Assembly (NCBI GenBank): GCA_017483185.1
Contig: JAFULM010000050.1
Span: 1-53,880 of the forward strand
Length of the DNA: 53,880 nt
Origin: Prevotella sp.
Lineage (GTDB): Bacteria; Bacteroidota; Bacteroidia; Bacteroidales; Bacteroidaceae
Direction: 5' to 3'
The position numbers and the translations under genes are program-made. Every line of letters starts with the position of its first letter. The first letter of the stretch is position 1. Below, in pieces: positions 1-53,880 of this stretch. Below the pieces are notes generated by a model. It saw only the letters and a list, made by a program, of their open reading frames with translations. It was not told the DNA's origin and did no database searches.

Positions 1-130
1 AGTAACGTAGCGGCGTCAGGATTTGGCTTCGGCAGGGATTGTAATGGCTTCACGGATTATCGCCACTTCAACCAAAACCCTTGTAACTCAATTCTATCAC
101 TATATCTTTCCGCATTTCACTTTTTTGTAG

Positions 131-138
131 TAACTTTG
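131..138 (+). promoter_or_regulatory. -7 promoter box TAACTTTG
   Basis: The sequence matches the Bacteroidota -7 consensus TAnnTTTG and lies just upstream of the MNT gene. A clear -33 TTTG is not evident. Transcription would begin near 145, which favours the ATG at 161 or 185 over the one at 149. Bases 1-130 hold nothing I can recognise as a gene. Confidence 0.5.
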
Positions 139-160
139 CAGAATAAAAGTGCATGAGACT

Positions 161-460
161 ATGGATGATGGCAAGATAAAAACTATGCAGCAATACTTCT
201 CCACACAACCTGTGCGGAGGGTGTGGCTGTTCGGGTCTTATGCCAGAGGAGAGGAGACGGCGCAGAGTGACGTCGATTTGCTTGTGCAGTTCTGTCGTGA
301 CGGACGGCCGGTCACGCTGTTGACGTATGCGCGTATGTGGCGGGAACTAAAAGAACAGTTGGGCTGCGACGTAGACCTCGTGGAAGAAGGGACGTTGGAG
401 CCATACGCCGTGGAGTCGGCAAATCGTGACAAAATGTTGATATATGAGAGAAAAAATTAA
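161..460 (+). CDS. MntA-like minimal nucleotidyltransferase antitoxin
   Basis: This is a small protein of about 99 residues in the MNT family. It shows the family motif GSX10DXD, reading GSYARGEETAQSDVDLLV, near residues 24-41. In HEPN/MNT (HepT/MntA) toxin-antitoxin modules this enzyme AMPylates a tyrosine of the HEPN toxin and so neutralises it. The gene overlaps the start of the HEPN frame by 17 bases, the usual antitoxin-first arrangement, which implies translational coupling. The start at 161 is chosen because a -7 box at 131-138 would place the transcript start near 145; ATGs at 149 and 185 are alternatives. The family is clear; function in this host is inferred, and its partner is damaged. 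Confidence 0.85.
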   Translation: MDDGKIKTMQQYFSTQPVRRVWLFGSYARGEETAQSDVDLLVQFCRDGRPVTLLTYARMWRELKEQLGCDVDLVEEGTLEPYAVESANRDKMLIYERKN

Positions 461-790
461 GGATGTCACGAGGCTGTATCATATACGGAAGTCCATAGAC
501 AATGTACTTGAGTTTATGGACGGTAAGACGTATGACTCGTTGGTAAAGGACAAACTCTTGTTCTACGGCGTGGTCAAGAATATAGAGATTATCGGCGAGG
601 CTTCCAATATGCTGACAAAGGAATTCCGCGACGGACATGCCGAAATGCCGTGGCAGGACATCATAGATATGAGGCATGTGTTGGTGCACGGGTATTATAC
701 GGTAAGCCCACGGTTTATATGGATACGTATACCAATGATTTGTTGCCGTTGAGAGAATATATCGTCAGATGTATTGATGAGATGGAATAA
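444..790 (+). pseudogene. HepT-like HEPN (DUF86) toxin, frameshifted near its 3' end
   Basis: The frame opened at 444 encodes a DUF86/HEPN ribonuclease-type protein and keeps the active-site motif RX4HXY as RHVLVHGYY near residues 77-85. About four residues later the family-like sequence leaves the frame. The original frame ends in an unrelated tail (PRFIWIRIPMICCR) at 752. A second frame, entered near 702-713, continues with VYMDTYTNDLLPLREYIVRC and stops at 790, as expected for a DUF86 C-terminus. The combined length fits one missing base. The toxin is probably disabled or altered, although the catalytic motif survives; a sequencing error is possible. It overlaps the antitoxin gene by 17 bases. 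Confidence 0.75.
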
Positions 791-866
791 TAAGGGAACT
801 GATTTAGTTTTAGCCTTTGCCTATACTTTGCCGGAATAAATGGAAAACACGAAAAAGAGAGATATA

Positions 867-898
867 TTTGCCAGACTTGCTGATTTTGTGTACTTTTG
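867..898 (+). promoter_or_regulatory. Promoter: -33 TTTG, -7 TACTTTTG
   Basis: TTTG at 867-870 and TACTTTTG at 891-898 are separated by 20 bases, a good match to the Bacteroidota housekeeping promoter. It would start transcription near 905, about 105 bases before the nucleotidyltransferase gene, and could also serve guaA. Confidence 0.7.
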
Positions 899-1009
899 CA
901 GAAAAATATAACCCCGTACGATTGTGAATGGGATTTGTGACAAAAGTCCGCTTCTTCGGAATTTTTAGAATTCATAGATGACAACGGGGATAAACAAGTA
1001 TAAACAGAG

Positions 1010-1765
1010 ATGATGCAGGCTATGATATTCGCGGCCGGACTCGGGACACGGCTCAAACCACTGACCGACACCATGCCAAAGGCTCTTGTGTGTGTGGCAG
1101 GGCGGCCGTTGCTGGAACACACGGTGATGAGGCTGAAAGCGGCCGGCGTGGAGAGGATTGTCGTGAATGTGCATCATTTCGCTTCGCAGATAACTGATTT
1201 CCTGACGGCAAACGGCAATTTCGGGATGGACATACGTGTCAGCGACGAGACGGCCGCGCTGCTTGATACGGGCGGTGGCATACGGGCGGCTACGCCGCTG
1301 TTTGACCCGGCGTCGCCGATACTGATTCATAATGTAGATATACTGAGCAACGTTGACCTCAGCTCGTTTTATGCCGCCAACATCGCCAACGCCGCAACGC
1401 TGCTGGTCAGCAGCCGCAAGACCAGCCGCTATCTGCTTTTCGATGACGACATGCGGCTGGTCGGCTGGACGAATGTTGCCACTGGCGAGGTGCGCAGTCC
1501 TTATCCTGCCACAGTCACATCTGCTGCTCGCCGCTATGCTTTCTCTGGCATACACATCTTTTCTCCGGAGCTTTTTCCTTTGTTCGACGGGTTTCCCGAT
1601 AAGTTCGGCATCATTGATTTCTATCTCAGCGTGTGCGACAGGGTCGTGATACGCGGCTGCGTCAAGGACGACCTGCGGCTGATGGACGTCGGTAAGCTGG
1701 ACACGCTGGCAGAGGCAGAGGCGTTTGTACAGGACATACAAATATATAATAAGGATAACAAGTAG
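1010..1765 (+). CDS. Sugar-1-phosphate nucleotidyltransferase (MurU/HddC-like)
   Basis: The 251-residue cytoplasmic protein belongs to the NTP_transferase family. The N-terminal signature FAAGLGTRLKPLTDTMPKAL (residues about 7-26) binds the nucleotide, and DTGGGI near residue 87 and HNVDILSNVD near 108 are further family motifs. Members transfer a nucleotidyl group to sugar-1-phosphates; close lookalikes include MurU (N-acetylmuramate-1-phosphate uridylyltransferase) and HddC. Bacteroidota often pair such a gene with an AmgK-type kinase, but none lies beside it here, so the substrate is left open. ATGs at 1010 and 1013 are both possible. guaA follows after only 36 bases, so the two may be co-transcribed. 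Confidence 0.8.
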   Translation: MMQAMIFAAGLGTRLKPLTDTMPKALVCVAGRPLLEHTVMRLKAAGVERIVVNVHHFASQITDFLTANGNFGMDIRVSDETAALLDTGGGIRAATPLFDPASPILIHNVDILSNVDLSSFYAANIANAATLLVSSRKTSRYLLFDDDMRLVGWTNVATGEVRSPYPATVTSAARRYAFSGIHIFSPELFPLFDGFPDKFGIIDFYLSVCDRVVIRGCVKDDLRLMDVGKLDTLAEAEAFVQDIQIYNKDNK

Positions 1766-1801
1766 AATTAAGACATACACAATAATAATATATATACGAA
1801 T

Positions 1802-3484
1802 ATGCAACAGAAGATTATCATCCTCGACTTCGGTTCGCAGACCACGCAGCTCATCGGCCGCCGTGTCCGCGAGCTGGACACATTCTGCGAGATTCTTCCG
1901 TACAACAAGTTTCCGAAGGACGATCCGTCAGTGATCGGCGTGATTTTGAGCGGCTCGCCCTATTCAGTGCATGACCCTGAGGCTTTCAAGGTAGACCTGA
2001 GCCAGTTTGTCGGCCGTCTGCCCGTGCTTGGCATCTGCTACGGTGCGCAGTTCATTTCCCATACGCTTGGCGGTCGTGTCGAGAAGGCCGATTCGCGCGA
2101 GTACGGCCGTGCACACCTTCAGACGTTCAACAAGGAGAATCCGCTTTTCAAGGGCTTCACCGACAATTCACAGGTATGGATGAGCCACGGCGACACCATC
2201 ACGGCCATACCCGAAGGATTTGAGTGCATCGCCTCGACGGCAGACGTGAAGTATGCGGCATATTGGGCCTCCTCCTGCTCCCCCAAGGGGGAGGGACCTG
2301 CGGCTTGTGATTGCACTTCATCCCCCCTTGGGGGGACCGAGGGGGGCCGCCCCATCTGGGCCGTTCAGTTCCACCCCGAGGTGTTCCACACGGTGCAGGG
2401 CACACAGCTATTGAAGAATTTCGTCGTTGACATCTGCGGCTCGAAGCAGGATTGGAGCGCGGCGTCGTTTGTCGACACAACCGTTGCCGAGCTGAAAGCA
2501 CAGGTCGGTGACGACCGCGTCATCCTCGGACTCAGCGGAGGCGTCGATTCGTCGGTTGCTGCCGTGCTGCTCAACCGCGCCATCGGCAAGAACCTCACGT
2601 GTATCTTCGTCGACCACGGTATGCTGCGCAAGAACGAGTTCACCGATGTCATGCACGACTATGAGTGTCTGGGACTCAACGTTATCGGCGTCGACGCAAG
2701 CGAGAAGTTCTTCAGCGACCTCGCCGGAGTGACAGACCCCGAACAGAAGCGCAAGATAATAGGCCGCGATTTTGTCGAGGTGTTCAACGCCGAGGCACGC
2801 AAGATTACGGGTGCGAAGTGGCTGGCACAGGGAACCATCTATCCAGACCGCATCGAGTCGCTCAACATCACGGGCAAGGTCATCAAGAGCCATCACAACG
2901 TCGGAGGACTGCCCGAGGAGATGCACCTCAGTCTTTGCGAGCCGCTGAAGTGGCTCTTCAAGGACGAAGTGCGCCGCGTGGGCCGTCAGCTGGGCATGCC
3001 CGAACATCTCATCACGCGCCATCCCTTCCCCGGTCCCGGACTTGCCGTGCGTATCCTTGGCGATATCACCCGCGAAAAAGTCCGTGTCCTGCAGGATGCC
3101 GACGATATCTACATCCGCGGACTGCGCGACTACAAGGTGCGTCTCACAGGCGAAGAGGCCCGCAAGGTGTTGGCCGCAGGTGTACCGGCGTCGATGACCG
3201 ACGGTGAGATAGAGGTTTCGCTTTACGACCAGATCTGGCAGGCCGGTGCCGTGCTGCTGTCAACTGTACGTTCGGTAGGCGTGATGGGTGATGAGCGCAC
3301 ATACGAGAATCCCGTCGCCTTGCGTGCCGTGACCAGCACCGACGCCATGACGGCCGACTGGGCGCATCTGCCTTACGACTTCCTTGCTAAGGTTTCCAAC
3401 GAGATCATCAACAAGGTGCGCGGCGTGAACCGCGTCTGCTACGACATCTCGTCAAAGCCGCCATCAACGATCGAGTGGGAGTAA
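1802..3484 (+). CDS. guaA: GMP synthase (glutamine-hydrolysing) with an in-frame insertion
   Basis: GuaA converts XMP, glutamine and ATP to GMP in the cytoplasm. The class I amidotransferase domain has the nucleophile in LGICYGAQF (Cys79) and the catalytic His191 and Glu193 in VQFHPEVFH. The ATP-pyrophosphatase domain follows with LSGGVDSS, and the dimerisation domain ends in [11 protein letters not shown]. The protein has 560 residues, whereas I recall most relatives at about 505-525. Residues about 155-183 are a Ser/Pro/Gly/Cys-rich stretch between KYAAY and [10 protein letters not shown], where relatives have only a few residues; it is encoded by a palindromic GC-rich element. A second extra-looking stretch at about residues 440-475 has ordinary base composition. 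All catalytic residues are intact and the frame is open, so the enzyme is probably functional. Confidence 0.96.
2266..2348. repeat. Palindromic CTCCCCCAAGGGGGAG-type element inside guaA
   Basis: The 83 bases begin GGCCTCCTCCTG and end ACCGAGGGGGGCC. They contain two palindromes, CTCCCCCAAGGGGGAG (from 2279) and CCCCCCTTGGGGGG (from 2322), joined by about 20 bases. The two halves resemble the inverted pair of the same family at 38590-38620 and 38841-38870. The element is read through in the guaA frame. TGGGCC occurs on both sides (2264-2269 and 2357-2362, 93 bases apart, same frame), possibly a duplication made at insertion, but this is uncertain. Confidence 0.75.
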
Positions 3485-3617
3485 GAAAGTGAAGAACGAA
3501 GAGTGAAGAATGAAGAATGGGCTGGCACCGTTCCTACATTGCTATATTATGGCAGTTGGAACGGCGGCAGCCCATTCTTCATTCTTCACTTTCTTATTCT
3601 TCGTTCTTCATTTTCTT
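3483..3617. terminator. Long hairpin between convergent guaA and esterase genes
   Basis: An inverted repeat with arms at about 3483-3524 and 3568-3617 is built from repeated GAAGAATGAAGAATGGGCTG-type sequence, with one eight-base bulge. It begins at the guaA stop codon and its 3' arm overlaps the last codons of the converging hydrolase gene. It is well placed as a bidirectional terminator, though its length suggests an expanded simple repeat. Confidence 0.6.
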
Positions 3618-4426
3618 ATTTCGCTTACAATGTCGAAGCGCGTTTCTTCCGGTGCAAGGTCAACGTAGGCGTTGCGCATGTCTTCTTTCGTAATTTCAAT
3701 GTCGCGGTCAACCTCGCGCGGATTGTCCACGGTGGTGTGGAAGAAAAGCCAGTCGTAGGTCTGTTTGAGGTATAGTATGCGTGCAAGGTCGCCGTGTGAC
3801 GAGCCTTTCAGCCAATCGTAGCGCAGGAGCCGGTCGTGGCCGGAATCCTTTATGGCCTTGACGACCGTTTTCGACTGCGATACGGGTACGGCGCGGTCGG
3901 CCGTTCCGTGGAGAATCCACAGCGGGATGCGGCCCAGCCCCGAGAAGTCGCGCAGGGTGCTGCCGCCGCAGAGAGCCATCGCCGCCGCCACACGGTCGGG
4001 ATATGTCCCCGCAAAATCGAGCGTACCGTAGCCGCCGAGGCTCATGCCGATGACGTAGACGCGGGTTGTGTCGGTGTCGTGGTTCTGCTGCACCCAGTCG
4101 AGGATGCGGGCAATCTTCTGCGGACTCCATGCTCCGCCGGGATTCTGCGGTGCTATGACCATTGCCGGATAGTAGCGTCCTTTCTCGATGGCGTGGAGCA
4201 GTCCGTAGCGGCGGACGCGCTGCATGTTTTTGCCGCAGAGACTCGCTCCGTGGAGGAAGATAATGACCGGTATGCGGCGGTGCTCATGCACATATTCGCG
4301 CGGGGCGTAGAGCCAGAAGTTGTAACTGTCGGGCACGGTGCCACGCATGGCGGCCAACTGTCCGTTCTGTGCGTGAACGGCAGCTGACCATAATATGATA
4401 ATGATGAATGTCAGTAAGCGTCTCAT
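3608..4426 (-). CDS. Secreted alpha/beta hydrolase (esterase)
   Basis: The 272-residue protein starts with a signal peptide (MRRLLTFIIIILWSAAVHA) and is likely periplasmic or exported. It has the alpha/beta-hydrolase fold of the PHB-depolymerase/CE1-like esterases: oxyanion motif IIFLHGAS near 55-62, nucleophile elbow GMSLGG with Ser129, LHGTADRAVP with Asp177, and SSHGD with His211, a complete triad. This suggests a carbohydrate esterase or similar hydrolase, but the substrate cannot be read from sequence. A TATATTTG box lies about 36 bases upstream. The neighbour behind it on the same strand is another alpha/beta hydrolase, 98 bases away with its own promoter. Confidence 0.85.
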   Translation of the reverse strand: MRRLLTFIIIILWSAAVHAQNGQLAAMRGTVPDSYNFWLYAPREYVHEHRRIPVIIFLHGASLCGKNMQRVRRYGLLHAIEKGRYYPAMVIAPQNPGGAWSPQKIARILDWVQQNHDTDTTRVYVIGMSLGGYGTLDFAGTYPDRVAAAMALCGGSTLRDFSGLGRIPLWILHGTADRAVPVSQSKTVVKAIKDSGHDRLLRYDWLKGSSHGDLARILYLKQTYDWLFFHTTVDNPREVDRDIEITKEDMRNAYVDLAPEETRFDIVSEIRK

Positions 4427-4461
4427 GTTTTGTTGTCATCCGAAAAAGGCGGATGACGATG

Positions 4462-4469
4462 CAAATATA
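4462..4469 (-). promoter_or_regulatory. -7 box TATATTTG for the esterase gene
   Basis: Read on the minus strand the sequence is TATATTTG, matching TAnnTTTG, about 36 bases before the ATG at 4426. Confidence 0.55.
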
Positions 4470-4523
4470 CACATTTAAATGTAGAAAGAAGAATTTATTA
4501 TGGTAAAGTACGGTGACAGTGTG

Positions 4524-5588
4524 TCATGGGGCGTTTTGTTGCGCGTCACGTAGCAGGAACGCTTTTATTTGTTCCAGTGACAACTGCTGTTCTTCGGGCT
4601 TGAAGCCATGACCGGCACCGGGGATGACGTAAAGGCGTGCATCCTTGTATAGCTCCACGGCGCGACGGGAGTCCTCCATCGACACTACGGCATCGGCATC
4701 GCCCTGAACGATGAGTACGGGTTTGCGGAATTTGCTGATGGTCTTGAACACATCAATGTCGCGAAGCTCCATGAAAAAACGGCGGCCCAGCGGCACGCGC
4801 CACAGGCGGGTCGTGTCGGGAATGTCCGTCAACTTCGGATAGCGGGTGTTCCAATTCTCGGGAATACAGAGGGCGGGGAACACGAGAACGAGCTTGTCTA
4901 TATCCTGCGGTATATGGGCCGCTGTCATGGCAGAGACAAATCCACCTTGGCTCTCGCCGATGAGTACAATCTTTTGGGCATCGACATCGGGCTGTTGCCG
5001 GAAGTGGCGGACGATGGCCTCCAGGTCGCTCTGCTCGTCGACAACGGACATGTTCATCGTGTTTGAGTCGCTGCGGCTTTTGACGGAACCGCAGGGGAAG
5101 TCGAACGCATAGCACTGGTAACCGAGGCCGTTCAGAGTCTTGAAGTAAGTACGGCCAGAGGCATGGGTGCCGTTGAAGCCGTGGGCGATGATGGCTACGG
5201 GCTGCTTGCGGCCGGTGTATTGCGGCTTGCTGATGATGCCGTAGATATGTCTGTCGCCGTTGTCTATCCAGAGACTTTCAAAATTCCTGCCGGCCCGCTT
5301 GATGGCATCTTCCAGAGCCGGCTGTCTCCAATTGCTGTTATGCTCGCCTCCACCTCCATGCATCAGGTAGAGCATCGGGTATCTGCACTGCGAGTCAGAT
5401 TCATAACAGCCGGGCAGATAGATGGGACAATTGCGCTCGGTGATGTCATTCAACAACCGGCAGGGCATCTTTTGCGACAGAAATCTGTCCGCGCCACCCT
5501 TGTCTATGATTTTATTCTTGACCGGTTGGGCCGCCGAACTTAATAAGCTGCTTGCAAGAAGCGCTAAAGTCAGGAATTTTTGTTTCAT
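4524..5588 (-). CDS. Secreted alpha/beta hydrolase with a CE1-like N-terminal fragment
   Basis: Starting at the ATG at 5588 the protein has 354 residues and a signal peptide (MKQKFLTLALLASSLLSSAA). Residues about 25-87 look like the beginning of a CE1-type esterase (PIYLPGCYESDSQCRYPMLY then LMHGGGGEHNSNW), but that domain stops before its nucleophile. From residue about 103 a second, complete hydrolase begins, resembling cinnamoyl/feruloyl esterases such as Est1E: IIAHGFNG near 133-140, GESQGG with Ser213, QGDADA with Asp297 and GAGHGF with His327. The upstream in-frame ATG at 5618 overlaps a TATTTTTG promoter box, so 5588 is preferred. The substrate is unknown; a plant cell-wall ester is plausible. 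Confidence 0.8.
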   Translation of the reverse strand: MKQKFLTLALLASSLLSSAAQPVKNKIIDKGGADRFLSQKMPCRLLNDITERNCPIYLPGCYESDSQCRYPMLYLMHGGGGEHNSNWRQPALEDAIKRAGRNFESLWIDNGDRHIYGIISKPQYTGRKQPVAIIAHGFNGTHASGRTYFKTLNGLGYQCYAFDFPCGSVKSRSDSNTMNMSVVDEQSDLEAIVRHFRQQPDVDAQKIVLIGESQGGFVSAMTAAHIPQDIDKLVLVFPALCIPENWNTRYPKLTDIPDTTRLWRVPLGRRFFMELRDIDVFKTISKFRKPVLIVQGDADAVVSMEDSRRAVELYKDARLYVIPGAGHGFKPEEQQLSLEQIKAFLLRDAQQNAP

Positions 5589-5615
5589 TGTTGTTTCGTT
5601 TTTTTGTTCTGTCTG

Positions 5616-5623
5616 CAAAAATA
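5616..5623 (-). promoter_or_regulatory. -7 box TATTTTTG for the chimeric hydrolase gene
   Basis: On the minus strand the sequence reads TATTTTTG. Transcription would start near 5610, downstream of the ATG at 5618, which supports the start at 5588. Confidence 0.5.
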
Positions 5624-6002
5624 GACATAATCACGGAATAAGCCTTGCAGAGATGTATCAAAAAGTTGAAATTATGTAAAGAAGCGGGTGTGAGCCGCGT
5701 CGATTGGTCGAACGGGTTATGTTACGAAGTAAAATAAGTTATGTTACAATTTTCTTATTATCGTGTATGGCCTTGGTTTTATATACCGCCAACGCGTTGT
5801 CATCTTTTTTCTGAATTTTATGTCCTCAAAACGGGGGACTTTCTGAAATTTTTCGCCCGTGCTCCCAAATTTCGCAAATATGAGGACGTTAAAATCGGTA
5901 TGTTTTTGTGGCTTTATTTTGACGGTTTTTGCATGTGTCTATGTTTCAGTTACTTACAAATAAGCCCGTCGGTTTCATTCTGTCGAAAGGGTCGGAAAGG
6001 GT

Positions 6003-6276
6003 TGCCGTAAGGGCCCCACGGCATCGCAACGGGGCCGTTGTTGTCTTGCAACGGGGCCCTTACGGCGATGCAACGGCTATGCCGCTGCAGACCAACGGGG
6101 GCCTTACGGCAAGAGAAAAAGGCTTTTTCGGGATAAAAACAGCAATGAAAAACTCGCCGACTTTCTCGCTGTGGAAGAGCCGGGAGGGCCTTACGGGAAC
6201 ATGGTGGTGTCGGAAATGCGCATTTCGCGACGTGAAGTTGCGCCGCGAAATGACCAACGGGGGCCTTACGAGGGGT
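6003..6276. repeat. GC-rich multi-hairpin repeat, copy 1
   Basis: The unit at 6003-6111 is bounded by GCCGTAAGGGCC and GGGGGCCTTACGGC and contains several CAACGGGGCC repeats able to form nested stems. A related partial unit follows at 6183-6276, with GGAGGGCCTTACGGG at its left and GGGGGCCTTACGAGGG at its right. Other copies are at 16495, 26579, 38628 and 53441. Confidence 0.8.
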
Positions 6277-6396
6277 TATGCCGCGCGTGAACGGAGGTTC
6301 GCGTTGAGACGTTTTTGTCCGCTTTTTTACACAATAGAGTAGGGGCGCCCACATCGTCAATAAAGCTACTTTCTGCACACATTTTTATCACCCACA

Positions 6397-6516
6397 GTAG
6401 GGTCGCGACCCGTCGCGACCGCCTCCGTGCCAACCGGTTCAACCTGTTCAGTTGGGGAATATACATGGGTGCCTATGTATGAACAACGAGGCGGTCGCGA
6501 CGGGTCGCGACCCTAC
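6397..6516. repeat. GGTCGCGACC hairpin element, copy 1
   Basis: Perfect 29-base inverted repeats at 6397-6425 and 6488-6516 (starting GTAGGGTCGCGACCCGTCGC) enclose a 62-base loop containing GCCAACCGGTTCAACCTG. Copies are at 24656-24785 and, cut by the window end, at 53806-53880. The left flank CTCTGCACACATTT-like sequence is also shared with the last copy. Confidence 0.85.
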
Positions 6517-6578
6517 TTTGGAATATCACTTATCTGACGCCGGCAGACGTGCGCCTCTACGCCGTACATATATATAAT

Positions 6579-6638
6579 AAGGAGAAAGAGGACAAACGAC
6601 CGAGTCTTGGCTGCAGGTCGTTTGTCCTCTTTCTCCTT
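6579..6638 (-). terminator. Rho-independent terminator of mscL
   Basis: Perfect 23-base arms at 6579-6601 and 6616-6638 (AAGGAGAAAGAGG...) lie 22 bases after the mscL stop on the minus strand, followed there by TTATTATATATATATG. Confidence 0.75.
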
Positions 6639-6659
6639 TGTGACTATTTGTGTTTACTC

Positions 6660-7094
6660 TTATTTGTCCTTCAGCAAATCACGTATTTCGGTGAGCAGAC
6701 GCTCCTCGGCCGACGGCTGTGGCGGTGCCGGCGGAGCGGCGGGAGTCTCCTTAGCCTTGGTGACTTTCTTGGAAAGACGGTTGATGCCTTTGACGAGCAT
6801 GAAGACGCAGAAGGCGATGATGATGAAGTCGAAGATGGTCTGGAGGAAGTTTCCGTAGTTGACCGTCACCGGATCGAACTTCTCAATGCCCGGCAGCTCG
6901 ACCTGCGGGAGCTCAAACTTGAGGTCTGTGAACTTGACTCCGCCGATGAGCCAACCGATCGGTGGCATGATGATATCGTTGACAACAGATGTCACAATTT
7001 TGCCGAAAGCACCGCCGATGATTACACCGACGGCCATGTCTACGGCATTGCCCTTGACAGCGAACTCTCTGAATTCGTTTAGAAATTTACCCAT
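6660..7094 (-). CDS. mscL: Large-conductance mechanosensitive channel MscL
   Basis: The 144-residue inner-membrane protein protects against hypo-osmotic shock by opening a large pore under membrane tension. The N-terminal helix and first membrane helix contain [22 protein letters not shown] (residues about 9-30), the conserved pore-lining region. The second helix is at about residues 85-105 ([19 protein letters not shown]). A Pro/Ala-rich linker ([11 protein letters not shown]) leads to the C-terminal amphipathic helix [17 protein letters not shown]. Length and topology are typical. It is transcribed divergently from gap, with the two -7 boxes only 12 bases apart, and ends at a strong terminator. 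Confidence 0.97.
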
Positions 7095-7135
7095 AGGTTT
7101 GAAGTTTTTATATTATTTAATACTGGAATCTGCTG

Positions 7136-7163
7136 CAAATATAGATTTTTTTTCGTAACTTTG
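7136..7163. promoter_or_regulatory. Divergent -7 boxes of mscL and gap
   Basis: TATATTTG at 7136-7143 reads on the minus strand toward mscL; TAACTTTG at 7156-7163 reads on the plus strand toward gap. The spacing means the -33 region of each overlaps the other promoter, so the two may compete. The gap leader would be about 125 bases and is AT-rich, with two AGGCTTATTATAATAACTTA-like segments near 7230-7270. Confidence 0.55.
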
Positions 7164-7286
7164 CGGCCGAAAAGAATAAAAATATGCTGAAAAGGCATCA
7201 TATTTTGGATATTCGTTACTCAAATAGAGGTGTTCTCGGTAGGCTTATTATAATAACTTAGGTATAATAACCCTTTTAAACAATAA

Positions 7287-8306
<1,020 letters not shown>

Positions 8307-8340
8307 TCATCAAATTAGCAGTATAACAATAAAAAAACAG

Positions 8341-8371
8341 GCCGTCCAGTATTGCTGGACGGCTTTTTTTT
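8341..8371 (+). terminator. Rho-independent terminator of gap
   Basis: GCCGTCCAG and CTGGACGGC (8341-8349, 8355-8363) form a nine-pair stem with a five-base loop, followed by eight T residues. Confidence 0.92.
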
Positions 8372-8381
8372 CGTATTTTTG
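8352..8381 (+). promoter_or_regulatory. Promoter of miaA overlapping the gap terminator
   Basis: TTG at 8352-8354 lies in the loop and 3' stem edge of the gap terminator, and TATTTTTG follows at 8374-8381 after 19 bases. Transcription would start near 8388, which makes the ATG at 8395 an unlikely start for miaA. Confidence 0.55.
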
Positions 8382-8424
8382 CCAATATCTTTCTTTGATC
8401 CGATACAGGGATCCGTTACATATT

Positions 8425-9381
8425 ATGGAGAAAAAGGGCAAGATGATAACAATACTCGGACCCACGGCCAGTGGCAAGACCGCCTTGGCTGCGGCACTCG
8501 CGGCACGTGTGGATGGCGAGGTCATCAGCGGCGACTCACGTCAGGTCTATCGCCGGATGGACATCGGAACGGGCAAGGATCTTGACGACTATGTCGTGGA
8601 CGGCCGGCGGATAGCCTGCCATTTGGTGGATATCGCCGAACCGGGTACACGTTACAATCTCTTCCGCTATCAGCAGGACTTTCGCCGCGCCTACGAAGAC
8701 ATTGTCGGTCGTGGTCGCAGACCGATACTCTGTGGCGGTACGGGGCTTTATATCGAGGCCGTGCTGAAAGGGTATCGGTTGGCCGAAGTTCCGGAGGACA
8801 AGGCGTTGCGTGAACGTCTCGAGGGAAAGACGCTCGACGAACTGACCGTCATGCTCGAGGAGCTGAAAAGGCGTAACGGCAGCACGATGCACAATACGAC
8901 AGACGTCGACACGGCGAAGCGGGCAATCAGGGCCATCGAGATAGAGACATACGTAGAGGAACATCCCGATGCGGGGCATGCCGATATGCCGCCGACAGAC
9001 TCTATAATAATAGGTGTGGACATTGACCGCGAGGAGCGCCGCCGCCGCATAACGGACCGGTTGCACCGTCGCCTGGAGGAAGGAATGGTCGAAGAGGTTG
9101 CCGGACTGTTGGACAGTGGCATCAAGGCCGACGATCTCATATATTACGGTCTGGAGTATAAGTATGTGACGGAATATGTCATCGGTCGGCTGAATCGTGA
9201 CGAGATGTTCCGACAGCTTGAGATAGCCATCCATCAGTTTGCCAAACGGCAGATGACGTGGTTCCGGGGCATGGAACGTCGCGGGCTGACAATCCACTGG
9301 GTGGACGCAATGCAGCCGATGGACCGTAAGATAAAGGAGATATTAAGACTGACCGGGACTCCGGGTATAACAAACGATTAG
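8425..9381 (+). CDS. miaA: tRNA dimethylallyltransferase
   Basis: MiaA transfers a dimethylallyl group to adenosine 37 of tRNAs that read codons beginning with U. The P-loop is GPTASGKT (residues about 11-18). GDSRQVYRRMDIGTGKD (near 34-50) carries the catalytic region, and GGTGLYIEAVLKGY near 103-116 is the conserved tRNA-binding segment. IHQFAKRQMTWFRGM in the C-terminal third is the typical QxxFAKRQxTWFR motif. The ATG at 8425 is chosen over 8395 because of the promoter position; 8443 is also possible. The protein has about 318 residues, normal for the family. The lipid kinase gene follows after 14 bases, suggesting an operon. Confidence 0.96.
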   Translation: MEKKGKMITILGPTASGKTALAAALAARVDGEVISGDSRQVYRRMDIGTGKDLDDYVVDGRRIACHLVDIAEPGTRYNLFRYQQDFRRAYEDIVGRGRRPILCGGTGLYIEAVLKGYRLAEVPEDKALRERLEGKTLDELTVMLEELKRRNGSTMHNTTDVDTAKRAIRAIEIETYVEEHPDAGHADMPPTDSIIIGVDIDREERRRRITDRLHRRLEEGMVEEVAGLLDSGIKADDLIYYGLEYKYVTEYVIGRLNRDEMFRQLEIAIHQFAKRQMTWFRGMERRGLTIHWVDAMQPMDRKIKEILRLTGTPGITND

Positions 9382-9395
9382 CATAGAAAATAAAC

Positions 9396-10331
9396 ATGGC
9401 AGTAGAAATCTCAAGGTGGGGCATACTTTATTGTCCCAAGTCGGGCATAGGCCGCGGACGCAAACAGTGGGACCGGGTGCAGAAGGCGCTCGACGAGCGC
9501 GGTGTGCTGTATGATTTCGTGCAGAGCGAAAACACCGATAGTGTGGAGCGGTTGATGCGCATGCTGATAAACAACGGCTACAAGACAATCATCGTGGTCG
9601 GTGGAGACTCGGCCTTGAACGACGCTGTCAATTGTCTGATGGATGTCGAACAGCAAGTCCGTGACAGCATCGTGTTCGGCGTGATACCCAACGGCGTGCT
9701 CAACGACTTTGCCCGCTTCTGGAACTTCCGTGAGAATGATGTCGCACAGACTGTCGACTGGCTCATCCGCCGACGTGTTCGCAGGATAGATCTGGGCTGT
9801 ATCCGATATACTAACAAGAAAGGGGAGAAGTGTCACCGCTATTTCCTCAACTGTGTGAATATCGGTCTCATAGCCGACATCATGAACCTGCGCCGTCAGA
9901 CGCGCAGTCTGCTCGGCTCGAGGACACTCTCGTTTGTTGTGTCGCTACTACTCATGTTCTTCCATCGGCTTGACTACAAGATGGACGTCAAAATCAATTC
10001 GGACACCATCCGACGCCGGGTGATGACGATGTGCATCGGCAACGGACCTGGTTACGGCCAGACTCCCAATGCCGTGCCATACAACGGGATGTTGGACGTG
10101 TCGGTGGTGTACAACTCAAAGGTGACGCAAGTGCTTGCCGGACTGTGGCTTCTACTGACCGGCCGCTTCCTCAATCATCGAAGCGTCCATCCATACCGTA
10201 CACGTGAGGTCGTTGTCACAGAAGCACGTCACGCTATGGTTGGAATAGACGGGCGGCTCATCAGTACGCCGGTCGGCAGCTATCGGATAAGCGTGGAAAC
10301 GGAAATCGTAAACTTCCTGATGCCGGCCTGA
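9396..10331 (+). CDS. Diacylglycerol kinase-family lipid kinase
   Basis: The 311-residue protein belongs to the DAGK catalytic-domain family (DgkB/YegS-like), which phosphorylates diacylglycerol or related lipids at the membrane. Family segments seen are ILYCPKSGIGRG (residues about 10-21), TIIVVGGDSALNDA (near 65-78), and FGVIPNGVLNDFARFW (near 96-111). The usual nucleotide-binding GGDGT reads GGDSA here, and the following G(T/S)xND loop reads GVLND. Whether these changes are lineage-wide or reduce activity cannot be judged here. The hydrophobic piece LSFVVSLLLMFF near 180 may aid membrane association. It is probably co-transcribed with miaA. Confidence 0.8.
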   Translation: MAVEISRWGILYCPKSGIGRGRKQWDRVQKALDERGVLYDFVQSENTDSVERLMRMLINNGYKTIIVVGGDSALNDAVNCLMDVEQQVRDSIVFGVIPNGVLNDFARFWNFRENDVAQTVDWLIRRRVRRIDLGCIRYTNKKGEKCHRYFLNCVNIGLIADIMNLRRQTRSLLGSRTLSFVVSLLLMFFHRLDYKMDVKINSDTIRRRVMTMCIGNGPGYGQTPNAVPYNGMLDVSVVYNSKVTQVLAGLWLLLTGRFLNHRSVHPYRTREVVVTEARHAMVGIDGRLISTPVGSYRISVETEIVNFLMPA

Positions 10332-10462
10332 ACGTTCGGCGCATTGGCTGAACTCAGCATCGGATACATTATTATATAATAAGGAATGTGTCGTCAGGAG
10401 ATAAGGAATACCTTAATTATATAATTGAGAGAATTTTATAAAACAAATGCCGGAAACAAAAA

Positions 10463-10518
10463 AACGCACGACATGTACATCGTGAGGCTGTCGGTCTCTT
10501 CCGGTGGTGTCGTGCGTT
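10463..10518. terminator. Hairpin between the lipid kinase and the Crp/Fnr gene
   Basis: AACGCACGAC (10463-10472) pairs with GTCGTGCGTT (10509-10518). On the minus strand it lies immediately after the Crp/Fnr stop codon and is followed by TTTTTTTGTTTCC; on the plus strand it could end the miaA-kinase transcript. Confidence 0.65.
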
Positions 10519-11222
10519 TATCCCATCTCGGAGATGTCGCGTAACATCTTCTCTTCGATGATCTTTATTTTTCTACCGTCAATGACTATGAGATGTTCAT
10601 GGGCGAATGAGGACAGCGTGCGTATGGCGTTGCTCGTTGTCATGTTGGACATGCTGGCAAGGTCTTCGCGACTGAGATTGACGTTCAATGTAGAGCCGTC
10701 TTCGTCGACGCCATATTTATCTATCAGCGAGATGAGAGACTCGGCCAGCCGCCCGCGGATATGCTTCTGGGTCAGACTGACGGTACGCTTGTCTGCCGCT
10801 CCGAGCAGTGCCGACAACTCCTTTATGAAGTAGATGGCCAAGCGCGCGTTTTCCTGAATAAGCCGCATGGTGACGTCGATGGGTATCATGCATATCACGG
10901 AAGGCTCAAATGCGGCAGCACTGTTGCAATAGTTTTCTCCAGCAAAGGCTGCTCTGTAACCGAAAAAGCCCTTCCGGCTGATGAGACGTATGATCTGATC
11001 GCGGCCTCCGATGCCGTCGACATATATCTTGACCTTGCCGCTGATGATGCACATCAAAAATTGCGGAACCTCATTCTCGCAAAATATCACCTCATTCTTG
11101 CAGAACGAGCGTATCCTGATGTTGTCTGTGAGAAGCTGTCGTTGCTCGTCGGTCAGCGGCTCCCAAAGTTCTGCCATCGCTTCTGCTATGATTCTTTTGT
11201 CAATCTCTTTTCTTAAAACCAT
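10518..11222 (-). CDS. Crp/Fnr-family transcriptional regulator
   Basis: The 234-residue protein has an N-terminal cyclic-nucleotide-binding-like beta barrel (residues about 30-140, including FLMCIISGKVKIYV) and a C-terminal winged helix (about 160-225, with LNVNLSREDLASMSNMTTSNAIRTLSS). No Cys cluster typical of an FNR iron-sulfur sensor is apparent, so the ligand is unknown. The gene faces away from the glycogen operon, and the 260 bases between them hold promoters for both. Control of glycogen metabolism is therefore possible but unproven. A TAATTTTG box lies about 30 bases before the start. Confidence 0.9.
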   Translation of the reverse strand: MVLRKEIDKRIIAEAMAELWEPLTDEQRQLLTDNIRIRSFCKNEVIFCENEVPQFLMCIISGKVKIYVDGIGGRDQIIRLISRKGFFGYRAAFAGENYCNSAAAFEPSVICMIPIDVTMRLIQENARLAIYFIKELSALLGAADKRTVSLTQKHIRGRLAESLISLIDKYGVDEDGSTLNVNLSREDLASMSNMTTSNAIRTLSSFAHEHLIVIDGRKIKIIEEKMLRDISEMG

Positions 11223-11252
11223 TCTCCCTTATACTTGGTCTGTGTCCTATTG

Positions 11253-11260
11253 CAAAATTA
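11253..11260 (-). promoter_or_regulatory. -7 box TAATTTTG of the Crp/Fnr gene
   Basis: Read on the minus strand the sequence is TAATTTTG, a TAnnTTTG match. No convincing -33 TTTG accompanies it. Confidence 0.45.
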
Positions 11261-11352
11261 CGAAATTCCGTTTAGAAACGATTATAATGACGCCTAAAAT
11301 TCATCCGCAAGAGTCTAAAATGATTATTTTTATCAAATAATTTCGCTTTTCT

Positions 11353-11383
11353 TTTGCCGTAAACATGAAATTTGTTAACTTTG
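11353..11383 (+). promoter_or_regulatory. Promoter of the glycogen operon
   Basis: TTTG at 11353-11356 and TAACTTTG at 11376-11383 are separated by 19 bases, an excellent Bacteroidota promoter. The leader would be about 90 bases. Confidence 0.75.
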
Positions 11384-11482
11384 GAAATCATTTGTGAAGC
11401 CGCTGCAACAGTCGCGGCTGAACTTACCTTAAAGCAAGACCTGTCCGAAACTAATGAATTAAAAACCTTAATATAAGGAACT

Positions 11483-13432
11483 ATGAGTTATTTACGATTT
11501 GAGAAGGCTGTGATGACTAACCTTGAAGAGTCTCTGCGTCGTGAATTGCTGCGTACCAATCGCTCGGGCGCATATTCGTGCTCCACGCTTGCGGACTGCA
11601 ACACACGCAAGTACCACGGCTTGTTGGTCGTCCCCGTTCCTGAACTCGACGATGACAATCACGTGCTGTTGTCGTCGCTTGACGTGACCGTCATCCAGCA
11701 CGGCGCTGAGTTTAATCTGGGACTTCACAAGTATCAAGGCAACAACTACAGTCCCCGGGGACACAAATACATCCGGGAGTTTGATTGTGACAAAGTGCCG
11801 ACCACGCTTTATCGTGTGGGTGGCGTGTTACTTAAGAAGGAAGTGGTCTTCCAGCATTATGAGGACCGTATCCTGATACGCTACACACTCGTTGATGCCC
11901 ATTCGGCAACAACACTCCGTTTCCGTCCTTTCCTTGCTTTCCGCAGCGTCAACCAGCTCACACACGAGAATGGTACGGCCAGCCGTGAGTATCATCTCAT
12001 CGACAATGGAATCAAGACGCGCATGTATGCCGGTTATCCCGAGCTCTACATGCAGTTCAGCAAGAAGAATGAATTCGTCTTTGACCCCAACTGGTATCGT
12101 GGTGTCGAATATCCCAAGGAGCAGGAACGTGGTTACGCTTTCAATGAAGATCTTTATGTCCCCGGCTATTTTGAGATGCCGATAAAGAAAGGAGAAAGCA
12201 TTGTCTTCGCCGCCTCGACATCCGCCATACGTATCGGCGGCATGAAGACTCTGTTTGAAAAGGAAGTCGAAGACCGCTCTCCGCGTGACAACATGTTCCA
12301 CTGTCTGGTCAATGCCGCTCATCAGTTCCATCGTCGGGAGAAGAACGACGACCGCTATCTGCTGGCCGGATACCCGTGGTTCAAGAGCCGTGCCCGCGAC
12401 ACATTTGTCTCGCTGCCGGGTCTGACACTGGCGATAGGTGAACAGGACTACTTCGAACTCGTCATGAAGACGGCGGCCAAAGGTTTGCGTGAATTCATGG
12501 CCGGCAAACCAGTCACCATCCATACTTATGATATAGAACAGCCCGACGTACTTCTTTGGGCCGTATGGGCGATACAGCAGTATGCCAAAGATGCCGGCAA
12601 CGCCAAGTGTATTGAGATGTACGGCAAACTGATCAAGGAGATAGTGATGTTCATCATTGACGGCGGTCATCCCAATCTGCGCCTTGACGACAACGGTCTG
12701 CTCTACACGGAAGGCCGCGACCGTGCCGTTACGTGGATGAACTCGACAGCCAACGGCCGTCCCGTCGTTCCCCGCACGGGATATATTGTGGAATTCAATG
12801 CACTGTGGTATAACGCTCTGAAGTTCTGCTCCGCATTGGCAGCGGAAGGCGGCAACACGGGATATGTGGAGAGCCTCGAAGCTCGCGCCGCACTCTGCAA
12901 AGAATCGTTTGTGGCCACTTTCCTCAACGAATACGGCTATCTGCTCGACTATGTCGACGGTAACATGATGGATTGGAGTGTCCGTCCGAACATGATTTTT
13001 GCCGTTGCGTTCGACTATTCGCCCCTCAATCAGGAACAAAAGAAGAGCGTACTGGATGTCTGCACACGCGAGTTGCTCACACCCAAGGGTCTGCGCTCGC
13101 TGTCGCCGAAGAGCGGCGGCTACAATCCGATGTTTGTCGGAACACAGACCCAGCGCGACTACGCCTACCATCAAGGCACCGCTTGGCCTTGGCTCGGAGG
13201 CTTCTATATGGAGGCTTGCCTCAAACTGTACAAGCGCACACGTCTCCGCTTCATCGAACGACAGATGGTCGGTTATGAAGACGAGATGAATTATCATGCT
13301 CTTGGTACCATTTCCGAACTCTTCGACGGCAATCCTCCGTTCCACGGACGTGGAGGAATGTCGTTCGCAATGAACGTTGCGGAAATTCTGCGCACGCTTA
13401 AGTTACTGGAGAAATATACTTATCAGAAATAA
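11483..13432 (+). CDS. Glycogen debranching enzyme, GH133 (amylo-alpha-1,6-glucosidase)
   Basis: The 649-residue cytoplasmic enzyme removes alpha-1,6-linked glucose at glycogen branch points. The N-terminal GDE_N domain (residues about 15-240, starting LLRTNRSGAYSCSTLADCNTR...KYHGLLVVP) precedes the (alpha/alpha)6 catalytic domain. In the latter, GYPWFKSRARDTFVSLPGLT (near 295-315), GRPVVPRTGYIVEFNALWYN and GTAWPWLGGFY are characteristic of the archaeal/bacterial AGL type. It is the first gene of an operon with a GT4 glycosyltransferase 20 bases downstream and a GH57 protein, the arrangement seen for Bacteroidota glycogen metabolism. Confidence 0.93.
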   Translation: MSYLRFEKAVMTNLEESLRRELLRTNRSGAYSCSTLADCNTRKYHGLLVVPVPELDDDNHVLLSSLDVTVIQHGAEFNLGLHKYQGNNYSPRGHKYIREFDCDKVPTTLYRVGGVLLKKEVVFQHYEDRILIRYTLVDAHSATTLRFRPFLAFRSVNQLTHENGTASREYHLIDNGIKTRMYAGYPELYMQFSKKNEFVFDPNWYRGVEYPKEQERGYAFNEDLYVPGYFEMPIKKGESIVFAASTSAIRIGGMKTLFEKEVEDRSPRDNMFHCLVNAAHQFHRREKNDDRYLLAGYPWFKSRARDTFVSLPGLTLAIGEQDYFELVMKTAAKGLREFMAGKPVTIHTYDIEQPDVLLWAVWAIQQYAKDAGNAKCIEMYGKLIKEIVMFIIDGGHPNLRLDDNGLLYTEGRDRAVTWMNSTANGRPVVPRTGYIVEFNALWYNALKFCSALAAEGGNTGYVESLEARAALCKESFVATFLNEYGYLLDYVDGNMMDWSVRPNMIFAVAFDYSPLNQEQKKSVLDVCTRELLTPKGLRSLSPKSGGYNPMFVGTQTQRDYAYHQGTAWPWLGGFYMEACLKLYKRTRLRFIERQMVGYEDEMNYHALGTISELFDGNPPFHGRGGMSFAMNVAEILRTLKLLEKYTYQK

Positions 13433-13452
13433 ACAGGAGGAGGACGAAGACT

Positions 13453-14721
13453 ATGAAAGTACTAATGTTTGGCTGGGAGTATCCTCCTCACGTATATGGT
13501 GGACTGGCTACCGCTAACTATGGAATAACAGAAGGTCTCCACGCACAGGGCGACCTTGACATCACGTTGTGTCTTCCCAAACCTTGGGGAGACGAGGACC
13601 GGCGTGCCGCCAACATTGTGGCAATGAACTCAGTGCCCATCGCATGGCGTGACGTAGACTACGAATATGTGAAGAACCGCGTGGGCCACGTCATGGTCCC
13701 CGACTATTATTACCGTCTGCGTGACCACATCTACGCCGACTTCAACTACATGAACGTCAACGATCTCGGTTGCATGGAGTTTGCCGGAGGCTATCCGTCC
13801 AATCTTCACGAGGAGATAAACAACTACTCGATCATTGCCGGTGTCGTCGCACGGACGGAGCAGTTTGACATCATCCACGCCCACGACTGGCTCACCTATC
13901 CTGCCGGCATCCACGCCAAGCAGGTCAGCGGCCGGCCGCTCTGCATCCACGTCCACGCAACGGACTTCGACCGCAGCCGCGGCAAGGTCAATCCGACAGT
14001 CTATTCGATAGAGAAGAACGGCATGGACTGGGCCGACTGCATCATGTGTGTGAGCGAACTCACACGCCAGACCGTCATCAACCAGTATCATCAGGACCCC
14101 GCGAAGTGCTTCACGGTACATAATGCCGTCTATCCGCTTAAGCCCGAATACGCCGAGATACCCCGTCCGGACCACACCGACAGGGACAAGATCGTGACCT
14201 TCCTCGGCCGAATCACCATGCAGAAAGGTCCCGAATATTTTGTCGAGGCAGCCAACATGGTGCTCCACCGCACCCGCAACGTGCGTTTCTGTATGGCCGG
14301 CTCGGGAGATATGATGAACGCCATGATACACTTGGCTGCCGAGCGCGGCATCGCCGACCGTTTCCACTTCCCCGGCTTCATGCGCGGCAAGCAAGTCTAC
14401 GAGTGCCTCAAGGACTCCGACGTCTATGTCATGCCGTCCGTGAGCGAGCCGTTCGGCATATCGCCGTTGGAAGCCATGCAGTGCGGGACACCGTCCATCA
14501 TATCCAAGCAGAGCGGTTGCGCCGAGATTCTGACCAACTGTATCAAGGTCGACTATTGGGACATCCACGCCCTTGCCGACGCCATCTATTCCATCTGCGC
14601 CAACGACAGCCTCTTCCACTATCTGCAGGATGAAGGCAAGCGCGAGGTGGACCAGATCACATGGGAGAAGGTCGGTCTCTGGATACGCGAACTCTATGAG
14701 CGCACTCTCGGCATGAGATAG
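13453..14721 (+). CDS. GT4-type glycosyltransferase, probably glycogen synthesis
   Basis: The 422-residue protein has the GT-B fold. The N-terminal signature MFGWEYPPHVYGGLATANYG (residues about 5-24) binds the acceptor side, HAHDWLTYPAG near 141 follows, and the donor site has GRITMQKGPEYFVEA near 250 and EPFGISPLEAMQCGTPSI near 332, the retaining EX7E motif. In this operon it most likely elongates alpha-1,4-glucan from a nucleotide glucose donor, although substrate specificity is inferred from the neighbours. No signal peptide is present. Spacing to the upstream gene is 20 bases and to the downstream gene 82 bases. Confidence 0.88.
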   Translation: MKVLMFGWEYPPHVYGGLATANYGITEGLHAQGDLDITLCLPKPWGDEDRRAANIVAMNSVPIAWRDVDYEYVKNRVGHVMVPDYYYRLRDHIYADFNYMNVNDLGCMEFAGGYPSNLHEEINNYSIIAGVVARTEQFDIIHAHDWLTYPAGIHAKQVSGRPLCIHVHATDFDRSRGKVNPTVYSIEKNGMDWADCIMCVSELTRQTVINQYHQDPAKCFTVHNAVYPLKPEYAEIPRPDHTDRDKIVTFLGRITMQKGPEYFVEAANMVLHRTRNVRFCMAGSGDMMNAMIHLAAERGIADRFHFPGFMRGKQVYECLKDSDVYVMPSVSEPFGISPLEAMQCGTPSIISKQSGCAEILTNCIKVDYWDIHALADAIYSICANDSLFHYLQDEGKREVDQITWEKVGLWIRELYERTLGMR

Positions 14722-14803
14722 CGACGGGAACCGCGGCGTGCATCATGCCGTCCGGTCTCATATTGGCCAAACAGTCTAATAAGAACAAAAAAACAAAACG
14801 ACA

Positions 14804-16207
14804 ATGAAAACAATATGCTTATATTTTGAGATACACCAGATAATCCATCTCAAGAGATACCGTTTCTTTGACATCGGTACAGACCATTACTATTATGATG
14901 ACTACGAGAACGAGCGTAGCATCAGCGACATAGCCGAGCGTTCGTACATGCCGGCCCTCAACACCCTGTTGGACATGATTCGGGATAACGGCAAATACTT
15001 CAAGGTGGCCTTCTCGCTCTCCGGAACCGGCATCGAGCAACTTGAGTTGCACGCTCCCCAAGTGCTTGACAAACTTCAGGAACTCAACGAGACCGGATGT
15101 GTGGAGTTTCTCGCCGAGCCATACTCCCACGGCCTGTCCTCACTGGCAAACGAGGAAACCTTTGCCCTCGACGTCAAGAAGCAATGCGCAAAGATTGAAG
15201 AATACTTCGGCAAGAAGCCGACCGTCCTGCGCAACTCATCGCTCATCTACAGCGACGACATCGGCGGTCAGGTAGCGGCAATGGGATTCAAGGGCATGCT
15301 CACCGAGGGAGCAAAACACGTCCTCGGCTGGAAGTCTCCCCACTATGTCTACAACTGCAACATCGCGCCCAACCTCAAGCTCCTTCTCCGCGATGTAGAG
15401 TTGAGCGACGACATCTCTTTGCGATTCGCCAACAGCGACTGGGCCGGCTATCCGCTCTTTGCCGACACTTATATCAACACTATCGCTTCGCTGCCGCAGG
15501 AGGAACAGATCATCAACATCTTCATGGAACTGTCGGCCTTGGGTATAGCCCAGCCGCTCTCGTCCAACATCCTCGAGTTCCTCCGCGCCCTTCCGACTTG
15601 CGCCAAGGACAAGGGTATCACCTTCGCGACACCCACCGAAATCTGCAAGATGACCAAGAGTGTCGGCAGTCTTGACGTGCCCGACACACTGTCGTGGGTG
15701 GACGAGGAGCGTGACGTCAGCTGCTGGTTGGGCAACGCCATGCAGCGTGAGGCTTTCAACAAACTGTATAGTGTGGCTGACCGCGTGCGTATAGCCAACG
15801 ATCCGCGCATCAATCAGGATTGGGACTATCTGCAGGCAAGCAACAACTTCCGCTTCATGACCACCAAACCCTCCAACGTCGGTCTCGACCGCGGCATATA
15901 TAGCGATCCTTTTGATGCCTTCACCAACTACATGAACATTCTCGGTGACTTCATCAACCGCGTCAACAGCCTCTATCCCGATGACATCGACAACGATGAG
16001 CTGAACAGTCTGCTCACCACCATCAAGAATCAGGGTGATGAGATCGAGATGAAGGACAAGGAAATCATACGTCTGAAGACCAAGCTCGAGAAGCTGGAAG
16101 CTGCCGACGAAAAGTCAAAGGCTACGGCTAAAAAGTCTGCCGCAAAGAAGCCTGCAGTCAAGAAGCCTGCCGCCAAGAAAGCAGTTAAGGAAGAGGCAAA
16201 GGACTGA
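14804..16207 (+). CDS. GH57-family protein with coiled-coil and lysine-rich tail
   Basis: The 467-residue cytoplasmic protein resembles GH57 alpha-amylase-like enzymes: FEIHQIIHLKRYRF at the N-terminus (HQ-type first motif), VEFLAEPYSHGLSSL near 106-120, and LLRDVELSDDISLRFANSDW near 195-214. It probably acts on intracellular alpha-glucan together with the two upstream genes. After the catalytic part, residues about 400-435 look like a short coiled coil (GDEIEMKDKEIIRLKTKLEK). The last 30 residues are a histone-H1-like run of AAKKPAVKKPAAKK repeats. The tail could bind polyanions or keep the enzyme at a particle; this is only a suggestion. A terminator follows. Confidence 0.88.
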   Translation: MKTICLYFEIHQIIHLKRYRFFDIGTDHYYYDDYENERSISDIAERSYMPALNTLLDMIRDNGKYFKVAFSLSGTGIEQLELHAPQVLDKLQELNETGCVEFLAEPYSHGLSSLANEETFALDVKKQCAKIEEYFGKKPTVLRNSSLIYSDDIGGQVAAMGFKGMLTEGAKHVLGWKSPHYVYNCNIAPNLKLLLRDVELSDDISLRFANSDWAGYPLFADTYINTIASLPQEEQIINIFMELSALGIAQPLSSNILEFLRALPTCAKDKGITFATPTEICKMTKSVGSLDVPDTLSWVDEERDVSCWLGNAMQREAFNKLYSVADRVRIANDPRINQDWDYLQASNNFRFMTTKPSNVGLDRGIYSDPFDAFTNYMNILGDFINRVNSLYPDDIDNDELNSLLTTIKNQGDEIEMKDKEIIRLKTKLEKLEAADEKSKATAKKSAAKKPAVKKPAAKKAVKEEAKD

Positions 16208-16285
16208 TAACAGAGAGCAGAAGACAAAGTATGGTATCTGACGTTCTGCGGAACGGCATATAGCATACATCGGAATGACATGACG

Positions 16286-16326
16286 ACAGCCGTCGCAACG
16301 ATATTGTTGTGGCGGCTGTTTTTTTA
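16286..16326 (+). terminator. Rho-independent terminator of the glycogen operon
   Basis: ACAGCCGTCGCAAC (16286-16299) pairs with GTTGTGGCGGCTGT (16306-16319), with one T/G mispair, followed by TTTTTTT. Confidence 0.88.
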
Positions 16327-16494
16327 TCCGATATTTTGGGTCCGAAAATATGTTGGTCGTATTCTGTTTAGAGAGCGGATATGTCAGAAAAAGATTGTTA
16401 AAATTAACAATTCACAACGCGCGAAAATTTGTATAAAAACGTTGTAATCCGGTCGGAAAATCGATTTCATCGTTCAAAATCTCGCCGTCGGCCG

Positions 16495-16800
16495 AGCCAT
16501 AAGGGCCCCGTTGGTCCGCAAAAGCATGCTTGTTGTCATGCAACGGCGCCGCCGTCGTGACGCAACGGGGGCCCCGTTGCAATGCCGTAGGGGCCTTACG
16601 GCAAGGAAAAAACGCCGAAAATGTTGCACACTTTGGTAAAAACGGTCGTAACACGTTGGCCGTCAGGGAGAAAAAGATGCATGCGCAAAACTCGCATATT
16701 TGAGGCCGAGGGAGAACTTCGCGGAAAATCCGTGTTAAAATGAAGGGTGTTTGTAAGAAATATTCCGAATGTTAAAGCGGCGAAAATGTTCTGCCGTTCC
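16495..16800. repeat. GC-rich multi-hairpin repeat, copy 2, with right flank
   Basis: The core at 16495-16604 starts AGCCATAAGGGCCCCGTTGG and ends GGGGCCTTACGGC, with CAACGGGG repeats between. The flank that follows (GTTGCACACTT, GAGAAAAAGATGCATGCGCA, AACTCGCATATTTGAG) is shared with the copy at 53441, so the homologous unit is about 300 bases. The rest of the gap from 16327 to 17105 holds no gene I can support. Confidence 0.8.
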
Positions 16801-17105
16801 GTGACTTTTCGTATCAAGGGGAATGTCATGATAAGTGTGAAAAATGCCTTTTGAAACGAAGAGAAATTTCCTCGTGGCTTGTTTTGAGCATATTTGCAAA
16901 CACAACTAAACGCAAATTGTTATGAAAGAGAAAAATTTTATTGTCTGTGTTGCAAATCTTTTGGATTGTCCAGGCAGGACGGTCGGAGGTGGTCCCTGCG
17001 TCAGACGTTTGCGGAACGGTTACGGATAGCGTTAGGGAAGAGATGCTGCCCTACGAGCAGGGCGTAGGACTGTGGCCTGTTCTACTTTTATTCCTTTTTA
17101 TTCTG

Positions 17106-17132
17106 CTTTTACATAGATTTTGTGTACTTTTG
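17106..17132 (+). promoter_or_regulatory. Promoter with TACTTTTG -7 box, first of an identical pair
   Basis: The 27 bases from CTTTTACATAG to GTGTACTTTTG are identical to 17913-17939. The -7 box TACTTTTG is at 17125-17132, and transcription would start about 107 bases before the DUF1016 gene. Confidence 0.65.
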
Positions 17133-17246
17133 TAGAAACGTCGATGTTATCGAAAGTTTGACAAAAAGGTTGATATGCCTGAAGTCTTCAAAGCCGCTGT
17201 TGATAAGTGAATGACTGATGAATAACCCCGTATAAACGAATGAACC

Positions 17247-17822
17247 ATGACAGATATAATGAATAATAAGTTTTATGAAGCTCTTTACGCCGACATCAAA
17301 AGTGTGCTGATCTCGGCCAGAACAACCTCCGTTGTTGCCGTCAACACCGCAATGGTCAAGGCTTACTGGGGTGTTGGCAAACTTATAGTCGACGCACAGG
17401 GTGGCGAACATAAGGCTGCCTATGGAGAAAATCTCCTTAATGAGCTGTCCGTGCGTTTGACGGCTGAATTCGGCAAAGGCTTTGATGCGTCAAATCTCCG
17501 CAGAATGAGGCAGTTTTATCTCTCATTTCCAATTTGTGACACAGTGTGCCACAAATTGAGCTGGTCACATATCCGCCATCTTATCAAAGTGTCCTCACCC
17601 CAAGCCCGCGCTTATTATGCCGAGGAAGCGGCAAAGGGATGCTGGAGTGTCAGGGAACTTGAGCGTCAGATTGCCACTCAGCACTACGAGAGACTGCTTT
17701 CTACGCATCGCGACCATGAAGAAACCAGAAAATTGCTGAAAGCCAATCAGCCGGTGAAACCGGATAAATATGATCCGATGGCTTTGATTCATGACCCGTT
17801 CATTCCATCAAGAAAATATTGA
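17247..17822 (+). pseudogene. Truncated DUF1016 (YhcG-like) protein lacking its nuclease domain
   Basis: The 191 residues match the N-terminal winged-helix-like part of DUF1016/YhcG proteins (AYWGVGKLIVDAQGGEHKAA, KGFDASNLRRMRQFYLSFP, LSWSHIRHLIKVSSPQARAYY). Full-length relatives are about 340 residues and carry a C-terminal PDDEXK nuclease domain after the conserved DP near the linker. Here the frame ends shortly after LIHDPFIPSRKY, so the nuclease is missing. It is probably a remnant, although a short DNA-binding product could still be made. It sits between two identical promoter segments and just upstream of the hybrid regulator. Confidence 0.75.
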
Positions 17823-17912
17823 TTCGGGACAGAAGCGTCGCATCTCCTATCTTGAATCTATAATTTGAATCTATATTCCATCAAAGGACGATATTTCCTC
17901 TTTCTTTTTCGG

Positions 17913-17939
17913 CTTTTACATAGATTTTGTGTACTTTTG
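17913..17939 (+). promoter_or_regulatory. Promoter of the hybrid regulator, second of an identical pair
   Basis: It is identical over 27 bases to 17106-17132; the -7 box TACTTTTG is at 17932-17939. Transcription would start near 17946, beyond the ATG at 17927, which supports the start at 17969. Confidence 0.65.
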
Positions 17940-17968
17940 CAAGAATACTATATCAATCAGACTTTGAC

Positions 17969-20900
17969 ATGATAAAGCGACTGAACATACTGCTACTAAC
18001 CTTACTGACTGTTACCGCGATATTGGCGCAGCCCTACTGCGACGTGCGGCGTTTCACGCTGCGTGACGGACTTGCCGCAAGTTCCATCTCCCGTTTTGAC
18101 CAGACGCCGGACGGGCTGATGTGGTGCTCGACGTGGAACGGCCTGTGCTGTTATGACGGCTATCGCTTTGCCACTTTCCGCAACCAGCCCGGAGTGAACG
18201 AGGTTCTCACGACCAACCGCATCTTTCTCATCCGCCCCAGTATCACGGGCGACATCTGGTGTTGCACCTACGACCGTCACATATATCTCTTTGACACACG
18301 CACCTGCCGTTTTGTCAATGTCAGTGAGATGATACGCCGCCAATTTGGCGAGACCGTAGTTGGGCGCGGTATCTACTCGCTGGCCAACGGCAAGACGTGG
18401 ATTGTCAGCAGCAAGGGTGGGGCAAACTTCCGCATCGACGATGTCGGCGTGAAAGACGGCCGTGGGATAGAGATGTTTTCCAAGGAAGCAGGCAATCTGC
18501 GCAGCAATAATCTGAAGAAGATCGAACTTGACGCCGATGGCCGTGAGTGGGTCTTTGACGACCGCGGCGTGTTCATAGCCGACGGCAGTCTGCGGAGCGA
18601 CATCCCCTTTGAATATTTCGGTCAGCTGGATCGTACCGTACTGCTCGCCTCGCCTGACGGCCGCGTCTACACCTGTGCCCGTGGCGCCAGGACGCTGCGC
18701 CAGTTGGCGATGCCGTCGGGTGTGCGCAGCATCAGCGACATCACTCCGTTGGATTCGTCATCTGTTCTGCTCGCCACCGACGTTGGGGTGGTGGCTGTCA
18801 GAATCGCCGGCGGCCGGATGACGACAAAGACATGGCCGATGGCCGTGCCCGGCGAATCGTCATCGGACGTGCGTGAGGTCTACGCCGACAGCCGTCGACG
18901 GATATGGGCTTTCACCGACGGAGAGGGCATCGTCATGACAGACACGAAGACCGGAGAGACACGGAGGCTCATGGCGCGGGCGTTAAACGCGATGTTGGCA
19001 ACCACGAGTGACCGTCCATTCTTTCTTGAGGACAGATATGGGACGGTCTGGACAGTTCCGACCGGTGGCACGTTCAGCTATTATGACGAAACGGCCATGC
19101 GGCTCGTGCCGTATGTCCTCAAGTCGCAGGACGGCATGGGTGTCGTCCAGTCGACGATGAACAAGTGTTTCATCGACGCGGAGCGGAATCTGTGGTTTAC
19201 GGGCATGCGCGATGCAACCATCGTCAACTTCAAGTATCACTACTTCCGCAACATCACCGTGGCGCCGCAGGAGGATGTCCGCTCGTTGCTCGTCGACCGT
19301 CACGGACGCACGTGGGCGGGAACCTACAACGGCCGTTTAGCCGTCTACGAAGGTGACCGCCTCGTCGGATATGTCAACAAGGAGGGACGTCTGCAGATGG
19401 AACCGACCGCTTTTGCCAACCGTATCTATGCCCTGCGTGAAGACGCTCGCGGGCGTGTCTGGGTGGGAACGAAGGGTGAGGGACTATTTGTCATCGGGCC
19501 CGAGGGCGGCGTGACACATTATGTCAACAATCCCGCCGACAGCTATTCGCTCAGTCACGACGACATCTACGACATTGACATCGACCGACGTGGCCGAATG
19601 TGGGTGGCCACGTTTGAGGGCGGCATCAATCTTGTCGACGAGCGCCGGGACGGCAAAATCCGTTTCATCAACCGTCGCAACGAGATGAAGCAGTATCCCG
19701 ACAGTCTTTATTTCGGAAAGATACGCCGTATCACGCACGACAACCGGGGCTCGATCATCCTGTCTACGAGTAGCGGTCTGATCACTTTCTCCGACGATTT
19801 CGCTTCTCCGGACAAGATTCGTTTCCACACGTCCGTCCATGTGGTCGGTGACACGGCGAGCCTCATGGCCACCGATGTGCAGCAGACGCTCGTGACGCGC
19901 AGCGGCCGGATCATGGTGGCCACGATGGGCGGTGGAGTTCAGGAGCTGGTCTCCGACCGTGTCAGTGAGGACAACCTGCGTTTCCGCAACCTCACGAAAG
20001 TGCGTCCGGACGAGAGCATCGTCCAGTCGGTGACGGAGGACAACCGGGGCAATATATGGATTATCCGTGAGAGCAGCCTCGAACAGTATAATCTCGAGAC
20101 GGGCGCATTGTTGCAATATGGTCCCGGAAATATCGGCTATGATGTCGAGATGTCGGAAGCAAAAGCTGTCCACAATCCCGTGACGGACGAAATCTCGGTG
20201 GCTGTCTACGGCGGATTCATCACTTTCCGTCCGGCCAATCTGAAGAAGAGCGACATCCGGCCGAACATTGTCTTCACCGGCGTGCTCTATCAGGGGGACA
20301 ACGAGATGGAACCGTTGCTCAACAAGGCGGTCCTCGATGTGCCTTCGGACCGGCGCAATCTTACGGTCTATTTTGCCGCATTGGAGTATTCGGACAAATA
20401 TCTGGTGAAGTATGCCTACAAGCTGGATGGCGTCGACGACAAGTGGAACTATGTCGGTGCGGCCAACAGCGCCTCGTTCAACTATCTCCCCGCCGGCCGC
20501 TACAAACTGCTTGTGAAGAGTACCAACTGCGACGGAGTGTGGTTGGACAATGTCGCCGAACTTGAGATTTACGCACATCCGACATTCTGGGAGACCGGTT
20601 GGGCGTGGTTGCTTTATGCCATGCTTTTTGTCGGCATGATCTGTCTGGCCATCTATATATACAATCTACGCAGTCGGGCGGCTATGGAGCGCGAAATGAG
20701 CGAACTGAAGACCAAGTTCTTCACCGAGATCAGCCACAACCTGCGCACGCCGCTGACTCTCATTGGAGCGCCTGTCAGCGAAGTGCTCAACAGCGTCGGA
20801 CTGACCGATTCGGCCCGCCGCCATCTCGAAATGGTACAGCGCAATGCTTCCCGAATGCTCGAACTTGTCAACAAGATGCTCCGTTACAGTATGGACAAAG

Positions 20901-21805
20901 GGGTCTATATCAGTGATGACCACGTCGTCCCGGCATCGGAGGTGAAAACCGTTACTCCCGAGACATCGTCTGTTGCGCCGGAAATGTCTTCCGTCGTGCC
21001 GGAAACACCCGGCGGTACGGTTCGGGGGAAGCGTGAGCATATCCTCGTCGTGGAGGACAATGGCGATGTGCGCGACCTCCTCGTCAGCATCCTGCAAAAC
21101 GACTATACGGTCGTGGAGGCCGAAAACGGACAGCGCGGACTGGAGATTGCGGAGACGGAGATGCCTGACTTCATCATTACAGACGTCATGATGCCTGTAA
21201 TGGACGGCTTGTCGATGGTCCATCGCATCAAGCAGAACAAGGATATCTGTCACATCCCAATCATCGTGCTCTCGGCCAAAGCATCTCTTCAGGACCGCCT
21301 CGACGGTCTGCGCGAGGGCATCGACGACTATATCACGAAGCCGTTTAGTGCGACCTATCTCAAGTCGCGGGTGAGCAACATCATCCGCCAACGCCATCTT
21401 CTACAGCAGGCATATCTCGAACAGATAAAGCCGGAGGACCGGAAGACATACAGTCTGGAGGCGCCGCAGATTGTAGATGCTGACAACGAGATGATGAAAC
21501 AGTTGCTCGGATATCTTGAGGAGCATCTCAGCGACACGTCGTTGAAAATAGAGGATCTCGCCGATGCCGTCAATTTGGGCCGCTCCGTGTTCTACGGGAA
21601 GATTAAGAGCATCGTTGGCATGACGCCGGTCGACTTCGTCCGACATATACGGATGCAACGGGCGGAGCAACTCATCGCCGGAAGCAACTATACTTTCTCG
21701 CAGATTGCATATATGGTGGGCTTCTCCGATCCCAAGTATTTCGGCAAATGCTTCAAGAAAGAGACGGGCATGACGCCGTCGGAATACAGGGAGAAGGCCA
21801 ACTGA
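17969..21805 (+). CDS. Hybrid two-component regulator (HTCS) apparently lacking HATPase_c
   Basis: The 1278-residue protein has a signal peptide (MIKRLNILLLTLLTVTAILA), a periplasmic sensor made of two-component beta-propeller repeats (residues about 25-770) and a Y_Y_Y domain (about 780-870). A membrane helix follows near 875-900, then a HisKA dimerisation domain with phospho-acceptor His923 in ISHNLRTPLTLI. The ATPase domain expected next, with its N and G boxes, is absent: HisKA ends near 977 and a roughly 45-residue linker of TPE/APE/VPE repeats leads straight to the receiver (about 1022-1140, VVEDNGDVRD, phospho-acceptor Asp1072 in ITDVMMPVMDG). An AraC-type DNA-binding domain ends the protein. 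It probably controls the pectin genes downstream. Confidence 0.92.
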   Translation: MIKRLNILLLTLLTVTAILAQPYCDVRRFTLRDGLAASSISRFDQTPDGLMWCSTWNGLCCYDGYRFATFRNQPGVNEVLTTNRIFLIRPSITGDIWCCTYDRHIYLFDTRTCRFVNVSEMIRRQFGETVVGRGIYSLANGKTWIVSSKGGANFRIDDVGVKDGRGIEMFSKEAGNLRSNNLKKIELDADGREWVFDDRGVFIADGSLRSDIPFEYFGQLDRTVLLASPDGRVYTCARGARTLRQLAMPSGVRSISDITPLDSSSVLLATDVGVVAVRIAGGRMTTKTWPMAVPGESSSDVREVYADSRRRIWAFTDGEGIVMTDTKTGETRRLMARALNAMLATTSDRPFFLEDRYGTVWTVPTGGTFSYYDETAMRLVPYVLKSQDGMGVVQSTMNKCFIDAERNLWFTGMRDATIVNFKYHYFRNITVAPQEDVRSLLVDRHGRTWAGTYNGRLAVYEGDRLVGYVNKEGRLQMEPTAFANRIYALREDARGRVWVGTKGEGLFVIGPEGGVTHYVNNPADSYSLSHDDIYDIDIDRRGRMWVATFEGGINLVDERRDGKIRFINRRNEMKQYPDSLYFGKIRRITHDNRGSIILSTSSGLITFSDDFASPDKIRFHTSVHVVGDTASLMATDVQQTLVTRSGRIMVATMGGGVQELVSDRVSEDNLRFRNLTKVRPDESIVQSVTEDNRGNIWIIRESSLEQYNLETGALLQYGPGNIGYDVEMSEAKAVHNPVTDEISVAVYGGFITFRPANLKKSDIRPNIVFTGVLYQGDNEMEPLLNKAVLDVPSDRRNLTVYFAALEYSDKYLVKYAYKLDGVDDKWNYVGAANSASFNYLPAGRYKLLVKSTNCDGVWLDNVAELEIYAHPTFWETGWAWLLYAMLFVGMICLAIYIYNLRSRAAMEREMSELKTKFFTEISHNLRTPLTLIGAPVSEVLNSVGLTDSARRHLEMVQRNASRMLELVNKMLRYSMDKGVYISDDHVVPASEVKTVTPETSSVAPEMSSVVPETPGGTVRGKREHILVVEDNGDVRDLLVSILQNDYTVVEAENGQRGLEIAETEMPDFIITDVMMPVMDGLSMVHRIKQNKDICHIPIIVLSAKASLQDRLDGLREGIDDYITKPFSATYLKSRVSNIIRQRHLLQQAYLEQIKPEDRKTYSLEAPQIVDADNEMMKQLLGYLEEHLSDTSLKIEDLADAVNLGRSVFYGKIKSIVGMTPVDFVRHIRMQRAEQLIAGSNYTFSQIAYMVGFSDPKYFGKCFKKETGMTPSEYREKAN

Positions 21806-21841
21806 TCGGTTCCTCCGGCTTGTAAATCCATTCGGTATAAA

Positions 21842-21904
21842 CAATAAAAAGACGCGGAGACACATGGGATTTTCGTTTTCCCAGATGTCTCCGCGTCTTT
21901 ATTG
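21842..21904. terminator. Bidirectional terminator between HTCS and GH3
   Basis: Arms around CAATAAAAAGACGCGGAGAC (from 21842) and GTCTCCGCGTCTTTATTG (to 21904) form a long stem serving both converging genes. Confidence 0.85.
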
Positions 21905-21942
21905 TCTTTTCCGGACGTTGGCCTCTCGTCAGGCGATTGTCC

Positions 21943-24522
21943 TTATTTGATTCTCACGTTTGTCGTCTTCAGGTTCTGAGCCGCACTGGAGTTGCCGACC
22001 ATAACCTCATATTTCCCAGGAACGACGCGCATCGTGTTGGTCTTCACGTCCCAGCCCTCGAAATTCTCGCGGGGCAGGTCGATGGTAACGGTGCTGCTCT
22101 CGCCGGCTTTCAGCGCCACACGCTTATAGGCGCGGAGTGTCTTCAGCGGGCCTTCGGTGTCGGCCGTGTTGCGGATGTAGACCTGCACGACCTCCTCGCC
22201 GTCGCGCTTTCCGCTGTTGGTCACGGCGACGGTCAGCGTGCCCTTCTTTGCGTCATACTTTGGAGCGCCGAAGTTGAACGTCGTGTAGCTCAGACCGTGG
22301 CCGAAGGGGAAGGCCGCCTCGCCGGTGAAGTAGCGGTAGGTGCGTCCGGTCATGCGGTAATCCTCGAAGTCCGGCAGCTGGTCGGAGTTCTTATAGAACG
22401 TCACGGGCAGTTTGCCGCTCGGGTTGTAGTCGCCGAAAAGGATGTCAGCCACGGCCGTACCACCCTGTTCGCCGCCATACCATGCCTGAAGGATGGCGTC
22501 GCACGTAGCTGTTTCAGGTTCCAGTCCCATCGCACCGCCGGAGCAGCAGACGAAGATGACCTTCTTGCCGGCCTCGCGGAGCATGGCGAGCATGTCGCGC
22601 TGAACCTGCGGCAGTTCGATGTTGAGGCGGTCGCCGCCGCGGAATCCCGGTTCGTCGACCTTCATTTCCTCGCCTTCGAGGCGCGGTGAGATACCGCCGA
22701 CGAATATCACGGTCTTGGCGTCGCCCACTTCGGCCAGCAACTGTTCGCGGGAGGGTGTGGCTTTTCTCGTCAGGTCAAACTGCATGGCTGCCATGTTGTC
22801 CTCCTGAACGTAGTCAATCTGGATGGTGTAGGTCTCGCCGGCCTTGAACTTGCGCTTCACCTGCTGATAGTCGATGCGGTGGCGCGACTTCCACTTGTTG
22901 ATGACCGTGTCGCCGTTGAGGATGACGCGGGCCTTGTCGTCACAACCGATGGACAGCGTCAGCGTCTCGTCCTCGGCGGGAGTGAACGTACCCTCATATC
23001 TGGCCGAGAAATGTTCGAGATTGACACCCGGCGCGAATACCGTCGCACCGCCGTTGCTCAGATTGATAGGCTCGCGTATATAATCCGTGGCCGCCGGCTC
23101 GCCGCTCATTGTCTCGTTGTTCCAGTAGGTCGCCTTCATACCTTTCTGACCGTCCGGGCTCACCATCATGTCATAGCGGCTGTCGTCCACCTCGTTGCGG
23201 GTCAGGCCGCATCCGGGAATATAGCGGACGTTGCCGATCTTGTCGCGGATGCCCTGCAGGATGGTTACCGTGTGTGTCGGATAACCGCTGTAGTTTCCCC
23301 ACATCATGGTGGAGTCGCTGGCGTTGGGGCCCATGACGACGATGTCCTTTGCCTCCTCGCGGCTCAGCGGCAGGACGTCACTGCGGTTCTGAAGCAGCAC
23401 GGTTCCCTTGCGGGCCATGTCGAGAGCCATCTTCTTGTGTGCGTCACAGGCCACGATTGATTCCGGAATCTTTGTCCATTCGACGAGCTCGTCAGGATCG
23501 AAGTCGCCGAGTTCGAAGCGCGCCTTGAGCAGACGGCGTACGCAGATGTCGATGTCGGCCTCGCTGACGTCGCCGGCCTTTACCGCGTCAGGCAGACGGT
23601 TGTAGTTGGCACCGCACTCCACGTCAGTGCCGGAAAGCACGGCCTTGGCCGATGCCGACGCAGCGTCCTTAGAAACCTCGTGCTTGCCTTTCTGCCAGAA
23701 GTCGCCGATGGCACCGCAGTCGCTCACAATCATTCCCTTGAAGCCCCATTCGTCGCGCAGAATCTGCTGCTCGTAGCGTGTGTTTCCGCAACACGGCTCG
23801 CCGTCGATGCGCTGATAGGCGCACATGACTTCGGCCACGTTGCCTTTCTGAACGAGCGCCTTGAACGCCGGAAGATAGGTCTCCCAGAGGTCGCGTGCCG
23901 GCAGGTTCTCGATGTTGAACGAATGGCGGTTCCACTCCGGACCGCTATGCACGGCGAAGTGTTTCGCACAGGCCAGCAGTTTCCTGTATTTGCTGTCCTC
24001 CGGTCCCTGAAGACCGCGCACGACGGCCAATCCCATGCGCTCCGTCAGATAGGGATCCTCACCGTAGGTCTCTTGTCCGCGTCCCCAGCGCGGGTCGCGG
24101 AAGATATTGATGTTGGGCGTCCAAAACGACAGACTCTGATACTTCTTGATTTTGCCGCTCTGTTTGGCCTGCCGTGCCTTTACGCGGGCCTCGTCGCTCA
24201 CGGCCGTGAAGACCTTTTCCAGCAGAGCGTCATCCCATGACGCCGCCATGCACATCGTGATGGGGAACACCGTGGCGAAACCATTGCGGCCGACGCCGTG
24301 AAGCGCCTCGTTCCACCAGTCGAACTGCGGTATGCCGAGCCGCGTGATGGCCGGCGAACCGTTCATCATCAGCCGGGTCTTCTCCTTCAGCGTCAACCGT
24401 CCCAGCAGGTCTTCGGCGCGCTGTTCGGCCGTGAGACTCGCGTCCTGATAGGGTAGCGTCTGGCTCATGGCCGGCATTGCGCACGCCATCAGAAGCGAGA
24501 TGATAATCTTTCGTTTCTTCAT
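21943..24522 (-). CDS. Secreted GH3 glycosidase with PA14 insertion, beta-xylosidase-like
   Basis: The 859-residue exported enzyme has a signal peptide (MKKRKIIISLLMACAMPAMS). The GH3 N-terminal barrel includes PQFDWWNEALHGVGRNG (near 65-81), RDPRWGRGQETYGEDPYL (near 143-160), KHFAVHSGPEWNRH (near 188-201) and the nucleophile Asp268 in GMIVSDCGAI. The C-terminal sandwich is interrupted by a PA14 domain (about 450-590, KATYWNN, IGCDDKARVILNG, VQEDNMAAMQFDL), and a fibronectin-III-like domain ends the protein. This layout is known from Bacteroidota beta-xylosidases and beta-glucosidases; the exact sugar is not certain. It converges on the HTCS and probably trims side chains of cell-wall glycans. 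Confidence 0.93.
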   Translation of the reverse strand: MKKRKIIISLLMACAMPAMSQTLPYQDASLTAEQRAEDLLGRLTLKEKTRLMMNGSPAITRLGIPQFDWWNEALHGVGRNGFATVFPITMCMAASWDDALLEKVFTAVSDEARVKARQAKQSGKIKKYQSLSFWTPNINIFRDPRWGRGQETYGEDPYLTERMGLAVVRGLQGPEDSKYRKLLACAKHFAVHSGPEWNRHSFNIENLPARDLWETYLPAFKALVQKGNVAEVMCAYQRIDGEPCCGNTRYEQQILRDEWGFKGMIVSDCGAIGDFWQKGKHEVSKDAASASAKAVLSGTDVECGANYNRLPDAVKAGDVSEADIDICVRRLLKARFELGDFDPDELVEWTKIPESIVACDAHKKMALDMARKGTVLLQNRSDVLPLSREEAKDIVVMGPNASDSTMMWGNYSGYPTHTVTILQGIRDKIGNVRYIPGCGLTRNEVDDSRYDMMVSPDGQKGMKATYWNNETMSGEPAATDYIREPINLSNGGATVFAPGVNLEHFSARYEGTFTPAEDETLTLSIGCDDKARVILNGDTVINKWKSRHRIDYQQVKRKFKAGETYTIQIDYVQEDNMAAMQFDLTRKATPSREQLLAEVGDAKTVIFVGGISPRLEGEEMKVDEPGFRGGDRLNIELPQVQRDMLAMLREAGKKVIFVCCSGGAMGLEPETATCDAILQAWYGGEQGGTAVADILFGDYNPSGKLPVTFYKNSDQLPDFEDYRMTGRTYRYFTGEAAFPFGHGLSYTTFNFGAPKYDAKKGTLTVAVTNSGKRDGEEVVQVYIRNTADTEGPLKTLRAYKRVALKAGESSTVTIDLPRENFEGWDVKTNTMRVVPGKYEVMVGNSSAAQNLKTTNVRIK

Positions 24523-24655
24523 TTGTTCCGTTTTGTAGGTTTGGTTATTGATTAGTGTTATTTCGTTTGTAGTCGTATTTACGGGTGACGTTTTCTCTCA
24601 GTGCAGTTGTCTAACCACCAATGGTGTTGCAGAACACCTGAAATGTCGTTTTTTT

Positions 24656-24785
24656 GTAGGGTCGCGACCTGTCGCGACCGCCTCTGTGCCACATAGCCAA
24701 TATTCGAATAGTGCCATGTATATACGCCAACCGGATGAGGTGAAACTGTTGCTAAGGAGGCGGTCGCGACCCGTCGCGACCCTAC
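24656..24785. repeat. GGTCGCGACC hairpin element, copy 2
   Basis: Arms at 24656-24684 and 24757-24785 (GTAGGGTCGCGACCTGTCGC... and its near-complement) enclose a 72-base loop containing GCCAACCGGATGAGG, resembling the loop of copy 1. The gap from 24523 to 24830 holds no gene; it includes the GH3 leader, in which no TAnnTTTG box was found. Confidence 0.85.
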
Positions 24786-24829
24786 ATTGGTGCGGCGATA
24801 GGTCGCGCTCTCCTCGGTGTCACAAAAAA

Positions 24830-24876
24830 GTGAGGAGACCGCAGTGTAATCAGAATCTTACGCCGCAGTCTCCTCA
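24830..24876 (-). terminator. Terminator of the beta-helix protein gene
   Basis: TGAGGAGACCGC (24831-24842) pairs with GCAGTCTCCTCA (24865-24876), apart from one mismatch; on the minus strand the stem is followed by TTTTTTG. Confidence 0.7.
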
Positions 24877-24945
24877 TTTACCTGTCTTTAATATCAACGT
24901 CCTCAGTCGTGGACTGTTGTATATTATAATATAATAAGGTGTATC

Positions 24946-26070
24946 TTATTTTACGACAACCTTCTTGCCGTTCTTCACAACGATGCCTTTGAAGCTGTCG
25001 TTAACCTTCTGGCCAGCGAGGTTGTAAGCGGGAGCGTCAGCTGCAGCCTTCTCTGCAACGGCGCTGCTGATGCCGGAACCTGTGCCACCCTTGTACCAAC
25101 GCGGGTCACCCACCTTAGTGTCAATCTTCAGAGTGAAGTCGCCGTTGTCCGGATCAGTGAAGATGTCGGTAGAACTCTGCTCTCCTGCGGGGAGGTCTTT
25201 GATGTCGTTAGCGCTGTAAACGCAGTCAGAAGTGCGGAGGCAGTTTGTGAACGTCATTGTTCCTGCTGCGCGAGCGCCTCGTGCTGTTTCTACGTATGTC
25301 TTACCGAGGATGACGTTTGTCATCGTAAGGTTTGTGTTCTGTTTGTTGGCGTCCATGAAATAACGGCCGTCAGCCACATTGTTGTAGAATGTACAGTCAG
25401 AAATGAACACGCCGTTAGCGATGGGAGCCTTTGAAGCCTCGATGAAGCTGCGCTGTGACTTATTGAACGTAGAGTTCTTGATGTCGAGTTTGCCGATGGT
25501 AGTGGTATTTGTACCGAAATAGAATACGGAGTAACCGTTGGCGTTTGACATATCGGTCATGATGCAGTTGTCGACAATGATATTATCAATCTTGATGGCC
25601 TCAGTACCCTGGGTACGGATAAGCGAACGCTCCATGCCGTTGATTTCAATGCCTTTCAGCGACAGCTCGCCAACAGTGGCCGGTTTGCTCTGGTTGATGA
25701 AATACTGGCATCCTCCGTCAGCAATCTTAACGTTTTCGAAGCGGATGAAATCGTGAGTGCCTTCGAGGTTGAAGCTCTTCAGGAAATTGAGCGTCGGTTT
25801 CTCGCCCTCGCCCTTGATTGACAGGGAGAAACCTTCGGGCAGACTGACTCCGGTCTTCTCGCCGGTATCGCTCAAGCCATAGACATCAATGGTGCCCTTT
25901 GTTCCGGGGATGATGATTTCAGCGCTTGTTCCGCCGGCATTTTCAGCTACGATGTTGATGATTTCCTGAGTCAGAGCCACGTCAGCGTCGGTGAGGGTGT
26001 ACTGATAGTCCTGTGCGTTGACACCAACCACGCAAAGCGCTGTGGCAACTAAAGTAAAAATTTTCTTCAT
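24946..26070 (-). CDS. Secreted parallel beta-helix protein (DUF4957/DUF5123-like)
   Basis: The 374-residue protein has a signal peptide (MKKIFTLVATALCVVGVNA). Its body, residues about 25-345, has the repetitive pattern of a right-handed parallel beta-helix (FIRFENVKI, GYSVFYFG, FYNNVADGRYFMDANKQNT). The same region is closely repeated in the C-terminal half of the lipoprotein at 32485-34173; both end in DIFTDPDNGDFTLKI...VGDPRWYK. It adds a C-terminal tail (YNLAGQKVNDSFKGIVVKNG) like those on other secreted proteins here, possibly a type IX secretion signal. No catalytic residues are recognisable. A role in binding or cleaving pectin is inferred from the fold and context. Confidence 0.8.
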   Translation of the reverse strand: MKKIFTLVATALCVVGVNAQDYQYTLTDADVALTQEIINIVAENAGGTSAEIIIPGTKGTIDVYGLSDTGEKTGVSLPEGFSLSIKGEGEKPTLNFLKSFNLEGTHDFIRFENVKIADGGCQYFINQSKPATVGELSLKGIEINGMERSLIRTQGTEAIKIDNIIVDNCIMTDMSNANGYSVFYFGTNTTTIGKLDIKNSTFNKSQRSFIEASKAPIANGVFISDCTFYNNVADGRYFMDANKQNTNLTMTNVILGKTYVETARGARAAGTMTFTNCLRTSDCVYSANDIKDLPAGEQSSTDIFTDPDNGDFTLKIDTKVGDPRWYKGGTGSGISSAVAEKAAADAPAYNLAGQKVNDSFKGIVVKNGKKVVVK

Positions 26071-26141
26071 AAGTTTTTAATGATTTTGTTTGTAATTAAT
26101 AGTATGTTGTTTTGTTTCCTTCGTGTCTTATTATTTCACTG

Positions 26142-26149
26142 CAAAGATA
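26142..26149 (-). promoter_or_regulatory. -7 box TATCTTTG of the beta-helix gene
   Basis: On the minus strand this reads CGCTATCTTTGCAG. The preceding bases (ATACGTGTATAAATGTTTTT) resemble the promoter of the PL1 gene at 35781. No TTG -33 box is evident, suggesting dependence on an activator. Confidence 0.55.
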
Positions 26150-26195
26150 GCGAAAAACATTTATACACGTATCCTTTTGCTGGCTAAAAAGTAGT

Positions 26196-26236
26196 AATTT
26201 TTGGCAAACAATAGAGTAAAATCAGAGTTTTCGCCA
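26196..26236 (+). repeat. 41-base direct repeat, copy 1
   Basis: It matches 27076-27116 at 38 of 41 positions (core ACAATAGAGTAAAATCAGAG). It lies about 125 bases upstream of the minus-strand beta-helix gene, while copy 2 precedes the SusC gene. Confidence 0.8.
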
Positions 26237-26309
26237 GCTTTTCGCTTTTTGACAGGGATAAAATATTGCAATCTTGTAGTTGCAGCTCGTCCGATTCCTA
26301 TAATGAAAC

Positions 26310-26393
26310 GCAAAGCCCGCAAAGCCGCAAAGGGCTGAAAGCGAAAGTCATTGGATATCCCACCCGGCGTCTTTGCGTCTTTGCGACCTTTGC
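26310..26393. repeat. GCAAAG short-repeat inverted pair
   Basis: GCAAAGCCCGCAAAGCCGCA at 26310 and GTCTTTGCGTCTTTGCGACC at 26369 are tandem GCAAAG units facing each other. No function is evident. Confidence 0.6.
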
Positions 26394-26578
26394 ATTTCCG
26401 TTTCGGTAGCAACGCCTGTTTAAGACTTGTTTGCAATTCCGAAAAAACTTTACTTTAACAATGGTTAAACGCAACTCAACTTTTGATTTCCGAATTACGG
26501 CTCAAAAAAGCGTTGTTTTCGCTCAATTTGGAGACGTTGACAGTCAGGGAGTTACGATTGTGAGCTTTTTATGACAAA

Positions 26579-26686
26579 GCCGTAAGGGCCTCCCGGGGTT
26601 GCAACGGGGCGCTCGTTGCATCGCGACGGGGCTGCCGTTGGAGTGCGAAAGCAGCCCCGTTGTGACCCCGGGAGGCCCTTACGGCA
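26579..26686. repeat. GC-rich multi-hairpin repeat, copy 3
   Basis: Outer arms of about 32 bases (GCCGTAAGGGCCTCCCGGGG... and its near-complement ending GGAGGCCCTTACGGC) enclose inner GCAACGGGGC and CGTTGCA units. This is the most regular single hairpin of the family. Confidence 0.85.
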
Positions 26687-26818
26687 AGACCGCGACATTT
26701 TTTCGGACGAAAAAAGAGCGGGAAATGACTCGATGTCCGCTTTTGTTTCGGAATAAAATAATGTTAAATTTGCAGAATTGCGCGGACGAATTAACGTCTT
26801 TTTGCGCTCTTCCTGGTT

Positions 26819-27019
26819 AAGAGGGCGTATCAAAATGGCCACATGATGCTTGGTAGGGACATATTTTTCGCTACGCTCAACAACTCGTCTTGTATTTGTC
26901 CGCCTGTAACGTGTTGATATTCAATGGTCGTTTGGCGGACAAATACAAGACGAGTTGTTGAGCGTAGCGAAAAATATGTCCCTACAATCTGCTTCCCCCG
27001 CATTTTGATACATCCTCTT
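26819..27019. mobile_element. MITE-like element with nested perfect hairpin
   Basis: Terminal inverted repeats AAGAGGGCGTATCAAAATG and CATTTTGATACATCCTCTT bound 201 bases. Inside lies a second inverted repeat with perfect 52-base arms (26853-26904, 26934-26985), bounded by GTAGGGACATA and TATGTCCCTAC. The outer ends match those of the element at 38125-38379. No reading frame for a transposase is present. The remaining gap between 26071 and 27158 contains no gene. Confidence 0.75.
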
Positions 27020-27075
27020 GTGCAAAACCGAGTTTACTCGTTTTTGAAGCGTCGGAGTGGTGCGCTTCGGGGTGT

Positions 27076-27116
27076 AATTTTTAGCAGACAATAGAGTAAA
27101 ATCAGAGTTTTTGCCA
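27076..27116 (+). repeat. 41-base direct repeat, copy 2, upstream of susC
   Basis: Matches 26196-26236 at 38 of 41 positions. It ends 43 bases before the TATATTTG -7 box and is a candidate binding site for a regulator of the locus. Confidence 0.75.
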
Positions 27117-27137
27117 ATTTTCTGGTCAGAAGGATAG

Positions 27138-27166
27138 TTGTTTTACGATATTTTACATTATATTTG
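27138..27166 (+). promoter_or_regulatory. Promoter of the SusC/SusD operon
   Basis: TTG at 27138-27140 and TATATTTG at 27159-27166 are separated by 18 bases. The leader is about 50 bases. Confidence 0.6.
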
Positions 27167-27223
27167 CAAAACCAAATAACGAGATACTATTAACAATAAC
27201 AACAAACTAAAACAAAATTTTTT

Positions 27224-30200
27224 ATGTCTGAACAAATTAAGCGTATCAGAACGACGCTATTGCTGGCTCTTCTGCTCATTGCGGGAGGAGTCTCGGCACA
27301 GACTGTAAAAGTCACCGTGAAAGACTCCAACGGTGAACCAGTCATTGGAGCAAGCGTGATCGAGAAAGGAACGCGTAATGGTGGTGTTACGGATTTTGAC
27401 GGTAATATCAACGTCAAGATGCAGGGCAAGCATCCGCTTGTCATTTCGTACATCGGTATGAAGAGCAAGACCGTCGACCCGAAGGGCAAGACCACTCTCA
27501 ACGTTACGCTGGAAGATGATGCCGCGACACTCAATGACGTGGTGGTCATCGGTTACGGTACGGTAAAGAAGAAGGATCTGACCGGCGCCGTTACGTCTGT
27601 AAGTGCCAAGCAGATAGAGAACATCCCTGTAAGCAATGTAGGTGAAGCTCTGACCGGTAAGATGGCCGGTGTGAACATCACAACCACGGAAGGTTCACCT
27701 GATGCCGACATAAAGATACGTGTCCGCGGAGGTGGTTCGTTGTCACAGGACAACTCACCTCTTTATATAGTCGATGGTTTCCCGGTTTCGAGTATCAGCG
27801 ATATTGCTCCGAGCGAAATCCAGAGCATCGATGTCCTGAAGGACGCCTCTTCTACGGCTATTTATGGTGCGCGCGGTGCCAACGGTGTAATCATCGTGAC
27901 GACAAAGAGCGGTAAGGAAGGCAAGACACAGGTGAACTTCAATGCCTCTATGGGATGGAAAAAAGTCACAAAAGCCGTCAAGACATTGTCTCCCTACGAG
28001 TTCGCTATGTATCAGTATGAGCTGGATCAGGCTGGTGCAGCATACGGTAACTTCAACGACCTCGATATATGGAAGTCAATCGACGGCAACGACTATCAGG
28101 ACATCATCTTCGGTCGTACCGGCGTGCAGCATCAGTATAATGCAAGTGTGAGCGGCGGTTCGAAGGATGTGAAGTATAACATCGGTTTCTCTCATATTGA
28201 CGAAGAGAGCATCATGATGGGCTCCGGATATTCAAAGAACAATGTCAATGCGAAACTTAACGTCAATCTCAACAAGTGGCTGTCACTCGACTTCAACGGT
28301 CGTATGGCATTCACGAAACTTGACGGTCTGAGTGGCGGTGCCGATACTAACGAAAGCAACGCCGCTAATAGTATCGTGGCAAATACCGTGGCATATGCAC
28401 CGGTAGAGCAGCTCACATCAAATGACGAGGATGAGGAAGAGAACAGCACGACGACGCGAAGAACACCGTTGCAGCGCATCACTTCTACATATAAGTATCA
28501 AGAGCGTTTTCAGCAAAATTACAATCTGGGCCTGAACTGGAAGCCGATAAAGCATTTCACATTCCGCAGTGAGTTCGGTTACGGATGGAGATATAATGAT
28601 ACGGATCAGGTGTGGGCATCGGAGGCTGTGACCAATTCCAAGTATGGTTACAACGGTATGCCTCAGGCTGTCTTCTCCCGCGTGGAGCAGAAAGACTGGA
28701 GAAACGCCAATACCGTCACCTATGACAACAACAAACTCTGGAAAGGACGCGCTCATCTGACAGCCCTGCTGGGTCAGGAGTGGACAAGCGTGCAGAAGCA
28801 GACACGCACCAATACCTCTGTGGCCTATCCTACAACATTCACCATTGACGAAGTCTTGGCAAATGCCGCTGCAGGTATAGCTCTTCCCAACGAATCGGAC
28901 ATCGCTGCGGATGAGAACATCCTCTCGTATTTCGGACGTGTCAACTATATTCTTGATGATAAATACTATCTGACGTTTACCATGCGTGCAGACGGTTCCA
29001 GCAAGTTTGGCAAGGACCACCGTTGGGGCATTTTCCCGTCATTGGCTTTGGCATGGCGTATATCAGACGAAAAGTTCATGAAGGGTGCGGAGAAGTGGCT
29101 TTCAAATCTTAAGCTGCGTCTCAGCTTCGGTACCGCTGGTAACAACCGTATTAATTCCGGTCTTATCGAAACCCTCTATTCGATGGCTTCAAACACGAGC
29201 AAGGCACCTTTCTTCAACGAGGAGCGCGCCTCAATGCTCGAACACGGTTCGTCACTCTATAATCCCGACCTGAAGTGGGAGACAACCATTACACGTAACA
29301 TCGGTATTGACTATGGTTTCTTCAACGGACGCATCAACGGTACACTCGAACTCTATTGGAACACAACCAAGGACCTGCTTATGGCATCAGTCGTGCCGAG
29401 CAACTCCGGTTATACATCGCAGTATCAGAACTTCGGTAAGACCTCCAACAAGGGTGTGGAACTCTCATTGAATGCAGCTATCATCAACAAGAAGAAGTTC
29501 GGGCTGAACTTCAACTTCAATATTGCATACAACAAGAACAGCATCGACGAGCTGGCAATGGATAATCCTTGGCAGAGCAGCAACTGGAGCGGCAGCACAA
29601 TCGCCAAGTATGAGGACTTCCGCATAGAGGAAGGCGGCCGTCTCGGAGAACTTTGGGGTTATAAGACAAACGGTTTCTTCACCGTATATGACCCTGTCAG
29701 CAATCCTGGCGGACAGCTCGTTTTGGACGGAACGACATGGAAACTGCGTGACGGTATCAACGATAAGAGCAGCTCGTTTACCGGTGGTGCCGTTTATCCC
29801 GGTGCTCTGAGGCTTCAGGTCGACGAGAATGGTGATCCTATCAAACAGCGTCTTGGAAATACCGTTCCGACCACAACTGGTGGATTCGGTATTGACGGTC
29901 GCGTAGGCAACTTTGACTTCAATGTGTTCTTCAATTACTCATTAGGCAACAAGATTGTCAACGGAACCAAGTTGGCCAACTCATTCTATCATGGTTCACA
30001 AAAGTATTACAACACTGTGGAAGACTTCGCTCTGGGTTCACGTTATACATGGATAGATCCCGTGACAGGAATGAACCTTGTGAGAAACCTCTCGACGAGC
30101 ACGCTTGATTACTATGGAGGCACGGAAGGTGTCGTAAGACGTCTGAACGAACTCAATGCAGGAGCGTCCATCTGGAATCCGGCAGCAGTGTCACAGATGT

Positions 30201-30475
30201 ATATCATAGATTATGCCGTGGAGAATGCCGACTTCCTCCGTTTGCAGAATGTTACTATCGGTTACACTCTGCCAAAGAAGTGGGTTAAGAGCGTCTTCCT
30301 TGAGAATGTACGCATCTACTTCACTGGTTACAATCTGCTCTGCCTGACAGATTACAGCGGTTATGATCCTGAGGTGGATACAAGTAGCAAGAGAAATGCC
30401 ATGTGTCCCGGTATTGATTATGCCGCTTATCCGAAGAGCCGCACATTTGTGGGTGGTATAAACGTAACATTTTAA
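27224..30475 (+). CDS. SusC-like TonB-dependent outer-membrane transporter
   Basis: The 1083-residue protein imports oligosaccharides through the outer membrane with energy from TonB. A signal peptide (residues 1-25, ending GVSA) is followed by a carboxypeptidase-D-like regulatory domain (VKDSNGEPVIGASVIEKGTR, about 33-105). The plug domain follows (DVVVIGYGTVKKKDLTGAVT near 105-125, then DVLKDASSTAIYGARGANGV near 204-223), then the 22-strand barrel, ending FVGGINVTF. All SusC-family landmarks are present and the length is typical. SusD follows after 23 bases. In this pectin-enzyme context the cargo is probably oligogalacturonide, an inference from the neighbours. Confidence 0.97.
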   Translation: MSEQIKRIRTTLLLALLLIAGGVSAQTVKVTVKDSNGEPVIGASVIEKGTRNGGVTDFDGNINVKMQGKHPLVISYIGMKSKTVDPKGKTTLNVTLEDDAATLNDVVVIGYGTVKKKDLTGAVTSVSAKQIENIPVSNVGEALTGKMAGVNITTTEGSPDADIKIRVRGGGSLSQDNSPLYIVDGFPVSSISDIAPSEIQSIDVLKDASSTAIYGARGANGVIIVTTKSGKEGKTQVNFNASMGWKKVTKAVKTLSPYEFAMYQYELDQAGAAYGNFNDLDIWKSIDGNDYQDIIFGRTGVQHQYNASVSGGSKDVKYNIGFSHIDEESIMMGSGYSKNNVNAKLNVNLNKWLSLDFNGRMAFTKLDGLSGGADTNESNAANSIVANTVAYAPVEQLTSNDEDEEENSTTTRRTPLQRITSTYKYQERFQQNYNLGLNWKPIKHFTFRSEFGYGWRYNDTDQVWASEAVTNSKYGYNGMPQAVFSRVEQKDWRNANTVTYDNNKLWKGRAHLTALLGQEWTSVQKQTRTNTSVAYPTTFTIDEVLANAAAGIALPNESDIAADENILSYFGRVNYILDDKYYLTFTMRADGSSKFGKDHRWGIFPSLALAWRISDEKFMKGAEKWLSNLKLRLSFGTAGNNRINSGLIETLYSMASNTSKAPFFNEERASMLEHGSSLYNPDLKWETTITRNIGIDYGFFNGRINGTLELYWNTTKDLLMASVVPSNSGYTSQYQNFGKTSNKGVELSLNAAIINKKKFGLNFNFNIAYNKNSIDELAMDNPWQSSNWSGSTIAKYEDFRIEEGGRLGELWGYKTNGFFTVYDPVSNPGGQLVLDGTTWKLRDGINDKSSSFTGGAVYPGALRLQVDENGDPIKQRLGNTVPTTTGGFGIDGRVGNFDFNVFFNYSLGNKIVNGTKLANSFYHGSQKYYNTVEDFALGSRYTWIDPVTGMNLVRNLSTSTLDYYGGTEGVVRRLNELNAGASIWNPAAVSQMYIIDYAVENADFLRLQNVTIGYTLPKKWVKSVFLENVRIYFTGYNLLCLTDYSGYDPEVDTSSKRNAMCPGIDYAAYPKSRTFVGGINVTF

Positions 30476-30498
30476 TTAGATTTATCAGATAACGAATT

Positions 30499-32457
30499 AT
30501 GAAGAGTATTTTATCAATAATAGCACTTGCAGCTGGAGTCGCAGGCTTGTCTTCTTGTTCTGACTTCCTTGATCAGGAATCACCGTCAGATCTGAGAGAC
30601 GCTAATACTTGGACTTCATCATACTATACAGGATTGCGTGTAAATAAGGTATACGGCGGTCTCGCCCAGGACCGTACATATGCTCAGGACATTCCAATCA
30701 AATGGGGACTCAACAGTGACTGCGAACTAGTGGACGGTCTTGGTGAGACGGCATACGCAAGTACTTATCGTGGTGTCGGCAACTACAATGTGACACCGGG
30801 CTTTGCCAATCTTAGCGGTTCATGGAATGCCATGTATGGAATAATAGAGGACGCCAACCTTAATATAGAAGGTATCCGTAATAGTGGAATGCTTACGGCC
30901 GGCGGCTCACTGCAGAAAGACATGGAACGCTATCTTGGTGAGTGTCTCACATTGCGTGCCATGATTTATTTTGACATGCTGCGCTACTTCGGTGATATCC
31001 CATTGAAGCTGGAACCGTCAAAGGCTGATCTGAGTAATGTCTACATTCAGAAGACAGACCGCGATGAGATAATGGACGTTCTTATGGCTGATCTTGAGGA
31101 GGCTACCAATCTGCTTCCTTGGGCAGATGAGGTGACAAATTATACCACCGAACATTGCACCAAGGGTTATGCTCACGCATTGCTGGCACAAATGGCCATG
31201 ACACGTGCAGGATGGGTAATCCGTGAGGCTTCAAAACCTGGTTACGAGACTGCAAGCTATTCAGATCCCGTCTATCCGACACAGCGTCCTGATGCAGCTA
31301 CCCGTAAGGCTCTTTATGAGAAAGCCTTGAAGCATCTGACAATCGTAATCAACAATCCGACCCACAAACTCAATCCTTCGTTTGAGAATGAGTGGTATCT
31401 GATCAATCAGCTTTCTTTGGATAAGGCTTACCATGAGAATCTGTTCGAAATCCCGATGGGATTAAGTGTAACGGGTGAGCTTGGTTATACCGTTGGTGTC
31501 CGCCTTAACGGTGTGACGACTACTTACGGTTATGGCAATTCTACTGGTGTTCTCAAACTTACAGCACCATTGCTCTATTCTTATGACCCGGCTGACAGTC
31601 GCCGTGATATTACAATCAGCAATATGCAGATTTCAAAGAATAAGGACTTTGAATCAATCACGGAAGAGCAAATGCTGGAGAATGCACCTTTCAACATGTA
31701 TGTGGGCAAGTGGGATCCACGAAAGATGAGTTCTGAGTGGCTTTCCCAGAATCTTACTGCTACGGCAAAGCATACTACTGGTATCAACGTTGTGAAGATG
31801 CGCTATTCTCAAGTCCTTCTGTATTATGCAGAGGTGCTGAACGAATTGGCCGGAAGTCCCGATGCCAATTATCCCGGTGATGCCGGCATTACGGCCCGTC
31901 AGGCTCTCTCGGAGGTTCACTGCCGTGCATTTGCCGATGCGGACAAGGCTGCAGCCAAGGCTTATGTAGACGCAATACCTAATGACAAGGACGCTTTCTT
32001 CAATGCTATTGTTGATGAAAACGCATGGGAACTGGCCGGTGAAGGTGTGCGAAAGTTCGATCTTATCCGTTGGAATCTGCTTGTGGAGAAGATACTTGAA
32101 TTTAAGGAAACATATCTCAATCAGCTACAGAACGGTGTATATCAGGAAGAAGTTTACTACAACTATACTGATGCGGCCCATACGAAATTGGATATGTCAA
32201 GTGTTACATACTATGGCTTGCCTGAAGGAAAGACAGCTGAAGACTATCATGCAAGCATCAAGTCGTTTGGAGCTTCCGATCCGTCTTCGGGAAAAGACAA
32301 GAACGTGGATACCAATCTCCCGTCAATCTCAAGCGGTTTGGTTGGCACGGACGGCAATGATGTGCCTGTGAAGAATCGTTATCTCATGCCGATTGCATCG
32401 ACTACGATTTCAGCATCCAATGGTGTCCTCCACAACTCTTATGGTTATCCTGACTAA
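30499..32457 (+). CDS. SusD-like glycan-binding surface lipoprotein
   Basis: The 652-residue protein forms the lid of the SusC transporter and binds glycan at the cell surface. The signal peptide ends in a lipobox (GLSSCSDFLDQESPSD, lipidated Cys at residue 20). TPR-like helices of the RagB/SusD family are seen in ECLTLRAMIYFDMLRYFGDIPL (near 153-174), and KMRYSQVLLYYAEVLNELAG and EGVRKFDLIRW lie in the C-terminal half. It is somewhat longer than many relatives (about 500-650). It is translationally close to SusC, 23 bases apart, and followed after 27 bases by another lipoprotein gene. Confidence 0.96.
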   Translation: MKSILSIIALAAGVAGLSSCSDFLDQESPSDLRDANTWTSSYYTGLRVNKVYGGLAQDRTYAQDIPIKWGLNSDCELVDGLGETAYASTYRGVGNYNVTPGFANLSGSWNAMYGIIEDANLNIEGIRNSGMLTAGGSLQKDMERYLGECLTLRAMIYFDMLRYFGDIPLKLEPSKADLSNVYIQKTDRDEIMDVLMADLEEATNLLPWADEVTNYTTEHCTKGYAHALLAQMAMTRAGWVIREASKPGYETASYSDPVYPTQRPDAATRKALYEKALKHLTIVINNPTHKLNPSFENEWYLINQLSLDKAYHENLFEIPMGLSVTGELGYTVGVRLNGVTTTYGYGNSTGVLKLTAPLLYSYDPADSRRDITISNMQISKNKDFESITEEQMLENAPFNMYVGKWDPRKMSSEWLSQNLTATAKHTTGINVVKMRYSQVLLYYAEVLNELAGSPDANYPGDAGITARQALSEVHCRAFADADKAAAKAYVDAIPNDKDAFFNAIVDENAWELAGEGVRKFDLIRWNLLVEKILEFKETYLNQLQNGVYQEEVYYNYTDAAHTKLDMSSVTYYGLPEGKTAEDYHASIKSFGASDPSSGKDKNVDTNLPSISSGLVGTDGNDVPVKNRYLMPIASTTISASNGVLHNSYGYPD

Positions 32458-32484
32458 TCTTATAACAATAAAAAGGAAATTCTA

Positions 32485-34173
32485 ATGAAAACAATAAATA
32501 AAGTATTGAGCATTGCAATGATGGGTGTCCTCAGTTCGGGCTTCACATCATGCACTGATGGCAACGACTGGGATACCGATGGCTCAACATCCCGCCTTTT
32601 CGGTGTGATAGACAGCAAAGTGTCGGTGGAGACTGAGCGTGACGCCAATAAGGACTTCGCCAATGTCACGGCAACAGTCAATTTCCCTGGTCCCAAGGGC
32701 GCTGAATATTACATTGTAGAAGTCAGCACTGATTCACTTCATGACGGTATCGCTTTGCGGGCAACGGAAAACTCCATAGTATACGGAGAAAATCGGAGTA
32801 TAACCAAAACTCCGGCTTATCTTGCAGGTTTGGAGGAAGATACCAAATATTATCTGCGTATAAAAGGTATGTCATCGTCATTGGCAGAATCTAAATGGGT
32901 TTATTATAATGATGGTAAGCCTTTTAGAAGTGTTGCCGAACAAATTTTCAAAGACATAACGGAGCATGACCGTCTGGAAACTTCTATACATGTGTCATGG
33001 ACGCCGGATGAGAGGGTCGGTTTCATTGCAGTGAAAGGCAAGGATGAAGAAGGCCGGATTATTATGTTGTCTGACGCGGATCGGGCTGCTTGTGAATATA
33101 CAATTGAAGATCTGACTCCTGGTACGCCTTACGTTATCACAATCTGGAACGGTACGCCGGAAGCAACAGGAAAGAAGCGCGGTACACTGCATGTAACGAC
33201 AGCTCCGCCTATGCCGGAAGGCGACTTCCTCTATGTCATGACAGATGAGGATGTCCTCAATCAGGACCTTATAAATATGGTTGCGGAACAGGCTAAGGCT
33301 AATGCTGGCAATGAAAATGCTTATAGCGCTACTATAGGTATTCCTGCGGAGAAGGTCTATGAGGTGTCCGGTCTTAGCGAAACCGGTGAGGTTACTGGCG
33401 TATCATTGCCGGAAGGCTTCTCTGTCACATTCTTTGGCCGTGCCGGTGGTGAGGCTCCTGTTCTCAACTTCCCGAAGAGTTTCAATATGGAGGGCACTCA
33501 TGCTTACATCCGCTTTGAAAAGATAAAGTTCTTTGATACAGGTTGCCAGTATTTCATCAACCAGAGCAAACCATGTAATATTGTTGAACTGTCGTTTAAG
33601 AATTGTGAGTTCACAGACTTTGACCGTTCGCTTGTCCGTACTCAGGGAAATGAGGAAATTATCTTGAGCAATATTGTTGTGGACAACTGTATTATGACGA
33701 ATATGGCCAAGGGTAATGGTTACTCCGTAATCTATTTTGGTGGTGGCAACCAGATTATAGGCAAACTTGAGCTCAAGAACTCTACGTTCAATACCTCACA
33801 GCGCAGCTTTATTGAGTCATCAAAATCTCCTGTCACTAACGGAATCTTTATCTCTGACTGTACGTTCTATAATAACGTAGCAGACGGTCGTTATCTCATA
33901 GATGCCAATAAGCAGAACACGGATATCACCTTGACAAGAACTATTCTTGGAAAGACGTTTACTCCGGATAAATCAAGAGGTATACGTACGGCTGGTAAGA
34001 TGGTATTCCAAGAGTGTCTGCGTGCAAGCGATTGTGTATATGGTTCAAATGACATCAAGGAACTCGAACCGAGCGACATGAAGTCTAAGGACATATTTAC
34101 AGATCCGGACAATGGTGACTTCACTCTGAAGATACTTGACCAAGTCGGTGACCCGCGTTGGTATAAGAAATAA
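32485..34173 (+). CDS. Surface lipoprotein: fibronectin-III plus beta-helix (DUF4957/DUF5123)
   Basis: The 562-residue protein has a lipoprotein signal (lipobox GFTSC, Cys near residue 23). Residues about 50-140 and 145-240 look like two fibronectin-III-like domains (DTKYYLRIKGMSSS; TPYVITIWNGTPEATGKKR). Residues about 245-562 form a parallel beta-helix closely similar to the secreted protein encoded at 24946-26070. The position third in the operon is that of surface glycan-binding proteins in polysaccharide utilisation loci, and the beta-helix fold is common among pectin lyases, so binding or cleavage of pectin is plausible. No catalytic motif is recognised. Confidence 0.82.
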   Translation: MKTINKVLSIAMMGVLSSGFTSCTDGNDWDTDGSTSRLFGVIDSKVSVETERDANKDFANVTATVNFPGPKGAEYYIVEVSTDSLHDGIALRATENSIVYGENRSITKTPAYLAGLEEDTKYYLRIKGMSSSLAESKWVYYNDGKPFRSVAEQIFKDITEHDRLETSIHVSWTPDERVGFIAVKGKDEEGRIIMLSDADRAACEYTIEDLTPGTPYVITIWNGTPEATGKKRGTLHVTTAPPMPEGDFLYVMTDEDVLNQDLINMVAEQAKANAGNENAYSATIGIPAEKVYEVSGLSETGEVTGVSLPEGFSVTFFGRAGGEAPVLNFPKSFNMEGTHAYIRFEKIKFFDTGCQYFINQSKPCNIVELSFKNCEFTDFDRSLVRTQGNEEIILSNIVVDNCIMTNMAKGNGYSVIYFGGGNQIIGKLELKNSTFNTSQRSFIESSKSPVTNGIFISDCTFYNNVADGRYLIDANKQNTDITLTRTILGKTFTPDKSRGIRTAGKMVFQECLRASDCVYGSNDIKELEPSDMKSKDIFTDPDNGDFTLKILDQVGDPRWYKK

Positions 34174-34187
34174 GAGACTTGTGATAT

Positions 34188-34227
34188 AGGCAGGCGGACA
34201 TAGTCCGATAACGATGTCCGTCTGCCT
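34188..34227 (+). terminator. Intercistronic hairpin in the SusCD operon
   Basis: AGGCAGGCGGACAT (34188-34201) pairs with ATGTCCGTCTGCCT (34214-34227) with a single G-T pair. The following T-run is weak, so it may attenuate rather than end transcription before the last gene. Confidence 0.6.
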
Positions 34228-34283
34228 TATCTTTAAAGTATTAACTAAAGGATGTATAAGTACATCCTATAAAATTACAGATA

Positions 34284-35480
34284 ATGAAGAAGACATTCAA
34301 ATTAATATTTTGCGCCGCAGTATCTTGCGCTGTCTCTTTGTCGTTCACAGCCTGCAGTGATGATGACGACCCGGTGGTAGTTGATATACCGGCTTTGGCT
34401 GCCGATGAAGAAGTTTCATCAGATGCGATAACAATGGATGGTGAAAGTTTGAAGTTCGTAGGCCGTTGGACAGGTAAGGGCCCGTCGACAGACGCACAGC
34501 TCTATAATGTTGTGTCTGGAGTATGGCAGTTCCACAATGACGGCACGTATGAGTGGTACACTCCGGGCAATGATGGCAAGGATGCTTTGACCATGTCCGG
34601 CAAGTGGAATTATTCCGCCGGTGTGCTCAGCATTGGTGGTAATTGTGAATGGAAGTGGACAGGTGTGACATTCGATGAGACCGGAGCATGGACCGGTGCA
34701 GCGGGTGCGGATGCAGATCAGTACACATATACACGCAAGACCGACAAGAAGCTCTCTACCGGATTGGTGAAGATTCTCAATTACAAGAGCGGAGGCTTCA
34801 CCATACGTGACACAGTGAAGAATTACAAATTGTGCAATGAAGCCATTAAATATGGCGTTTGCTATGCCAAGAGTGATGCTGATATCACCAACATGTCTAC
34901 ATGGACAAAGGTCTATGCCGGCGGTATTTATAAGAAGGGTTCTGTCAGAGGAATCTATGATTTGGAACTTAGTGGACTTGATGATGACAGCAAGTATTAT
35001 CTTCGCGGATTTGTAGAGCATGAGGATGGTACCGTGGTATTGGGAACTATTTATAGAGCTGTTTGTGTGACACCTCCGGCCAATACCGTTTGCATGGGTG
35101 ACACCACGTTCTGGTATACCGGCAGTATGGAGACTCTCTACACGGCCGACGAGGCCGCTGCCGCTCTCGCTTCAATCGGTGGCGCGCTGCCTACGGAGGC
35201 AGAGAAGAACAGTCTCGCTGCCAGTGTAACCTATACATTGGAGAACGGCCGCATCGTGCTGAAGAGCAAGCTGACAGGAAATACTCTCAGCTATGCAGCT
35301 GTCAATCGCTCAAATACATTCATGACGAACGATTTTTGGTGTGAAGGGACAAACGGTTTCTACTTCTATAAATCCACCGTCGGTGAAGGAATGGGAAAGA
35401 CCCCGGAGTATCAGTCGCGTGCAGCTCTCCAGCCGGTCATAAAGAAAGCTGTCACTTGGGAAGAACCGGTTGAGGAATAA
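34284..35480 (+). CDS. Surface lipoprotein of unknown function, probable SusE/F-position glycan binder
   Basis: The 398-residue protein has a signal peptide with lipobox (LSFTAC, Cys near residue 24) followed by an acidic SDDDDP stretch typical of surface-exported lipoproteins. The body includes a lipocalin-like pattern (VSGVWQFHNDGTYEWYTPGN, LTMSGKWNYSAGVLSIGG, residues about 70-115) and a fibronectin-like segment around 160-260 (YGVCYAKSDAD, DSKYYLRGFVE). I recognise no enzyme motif. As the last gene of the SusC/SusD operon it most likely binds glycan on the cell surface. Confidence 0.72.
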   Translation: MKKTFKLIFCAAVSCAVSLSFTACSDDDDPVVVDIPALAADEEVSSDAITMDGESLKFVGRWTGKGPSTDAQLYNVVSGVWQFHNDGTYEWYTPGNDGKDALTMSGKWNYSAGVLSIGGNCEWKWTGVTFDETGAWTGAAGADADQYTYTRKTDKKLSTGLVKILNYKSGGFTIRDTVKNYKLCNEAIKYGVCYAKSDADITNMSTWTKVYAGGIYKKGSVRGIYDLELSGLDDDSKYYLRGFVEHEDGTVVLGTIYRAVCVTPPANTVCMGDTTFWYTGSMETLYTADEAAAALASIGGALPTEAEKNSLAASVTYTLENGRIVLKSKLTGNTLSYAAVNRSNTFMTNDFWCEGTNGFYFYKSTVGEGMGKTPEYQSRAALQPVIKKAVTWEEPVEE

Positions 35481-35511
35481 GCTCTCATACATACGATAGT
35501 ATAATAACAAA

Positions 35512-35584
35512 GAATGTGCCTGACATGGGTGGTCTGCTTTTGGCAGATTATTAATCCCGAATGTCAGGCACATTCTTTTTTTGT
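35512..35584 (+). terminator. Terminator of the SusC/SusD operon
   Basis: AGAATGTGCCTGACAT (35512-35527) pairs perfectly with ATGTCAGGCACATTCT (35562-35577), followed by a run of T. Confidence 0.9.
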
Positions 35585-35780
35585 CTTTAAATCACGGGAA
35601 TAAAAGCCATACTTTTGTCGCTCATCCCTTAACCTTCCGTTTCCTTATTCCCGGTGTCTCATCGGAAAACTTGTTCCTGTTTCCGTTTGTTGAAATAAAT
35701 TTAGAGACGAAGCGGGCGTAACAATCAAAAAAATACGCAATTACCGCCAAAAAGTAAACACGTATATAATATTTTATCGC

Positions 35781-35987
35781 TATCTTTGCAGGAGATGGTG
35801 CAGACCGAAAGCAGTCAAGCCAGCTTGAATTTGCTGAGGTGCACCCCATCTTTGCAATGTCTGCAGCTTGCCGCGGGGGCCCCGTCGCTCCGGTTTGTGG
35901 CACTTGTTGCGGACTTGCCTTGTCCGTGCGGAGCACCGGAGAGTAACAAAAAGAGACTAAAACAATAAGAACAACAAACGAACATAA
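35781..35987 (+). promoter_or_regulatory. Promoter and structured leader of the PL1 gene
   Basis: The -7 box TATCTTTG is at 35781-35788; no TTG -33 box is visible. The transcript would have a leader of about 195 bases with several potential stems: GATGGTGCA with TGCACCCCATC (35795-35850), TCAAG with CTTGA inside it, and CTCCGGT with ACCGGAG (35888-35894, 35935-35941) enclosing CGGAC/GTCCG. The leader is far more GC-rich than the promoter and may be regulatory. Bases 35585-35780 hold no gene. Confidence 0.5.
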
Positions 35988-38090
35988 ATGATTATGAAAC
36001 TCAAAGGAAAAATCGCAGCGGGCGCAGTTGCGCTCATGCTCTCCTCGGCCGTCGTTCCGGCTATGGCTCAGGACGCTCAGGAGAAGACACCGGCCTTTCC
36101 CGGTGCCGAAGGTTTCGGACGCTACGTGACCGGAGGACGTGGCGGCGCTGTCTATCATGTGACCAACCTCAACGATTCCGGCACAGGCTCCCTGCGTTGG
36201 GCTCTCGGCCAAAAGGGAACCAAGACCATCGTGTTTGACATCTCGGGAACAATCCATCTCGAGTCGGCCCTGTCCATTCCCGGCAATACGACTGTCGCCG
36301 GTCAGACAGCTCCCGGCGGCGGTATCTGTCTGGCAGACTATCCCGTGTCGATCAAGGGCAGCAATGTCATCGTGCGCTACATGCGCTTCCGTCTCGGCAA
36401 CAAGCACGTCCTCAAAGACGGTGCTGACGGATGGGACGGCTTCGGTGGCTTCGACACCAGTGACATCATGATTGACCACTGTTCCGTCAGCTGGAGCATC
36501 GACGAGTGCTGTTCTGTGCTTGGCAACAGGAACACGACCCTTCAGTGGAGTCTCGTGGCTCAGAGCCTTGTCAACTCCGGTCATACCAAGGGCGCCCACG
36601 GATATGGCGGCAACTGGGGCGGCTCCGGTGCGTCGTTCCATCACAACCTGCTTGTCCATCACGGCAGCCGTACCCCGCGCCTTGGCCCGCGTCCCACGAC
36701 CCAGCTCGACGAGCGTATGGACATGCGCAACAACGTCATCTACAACTTCGGCGGCAACGGATGTTACGGTGGAGAGGGCATGACCGTCAATATCGTCAAC
36801 AACTACTATAAGCCCGGTCCAGGCACTCCGACCGACAAGAAGGGCTACCGTATCGCCGGCATTGGCGTGCGCACACAGTCGTATGTGAACACCTATCCGG
36901 ACTATGCACCGGCTCTCCACCTTTGGGGAAAATATTATGTGACGGGCAACCATAACACGAAGTACACCAACGTCAACAGCGACAACTGGACCTACGGCGT
37001 CATCAATCAGGTGGACGTCAACAGTTGTGACGGAACGTTCACGGCCAAGACCAAGGACACCATAAAGCTGGCCTCACCCATGCCGTTTGTCGCTACGACG
37101 ACCCACAGCGCAGCCGACGCCTACGAGCGCGTTCTGGCATACGCCGGAGCAAGTCTGAGCCGCGACACGTTCGACGAACTCATGGTCAGCGACACACGCA
37201 ACGGCAAAGCCACGTACACAGGTTCGGGCCTGAGCAAGGGCTTCATCAACTCTCAGGACGACAACCGCCCCGCCGGTGCTCCGGCCGACTGGAGTGCATG
37301 GCCTACGCTCGTCAGCACCGACGCGCCTGCCGACACTGACGGCGACGGTATGCCCGACGCTTGGGAGACGGCCAACGGACTCAACCCCAACGACGCTTCC
37401 GACGGACCGCAGAAGGCAGCCAACGGCTATACCAATCTGGAGAACTATCTCAACAGCCTCGTGGCCGACATCACCGAAGCCCAGAACGTAGGCGGAACAG
37501 TCGAAGGGGATATCGAATACGCCGATGTTGTCAACGGCTATGAGATCTCTCCGGTAACGTCTACGGACGACAACTGGAATTTCGACGGCGGATTCAGCAT
37601 CACGGCTCCGGGCAAGAGCTATACAACAAGCAAGGGATGCGGTATTCAAGGTATCAAATATTCGAGAAACTTCGATTATACCGTGAATATCCCTGACGGC
37701 ATCTCAATCACCGGCGGCACGTTCACCGGCTACTGCAACGGTGCCGGTATGACGGCCTATCTGGCCAAGTTCGGTGGTGAGACATACGGCGCGACAGACT
37801 ACACCTTCGACGGCAATGACGCCTCGGAAGCCAAGAGCCATAGTGTCACTCTGCCAACGCCTGTCAGCGGCTCCCTCCTTGTACGTTTCGGCGGAGACAA
37901 TCAGGTCGTGATGAACATGGTGTTGTCCTCCGGATCTTCTTCCGGCATAGAGGAAATCTACAACGCCTCCGTGCTCTCATCCGAACCGGTCCGTATCTAT
38001 ACCCTCGACGGACGTCTCGTCAATGGCGATGTCCGCACACTCTCCAAGGGAGTCTATATCGTCAACAAGAAGAAGGTCGTGATCAGATAA
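35988..38090 (+). CDS. Secreted pectate lyase, PL1 family
   Basis: The 700-residue exported enzyme cleaves alpha-1,4-polygalacturonate by beta-elimination. A signal peptide ends near residue 27 (VVPAMA). The PL1 beta-helix (about 33-420) shows AFPGAEGFGRYVTGGRGG, DISGTIHLESALSIPGNTTV, DHCSVSWSIDECCS and HTKGAHGYGGNWGG. After it comes a calcium-binding repeat (DTDGDGMPDAWETANGLNPN near 446-465), then an extra beta-sandwich (about 510-650) not present in the two PL1 paralogues at 44470 and 46373. The C-terminal tail (RIYTLDGRLVNGD...KGVYIVNKKKVVIR) resembles a sorting signal. ATG 35994 is an alternative start. Confidence 0.93.
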   Translation: MIMKLKGKIAAGAVALMLSSAVVPAMAQDAQEKTPAFPGAEGFGRYVTGGRGGAVYHVTNLNDSGTGSLRWALGQKGTKTIVFDISGTIHLESALSIPGNTTVAGQTAPGGGICLADYPVSIKGSNVIVRYMRFRLGNKHVLKDGADGWDGFGGFDTSDIMIDHCSVSWSIDECCSVLGNRNTTLQWSLVAQSLVNSGHTKGAHGYGGNWGGSGASFHHNLLVHHGSRTPRLGPRPTTQLDERMDMRNNVIYNFGGNGCYGGEGMTVNIVNNYYKPGPGTPTDKKGYRIAGIGVRTQSYVNTYPDYAPALHLWGKYYVTGNHNTKYTNVNSDNWTYGVINQVDVNSCDGTFTAKTKDTIKLASPMPFVATTTHSAADAYERVLAYAGASLSRDTFDELMVSDTRNGKATYTGSGLSKGFINSQDDNRPAGAPADWSAWPTLVSTDAPADTDGDGMPDAWETANGLNPNDASDGPQKAANGYTNLENYLNSLVADITEAQNVGGTVEGDIEYADVVNGYEISPVTSTDDNWNFDGGFSITAPGKSYTTSKGCGIQGIKYSRNFDYTVNIPDGISITGGTFTGYCNGAGMTAYLAKFGGETYGATDYTFDGNDASEAKSHSVTLPTPVSGSLLVRFGGDNQVVMNMVLSSGSSSGIEEIYNASVLSSEPVRIYTLDGRLVNGDVRTLSKGVYIVNKKKVVIR

Positions 38091-38124
38091 TACCGTCCGA
38101 CTGACGACATCCGGCTATATAATG

Positions 38125-38379
38125 AAGAGGGTGTATTAAAACGCGGTATCAAATACGAACCCATCTGTAAGCCTTTAAGTGGGGTAACTGTAGTCCCCTC
38201 CTTCCGAAGGAGGGGCCAGGGGGTGGTTAAACAATACATTCTGTAAATCACTGTTTTTAAATAACGGTGGATGACTAACCACCCCTGACCCATCCTTCGG
38301 AAGGAGGGGACTACAGTTACCCCACTTAAAGGCTTACAGATGGGTTCGTATTTGATACTGCGTTTTGATACACCCTCTT
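38125..38379. mobile_element. 255-base MITE-like inverted repeat
   Basis: Arms of about 105 bases (38125-38229 and 38276-38379) match with only a few differences. The ends AAGAGGGTGTATTAAAACGC and GCGTTTTGATACACCCTCTT match those of the element at 26819-27019. Each arm contains a small palindrome CCCCTCCTTCCGAAGGAGGGG-like. There is no reading frame of note. Confidence 0.8.
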
Positions 38380-38589
38380 TTTGTTTTGTTTCAGTTATCC
38401 ATTTGGATTAACATTGTGCCATTGTCAGAAAAATTCTGAATTTAAGGCCGTTTTTTAGAGGCACTTTCCAAAATTTTCCGGCCGCGTCTCCAAATTTTCA
38501 AATCCTGCGAAGGTCAAAAATCGGGCATTTTTCCGGCTGGAAAATCATGATTTTTGCAACTCGTTGTTATACAGATATTTGTGAACGGT

Positions 38590-38870
38590 GGCCCCCTCCA
38601 ACTCCCCCAAAGGGGGAGAGCCGGGGCTCCCGTAAGGGCCTTATTGCTCTCTGGCGGGGCTGCTATTGCGTTGCAACGGGGCGCTCGTTGCAACATGACG
38701 GCAGCCCCGTTGTAACCTCGTAAGGGCCTTATTGCTCGGAAAAGACCGCTTTTTGGCTCTTTTTCAGCTATCAAAAACTCGCGAACTTTTTCAAAAATGA
38801 AGAGCCGTAAGGCCCTTAGAGGGCGTTTGAAGCCACAGGCCTCTCCCCCTTGGGGGAGCCGGAGGGGGCC
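38590..38870. repeat. Inverted CTCCCCCAAAGGGGGAG pair enclosing multi-hairpin repeat copy 4
   Basis: GGCCCCCTCCAACTCCCCCA (from 38590) and its near-complement ending GGAGGGGGCC (to 38870) are about 30-base inverted arms. Between them, 38628-38735 is a fourth copy of the GC-rich multi-hairpin family (CGTAAGGGCCTTATTGCTC, GCAACGGGGCGCTCGTTGCA). This arm pair is the same kind of sequence found inside guaA. From 38091 to 39640 there is no gene I can support; the region is a series of repeats. Confidence 0.75.
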
Positions 38871-39066
38871 GTCGGTAGGCTCTAAGGCCCTTATTGGTCT
38901 TAGAAACGCAAATCTTTGAGCATTTTCATGAACATGGTTTTGTAAACATATTTGTTGCTGTCTGGTAAAAAATGCATGACGTAATATCTAACACAACTTA
39001 CATTAAGTCACATCACTTTTGTAAAAAGGAGCTTGCTTCTGAAACATCAGAAAATCACAATCTGTC

Positions 39067-39146
39067 GTAGGGACATGGTCTTATCTTTGTCCGCAAGTAA
39101 ACGGTTGTATGTCAATACGTTTTGTGGACAAAGACAAGACTATGTC
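39067..39146. repeat. TAGGGACA hairpin element, partial copy
   Basis: GTAGGGACATGGTCTTATCT and the opposing TTGTGGACAAAGACAAGACT form an inverted repeat; the right end lacks the CCCTAC terminus, so the copy is cut short. Confidence 0.65.
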
Positions 39147-39204
39147 AAGACATGGCGGAAGAGATGCGGTTGATGCGCGAGACAGCCAACCGGCAAGTGC
39201 AAAA

Positions 39205-39325
39205 TGGAATGAGCACTGGGAGGGCAGGCTTCCAGCCTGCACAAACAATAACAAAAAAAACATTAGAAACATGAACGATGGGGATTTTGGCAGGCTGGAA
39301 GCCTGCCCTCCCAGTGCTCATTCCA
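39205..39325. repeat. Perfect 36-base inverted repeat
   Basis: Arms at 39205-39240 and 39290-39325 (TGGAATGAGCACTGGGAGGG... and exact complement) enclose a 49-base A-rich loop. Each arm also contains a small internal hairpin, GCAGGCTTCCAGCCTGC. Confidence 0.85.
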
Positions 39326-39483
39326 CTTCGCGCGTGCCGGTCATAACCTCGGAGGTGAAGCTCCGCCTGTATCTTTACAATAGGTTAATCTGGTTCGGAG
39401 TCCTGGCAGTGGAGGAGCCGATGGAGGCACACTTTTTGGGTTCATCCAATATTTGGAGTGATACGGCCGCTTACTCTTCCACG

Positions 39484-39571
39484 GGTAGGGACAAAGTCTT
39501 GTCTTTGTCCGCAAGCGGCAGATTGAAATTAAACATTTCCTTGCGGACAAAAACAAGACTTTGTCCCTACC
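39484..39571. repeat. TAGGGACA hairpin element
   Basis: GGTAGGGACAAAGTCTTGTC and the opposing arm ending CAAGACTTTGTCCCTACC form an inverted repeat of about 30 bases per arm. It is related to elements at 26853, 39067 and 48100. Confidence 0.75.
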
Positions 39572-39642
39572 TGTGGAGGGGCACGAGGCTGTATATTTAT
39601 CGTGTGAGCACATATCACCCCAATACCGGATAAACATAAAAA

Positions 39643-39677
39643 ACTCCCCTGCGCCCGGGTTGGCGGGGCAGGGGAGT
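39643..39677 (-). terminator. Terminator of the CE8 gene
   Basis: ACTCCCCTGC and GCAGGGGAGT (39643-39652, 39668-39677) form the stem; on the minus strand it is followed by TTTTTTATG. Confidence 0.85.
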
Positions 39678-39714
39678 CCGAACTTATTCAGAGCTTCACA
39701 GCTCTTTTGAAAGA

Positions 39715-42700
39715 TTATCTGTTGATCTTTGTTGTTGTCTTGCTGCCGTTCTCCAGCGTCTCGACGCGGATGACGGTGCCACGGTAGGAGTCGTTGACAC
39801 GGATGCCCTGCAGATTGAAATACTCAGTCTTGATGGCGTTTGTGCCTTCGGCGTTGACCGTGCTGATGGCAGAACCGATGGTGGCGATGGTAGCTTCGCT
39901 CAGACCGCCCATCTCGTTGGCAGCGCGTACGGACCATGTGGCCGTAGCGTCGTCAGCGGTGTAGGAAGGTTCTGTCGTGAAGGCAACGACCTTGCCGTTC
40001 TTGCATACTGCCCAGAGGAGAACATAGTTGCTCTCGGCCCATGTCAGCGCCGTTCCGTCGATGGAGACATTGGCGGGAGCCTGTGCCTGCTCTGTGTAGA
40101 GAGTGGGCTGCCAGTCGCCGAACATGTTGGTCATGTCAGCTGCCTCGGCTGCCTCTTCTGCTGAGAGCACGGGGTTGTTGGGATGATTGTCAGAGAAGGT
40201 CTTCTTGCGGCTGCTCAGGTCGATGACAGTTCCCGTCTTGGTTGTCGAGTTGTATTCGGCAAAGCGTTTTGGCCAGCCGTCTCCCATTTCGTTCCAGCCG
40301 ATGGCTGACGGCTGAACTTCCATGCGTGTGTCGATGTAGAGAGCACTTGGAGTGCCGTTACCCCACGGGCGGCCGAGGGTGTAGTTGCCGTCGATGTCGT
40401 CAGCCTCACCTTTGATGACGCAGTCTTTGAAGACATAACCGTATTTGTTTGACTGAGAGGGTACGGCAAGATAACCACCCTTTTCGCACATTACGAGATC
40501 TACGGCGTTGTAGTAGGCGTCACCCTTACCGCAGAGGAAGTCGGTACGTCCGCGGAGACGTCCGCCCTCGAAGTAGTAGAGACCGCTCTCCTTGTTGGAA
40601 ACCCAAGTGTCCTGATAGCCGTGGAGACATACGTTCTTGTAGATGGTCTTTGTTCCCTTGTCTTGTACGGCGATGTCGCGTCCGTTCTTGTCTCCCAGAC
40701 CGGTTTTGATGGTAATGTCTTGGAAGTAGATGCCAGATACGGAACCCTGTATCTGGAGAACGTCGCTCTTGCCGATACCCTCGTAGACGCTCTTGGTTCC
40801 GTATTTGTCGGTAAATTTGTCTTCTGTTATTGAATTCGTCACGATAGCTCCGTCTCTGCTCTCACCGATGATGGAGATGTTTGACGAATTGATGTTTGTT
40901 ATCGGGCTGGGATATGTCTTGCCATTGTCGCAGTTGATGGTGGCTGTCTTGCTCTGCGGGAGCTTGTATGTGCCGTCCATTACGAAGATGCGGAAGCGCT
41001 TGCTCTTGTCCTCGCGGCTGTCGGCTGCGGCGATGGCAGCCTCCATTGTGCCGTCGGTCGGAACGACGAAGTCATAGAGAGCCTTGGTCACAACGGGCTT
41101 CAGCATGGTGCGGAAGTTTATTGTGATGGCCTGCTCGGTGGCGATGTCGCTGAGGTTGGTCACGGCTCCTGCCGGGAGGGTGAACGTATAGTCGGTGTCG
41201 TAGTTGAGATTCTTGTATGCGAATGTCATTGTCTTGCCGAATACGACGGGTTCGAGTTTCTGCTCGCCCAGTGTTGCTGTGGCACCCTCTGCTGCCTTGA
41301 TGCGCTTGTCGAATGTGAGGACAATCTTGCCGGAAGCAGATGCGTTGCTGGCTCCTTCAGTCGGAACTGTATTTACCAAAGCGGGTGCTGTCGGGTCGTA
41401 GGGCTGCTTTGCGCTGCCGATGATGAAGACATTGGCTATGGCGTTACCGTCGTTGGACGATGGAGTTCCTTCAATGGGTGATGTCTTGTCTGCAATCCAG
41501 CGGATGTAGAGCTTTTCTGCGTTGTTGGCTGTTGCCGGCATGTCAAATTCAGCGGGGATCCAGTTCTTTGCACCTTCGAGGGTGATTGAGCCGATATTCT
41601 CCCAGGCTGTGCCGTCAAGTGAATACTCAACATCGTATGTCGTGTATGAGTTGTAGTTGTAGGCCATCTCAAATGCAACCTTGATGTTCTCAAAGGCGCC
41701 GGCGTTGACCATTGTCTGCCAATAGTAGTGACCGATATCGCCGTTGGATGTTCCGGTCTTCCAGTTGACAGCGGCAGGACGGCCCTCATAGCCTCCGGCT
41801 GCCTCCTGACTCTTGTCGAGCCATCCGGAAGACTCGCCGGTCTCCTCGTTGACGAGGTTGAAGGTGGCTGCGTCGTTGTCTGCTGCGGCAAAGTCGGCCT
41901 TACGGCCGTTGTTGCCCGGACGCCAGAAGTCCCAGCCGGCGATGAAGTCAATGGCGGAATAGTTGGCTGTGACGGTCTTGTCTTCGGTCATGTTGAACGT
42001 AATCTCAGAGCTTGAGGTTCCGTCGCTCCAGTTGGTGAAGGTCAGAATCTTGTTGCTTGATGCTGTCAGGGTGACGGTAGTTCCTTCTTCATACATGTTC
42101 TTGCCGTCAACAACGGTGGGGGCTGGTGTGGGCTGAACCATGTAGAGGTTGGCTCCGCCCTCGACGCTGTATGTCAGCTCGTATGTCTTGACGGCCTGGA
42201 AGTGGGCAGTAAGCTCGGCGTTGCCGTTCATGGTGTATGTGAACTTGGCGTCCTCGCTGACCACGTTGCCTTCGGCGTCGGTCCAGTTCAGGAAGTGATA
42301 GCCGAAGTTCTGGGTGGCGGTGAGCTGTACCTCTGAGCCTTCGTCATATTCGTCAGCCTTGGGATAGACGCTCACGGTTCCTGCCTCTTCGGGATCGGCC
42401 TTTATTGCGAGTGTATATTTCTCTATCTCAGCGATGGTTCCGTTGACTAAACCTTCGATGCGTACGTCACTGAAACCGCCTTCTTTCGTTGTTCCTACAC
42501 CGACGGTGGCATAGAGATGGAAACCGTCGGCCGATGTCAGCATCTGCTGTTGCTCTTCGGTGAGGGTGATGACAAACTGGTTGGTGTAGTTTGCTGAGCC
42601 TCCGAACTTGTCTTCAGACTGTGTCTTGTTGTTTCTCGGAGCAGTGAAGTTGCCGAGGTCAACGGTTGTTCCGTCGTCAAGTTTGGCCGTAACGGTCACT

Positions 42701-44217
42701 CCATTCTCTGCGTCGGTACCGAAGCGCTGTATGTATGAGCTGACCTTTGTGGGTGTGAATGTGAGTCCCATAGCCGGTTTCACGCTCCATTCCACTGCGT
42801 TGGTGTTTTCAGAGGGTCTGATCTTCAAGAAGGTGACGGCGTTTCCGTTCTCGTCAACGGCCTGTCCCGTTCCTGTTCCTTTGACCTGCATGTCGCCGAG
42901 GTTGACGGACACGATGCTGAATGCTCCTGCGGGCAGGAGGGTGCTCGTAGTCTCGTATGACGATTCGTTGTTGAAGTCCCAAATGATCTTGGCAGGTTCG
43001 TTGGTGTATGTCTTTCCGCCGGGAGTGCTTACTACGGGCAGTGTCACCTTGACGGTGCGGTAGTATAAACCGTCGCCGATGATGATGTCGATGGTCTCGG
43101 CTGTGCCGCCGATGGTGTAGCTGATGCTGAGTCCCTGAGTGTAGTCGGTCTGGCCGTCGATGGTCGTGGTGGTGATGACGCTGTAAGCCTCAAGCGCGAT
43201 TGTGGCATCCTTGCACGACGGAACGGTCAGCTTGGTGCCGGCGTTCATCTGTGCCCAGTCATCCCAGTTGGCGTTGGCAATCTTGCCTCCGTTGTTGGTG
43301 TCGAAGTCGAGTTTCACGTCGATGACCTGTCCGTTGACTTCGGCTTGCGTTACCCATACGCCGGTCACGTTCTGGTAGCCGACGATGGGCGCGCCGCTCT
43401 TCTGCTGGAAGTCGAACGTGAGCGCTACGGCATCGGTGCGGTCAGCCAGCGACACGGTGTTGGCTGTGAAGACGGGCGACAGTTCGAGGTCTTTCTCCAG
43501 CTTGATGGTCTGGCCGGGAGCATACGTGTCCGTGCCGTCGGTCCATGCCGTGAGGGTCTTGCCTTCGGCGTAGAGCGTGAAGTTCTTCGGCAGTGTGTAG
43601 TCTGTGCCCATGTCGGCCTTGATGCTTGCGGGCAGTGTGCCGATGGCCTCGGCGCTGCCCATCGTGTAGCTCACTGTTGCTTGTGAGGGAACTTCATTTA
43701 CGGCTTCCACCGAGAGATACGGGGTGTAGCTGCTGGTGGTGATGGTCAGCGTGGTGGCCTCGCCGCGGTAGTAGCCGAAGGTGGCGTGGGCGTCGTCCTT
43801 GCTGTTCTTCCAGCATCCGGTCTTCTCCGTTGCGAAGGCGGCGACTTCGTTGCCGGCGGCGTCGGTCACCTTGACGGTGTGGCCGGCATAGTCGCAGTTG
43901 CCCACGCCTATCTTCACCATGCCGTCAACGGGAACGACGAGCTTGGCGCCGCCCCATCCGTGGTCGTTGTGATACTTACCGCTGATGACGGCATTGGCTG
44001 TGGGGTCTGTAGCCTCCACACGCGTTGCCGTTCCGTCGTCGGCGATGACAATACCGAACTCGACATTTGGTTTCGGGTCGCCGGTAAACTCCTCAGTCGT
44101 GAGCAGCCATTGTCCCGTAAGGTCGAGCTTGATGTCCTTGAAGGCCGCACTTGCCGGAATCATGCCGGCCATGCAAAGCACGACAAGGAACAATCGAAGT
44201 AACTTTCCTTTTGTCAT
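39715..44217 (-). CDS. Giant multidomain pectin methylesterase (CE8)
   Basis: The 1500-residue secreted protein has a signal peptide (residues 1-25). Its CE8 domain is at about 1080-1350, with the catalytic Asp1203 in GYQDTW, Asp1226 in GRTDFLCG and Arg1283 in LGRPWG. This domain removes methyl groups from homogalacturonan. Upstream are several beta-sandwich modules of binding type (about 25-620), two InlB/Listeria-Bacteroides-type repeats (about 600-760, QNFGYHFLNWTDAEGN; LTFTNWSDGTSS-like), a carbohydrate-binding-like sandwich (about 770-940) and a Big_5-like Ig domain (about 950-1050). A C-terminal sorting-like tail (YFNLQGIRVNDSYRGTVIRV) ends it. Most CE8 enzymes have under 600 residues, so the N-terminal thousand residues are unusual. 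Confidence 0.9.
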   Translation of the reverse strand: MTKGKLLRLFLVVLCMAGMIPASAAFKDIKLDLTGQWLLTTEEFTGDPKPNVEFGIVIADDGTATRVEATDPTANAVISGKYHNDHGWGGAKLVVPVDGMVKIGVGNCDYAGHTVKVTDAAGNEVAAFATEKTGCWKNSKDDAHATFGYYRGEATTLTITTSSYTPYLSVEAVNEVPSQATVSYTMGSAEAIGTLPASIKADMGTDYTLPKNFTLYAEGKTLTAWTDGTDTYAPGQTIKLEKDLELSPVFTANTVSLADRTDAVALTFDFQQKSGAPIVGYQNVTGVWVTQAEVNGQVIDVKLDFDTNNGGKIANANWDDWAQMNAGTKLTVPSCKDATIALEAYSVITTTTIDGQTDYTQGLSISYTIGGTAETIDIIIGDGLYYRTVKVTLPVVSTPGGKTYTNEPAKIIWDFNNESSYETTSTLLPAGAFSIVSVNLGDMQVKGTGTGQAVDENGNAVTFLKIRPSENTNAVEWSVKPAMGLTFTPTKVSSYIQRFGTDAENGVTVTAKLDDGTTVDLGNFTAPRNNKTQSEDKFGGSANYTNQFVITLTEEQQQMLTSADGFHLYATVGVGTTKEGGFSDVRIEGLVNGTIAEIEKYTLAIKADPEEAGTVSVYPKADEYDEGSEVQLTATQNFGYHFLNWTDAEGNVVSEDAKFTYTMNGNAELTAHFQAVKTYELTYSVEGGANLYMVQPTPAPTVVDGKNMYEEGTTVTLTASSNKILTFTNWSDGTSSSEITFNMTEDKTVTANYSAIDFIAGWDFWRPGNNGRKADFAAADNDAATFNLVNEETGESSGWLDKSQEAAGGYEGRPAAVNWKTGTSNGDIGHYYWQTMVNAGAFENIKVAFEMAYNYNSYTTYDVEYSLDGTAWENIGSITLEGAKNWIPAEFDMPATANNAEKLYIRWIADKTSPIEGTPSSNDGNAIANVFIIGSAKQPYDPTAPALVNTVPTEGASNASASGKIVLTFDKRIKAAEGATATLGEQKLEPVVFGKTMTFAYKNLNYDTDYTFTLPAGAVTNLSDIATEQAITINFRTMLKPVVTKALYDFVVPTDGTMEAAIAAADSREDKSKRFRIFVMDGTYKLPQSKTATINCDNGKTYPSPITNINSSNISIIGESRDGAIVTNSITEDKFTDKYGTKSVYEGIGKSDVLQIQGSVSGIYFQDITIKTGLGDKNGRDIAVQDKGTKTIYKNVCLHGYQDTWVSNKESGLYYFEGGRLRGRTDFLCGKGDAYYNAVDLVMCEKGGYLAVPSQSNKYGYVFKDCVIKGEADDIDGNYTLGRPWGNGTPSALYIDTRMEVQPSAIGWNEMGDGWPKRFAEYNSTTKTGTVIDLSSRKKTFSDNHPNNPVLSAEEAAEAADMTNMFGDWQPTLYTEQAQAPANVSIDGTALTWAESNYVLLWAVCKNGKVVAFTTEPSYTADDATATWSVRAANEMGGLSEATIATIGSAISTVNAEGTNAIKTEYFNLQGIRVNDSYRGTVIRVETLENGSKTTTKINR

Positions 44218-44332
44218 AACTTGTTTGATTTGGTTTTGTTAGTGAATTAATAGTGAATTGTTGTATTATTTTCTTATGTATTCTGTCGCAGAGTTTCTGT
44301 CCTTTATCAATAGTGCTTCAGTCTTTTTGCCG

Positions 44333-44340
44333 CAAAAGTA
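44333..44340 (-). promoter_or_regulatory. -7 box TACTTTTG of the CE8 gene
   Basis: Read on the minus strand the sequence is TACTTTTG, about 115 bases before the start codon. The -33 element is not clear. Confidence 0.5.
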
Positions 44341-44388
44341 AAGATTTATTGTTATTCAAAGGGGTGTTTTTTATCGTTTAAGTAGTAA

Positions 44389-44466
44389 AAAACCGAATGA
44401 TAGCCCGGACTACGTTGACATTCATTGGAATTGTCTCTTTGAAGTCACTGGCAATCATTCGGTTTT
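44389..44466 (-). terminator. Terminator of the first PL1 paralogue
   Basis: AAAACCGAATGAT (44389-44401) pairs with ATCATTCGGTTTT (44454-44466) just after the PL1 stop at 44470; a T-run follows on the minus strand. Confidence 0.65.
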
Positions 44467-44469
44467 GAG

Positions 44470-46272
44470 TTATTTGTTTATTATCATCTTGCTTATTCGG
44501 CGTCCGTTGTCAAGCGTGATTACGCGGATGACGGTGCCCTTTGTCGAAGGCGTCACTCGCATGCCTTGCAAGTTGTAGAACTCCGTCCGGACGGGTTTGC
44601 CGGCGTCGCTGACGTTGCTGATGGCCGTCACGCCGTTTTCGATGGCTTCAACCACGGTGCCGTCTTCACGGACATAGCGCGGGTAGTATTCCTTGGGTGT
44701 GGATATGGCGTCGGTGTTTCCGCCTGTCATGATGTCTTGCACGAGGCTGTTGCAGTAGACCTCGATGTTCGAATACCATCCTCTCGGGTCTATTGTTGTC
44801 TTTGCTGCGTCGGAAGCGTCGTTGGGATTGAGGCCGTTGGCGCGTTCCCAATCGTCTGGGATTCCGTCGTTGTCGGAGTCGAAGCCGGCGGGATGTGAGC
44901 CGGTCCCGAAGTTTTCTTCAGTATAGCCGTTGACGTCGGAAACGAGGTCTATGAGTCCCCATTTGCCAGTCACGGAGCCTTTGTATGTGGCCTTGCCGCT
45001 CCTGGCCTCTGTCATGTAGCGTTTGTCGATGTCGTCGCGATGAAGTGAAGCACCGCAGTAGGCCATCACCTTGTCGAAGGCGTTTTCGGCTGTGTGGGTG
45101 GTGACATCACCGGTGGGTGCCGGTTCTTCCATCTTTATCTTCACGCACGACTTGCCGCTTGTGGTGATGTGGGGCACGTTGTCGCCGTACATGTTGTTCG
45201 GGTCTTCCGAGTAAGTCTCTCCGTTGACGGTGTACACACCCTTGTCGTAGCTCACGCCGTCCCAGTCGCGGTTCTTCTTCTTCGTTCCGGTCGCGGTCTC
45301 TGTGGTGTTGCCCGAGATGTAGTAGCGGCTGGTCATGCCGTAGTATTCGGGATGTTTGCTATCGGAGTTGTCCTTGGTCGATACGGTGACGAGGGTGATG
45401 CGCTCCTGATTGCCGTTGCCGGAGTTGCCGGCCTTGAAGTAGTTGTTGACGATGTTTATCTGACCGCCGCCGGGTCCGCCATAGCATGCGCCGGGGCAGT
45501 TGAACATGACGCAGTTGCGGAAGTCGACGTTCTCGGCCTGTGCGGGATTCTCCCACTTATACGTGTTGTAGTCGTAGTTGCTGGTGTAGCCCGTCCATCC
45601 GTAGCGTGCGCCGTTGAAGCGCGGGCCGCGGTTGGTCACGCTGGCTATCATGTTATGGTGGAAGCTGGCCAGCTTGCCGCCCCATATTCCGCCGTAGCCG
45701 TGGGCACCCTTGCTGTGTCCGGGATTGGAGAGACTCTCGGCTATGGTGCACCATTGCATGGTGAAGTTGTTGTTGTCGTAGAACGATGCCACTTCGTCAA
45801 TGCTCCAGCTGAACGAGCAGTGGTCGAGCATGATGCCCGTATAATTACGTCGCCAGATGGCGTCGGCACCGTCGTTGATGTCCTTCTCCTGGCCGCGGCG
45901 TGAGCGGATAAATCGGATGATGTTGTTGCCACCCGGCTGTACGGTGTAGTAGCGCAGAGTGATGCCTGGGTAGGGTGCTGTTTGTCCCATGATGGTGGTG
46001 TTGTTGCCTATCTTCAGGTCGGACTCGAGGGCGATGACGCCGGCAACGTCGAAGACGACAATCTTCTTGGAACTGCCGCTCACGGCTGCGCGGAACGAAC
46101 CGGTGCCGGAGTCGTTGAGGTTGGTAACGTGGATGACCTTGCCGCCGCGGCCGCCCGTTACGTAGCGTCCGTGACCTTCGGCTCCGGGAAAGGCTGGAAT
46201 CATTGATGTTGTCTGTGCCGTGGCAGCCGCGGTCATGGCTGCAAGTGATAGTGTGAGTATCTGTCTTTTCAT
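44470..46272 (-). CDS. Secreted pectate lyase, PL1 family, with C-terminal sorting-like tail
   Basis: The 600-residue exported protein has a signal peptide (MKRQILTLSLAAMTAAATA). The PL1 beta-helix shows AFPGAEGHGRYVTGGRGG near 27-44, DHCSFSWSIDEVASFYDNNN and HSKGAHGYGGIWGG. A calcium-binding DSDNDGIPDDWERANGLNPN follows near 490-510. The C-terminal tail (EFYNLQGMRVTPSTKGTVIRVITL) resembles that of the CE8 enzyme and may direct type IX secretion. It is very similar along its length to the next gene, 46373-48019, clearly a tandem duplication, but that neighbour lacks the tail. It probably depolymerises homogalacturonan outside the cell. Confidence 0.94.
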   Translation of the reverse strand: MKRQILTLSLAAMTAAATAQTTSMIPAFPGAEGHGRYVTGGRGGKVIHVTNLNDSGTGSFRAAVSGSSKKIVVFDVAGVIALESDLKIGNNTTIMGQTAPYPGITLRYYTVQPGGNNIIRFIRSRRGQEKDINDGADAIWRRNYTGIMLDHCSFSWSIDEVASFYDNNNFTMQWCTIAESLSNPGHSKGAHGYGGIWGGKLASFHHNMIASVTNRGPRFNGARYGWTGYTSNYDYNTYKWENPAQAENVDFRNCVMFNCPGACYGGPGGGQINIVNNYFKAGNSGNGNQERITLVTVSTKDNSDSKHPEYYGMTSRYYISGNTTETATGTKKKNRDWDGVSYDKGVYTVNGETYSEDPNNMYGDNVPHITTSGKSCVKIKMEEPAPTGDVTTHTAENAFDKVMAYCGASLHRDDIDKRYMTEARSGKATYKGSVTGKWGLIDLVSDVNGYTEENFGTGSHPAGFDSDNDGIPDDWERANGLNPNDASDAAKTTIDPRGWYSNIEVYCNSLVQDIMTGGNTDAISTPKEYYPRYVREDGTVVEAIENGVTAISNVSDAGKPVRTEFYNLQGMRVTPSTKGTVIRVITLDNGRRISKMIINK

Positions 46273-46322
46273 ATATCTGTTTTAATATATTTGCCTTGTT
46301 GTGATGTTGTATGTGTAGTGCA

Positions 46323-46368
46323 CCTTATTATATATATGCTCATAAGATGAGTCGCACCTTATTATATA
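46323..46368 (-). repeat. Two copies of the 12-mer TATATAATAAGG after the PL1 gene
   Basis: Exact copies at 46323-46334 and 46357-46368 read on the minus strand, just after the stop codon of the upstream paralogue. Exact plus-strand copies occur at 1743-1754, 6571-6582 and 10373-10384, with one near-match at 24928-24939. All lie at or near gene ends. Confidence 0.75.
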
Positions 46369-46372
46369 TGTA

Positions 46373-48019
46373 TTATATCGCGCTGCCGATGGCTTCGACC
46401 ACACTCCCGTCTTCCTTGTGGTATTGCGGGTAGTATTCTTTGGGCGTTGATATGGCGTCGGTGTTGCCGCCGGTCATGATGTCCTGAATGATGCTGTTGC
46501 AGTATACTTCGATATTGGTGTAGCCGCCTTTCGGGTCGAGTGTCGTCTTGTTGGCGTCCGAGGCGTCGGCAGGATTCAGGCCGTTCGCCTTTTCCCACGC
46601 ATCGGACATTCCGTCGCCGTCGGTGTCGAAGTTGTCGGGGCGTTTTCCCGTTGGGAATGTCTTCTCGGTATATCCGTTGACGTCGGCTACAACGTCTATC
46701 AGTCCCCATTTCCCAGTTATAGAACCCTTATATGTGGCCTTTCCATCGCGTGCCTCGGTCATGTAGCGTGCGTCAACGTCGTCGCGGTAGAGCGCCGCGC
46801 CGCAGAAAGCAAGTACTTTGTCGAATGCCTTTTCGGCCGTGTGGGTGGTGACGTAGCCTGCGGGTGCCGGGTTGTCCATCTTTATCCTAACGCACGGTTC
46901 GCCATCGGCATTATTCACGTGCGCCACGTTGGTGCCGTAGAAGTTGTTGGGATCTTTCGAGAATATCTCACCGTCGATGGTGAATACGCCCTTGTCGTAT
47001 TTCACGCCGTCCCAGTCGCGGTTCTTCTTTGTTGTTCCCGTGACGGTCTCGGTTGTATTGCCGGCTATGTAGTATCGGCTCGTCATGCCGTAGTATTCCG
47101 GATGTTTTTTTCTGGAGTTGCCGGTGGTCGATACGGTGATGAGGGTTATGCGCTCCTGATTGCTCTTGTCGCGTGGTCCGGCTTTGAAGTAGTTGTTGAC
47201 TATGTTTATCTGTCCGCCGCCGGGTCCGCCGTAGCATGAGCCCTGACAGTTGTACATCACGCAGTTGCGGAAGTCGACGTTCTCGGCTTGCACAGGGTTC
47301 TCCCATCGGTATGTGGCGTAGTCGTAATTGTCGGTATAGCCCGTCCATCCGTAGCGTGCGCCGTTGAATCGCGGGCCGCGGTTGGTGACATGGGCAATCA
47401 AGTTGTGATGAAAGCTGGCCAGTTTGCCGCCCCAGATGCCGCCGTAGCCGTGGGCACCCTTGCTGTGTCCTGGGTTTGAGAGGCTTTCAGCGATGGTGCA
47501 CCACTGCATCGTGAAGTTGTTGTTGTCGTAGAACGACGCCACCTCGTCTATACTCCAACTGAATGAGCAGTGGTCGAGTATTATGCCGGTCTTGCCGTTG
47601 TCATAGATGGCGTCGGCGCCGTCGTTAATGTCTTTCTCCTGTCCGCGGCGCGAGCGGATGAAGCGCATGATGATGTTGTCGTCGCAGCGCAGGGTGTTGT
47701 AGCGCAGCGTGATGCCGGGGTAGGGTGCCGTCTGGCCGGCGATGGTGGTGTTGGCACCGATATTGAGGGTGGACTCCAGTGGTATTACGCCGGCTACATC
47801 GAATACGACAATCTTTTTTTCGTTGCCTTTCACAGCAGCGCGCAGCGAGCCGGCACCGCTGTCGTTGAGGTTGGTCACGTGGATCACTTTGCCGCCACGG
47901 CCTCCGGTGACGTAGCGTCCGTGGCCTTCGGCTCCTGGGAAGGCCGGTGTCTTTGCCGGAGATTGGGCTGTGGCTGAGGCGGTGAGGGCGCAGAGGAAAA
48001 GGGGGAGGATTGTTTTCAT
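46373..48019 (-). CDS. Secreted pectate lyase, PL1 family, lacking the C-terminal tail
   Basis: The 548-residue protein has a signal peptide (MKTILPLFLCALTASATA) and the same PL1 motifs and order as its tandem neighbour: AFPGAEGHGRYVTGGRGG, DHCSFSWSIDEVASF, HSKGAHGYGGIWGG and a calcium-binding DTDGDGMSDAWEKANGLNPA. It stops at VVEAIGSAI, exactly where the paralogue continues with VVEAIENGVTAISN and the roughly 45-residue tail. The stop codon is followed at once by the TATATAATAAGG repeats. Either the tail was lost or this copy has another location, such as the periplasm. It is otherwise intact and probably active. A 101-base gap separates it from the paralogue. Confidence 0.93.
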   Translation of the reverse strand: MKTILPLFLCALTASATAQSPAKTPAFPGAEGHGRYVTGGRGGKVIHVTNLNDSGAGSLRAAVKGNEKKIVVFDVAGVIPLESTLNIGANTTIAGQTAPYPGITLRYNTLRCDDNIIMRFIRSRRGQEKDINDGADAIYDNGKTGIILDHCSFSWSIDEVASFYDNNNFTMQWCTIAESLSNPGHSKGAHGYGGIWGGKLASFHHNLIAHVTNRGPRFNGARYGWTGYTDNYDYATYRWENPVQAENVDFRNCVMYNCQGSCYGGPGGGQINIVNNYFKAGPRDKSNQERITLITVSTTGNSRKKHPEYYGMTSRYYIAGNTTETVTGTTKKNRDWDGVKYDKGVFTIDGEIFSKDPNNFYGTNVAHVNNADGEPCVRIKMDNPAPAGYVTTHTAEKAFDKVLAFCGAALYRDDVDARYMTEARDGKATYKGSITGKWGLIDVVADVNGYTEKTFPTGKRPDNFDTDGDGMSDAWEKANGLNPADASDANKTTLDPKGGYTNIEVYCNSIIQDIMTGGNTDAISTPKEYYPQYHKEDGSVVEAIGSAI

Positions 48020-48099
48020 TTCTTTTTATTGGAGTAATGGGATTTTTGGGAGTTATGAGAGTTATGTGAAAGAAATAGTATCTTCATCAGGTTCATGTA

Positions 48100-48190
48100 G
48101 TAGGGACACATTCTTGTATTTGTCTGCTTGTCACGTGCTGATATTTTCGGCGTATGTCTGAGACGTACATATACAAGAATATGTCCCTAC
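48100..48190. repeat. TAGGGACA hairpin element between PL1 and the fusion gene
   Basis: GTAGGGACACATTCTTGTAT and ATACAAGAATATGTCCCTAC (48100-48119, 48171-48190) are 20-base arms with one mismatch, extended outward by TTCATG/CATGAA. It lies 53 bases beyond the end of the fusion gene on the minus strand and could act as its terminator. Confidence 0.75.
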
Positions 48191-48242
48191 TTGTGCATGA
48201 ATTTCTTTCCGGTTTTATTCCATTTCGGTTTTTATTCCGTTA

Positions 48243-51200
48243 TTATTGCATCCTGTTGAGGCCCTCCCAACGCACGTTCCATGTGCCGTCCTTTGGGAAA
48301 CCGGGGTTGAGGACGTCCTTGCAGCCGTCCCATCCGGCGCACATCATGGCCACTGCGTCGAGCAACGAGCCGTTGCCCGGCAGATAGAGGCGCAGACGTT
48401 TTGGCTCCTGATAGTTGTGGCCGCTCTTCAGGTATGTGTTCTTGCCCTTGTTGATGAGCAGAGCTTCGAGAGCGGTGGCGGGTTCGCCGAGGCGGGCGGC
48501 GCACATGGCGATCATGCCGTAGTCCCATCCCCAGGTCGTGTCCCAGTTCCAGTTCTTCATCACCCAGTCGAGCGTAGCCTTCATCTTGGCCTCGTCATAC
48601 TGGCCCGTGGCGGGCAGCAGACCGCAAGCACCGAGCACGGCGGGATGGTCTGAGCGTGATTTCAGGGCGAAGTCCTCGGCCGAAATCTGCTTGGCCGTGT
48701 TCTGTCCACCGGTGTTGAACGGGTCGAAACCGGCCGACTTGGCCTTCGGGTCAAATGCCTGAGAAGGCTCGCCGGCGGTGTAGATGCCGTCTTTCTCGGC
48801 CAGGCTGCCCATGCGGCTGATCAGCTCGTCCCATTCGGCATTGCGTTCCAGACCCAGACGCTCGCGCCACTTCTGCGCAACGTTGAGGCCATAGACCCAA
48901 TAAACCTGCTCGAACGGGTGGTTGAACGAAAAGTCCTTTGACATGGATTCCTGCATGGCCGTCTGTCCGAAGAGCTTGATGTCGCCCTTCTTCGGGGCAC
49001 ATGCCTTTGCGAAGTCAGCCATGAACTCAGCCGTCTCCTCCACCTGCTTGGCGTATTTCTTCAGAGTCTCGCCGTTGGGCTTGGCGCGATACATTTCCTC
49101 GGCCATATATATATAATGTGGCTGCTGCCATGTGAGGAACGAACCCACGTTCGACGGAGACTCGCCGGCCCACGGGTCGGTCATCTTCATCCAGCGCACA
49201 CCCTTAAATCCCTGACGCTCGGCAATCTTCTTTGCCACGGGATAAGCCGTCTCGTTGTACCAATCGAGCATCGTCGCAACGACCTCGGGACGATTCCAGA
49301 GGGCGAAGTCGACGGCGTGCCACCATGTCATCTCCAGATGGGGACGGCCGTACCACGAGTTGTATGTCAGACCGGTCTCCTGCGGAGGCGTCGTGTTGGC
49401 GCAGTTGATGGCCGTCAGATACTGTGAGAGCACGGTGCGGCGCTCCAGTTCTTTGGCGCGCGGGTCGGTGCAATCGGAGAAATCGACAATGGCGCCGCTG
49501 TTCCAGAATCTCGGCCAGTACTTCATCACGCCCTTCAGCGCCTGATCATATTCAAACGCACCCGGGCGCATGCGGTTTTGCTTCGGTGTATATTCGGCGC
49601 AGAACGACAGCACGTCCTCCTTGCTTACGAGTGCGAAGCAGTGGGGAGTCTCCGTCTCCTTGATGGAGGCGTTGCCCTCCCATGTCATGGTCACGTAGTA
49701 GCGTGTGCCGTCGATGATGCGCTCGATTATGGCCGAGCAGCTGTCGGAGCTGACAATCTTCGAACTGTGTTTCTCCGGCTTTGTCCAGTCGTTGGCGTCA
49801 TCGGCGTGCTTGCCTGAGGGATAGGAGAAGCGGAAAGTCACGGCGGCGCGGCCCTCGTGGAGCAGCGGCGACTTGATGCGTGCGAAGATGGCGTCCTTGT
49901 CGGACATGCAGGCCGTTGTCACCTCGACGGGAGTGCCGTCGGCGGTGAATCGCGACTCAATCGTTCCGTCCCACAGAGCCTGTTCCTGACGGACGTTCTT
50001 CAGTTCCTTCAGCGGAATCTGCTTGCCGTCCTTGTCGGCCAGCATCAGTCCGATGGTTCCGAGGTTCAGACGGTGGGGATTGGCGCGGAAATATTCCGTG
50101 GCCTCCTTGTTGCGTCCGTCGGTCTTATATTCCACGGCGAACACCTCGTCGCGTCCGTGACCCAGGTTCATCGTCCTTTCGGTTTCGGCGGGAGTCAGCC
50201 CCTTGGTGTTTTTGAACGAGTGCCATCCCCAGTCGGACATGGCGTTCAGAGGCACACCTGCCTCGTAGTCAAAAGGGTAGCTCTGCAGACCCGTTACGTC
50301 GACGGTAGTGGCGAAATGGCCGTTGCCGACGGTGAGTGATGCCAGCGCGTCAGCCTCGGTCACGACGGGGTTGTTGCGTGTGACGACGGCCTGACGGTTG
50401 ATTGTGGCCGTGGCGTTGTCAGTGTTGTATCCCAGTGCCTCCATTTCGAGTGAAGCCCAGATGAACGGGCCGACACCCTTGGCGTCGTTGTCGCGCACCT
50501 CCTCGCTCAGATAGTAGGCGTAAGAACCGTCGCGACGCTTGTTCTCCTTCAGCTTCATGCCATACTTCTCCGTGGCGGCCTTCACCTTGTCGCTCATGCC
50601 CGGGCCCAGTCCGGCCACCTTGCAGCAGCCGGTCAGCGAGATTGTCAGGTCGGGGTTGACCTTGATGAAGTTGTTGATGAGTCCGCGGTAGGCCTTGATT
50701 CCGGCGTCGCGATATTTAGAGCCTACGTAACCCTTGCGGTAAGCCTTCAGCAGGGCGTAGGTGAACATCGACGAGCATGTCGACTCCAGATAGTTGCCCT
50801 CGCGTTTGGGGCTGTCCATCACCTGATACCACACGCCTGTTGCCTTGTCCTGCCACTTGATGACAGCGTCGAGGTCCTTCTTCAGCAGTTCGATGACTTC
50901 GCCGCGGCGTGAGTAGTTTTCGGGCAGCGCGTCGAGCAGTTCGATGAGAGCCATCGTGTACCATCCCTGAGCGCGTCCCCAGCAGTGCTGCGAGAGTCCC
51001 GTCTCCTTGTCGGCCCAGAACATCTCGCGTGTCTCGTCCCAAGCGTGGCGGTTGAGTCCCGTCTTCTTGTCGAGCGTGCGCTCGTAGGTCTTCTTGATCT
51101 GGTCCACGGCGTCGTCGTAGATGGCCTGTGCCTTCTTGTCCTTGAGGAGCATGTTGGCCGTCATGGCGTAGTAGGGCAGTCCCATGAAGATGCCGTCGAG

Positions 51201-53003
51201 CCACACCTGATAGGAGTAGATGGCCTTGTGCCAGAAGACACCGTCCTCTGTGCGGGGCTGGTTCTTCAGCTGCTTCATCAGTGTTTCGAGAGCCTTGCGG
51301 TTTTTGGCCTCGGGATATAACTGATACATACGGGCCACGAAATGGCCCGTACGTATCTGATCTAAGTTGTAGTCTTCAAGTCTGTATCCGCGGATGTCGC
51401 CTTTGGCGTTGATCATCGTGTCGGTGTACTGCTGGCAGTATCGCTTTATGTCGTCGCCGCCATATTTAAGATAGGTGTCGAGCATGGCTTCCAGCTCTAT
51501 TCCCATCACGTAGCTCCACTTCGGCCGGTTGGAGAAGTCGAGCATGTAGGACTGCGGCACGCGCTTCATTTCCGAAGCCGTCATCCACTGGCTGTATGTC
51601 TTGTAGGGCTTGTTGATGAGGCTCAGTCCGCCGTTGATGTAGAGATTGTCGAAGTTGATGTTGCGTGTCTGTCCCTTGATGGTGTTGCCCTCGGCCACAC
51701 CGTTGAAGCGGCAGTTCTTCACGTTGATGTCATAGACGTTGGTGCAAGTGTCGAGCGCGATGATCTGCACGCCGTACTTGCTCTTCTCGCAGGTGACGTT
51801 GTCGAGGTTGACGTTGCGCACCGTCGGCAGGAATCCGCGGCAGCAGATTTCGTTGTGCTCGTAGTCGAGGTTGATCTTCAGCACGGACTCGCCGCACTGG
51901 CCCACCTTGATGTTACGTGCGTAGATATTCTCGATGACACCGCCGCGGCAGGTGTTCGTCTTGATGCGGATGACGCGGTCGAGGTTGGGGCTGTCCATGA
52001 CGTTGTTCTCGGCATAGACATTGCGGCATCCGCCGGAAATCTCACTTCCGATGACCACGCCGCCGTGGCCGTTTTCCATCTTGCAGTTGCGGATGATGAT
52101 GTTCTCGCTGGGTTTGTTCCACAGACGGCCGTCGTTGTTGCGTCCGCTCTTGATGGCGATACAGTCGTCGCCGGTGTTGAAGAAGCAGTTCTCGATCAGC
52201 ACGCCGTCGCATGACTCCGGGTCGCAGCCGTCGCCGTTAGGACCGTCGTTGTTGATGTGGACGCCGCGCACGGTGATGTTCTTCGACAGCAGCGGGTGAA
52301 TCACCCAGAACGGCGAGCGCAGCAGCGTCACGTTCTCGATGAGAATACCGTCGCAGGTGTTGAAGTTGATGAGCTGCGGGCGCAGACCGTCCTTCGGTCC
52401 GAAGCGGCGTTCGTTCATGTCGACACCATCCTCGGCCATCTTCAGCAGACGGGGGCGTGCGCCGTTGCGCTGGCTGATCATGCCTTCCTTCCAGCCGTAT
52501 TTTGCTGCTCCGCACCACGGCCACCATGTCTCGCGTGTGCCGCCGCCGTCGATGATACCCTCGCCGGTTATGGCCACGTCGGTCTGCTTGTAGGCGTAGA
52601 TGCAGGGAGAAATGTTCCAGCAGTCGAGTCCTTCCCAGCGTGTCAGCACGACGGGATAGAGCTCAGGCTCGAACGTGAACTGAAGCACGGCGCCCTTCTC
52701 CACCACGAGGTTGACGTGGCTGAGCATGGTGATGGCAGCCGTGTTGAACGTTCCTGCGGGAACGACCACACGTCCGCCGCCGGCTTTGGAGCATGCGGCG
52801 ATGGCCTTGTTGATGGCTTTCTGGTTAACGGCGGCCTTGGCGGTTGTGCTGGCGCCATACTTGGTGATGTTGAACTCGCGGTCGGCAAACTGCGGTTGCC
52901 TGATGCTCTGCTCGATCTGCTTGTAGGTCGTGTCCCAACCGTCGGCCATAGCCGCAGCGGGGAAGAGCAGACACAGAAGCATCAATTTTAAGTAGTGTCT
53001 CAT
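48243..53003 (-). CDS. Triple-domain pectinase: GH28, GH105 and a GH65-like toroid
   Basis: From the ATG at 53003 the product has 1586 residues and a signal peptide (MRHYLKLMLLCLLFPAAAMA). Domain 1 (about 40-480) is a GH28 polygalacturonase with Asp258 in NGDGCDP, Asp279 and Asp280 in GDDCIAIKSG, His313 in GHGGVVIGSE and RIK at 346-348. Domain 2 (about 485-870) is a GH105 unsaturated galacturonyl hydrolase (QVWLDGIFMGLPYYA, HCWGRAQGWYTMALIELLD). Domain 3 (about 880-1586) looks like an (alpha/alpha)6-toroid glycosidase of GH65-like type (VGNGHFATTVDVTGLQSYPF, WYGRPHLEMTWWHAVDFALW), activity unknown. The start at 53003 is used because the ATG at 53129 overlaps the promoter box. Confidence 0.9.
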   Translation of the reverse strand: MRHYLKLMLLCLLFPAAAMADGWDTTYKQIEQSIRQPQFADREFNITKYGASTTAKAAVNQKAINKAIAACSKAGGGRVVVPAGTFNTAAITMLSHVNLVVEKGAVLQFTFEPELYPVVLTRWEGLDCWNISPCIYAYKQTDVAITGEGIIDGGGTRETWWPWCGAAKYGWKEGMISQRNGARPRLLKMAEDGVDMNERRFGPKDGLRPQLINFNTCDGILIENVTLLRSPFWVIHPLLSKNITVRGVHINNDGPNGDGCDPESCDGVLIENCFFNTGDDCIAIKSGRNNDGRLWNKPSENIIIRNCKMENGHGGVVIGSEISGGCRNVYAENNVMDSPNLDRVIRIKTNTCRGGVIENIYARNIKVGQCGESVLKINLDYEHNEICCRGFLPTVRNVNLDNVTCEKSKYGVQIIALDTCTNVYDINVKNCRFNGVAEGNTIKGQTRNINFDNLYINGGLSLINKPYKTYSQWMTASEMKRVPQSYMLDFSNRPKWSYVMGIELEAMLDTYLKYGGDDIKRYCQQYTDTMINAKGDIRGYRLEDYNLDQIRTGHFVARMYQLYPEAKNRKALETLMKQLKNQPRTEDGVFWHKAIYSYQVWLDGIFMGLPYYAMTANMLLKDKKAQAIYDDAVDQIKKTYERTLDKKTGLNRHAWDETREMFWADKETGLSQHCWGRAQGWYTMALIELLDALPENYSRRGEVIELLKKDLDAVIKWQDKATGVWYQVMDSPKREGNYLESTCSSMFTYALLKAYRKGYVGSKYRDAGIKAYRGLINNFIKVNPDLTISLTGCCKVAGLGPGMSDKVKAATEKYGMKLKENKRRDGSYAYYLSEEVRDNDAKGVGPFIWASLEMEALGYNTDNATATINRQAVVTRNNPVVTEADALASLTVGNGHFATTVDVTGLQSYPFDYEAGVPLNAMSDWGWHSFKNTKGLTPAETERTMNLGHGRDEVFAVEYKTDGRNKEATEYFRANPHRLNLGTIGLMLADKDGKQIPLKELKNVRQEQALWDGTIESRFTADGTPVEVTTACMSDKDAIFARIKSPLLHEGRAAVTFRFSYPSGKHADDANDWTKPEKHSSKIVSSDSCSAIIERIIDGTRYYVTMTWEGNASIKETETPHCFALVSKEDVLSFCAEYTPKQNRMRPGAFEYDQALKGVMKYWPRFWNSGAIVDFSDCTDPRAKELERRTVLSQYLTAINCANTTPPQETGLTYNSWYGRPHLEMTWWHAVDFALWNRPEVVATMLDWYNETAYPVAKKIAERQGFKGVRWMKMTDPWAGESPSNVGSFLTWQQPHYIYMAEEMYRAKPNGETLKKYAKQVEETAEFMADFAKACAPKKGDIKLFGQTAMQESMSKDFSFNHPFEQVYWVYGLNVAQKWRERLGLERNAEWDELISRMGSLAEKDGIYTAGEPSQAFDPKAKSAGFDPFNTGGQNTAKQISAEDFALKSRSDHPAVLGACGLLPATGQYDEAKMKATLDWVMKNWNWDTTWGWDYGMIAMCAARLGEPATALEALLINKGKNTYLKSGHNYQEPKRLRLYLPGNGSLLDAVAMMCAGWDGCKDVLNPGFPKDGTWNVRWEGLNRMQ

Positions 53004-53126
53004 ATTTGTTATTAATAGTATAGTATTGTAGTCGCTCCGTGAGCATCCACGGTCTGTTTCAGATTTGTCCTTGAAAGGTGCAGACCGGCTTTTTTTAATT
53101 GTTTCAGATGTGACGAGATATTGCTG

Positions 53127-53134
53127 CAAAGATA
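53127..53134 (-). promoter_or_regulatory. -7 box TATCTTTG of the fusion gene
   Basis: The minus strand reads ACGTATCTTTGCAG, like the promoters at 26142 and 35781. It implies a leader of about 115 bases before the ATG at 53003. Confidence 0.55.
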
Positions 53135-53440
53135 CGTATTATTAAGGCAAATAAAGAATAAAAGGCGATAAATTTTGCCTTACCGTCCATATATTCGGCT
53201 GATATTCCACCTTTTTCGGACAATCATGCCATTAGTCTCAGACGTCTTCTGCAAGGCTCTTGAATAGTGTCCGAAGATGTAGGACGAACACCGTGAAGTA
53301 TGGCGGGCATAGAGTCGGGATGATTGTGTGTCAGAATAATATCATAAATTTAACACATGAAAAATGCTTCAAAAAATCGGCGACGCAGCTCTGATTTTGA
53401 CATCCGGGCGTAATTTTCCGACTGAAAAATTACTGCGGTC

Positions 53441-53735
53441 TTGCCGTAAGGGCCCCGTTGGTCCGCAACGGGGCCGCCGTCGTCTTCCAACGGGCACGCC
53501 GTCGTGATGCAACGAGGGCCCCGTTGCAAAGCCGTAAGGCCCTTACGGCTCGAAAAAATCGGTGAAAAAGTTGCACACTTCTGTAATTTCTGATGTAACG
53601 CATTGATGCTCAGTGAGAAAAAGATGCACGCGCAAAACTCGCATATTTGAGCCCGAGGGACTGCTTGGCGCAGAATTTATGTTAAAATCGAGGACTTTTG
53701 TTGAGATTATTCCGAGTTTTTAACAGTTGCGCTTC
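53441..53735. repeat. GC-rich multi-hairpin repeat, copy 5, with right flank
   Basis: The core 53441-53550 starts TTGCCGTAAGGGCCCCGTTG and ends AAGGCCCTTACGGC. The right flank (GTTGCACACTT, GAGAAAAAGATGCACGCGCA, AACTCGCATATTTGAG) is shared with copy 2. Bases 53135-53440 hold no gene. Confidence 0.8.
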
Positions 53736-53805
53736 CTGCGGCACCGGCATGGCCTTCGGGGCATACTCTCTGCACACATTTATACATATTATATATCACT
53801 CACAA

Positions 53806-53880
53806 GTAGGGTCGCGACCCGTCGCGACCGCCTCCGTACCAACCGGTTCAACCTGTTTGGTTGAATTATATACATGGGTG
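53806..53880. repeat. GGTCGCGACC hairpin element, copy 3, cut by the window end
   Basis: The left arm 53806-53834 is identical to that of copy 1, and the loop sequence (CCAACCGGTTCAACCTGTT, TATACATGGGTG) is also closely matched. The right arm lies outside the window. Confidence 0.8.

Follow-up and report, generated by a model that had tools for sequence, protein, structure and literature searches.

In-frame palindromic repeats in guaA and other conserved genes of Prevotella

The guaA locus and its empty site in near relatives

The window, a stretch of 53,880 nucleotides, comes from a Prevotella sp. assembly of 2.47 Mb in 61 contigs that is 75% complete. On its forward strand it carries guaA (1802..3484), the gene for glutamine-hydrolysing GMP synthase, which reads as 560 residues including the insert described here (translation; NCBIfam NF000848, 725 bits; PDB relatives 5tw7 and 1gpm). 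Within the gene, on the same strand, lies a bipartite palindromic element of 83 bases (2266..2348; GGCC...GGCC), referred to as family 1 and composed of a left half, a spacer and a right half. The left half (2266..2303) reads as 12 residues in guaA and as APSGSPKGERPA in leuS and miaB, and is frequent alone outside genes. It contains the C-run/G-run stem-loop CTCCCCCAAGGGGGAG (2278..2293), of which the assembly holds 17 exact copies. The right half (2315..2348) reads as 11 residues and contains a second C-run/G-run stem-loop, TCCCCCCTTGGGGGGA (2321..2336). The two halves are only imperfectly inverted relative to each other.

We observed that the guaA reading frame is open across the whole element and through both stem-loops, and that Cys79, His191 and Glu193, invariant in 25/25 aligned GuaA sequences, are retained. 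A sequence-only reading of this DNA had proposed exactly this, an in-frame palindromic element without stop in a gene that keeps its catalytic residues. It had further estimated 24-28 added residues: the acceptor loop, codons 155-186 (2264..2359), has 32 residues against 8 in the sister genome, a net gain of 24 codons. Judging by the open frame, the insert is probably translated as part of GuaA. Alignment to E. coli GuaA (1gpm, with a gap at chain residues 167-174), together with the length tolerance of the region, places the loop between E. coli residues 166 and 175, immediately before the VQFHPE strand.

The 12-bp inverted arm of the guaA element was equalled in 0/200 single-base shuffles of the loop and in 0/30 windows of equal length taken from guaA itself. 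The predicted RNA fold of the region reached -53.6 kcal/mol (z -1.88), and 5/200 dinucleotide shuffles were as stable; with a z of only -1.88, we took folding energy as weak evidence and did not count it as proof. An Rfam scan of 1700-3700 gave no match in the insert. Its four matches, all to miRNA families and all below the gathering score, fell on a long hairpin directly 3′ of guaA (3481-3619), which is made of GAAGAATGAAGAATG-type units with inverted arms. This hairpin is perhaps the guaA terminator, and in style it resembles the tandem-repeat GuaA loops of relatives described below. A non-coding, intergenic relative of the guaA element lies at 38590..38868, where two left halves in opposite orientation enclose a core of about 240 nt. 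Their stems, at 38604 and 38845, bear out the inverted pair that had been placed near 38590 and 38841.

Comparison with relatives, as that reading had suggested, revealed two guaA genes without the insert residues, both with the loop ASKKEPVW. In the nearest surveyed genome (G128), 1480/1608 guaA positions were identical, with a single gap of 72 nt; in the MAG contig CAMVUM010000006.1 (the contig behind locus L067), 1486/1608 were identical, with two gaps totalling 72 nt. The GuaA sequences of the window genome (L037) and of G128 (L177) are sisters with support 100 in a FastTree tree of 125 GuaA from which the loop columns had been removed. By eye, the element at guaA and leuS replaces several host codons, roughly 4-9. 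Inspection by eye of the guaA site and of three leuS sites revealed no target-site duplication; since host codons are replaced there, such a duplication could have been erased.

Dispersed copies, their reading frame and their turnover

A 96-base query returned 69 matches in the window assembly at E up to 10, and the pattern CCCCCNNNNGGGG had 99 forward and 98 reverse occurrences genome-wide, where its reversed control had 5 and 2. Translation of 20 stretches around element matches located eight internal copies of the right half, distributed over seven genes: guaA, leuS (twice), miaB, topA, uvrA, a DegT aminotransferase gene and a helicase gene of the AAA_11/AAA_12 type. The host-genome search for elements in coding frames, which the sequence-only reading had suggested, bears that reading out: many further copies exist and several lie inside ORFs. 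The two leuS inserts read APSGSPKGERPVGSDNSSGTSSPFGGTEGG and APSNSPKGERPAGS... plus 11 residues. Two builds were found: in guaA, leuS and miaB the left half is followed by the right half, while in topA, uvrA, the DegT gene and the helicase gene an inverted, more diverged piece resembling the right half precedes the right half. The helicase insert contains additional pieces, one of which, a half, reads PPRGEDLR. Two further ORFs, one flippase-like and one AroQ-like (identities by our own reading), end in a C-terminal tail made of element sequence, and ArgC may be extended at its N-terminus by such sequence. We considered a preference for glutamine-using enzymes (GuaA, carbamoyl-phosphate synthase, glutamate synthase) and dropped it because LeuS, MiaB, TopA, UvrA and others carry inserts too.

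The halves differed in their share of coding copies. By our own count of matches with E 1e-3 or better, 11 of 12 right-half matches, on either strand, lay in coding ORFs (10 if the N-terminal ArgC copy is untranslated), against 6 of 19 left-half matches (Fisher p 0.002, several matches sitting in one insert and so not being independent). The halves often belong to a larger dispersed repeat with paired stems about 228-250 nt apart and TAAGGCCCTTA motifs (38590-38868; L005, L008, L012, L015, L021-L023, L030-L035), in which several contigs of the assembly start or stop.

The right half was read in one frame at 8/8 internal sites and also at the leuS site of the sister genome (9/9), and 5/5 internal left halves (guaA, miaB, both leuS sites and that of the sister) likewise have a single frame in common. 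Stops alone cannot force this choice, since the guaA copy and the first leuS copy each have four of six frames open. In these two copies the frame in use is free of Pro-Pro and the other open frames contain it; we infer that frame choice may reflect avoidance of polyproline stalling. The inverted first pieces of the four inserts with the second build read in different frames (SPQGG.., TPPSVP..). For family 1, element lengths divisible by three were not counted as evidence, the strings having been cut at codon ends.

Comparison of the two sister genomes showed rapid change at several sites. Both leuS inserts of the window genome are absent from G128, whose sites are empty and whose leuS carries the element elsewhere, at core position 301. 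A different repeat-like insert occupies core position 299 of leuS in genome G097 (L310), adjoining that of G128. Together with another repeat-like insert at the miaB site of G087 (L319), this indicates that shared acceptor sites are not restricted to GuaA. Both sisters have the miaB insert, which has been enlarged by tandem duplication, and the uvrA insert, whose spacer is shorter and whose right half is eroded in G128. Palindrome loss can be seen in both genes between the two sister genomes, and the miaB and uvrA frames remain open in both despite the differing insert lengths. The TopA loop is short in G128, where it resembles a remnant, and also in three other genomes. Some MiaB and LeuS matches had carried stop flags, and the six inspected were last codons or lay at the match start.

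The GuaA loop across the genus and a second repeat family

GuaA was sought in 150 genomes of the genus. Any match was obtained in 142, some of them weak matches to other proteins; 127 GuaA loci were taken from these, the remainder being without a listed strong GuaA match, and 125 were usable after leaving out L273 (partial contig) and L253 (loop missing). Eight of 110 loci fell outside the first loop pattern. The loop measured 7-9 residues in 92/125 GuaA and 12-43 in 33/125. Inverted arms of 8 or more were present in 7/33 long loops as compared with 19/990 control windows, and tandem repeats in 12/33, ten of them of period 7, as compared with 19/990; the other 16/33 had neither a strong palindrome nor a tandem. 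The period-7 tandems (L045, L048-L051, L054, L057, L063, L065, L178) lie in the coding frame of this same loop; their seven-base units must nonetheless total whole codons.

On the FastTree tree of the 125 GuaA without loop columns, at least 16 changes between long and short loops are needed; well-supported branches force only 6 of these 16, and 48/121 inner branches are open. In an independent reading, 120/126 loci had an uninterrupted frame between the N-terminal motif and QFHPE; the remaining six lacked a search motif, and no stops were seen in them. Two more sites of GuaA vary in length, at core positions 313-314 and 438-444, with repeat-like inserts.

A second repeat, family 2, is unrelated in sequence to the guaA element and occupies the same loop in L042, L055, L062 and L257, where the longest perfect arms measure 19-25 bp. 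In L042 and L055 it has perfect terminal inverted repeats of 23-24 bp, and from arm-end to arm-end it spans 117 nt in L042 and 114 nt in L055. A diverged form was found in the GuaA loop of L130, outside the survey; L120 is a repeat of L055. The four surveyed rows require 4 changes on the tree, of which 2 are forced by well-supported branches.

Family 2 is also dispersed. The pattern CTCACCCCCARCCCCTCYC matched in 7/10 genomes, with 31 matches in G059 and 20 in G072, and its reversed control gave 0 in 10/10. In 20 regions sampled from G059 and G072 we counted 23 clusters; ORFs of at least 150 aa contain 19 of them, and the other 4 have no such ORF. Among the 19, 14 were read in the frame LTP.PS...GAGGE and 5 in other frames (one mixed). 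A Pfam family was assigned to 16/17 of the ORFs, and the hosts include a carbamoyl-phosphate synthase ORF (two copies), an AMP-binding/condensation protein, and GH31 and DPP-IV proteins. In the single-contig genome G117, 6/6 matches lay in ORFs of at least 120 aa; four of the six had Pfam support and a non-N-terminal copy (glutamate synthase, an ABC permease, a GH2 protein and a CHC2 zinc-finger protein), 2 of these 4 in an alternative frame.

Thus related species fill the same GuaA loop with unrelated repeats, which, as far as open frames tell, shows repeat DNA feeding what would be new peptide into core proteins.

Known relatives, origin and meaning of the coding repeats

Rickettsia palindromic elements are presented, in PMC10969869, PMC4316617 and PMC3733652, as short palindromic repeats of several families that occur in frame within ORFs as well as between genes. 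The likeness in kind that had been proposed from the guaA element holds with respect to these descriptions: the Prevotella repeats likewise form several families, lie within an essential gene and others as well as between genes, stand in frame without stops in hosts that remain conserved, and have empty sites at guaA and leuS. They differ in belonging to another phylum and in placing unrelated families in one acceptor loop, and the two systems are likened by description, not by sequence. Similarly, Di Nocera et al. 2013 (PMC3733652) describe intragenic GTAG/CGTC REPs whose dimers or groups encode 20-30 residues in ORFs, among them uvrA and genes for RNA helicases and tRNA synthetases, and report that recB was struck at a nearly equal site in two Xanthomonas species. 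The Prevotella hosts also include uvrA, a helicase and a tRNA synthetase gene. These REPs are defined by a GTAG or CGTC tag at an end of the stem. Neither tetramer nor its complement is present in the guaA element or the L055 element; membership in these REPs was therefore rejected, and the Prevotella element was not filed under them though working like them. A Y1 transposase (RAYT) was rejected as the mover: one Y1 gene was found in the 75%-complete genome, and its 3285-base locus contained neither repeat.

Bacterial MITEs with coding capacity, reviewed in PMC10969869 and including the enterobacterial RU elements (PMC2759123), resemble family 2, which is multi-copy and has a short core between terminal inverted arms of 19-25 bp. 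The Prevotella repeats depart from them in that neither a parent IS nor a target-site duplication was found and most sampled copies are in ORFs (19/23). The statement that no described Bacteroidota equivalent was known calls for caution. Nothing on coding palindromes of this kind in Prevotella or Bacteroides was found in the open-licence papers searched; PMC3733652, however, lists CGTC-type REPs for Bacteroidetes, and for other phyla it reports REPs that lie inside genes. New are the lineage, the several families, the one shared acceptor loop, the frame bias and the quick turnover; the kind itself is known.

The repeats are dispersed, have empty sites, stand in frame in conserved genes, and are inherited and decay. 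We propose, at a probability of roughly 0.78, that palindromic repeats spread in genomes of the Prevotella group and that a copy persists, as a translated passenger, where the loop tolerates it and its frame does no harm. The spread itself is shown by copy number and empty sites. Copies would be inserted by some enzyme or by recombination; where one falls in a tolerant loop and its frame reads as a hydrophilic Ser/Pro/Gly/Lys/Glu linker, the enzyme would keep working and the copy persist, while landings elsewhere would be lost through selection. The GuaA stretch just before the catalytic His191 strand would be such a tolerant site, filled repeatedly by unrelated repeats, and inserts would change length in frame and shed their palindromes over time. 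The guaA insert itself most likely has little catalytic effect and would be a tolerated, translated passenger supplying new linker sequence.

A stronger version would make these palindromes a coding-adapted class, in which selection on the peptide, and not on DNA alone, shapes the element. The right half would live nearly always inside genes and give a stop-free hydrophilic linker in one frame, and the composites would be copied time and again into the same enzyme loops; as the first piece is inverted or in another frame in 4/8 inserts, we hold this version doubtful, if worth keeping in mind. Improbable, in our view, is that the composite is a coding-adapted module, copied from gene to gene as a flexible linker, that benefits the host through its peptide or hairpin: the coding bias and constant frame of the right half agree with it, the bias being subject to the non-independence given above, but neutrality fits the patchiness between the sisters, the decay of older copies and the use of one loop by unrelated repeats, and the first piece stands in a different frame in those 4/8 inserts. 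Ordinary loop divergence, in which drift and growth by slippage leave palindromes as a by-product, is quite improbable as the general account. It may well hold for other long loops, given the 12/33 with tandems and the 16/33 of neither type, but for the palindromic loops it is contradicted by the dispersal of the 30-40-nt halves elsewhere in the genome, by the perfect terminal repeats of L042 and L055 and by the empty sites in near relatives.

Ribosome bypass has precedents in T4 gene 60 and the mitochondrial byp elements. The stable hairpin and the position of inserts in essential enzymes near conserved sites would suit an insert that is present in the gene and absent from the protein, through bypass or RNA processing; such a fate would not require a frame. 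The surveyed loops showed no stop, however (120/126 loci followed throughout, the other 6 lacking a search motif), guaA differs by 72 nt from its empty counterpart, and both genomes have open miaB and uvrA frames despite length differences, all of which makes it highly improbable. An artefact of metagenome binning, to which a window genome in 61 contigs at 75% completeness and named relatives that are mostly MAGs could lend colour, is scarcely credible in view of similar events in many assemblies and in the single-contig G117, the open frames, and the miaB and uvrA inserts common to the sister genome.

On the reading that we prefer, of spreading repeats retained as translated passengers, coding palindromes, best known from Rickettsia and Proteobacteria, are now found across a common, non-endosymbiotic lineage. 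In practice, core enzymes vary in length there, which annotators may misread. With empty, shared and eroded copies together, selfish DNA turning into protein linker can be followed, and one can ask which frames, loops and peptides pass selection.
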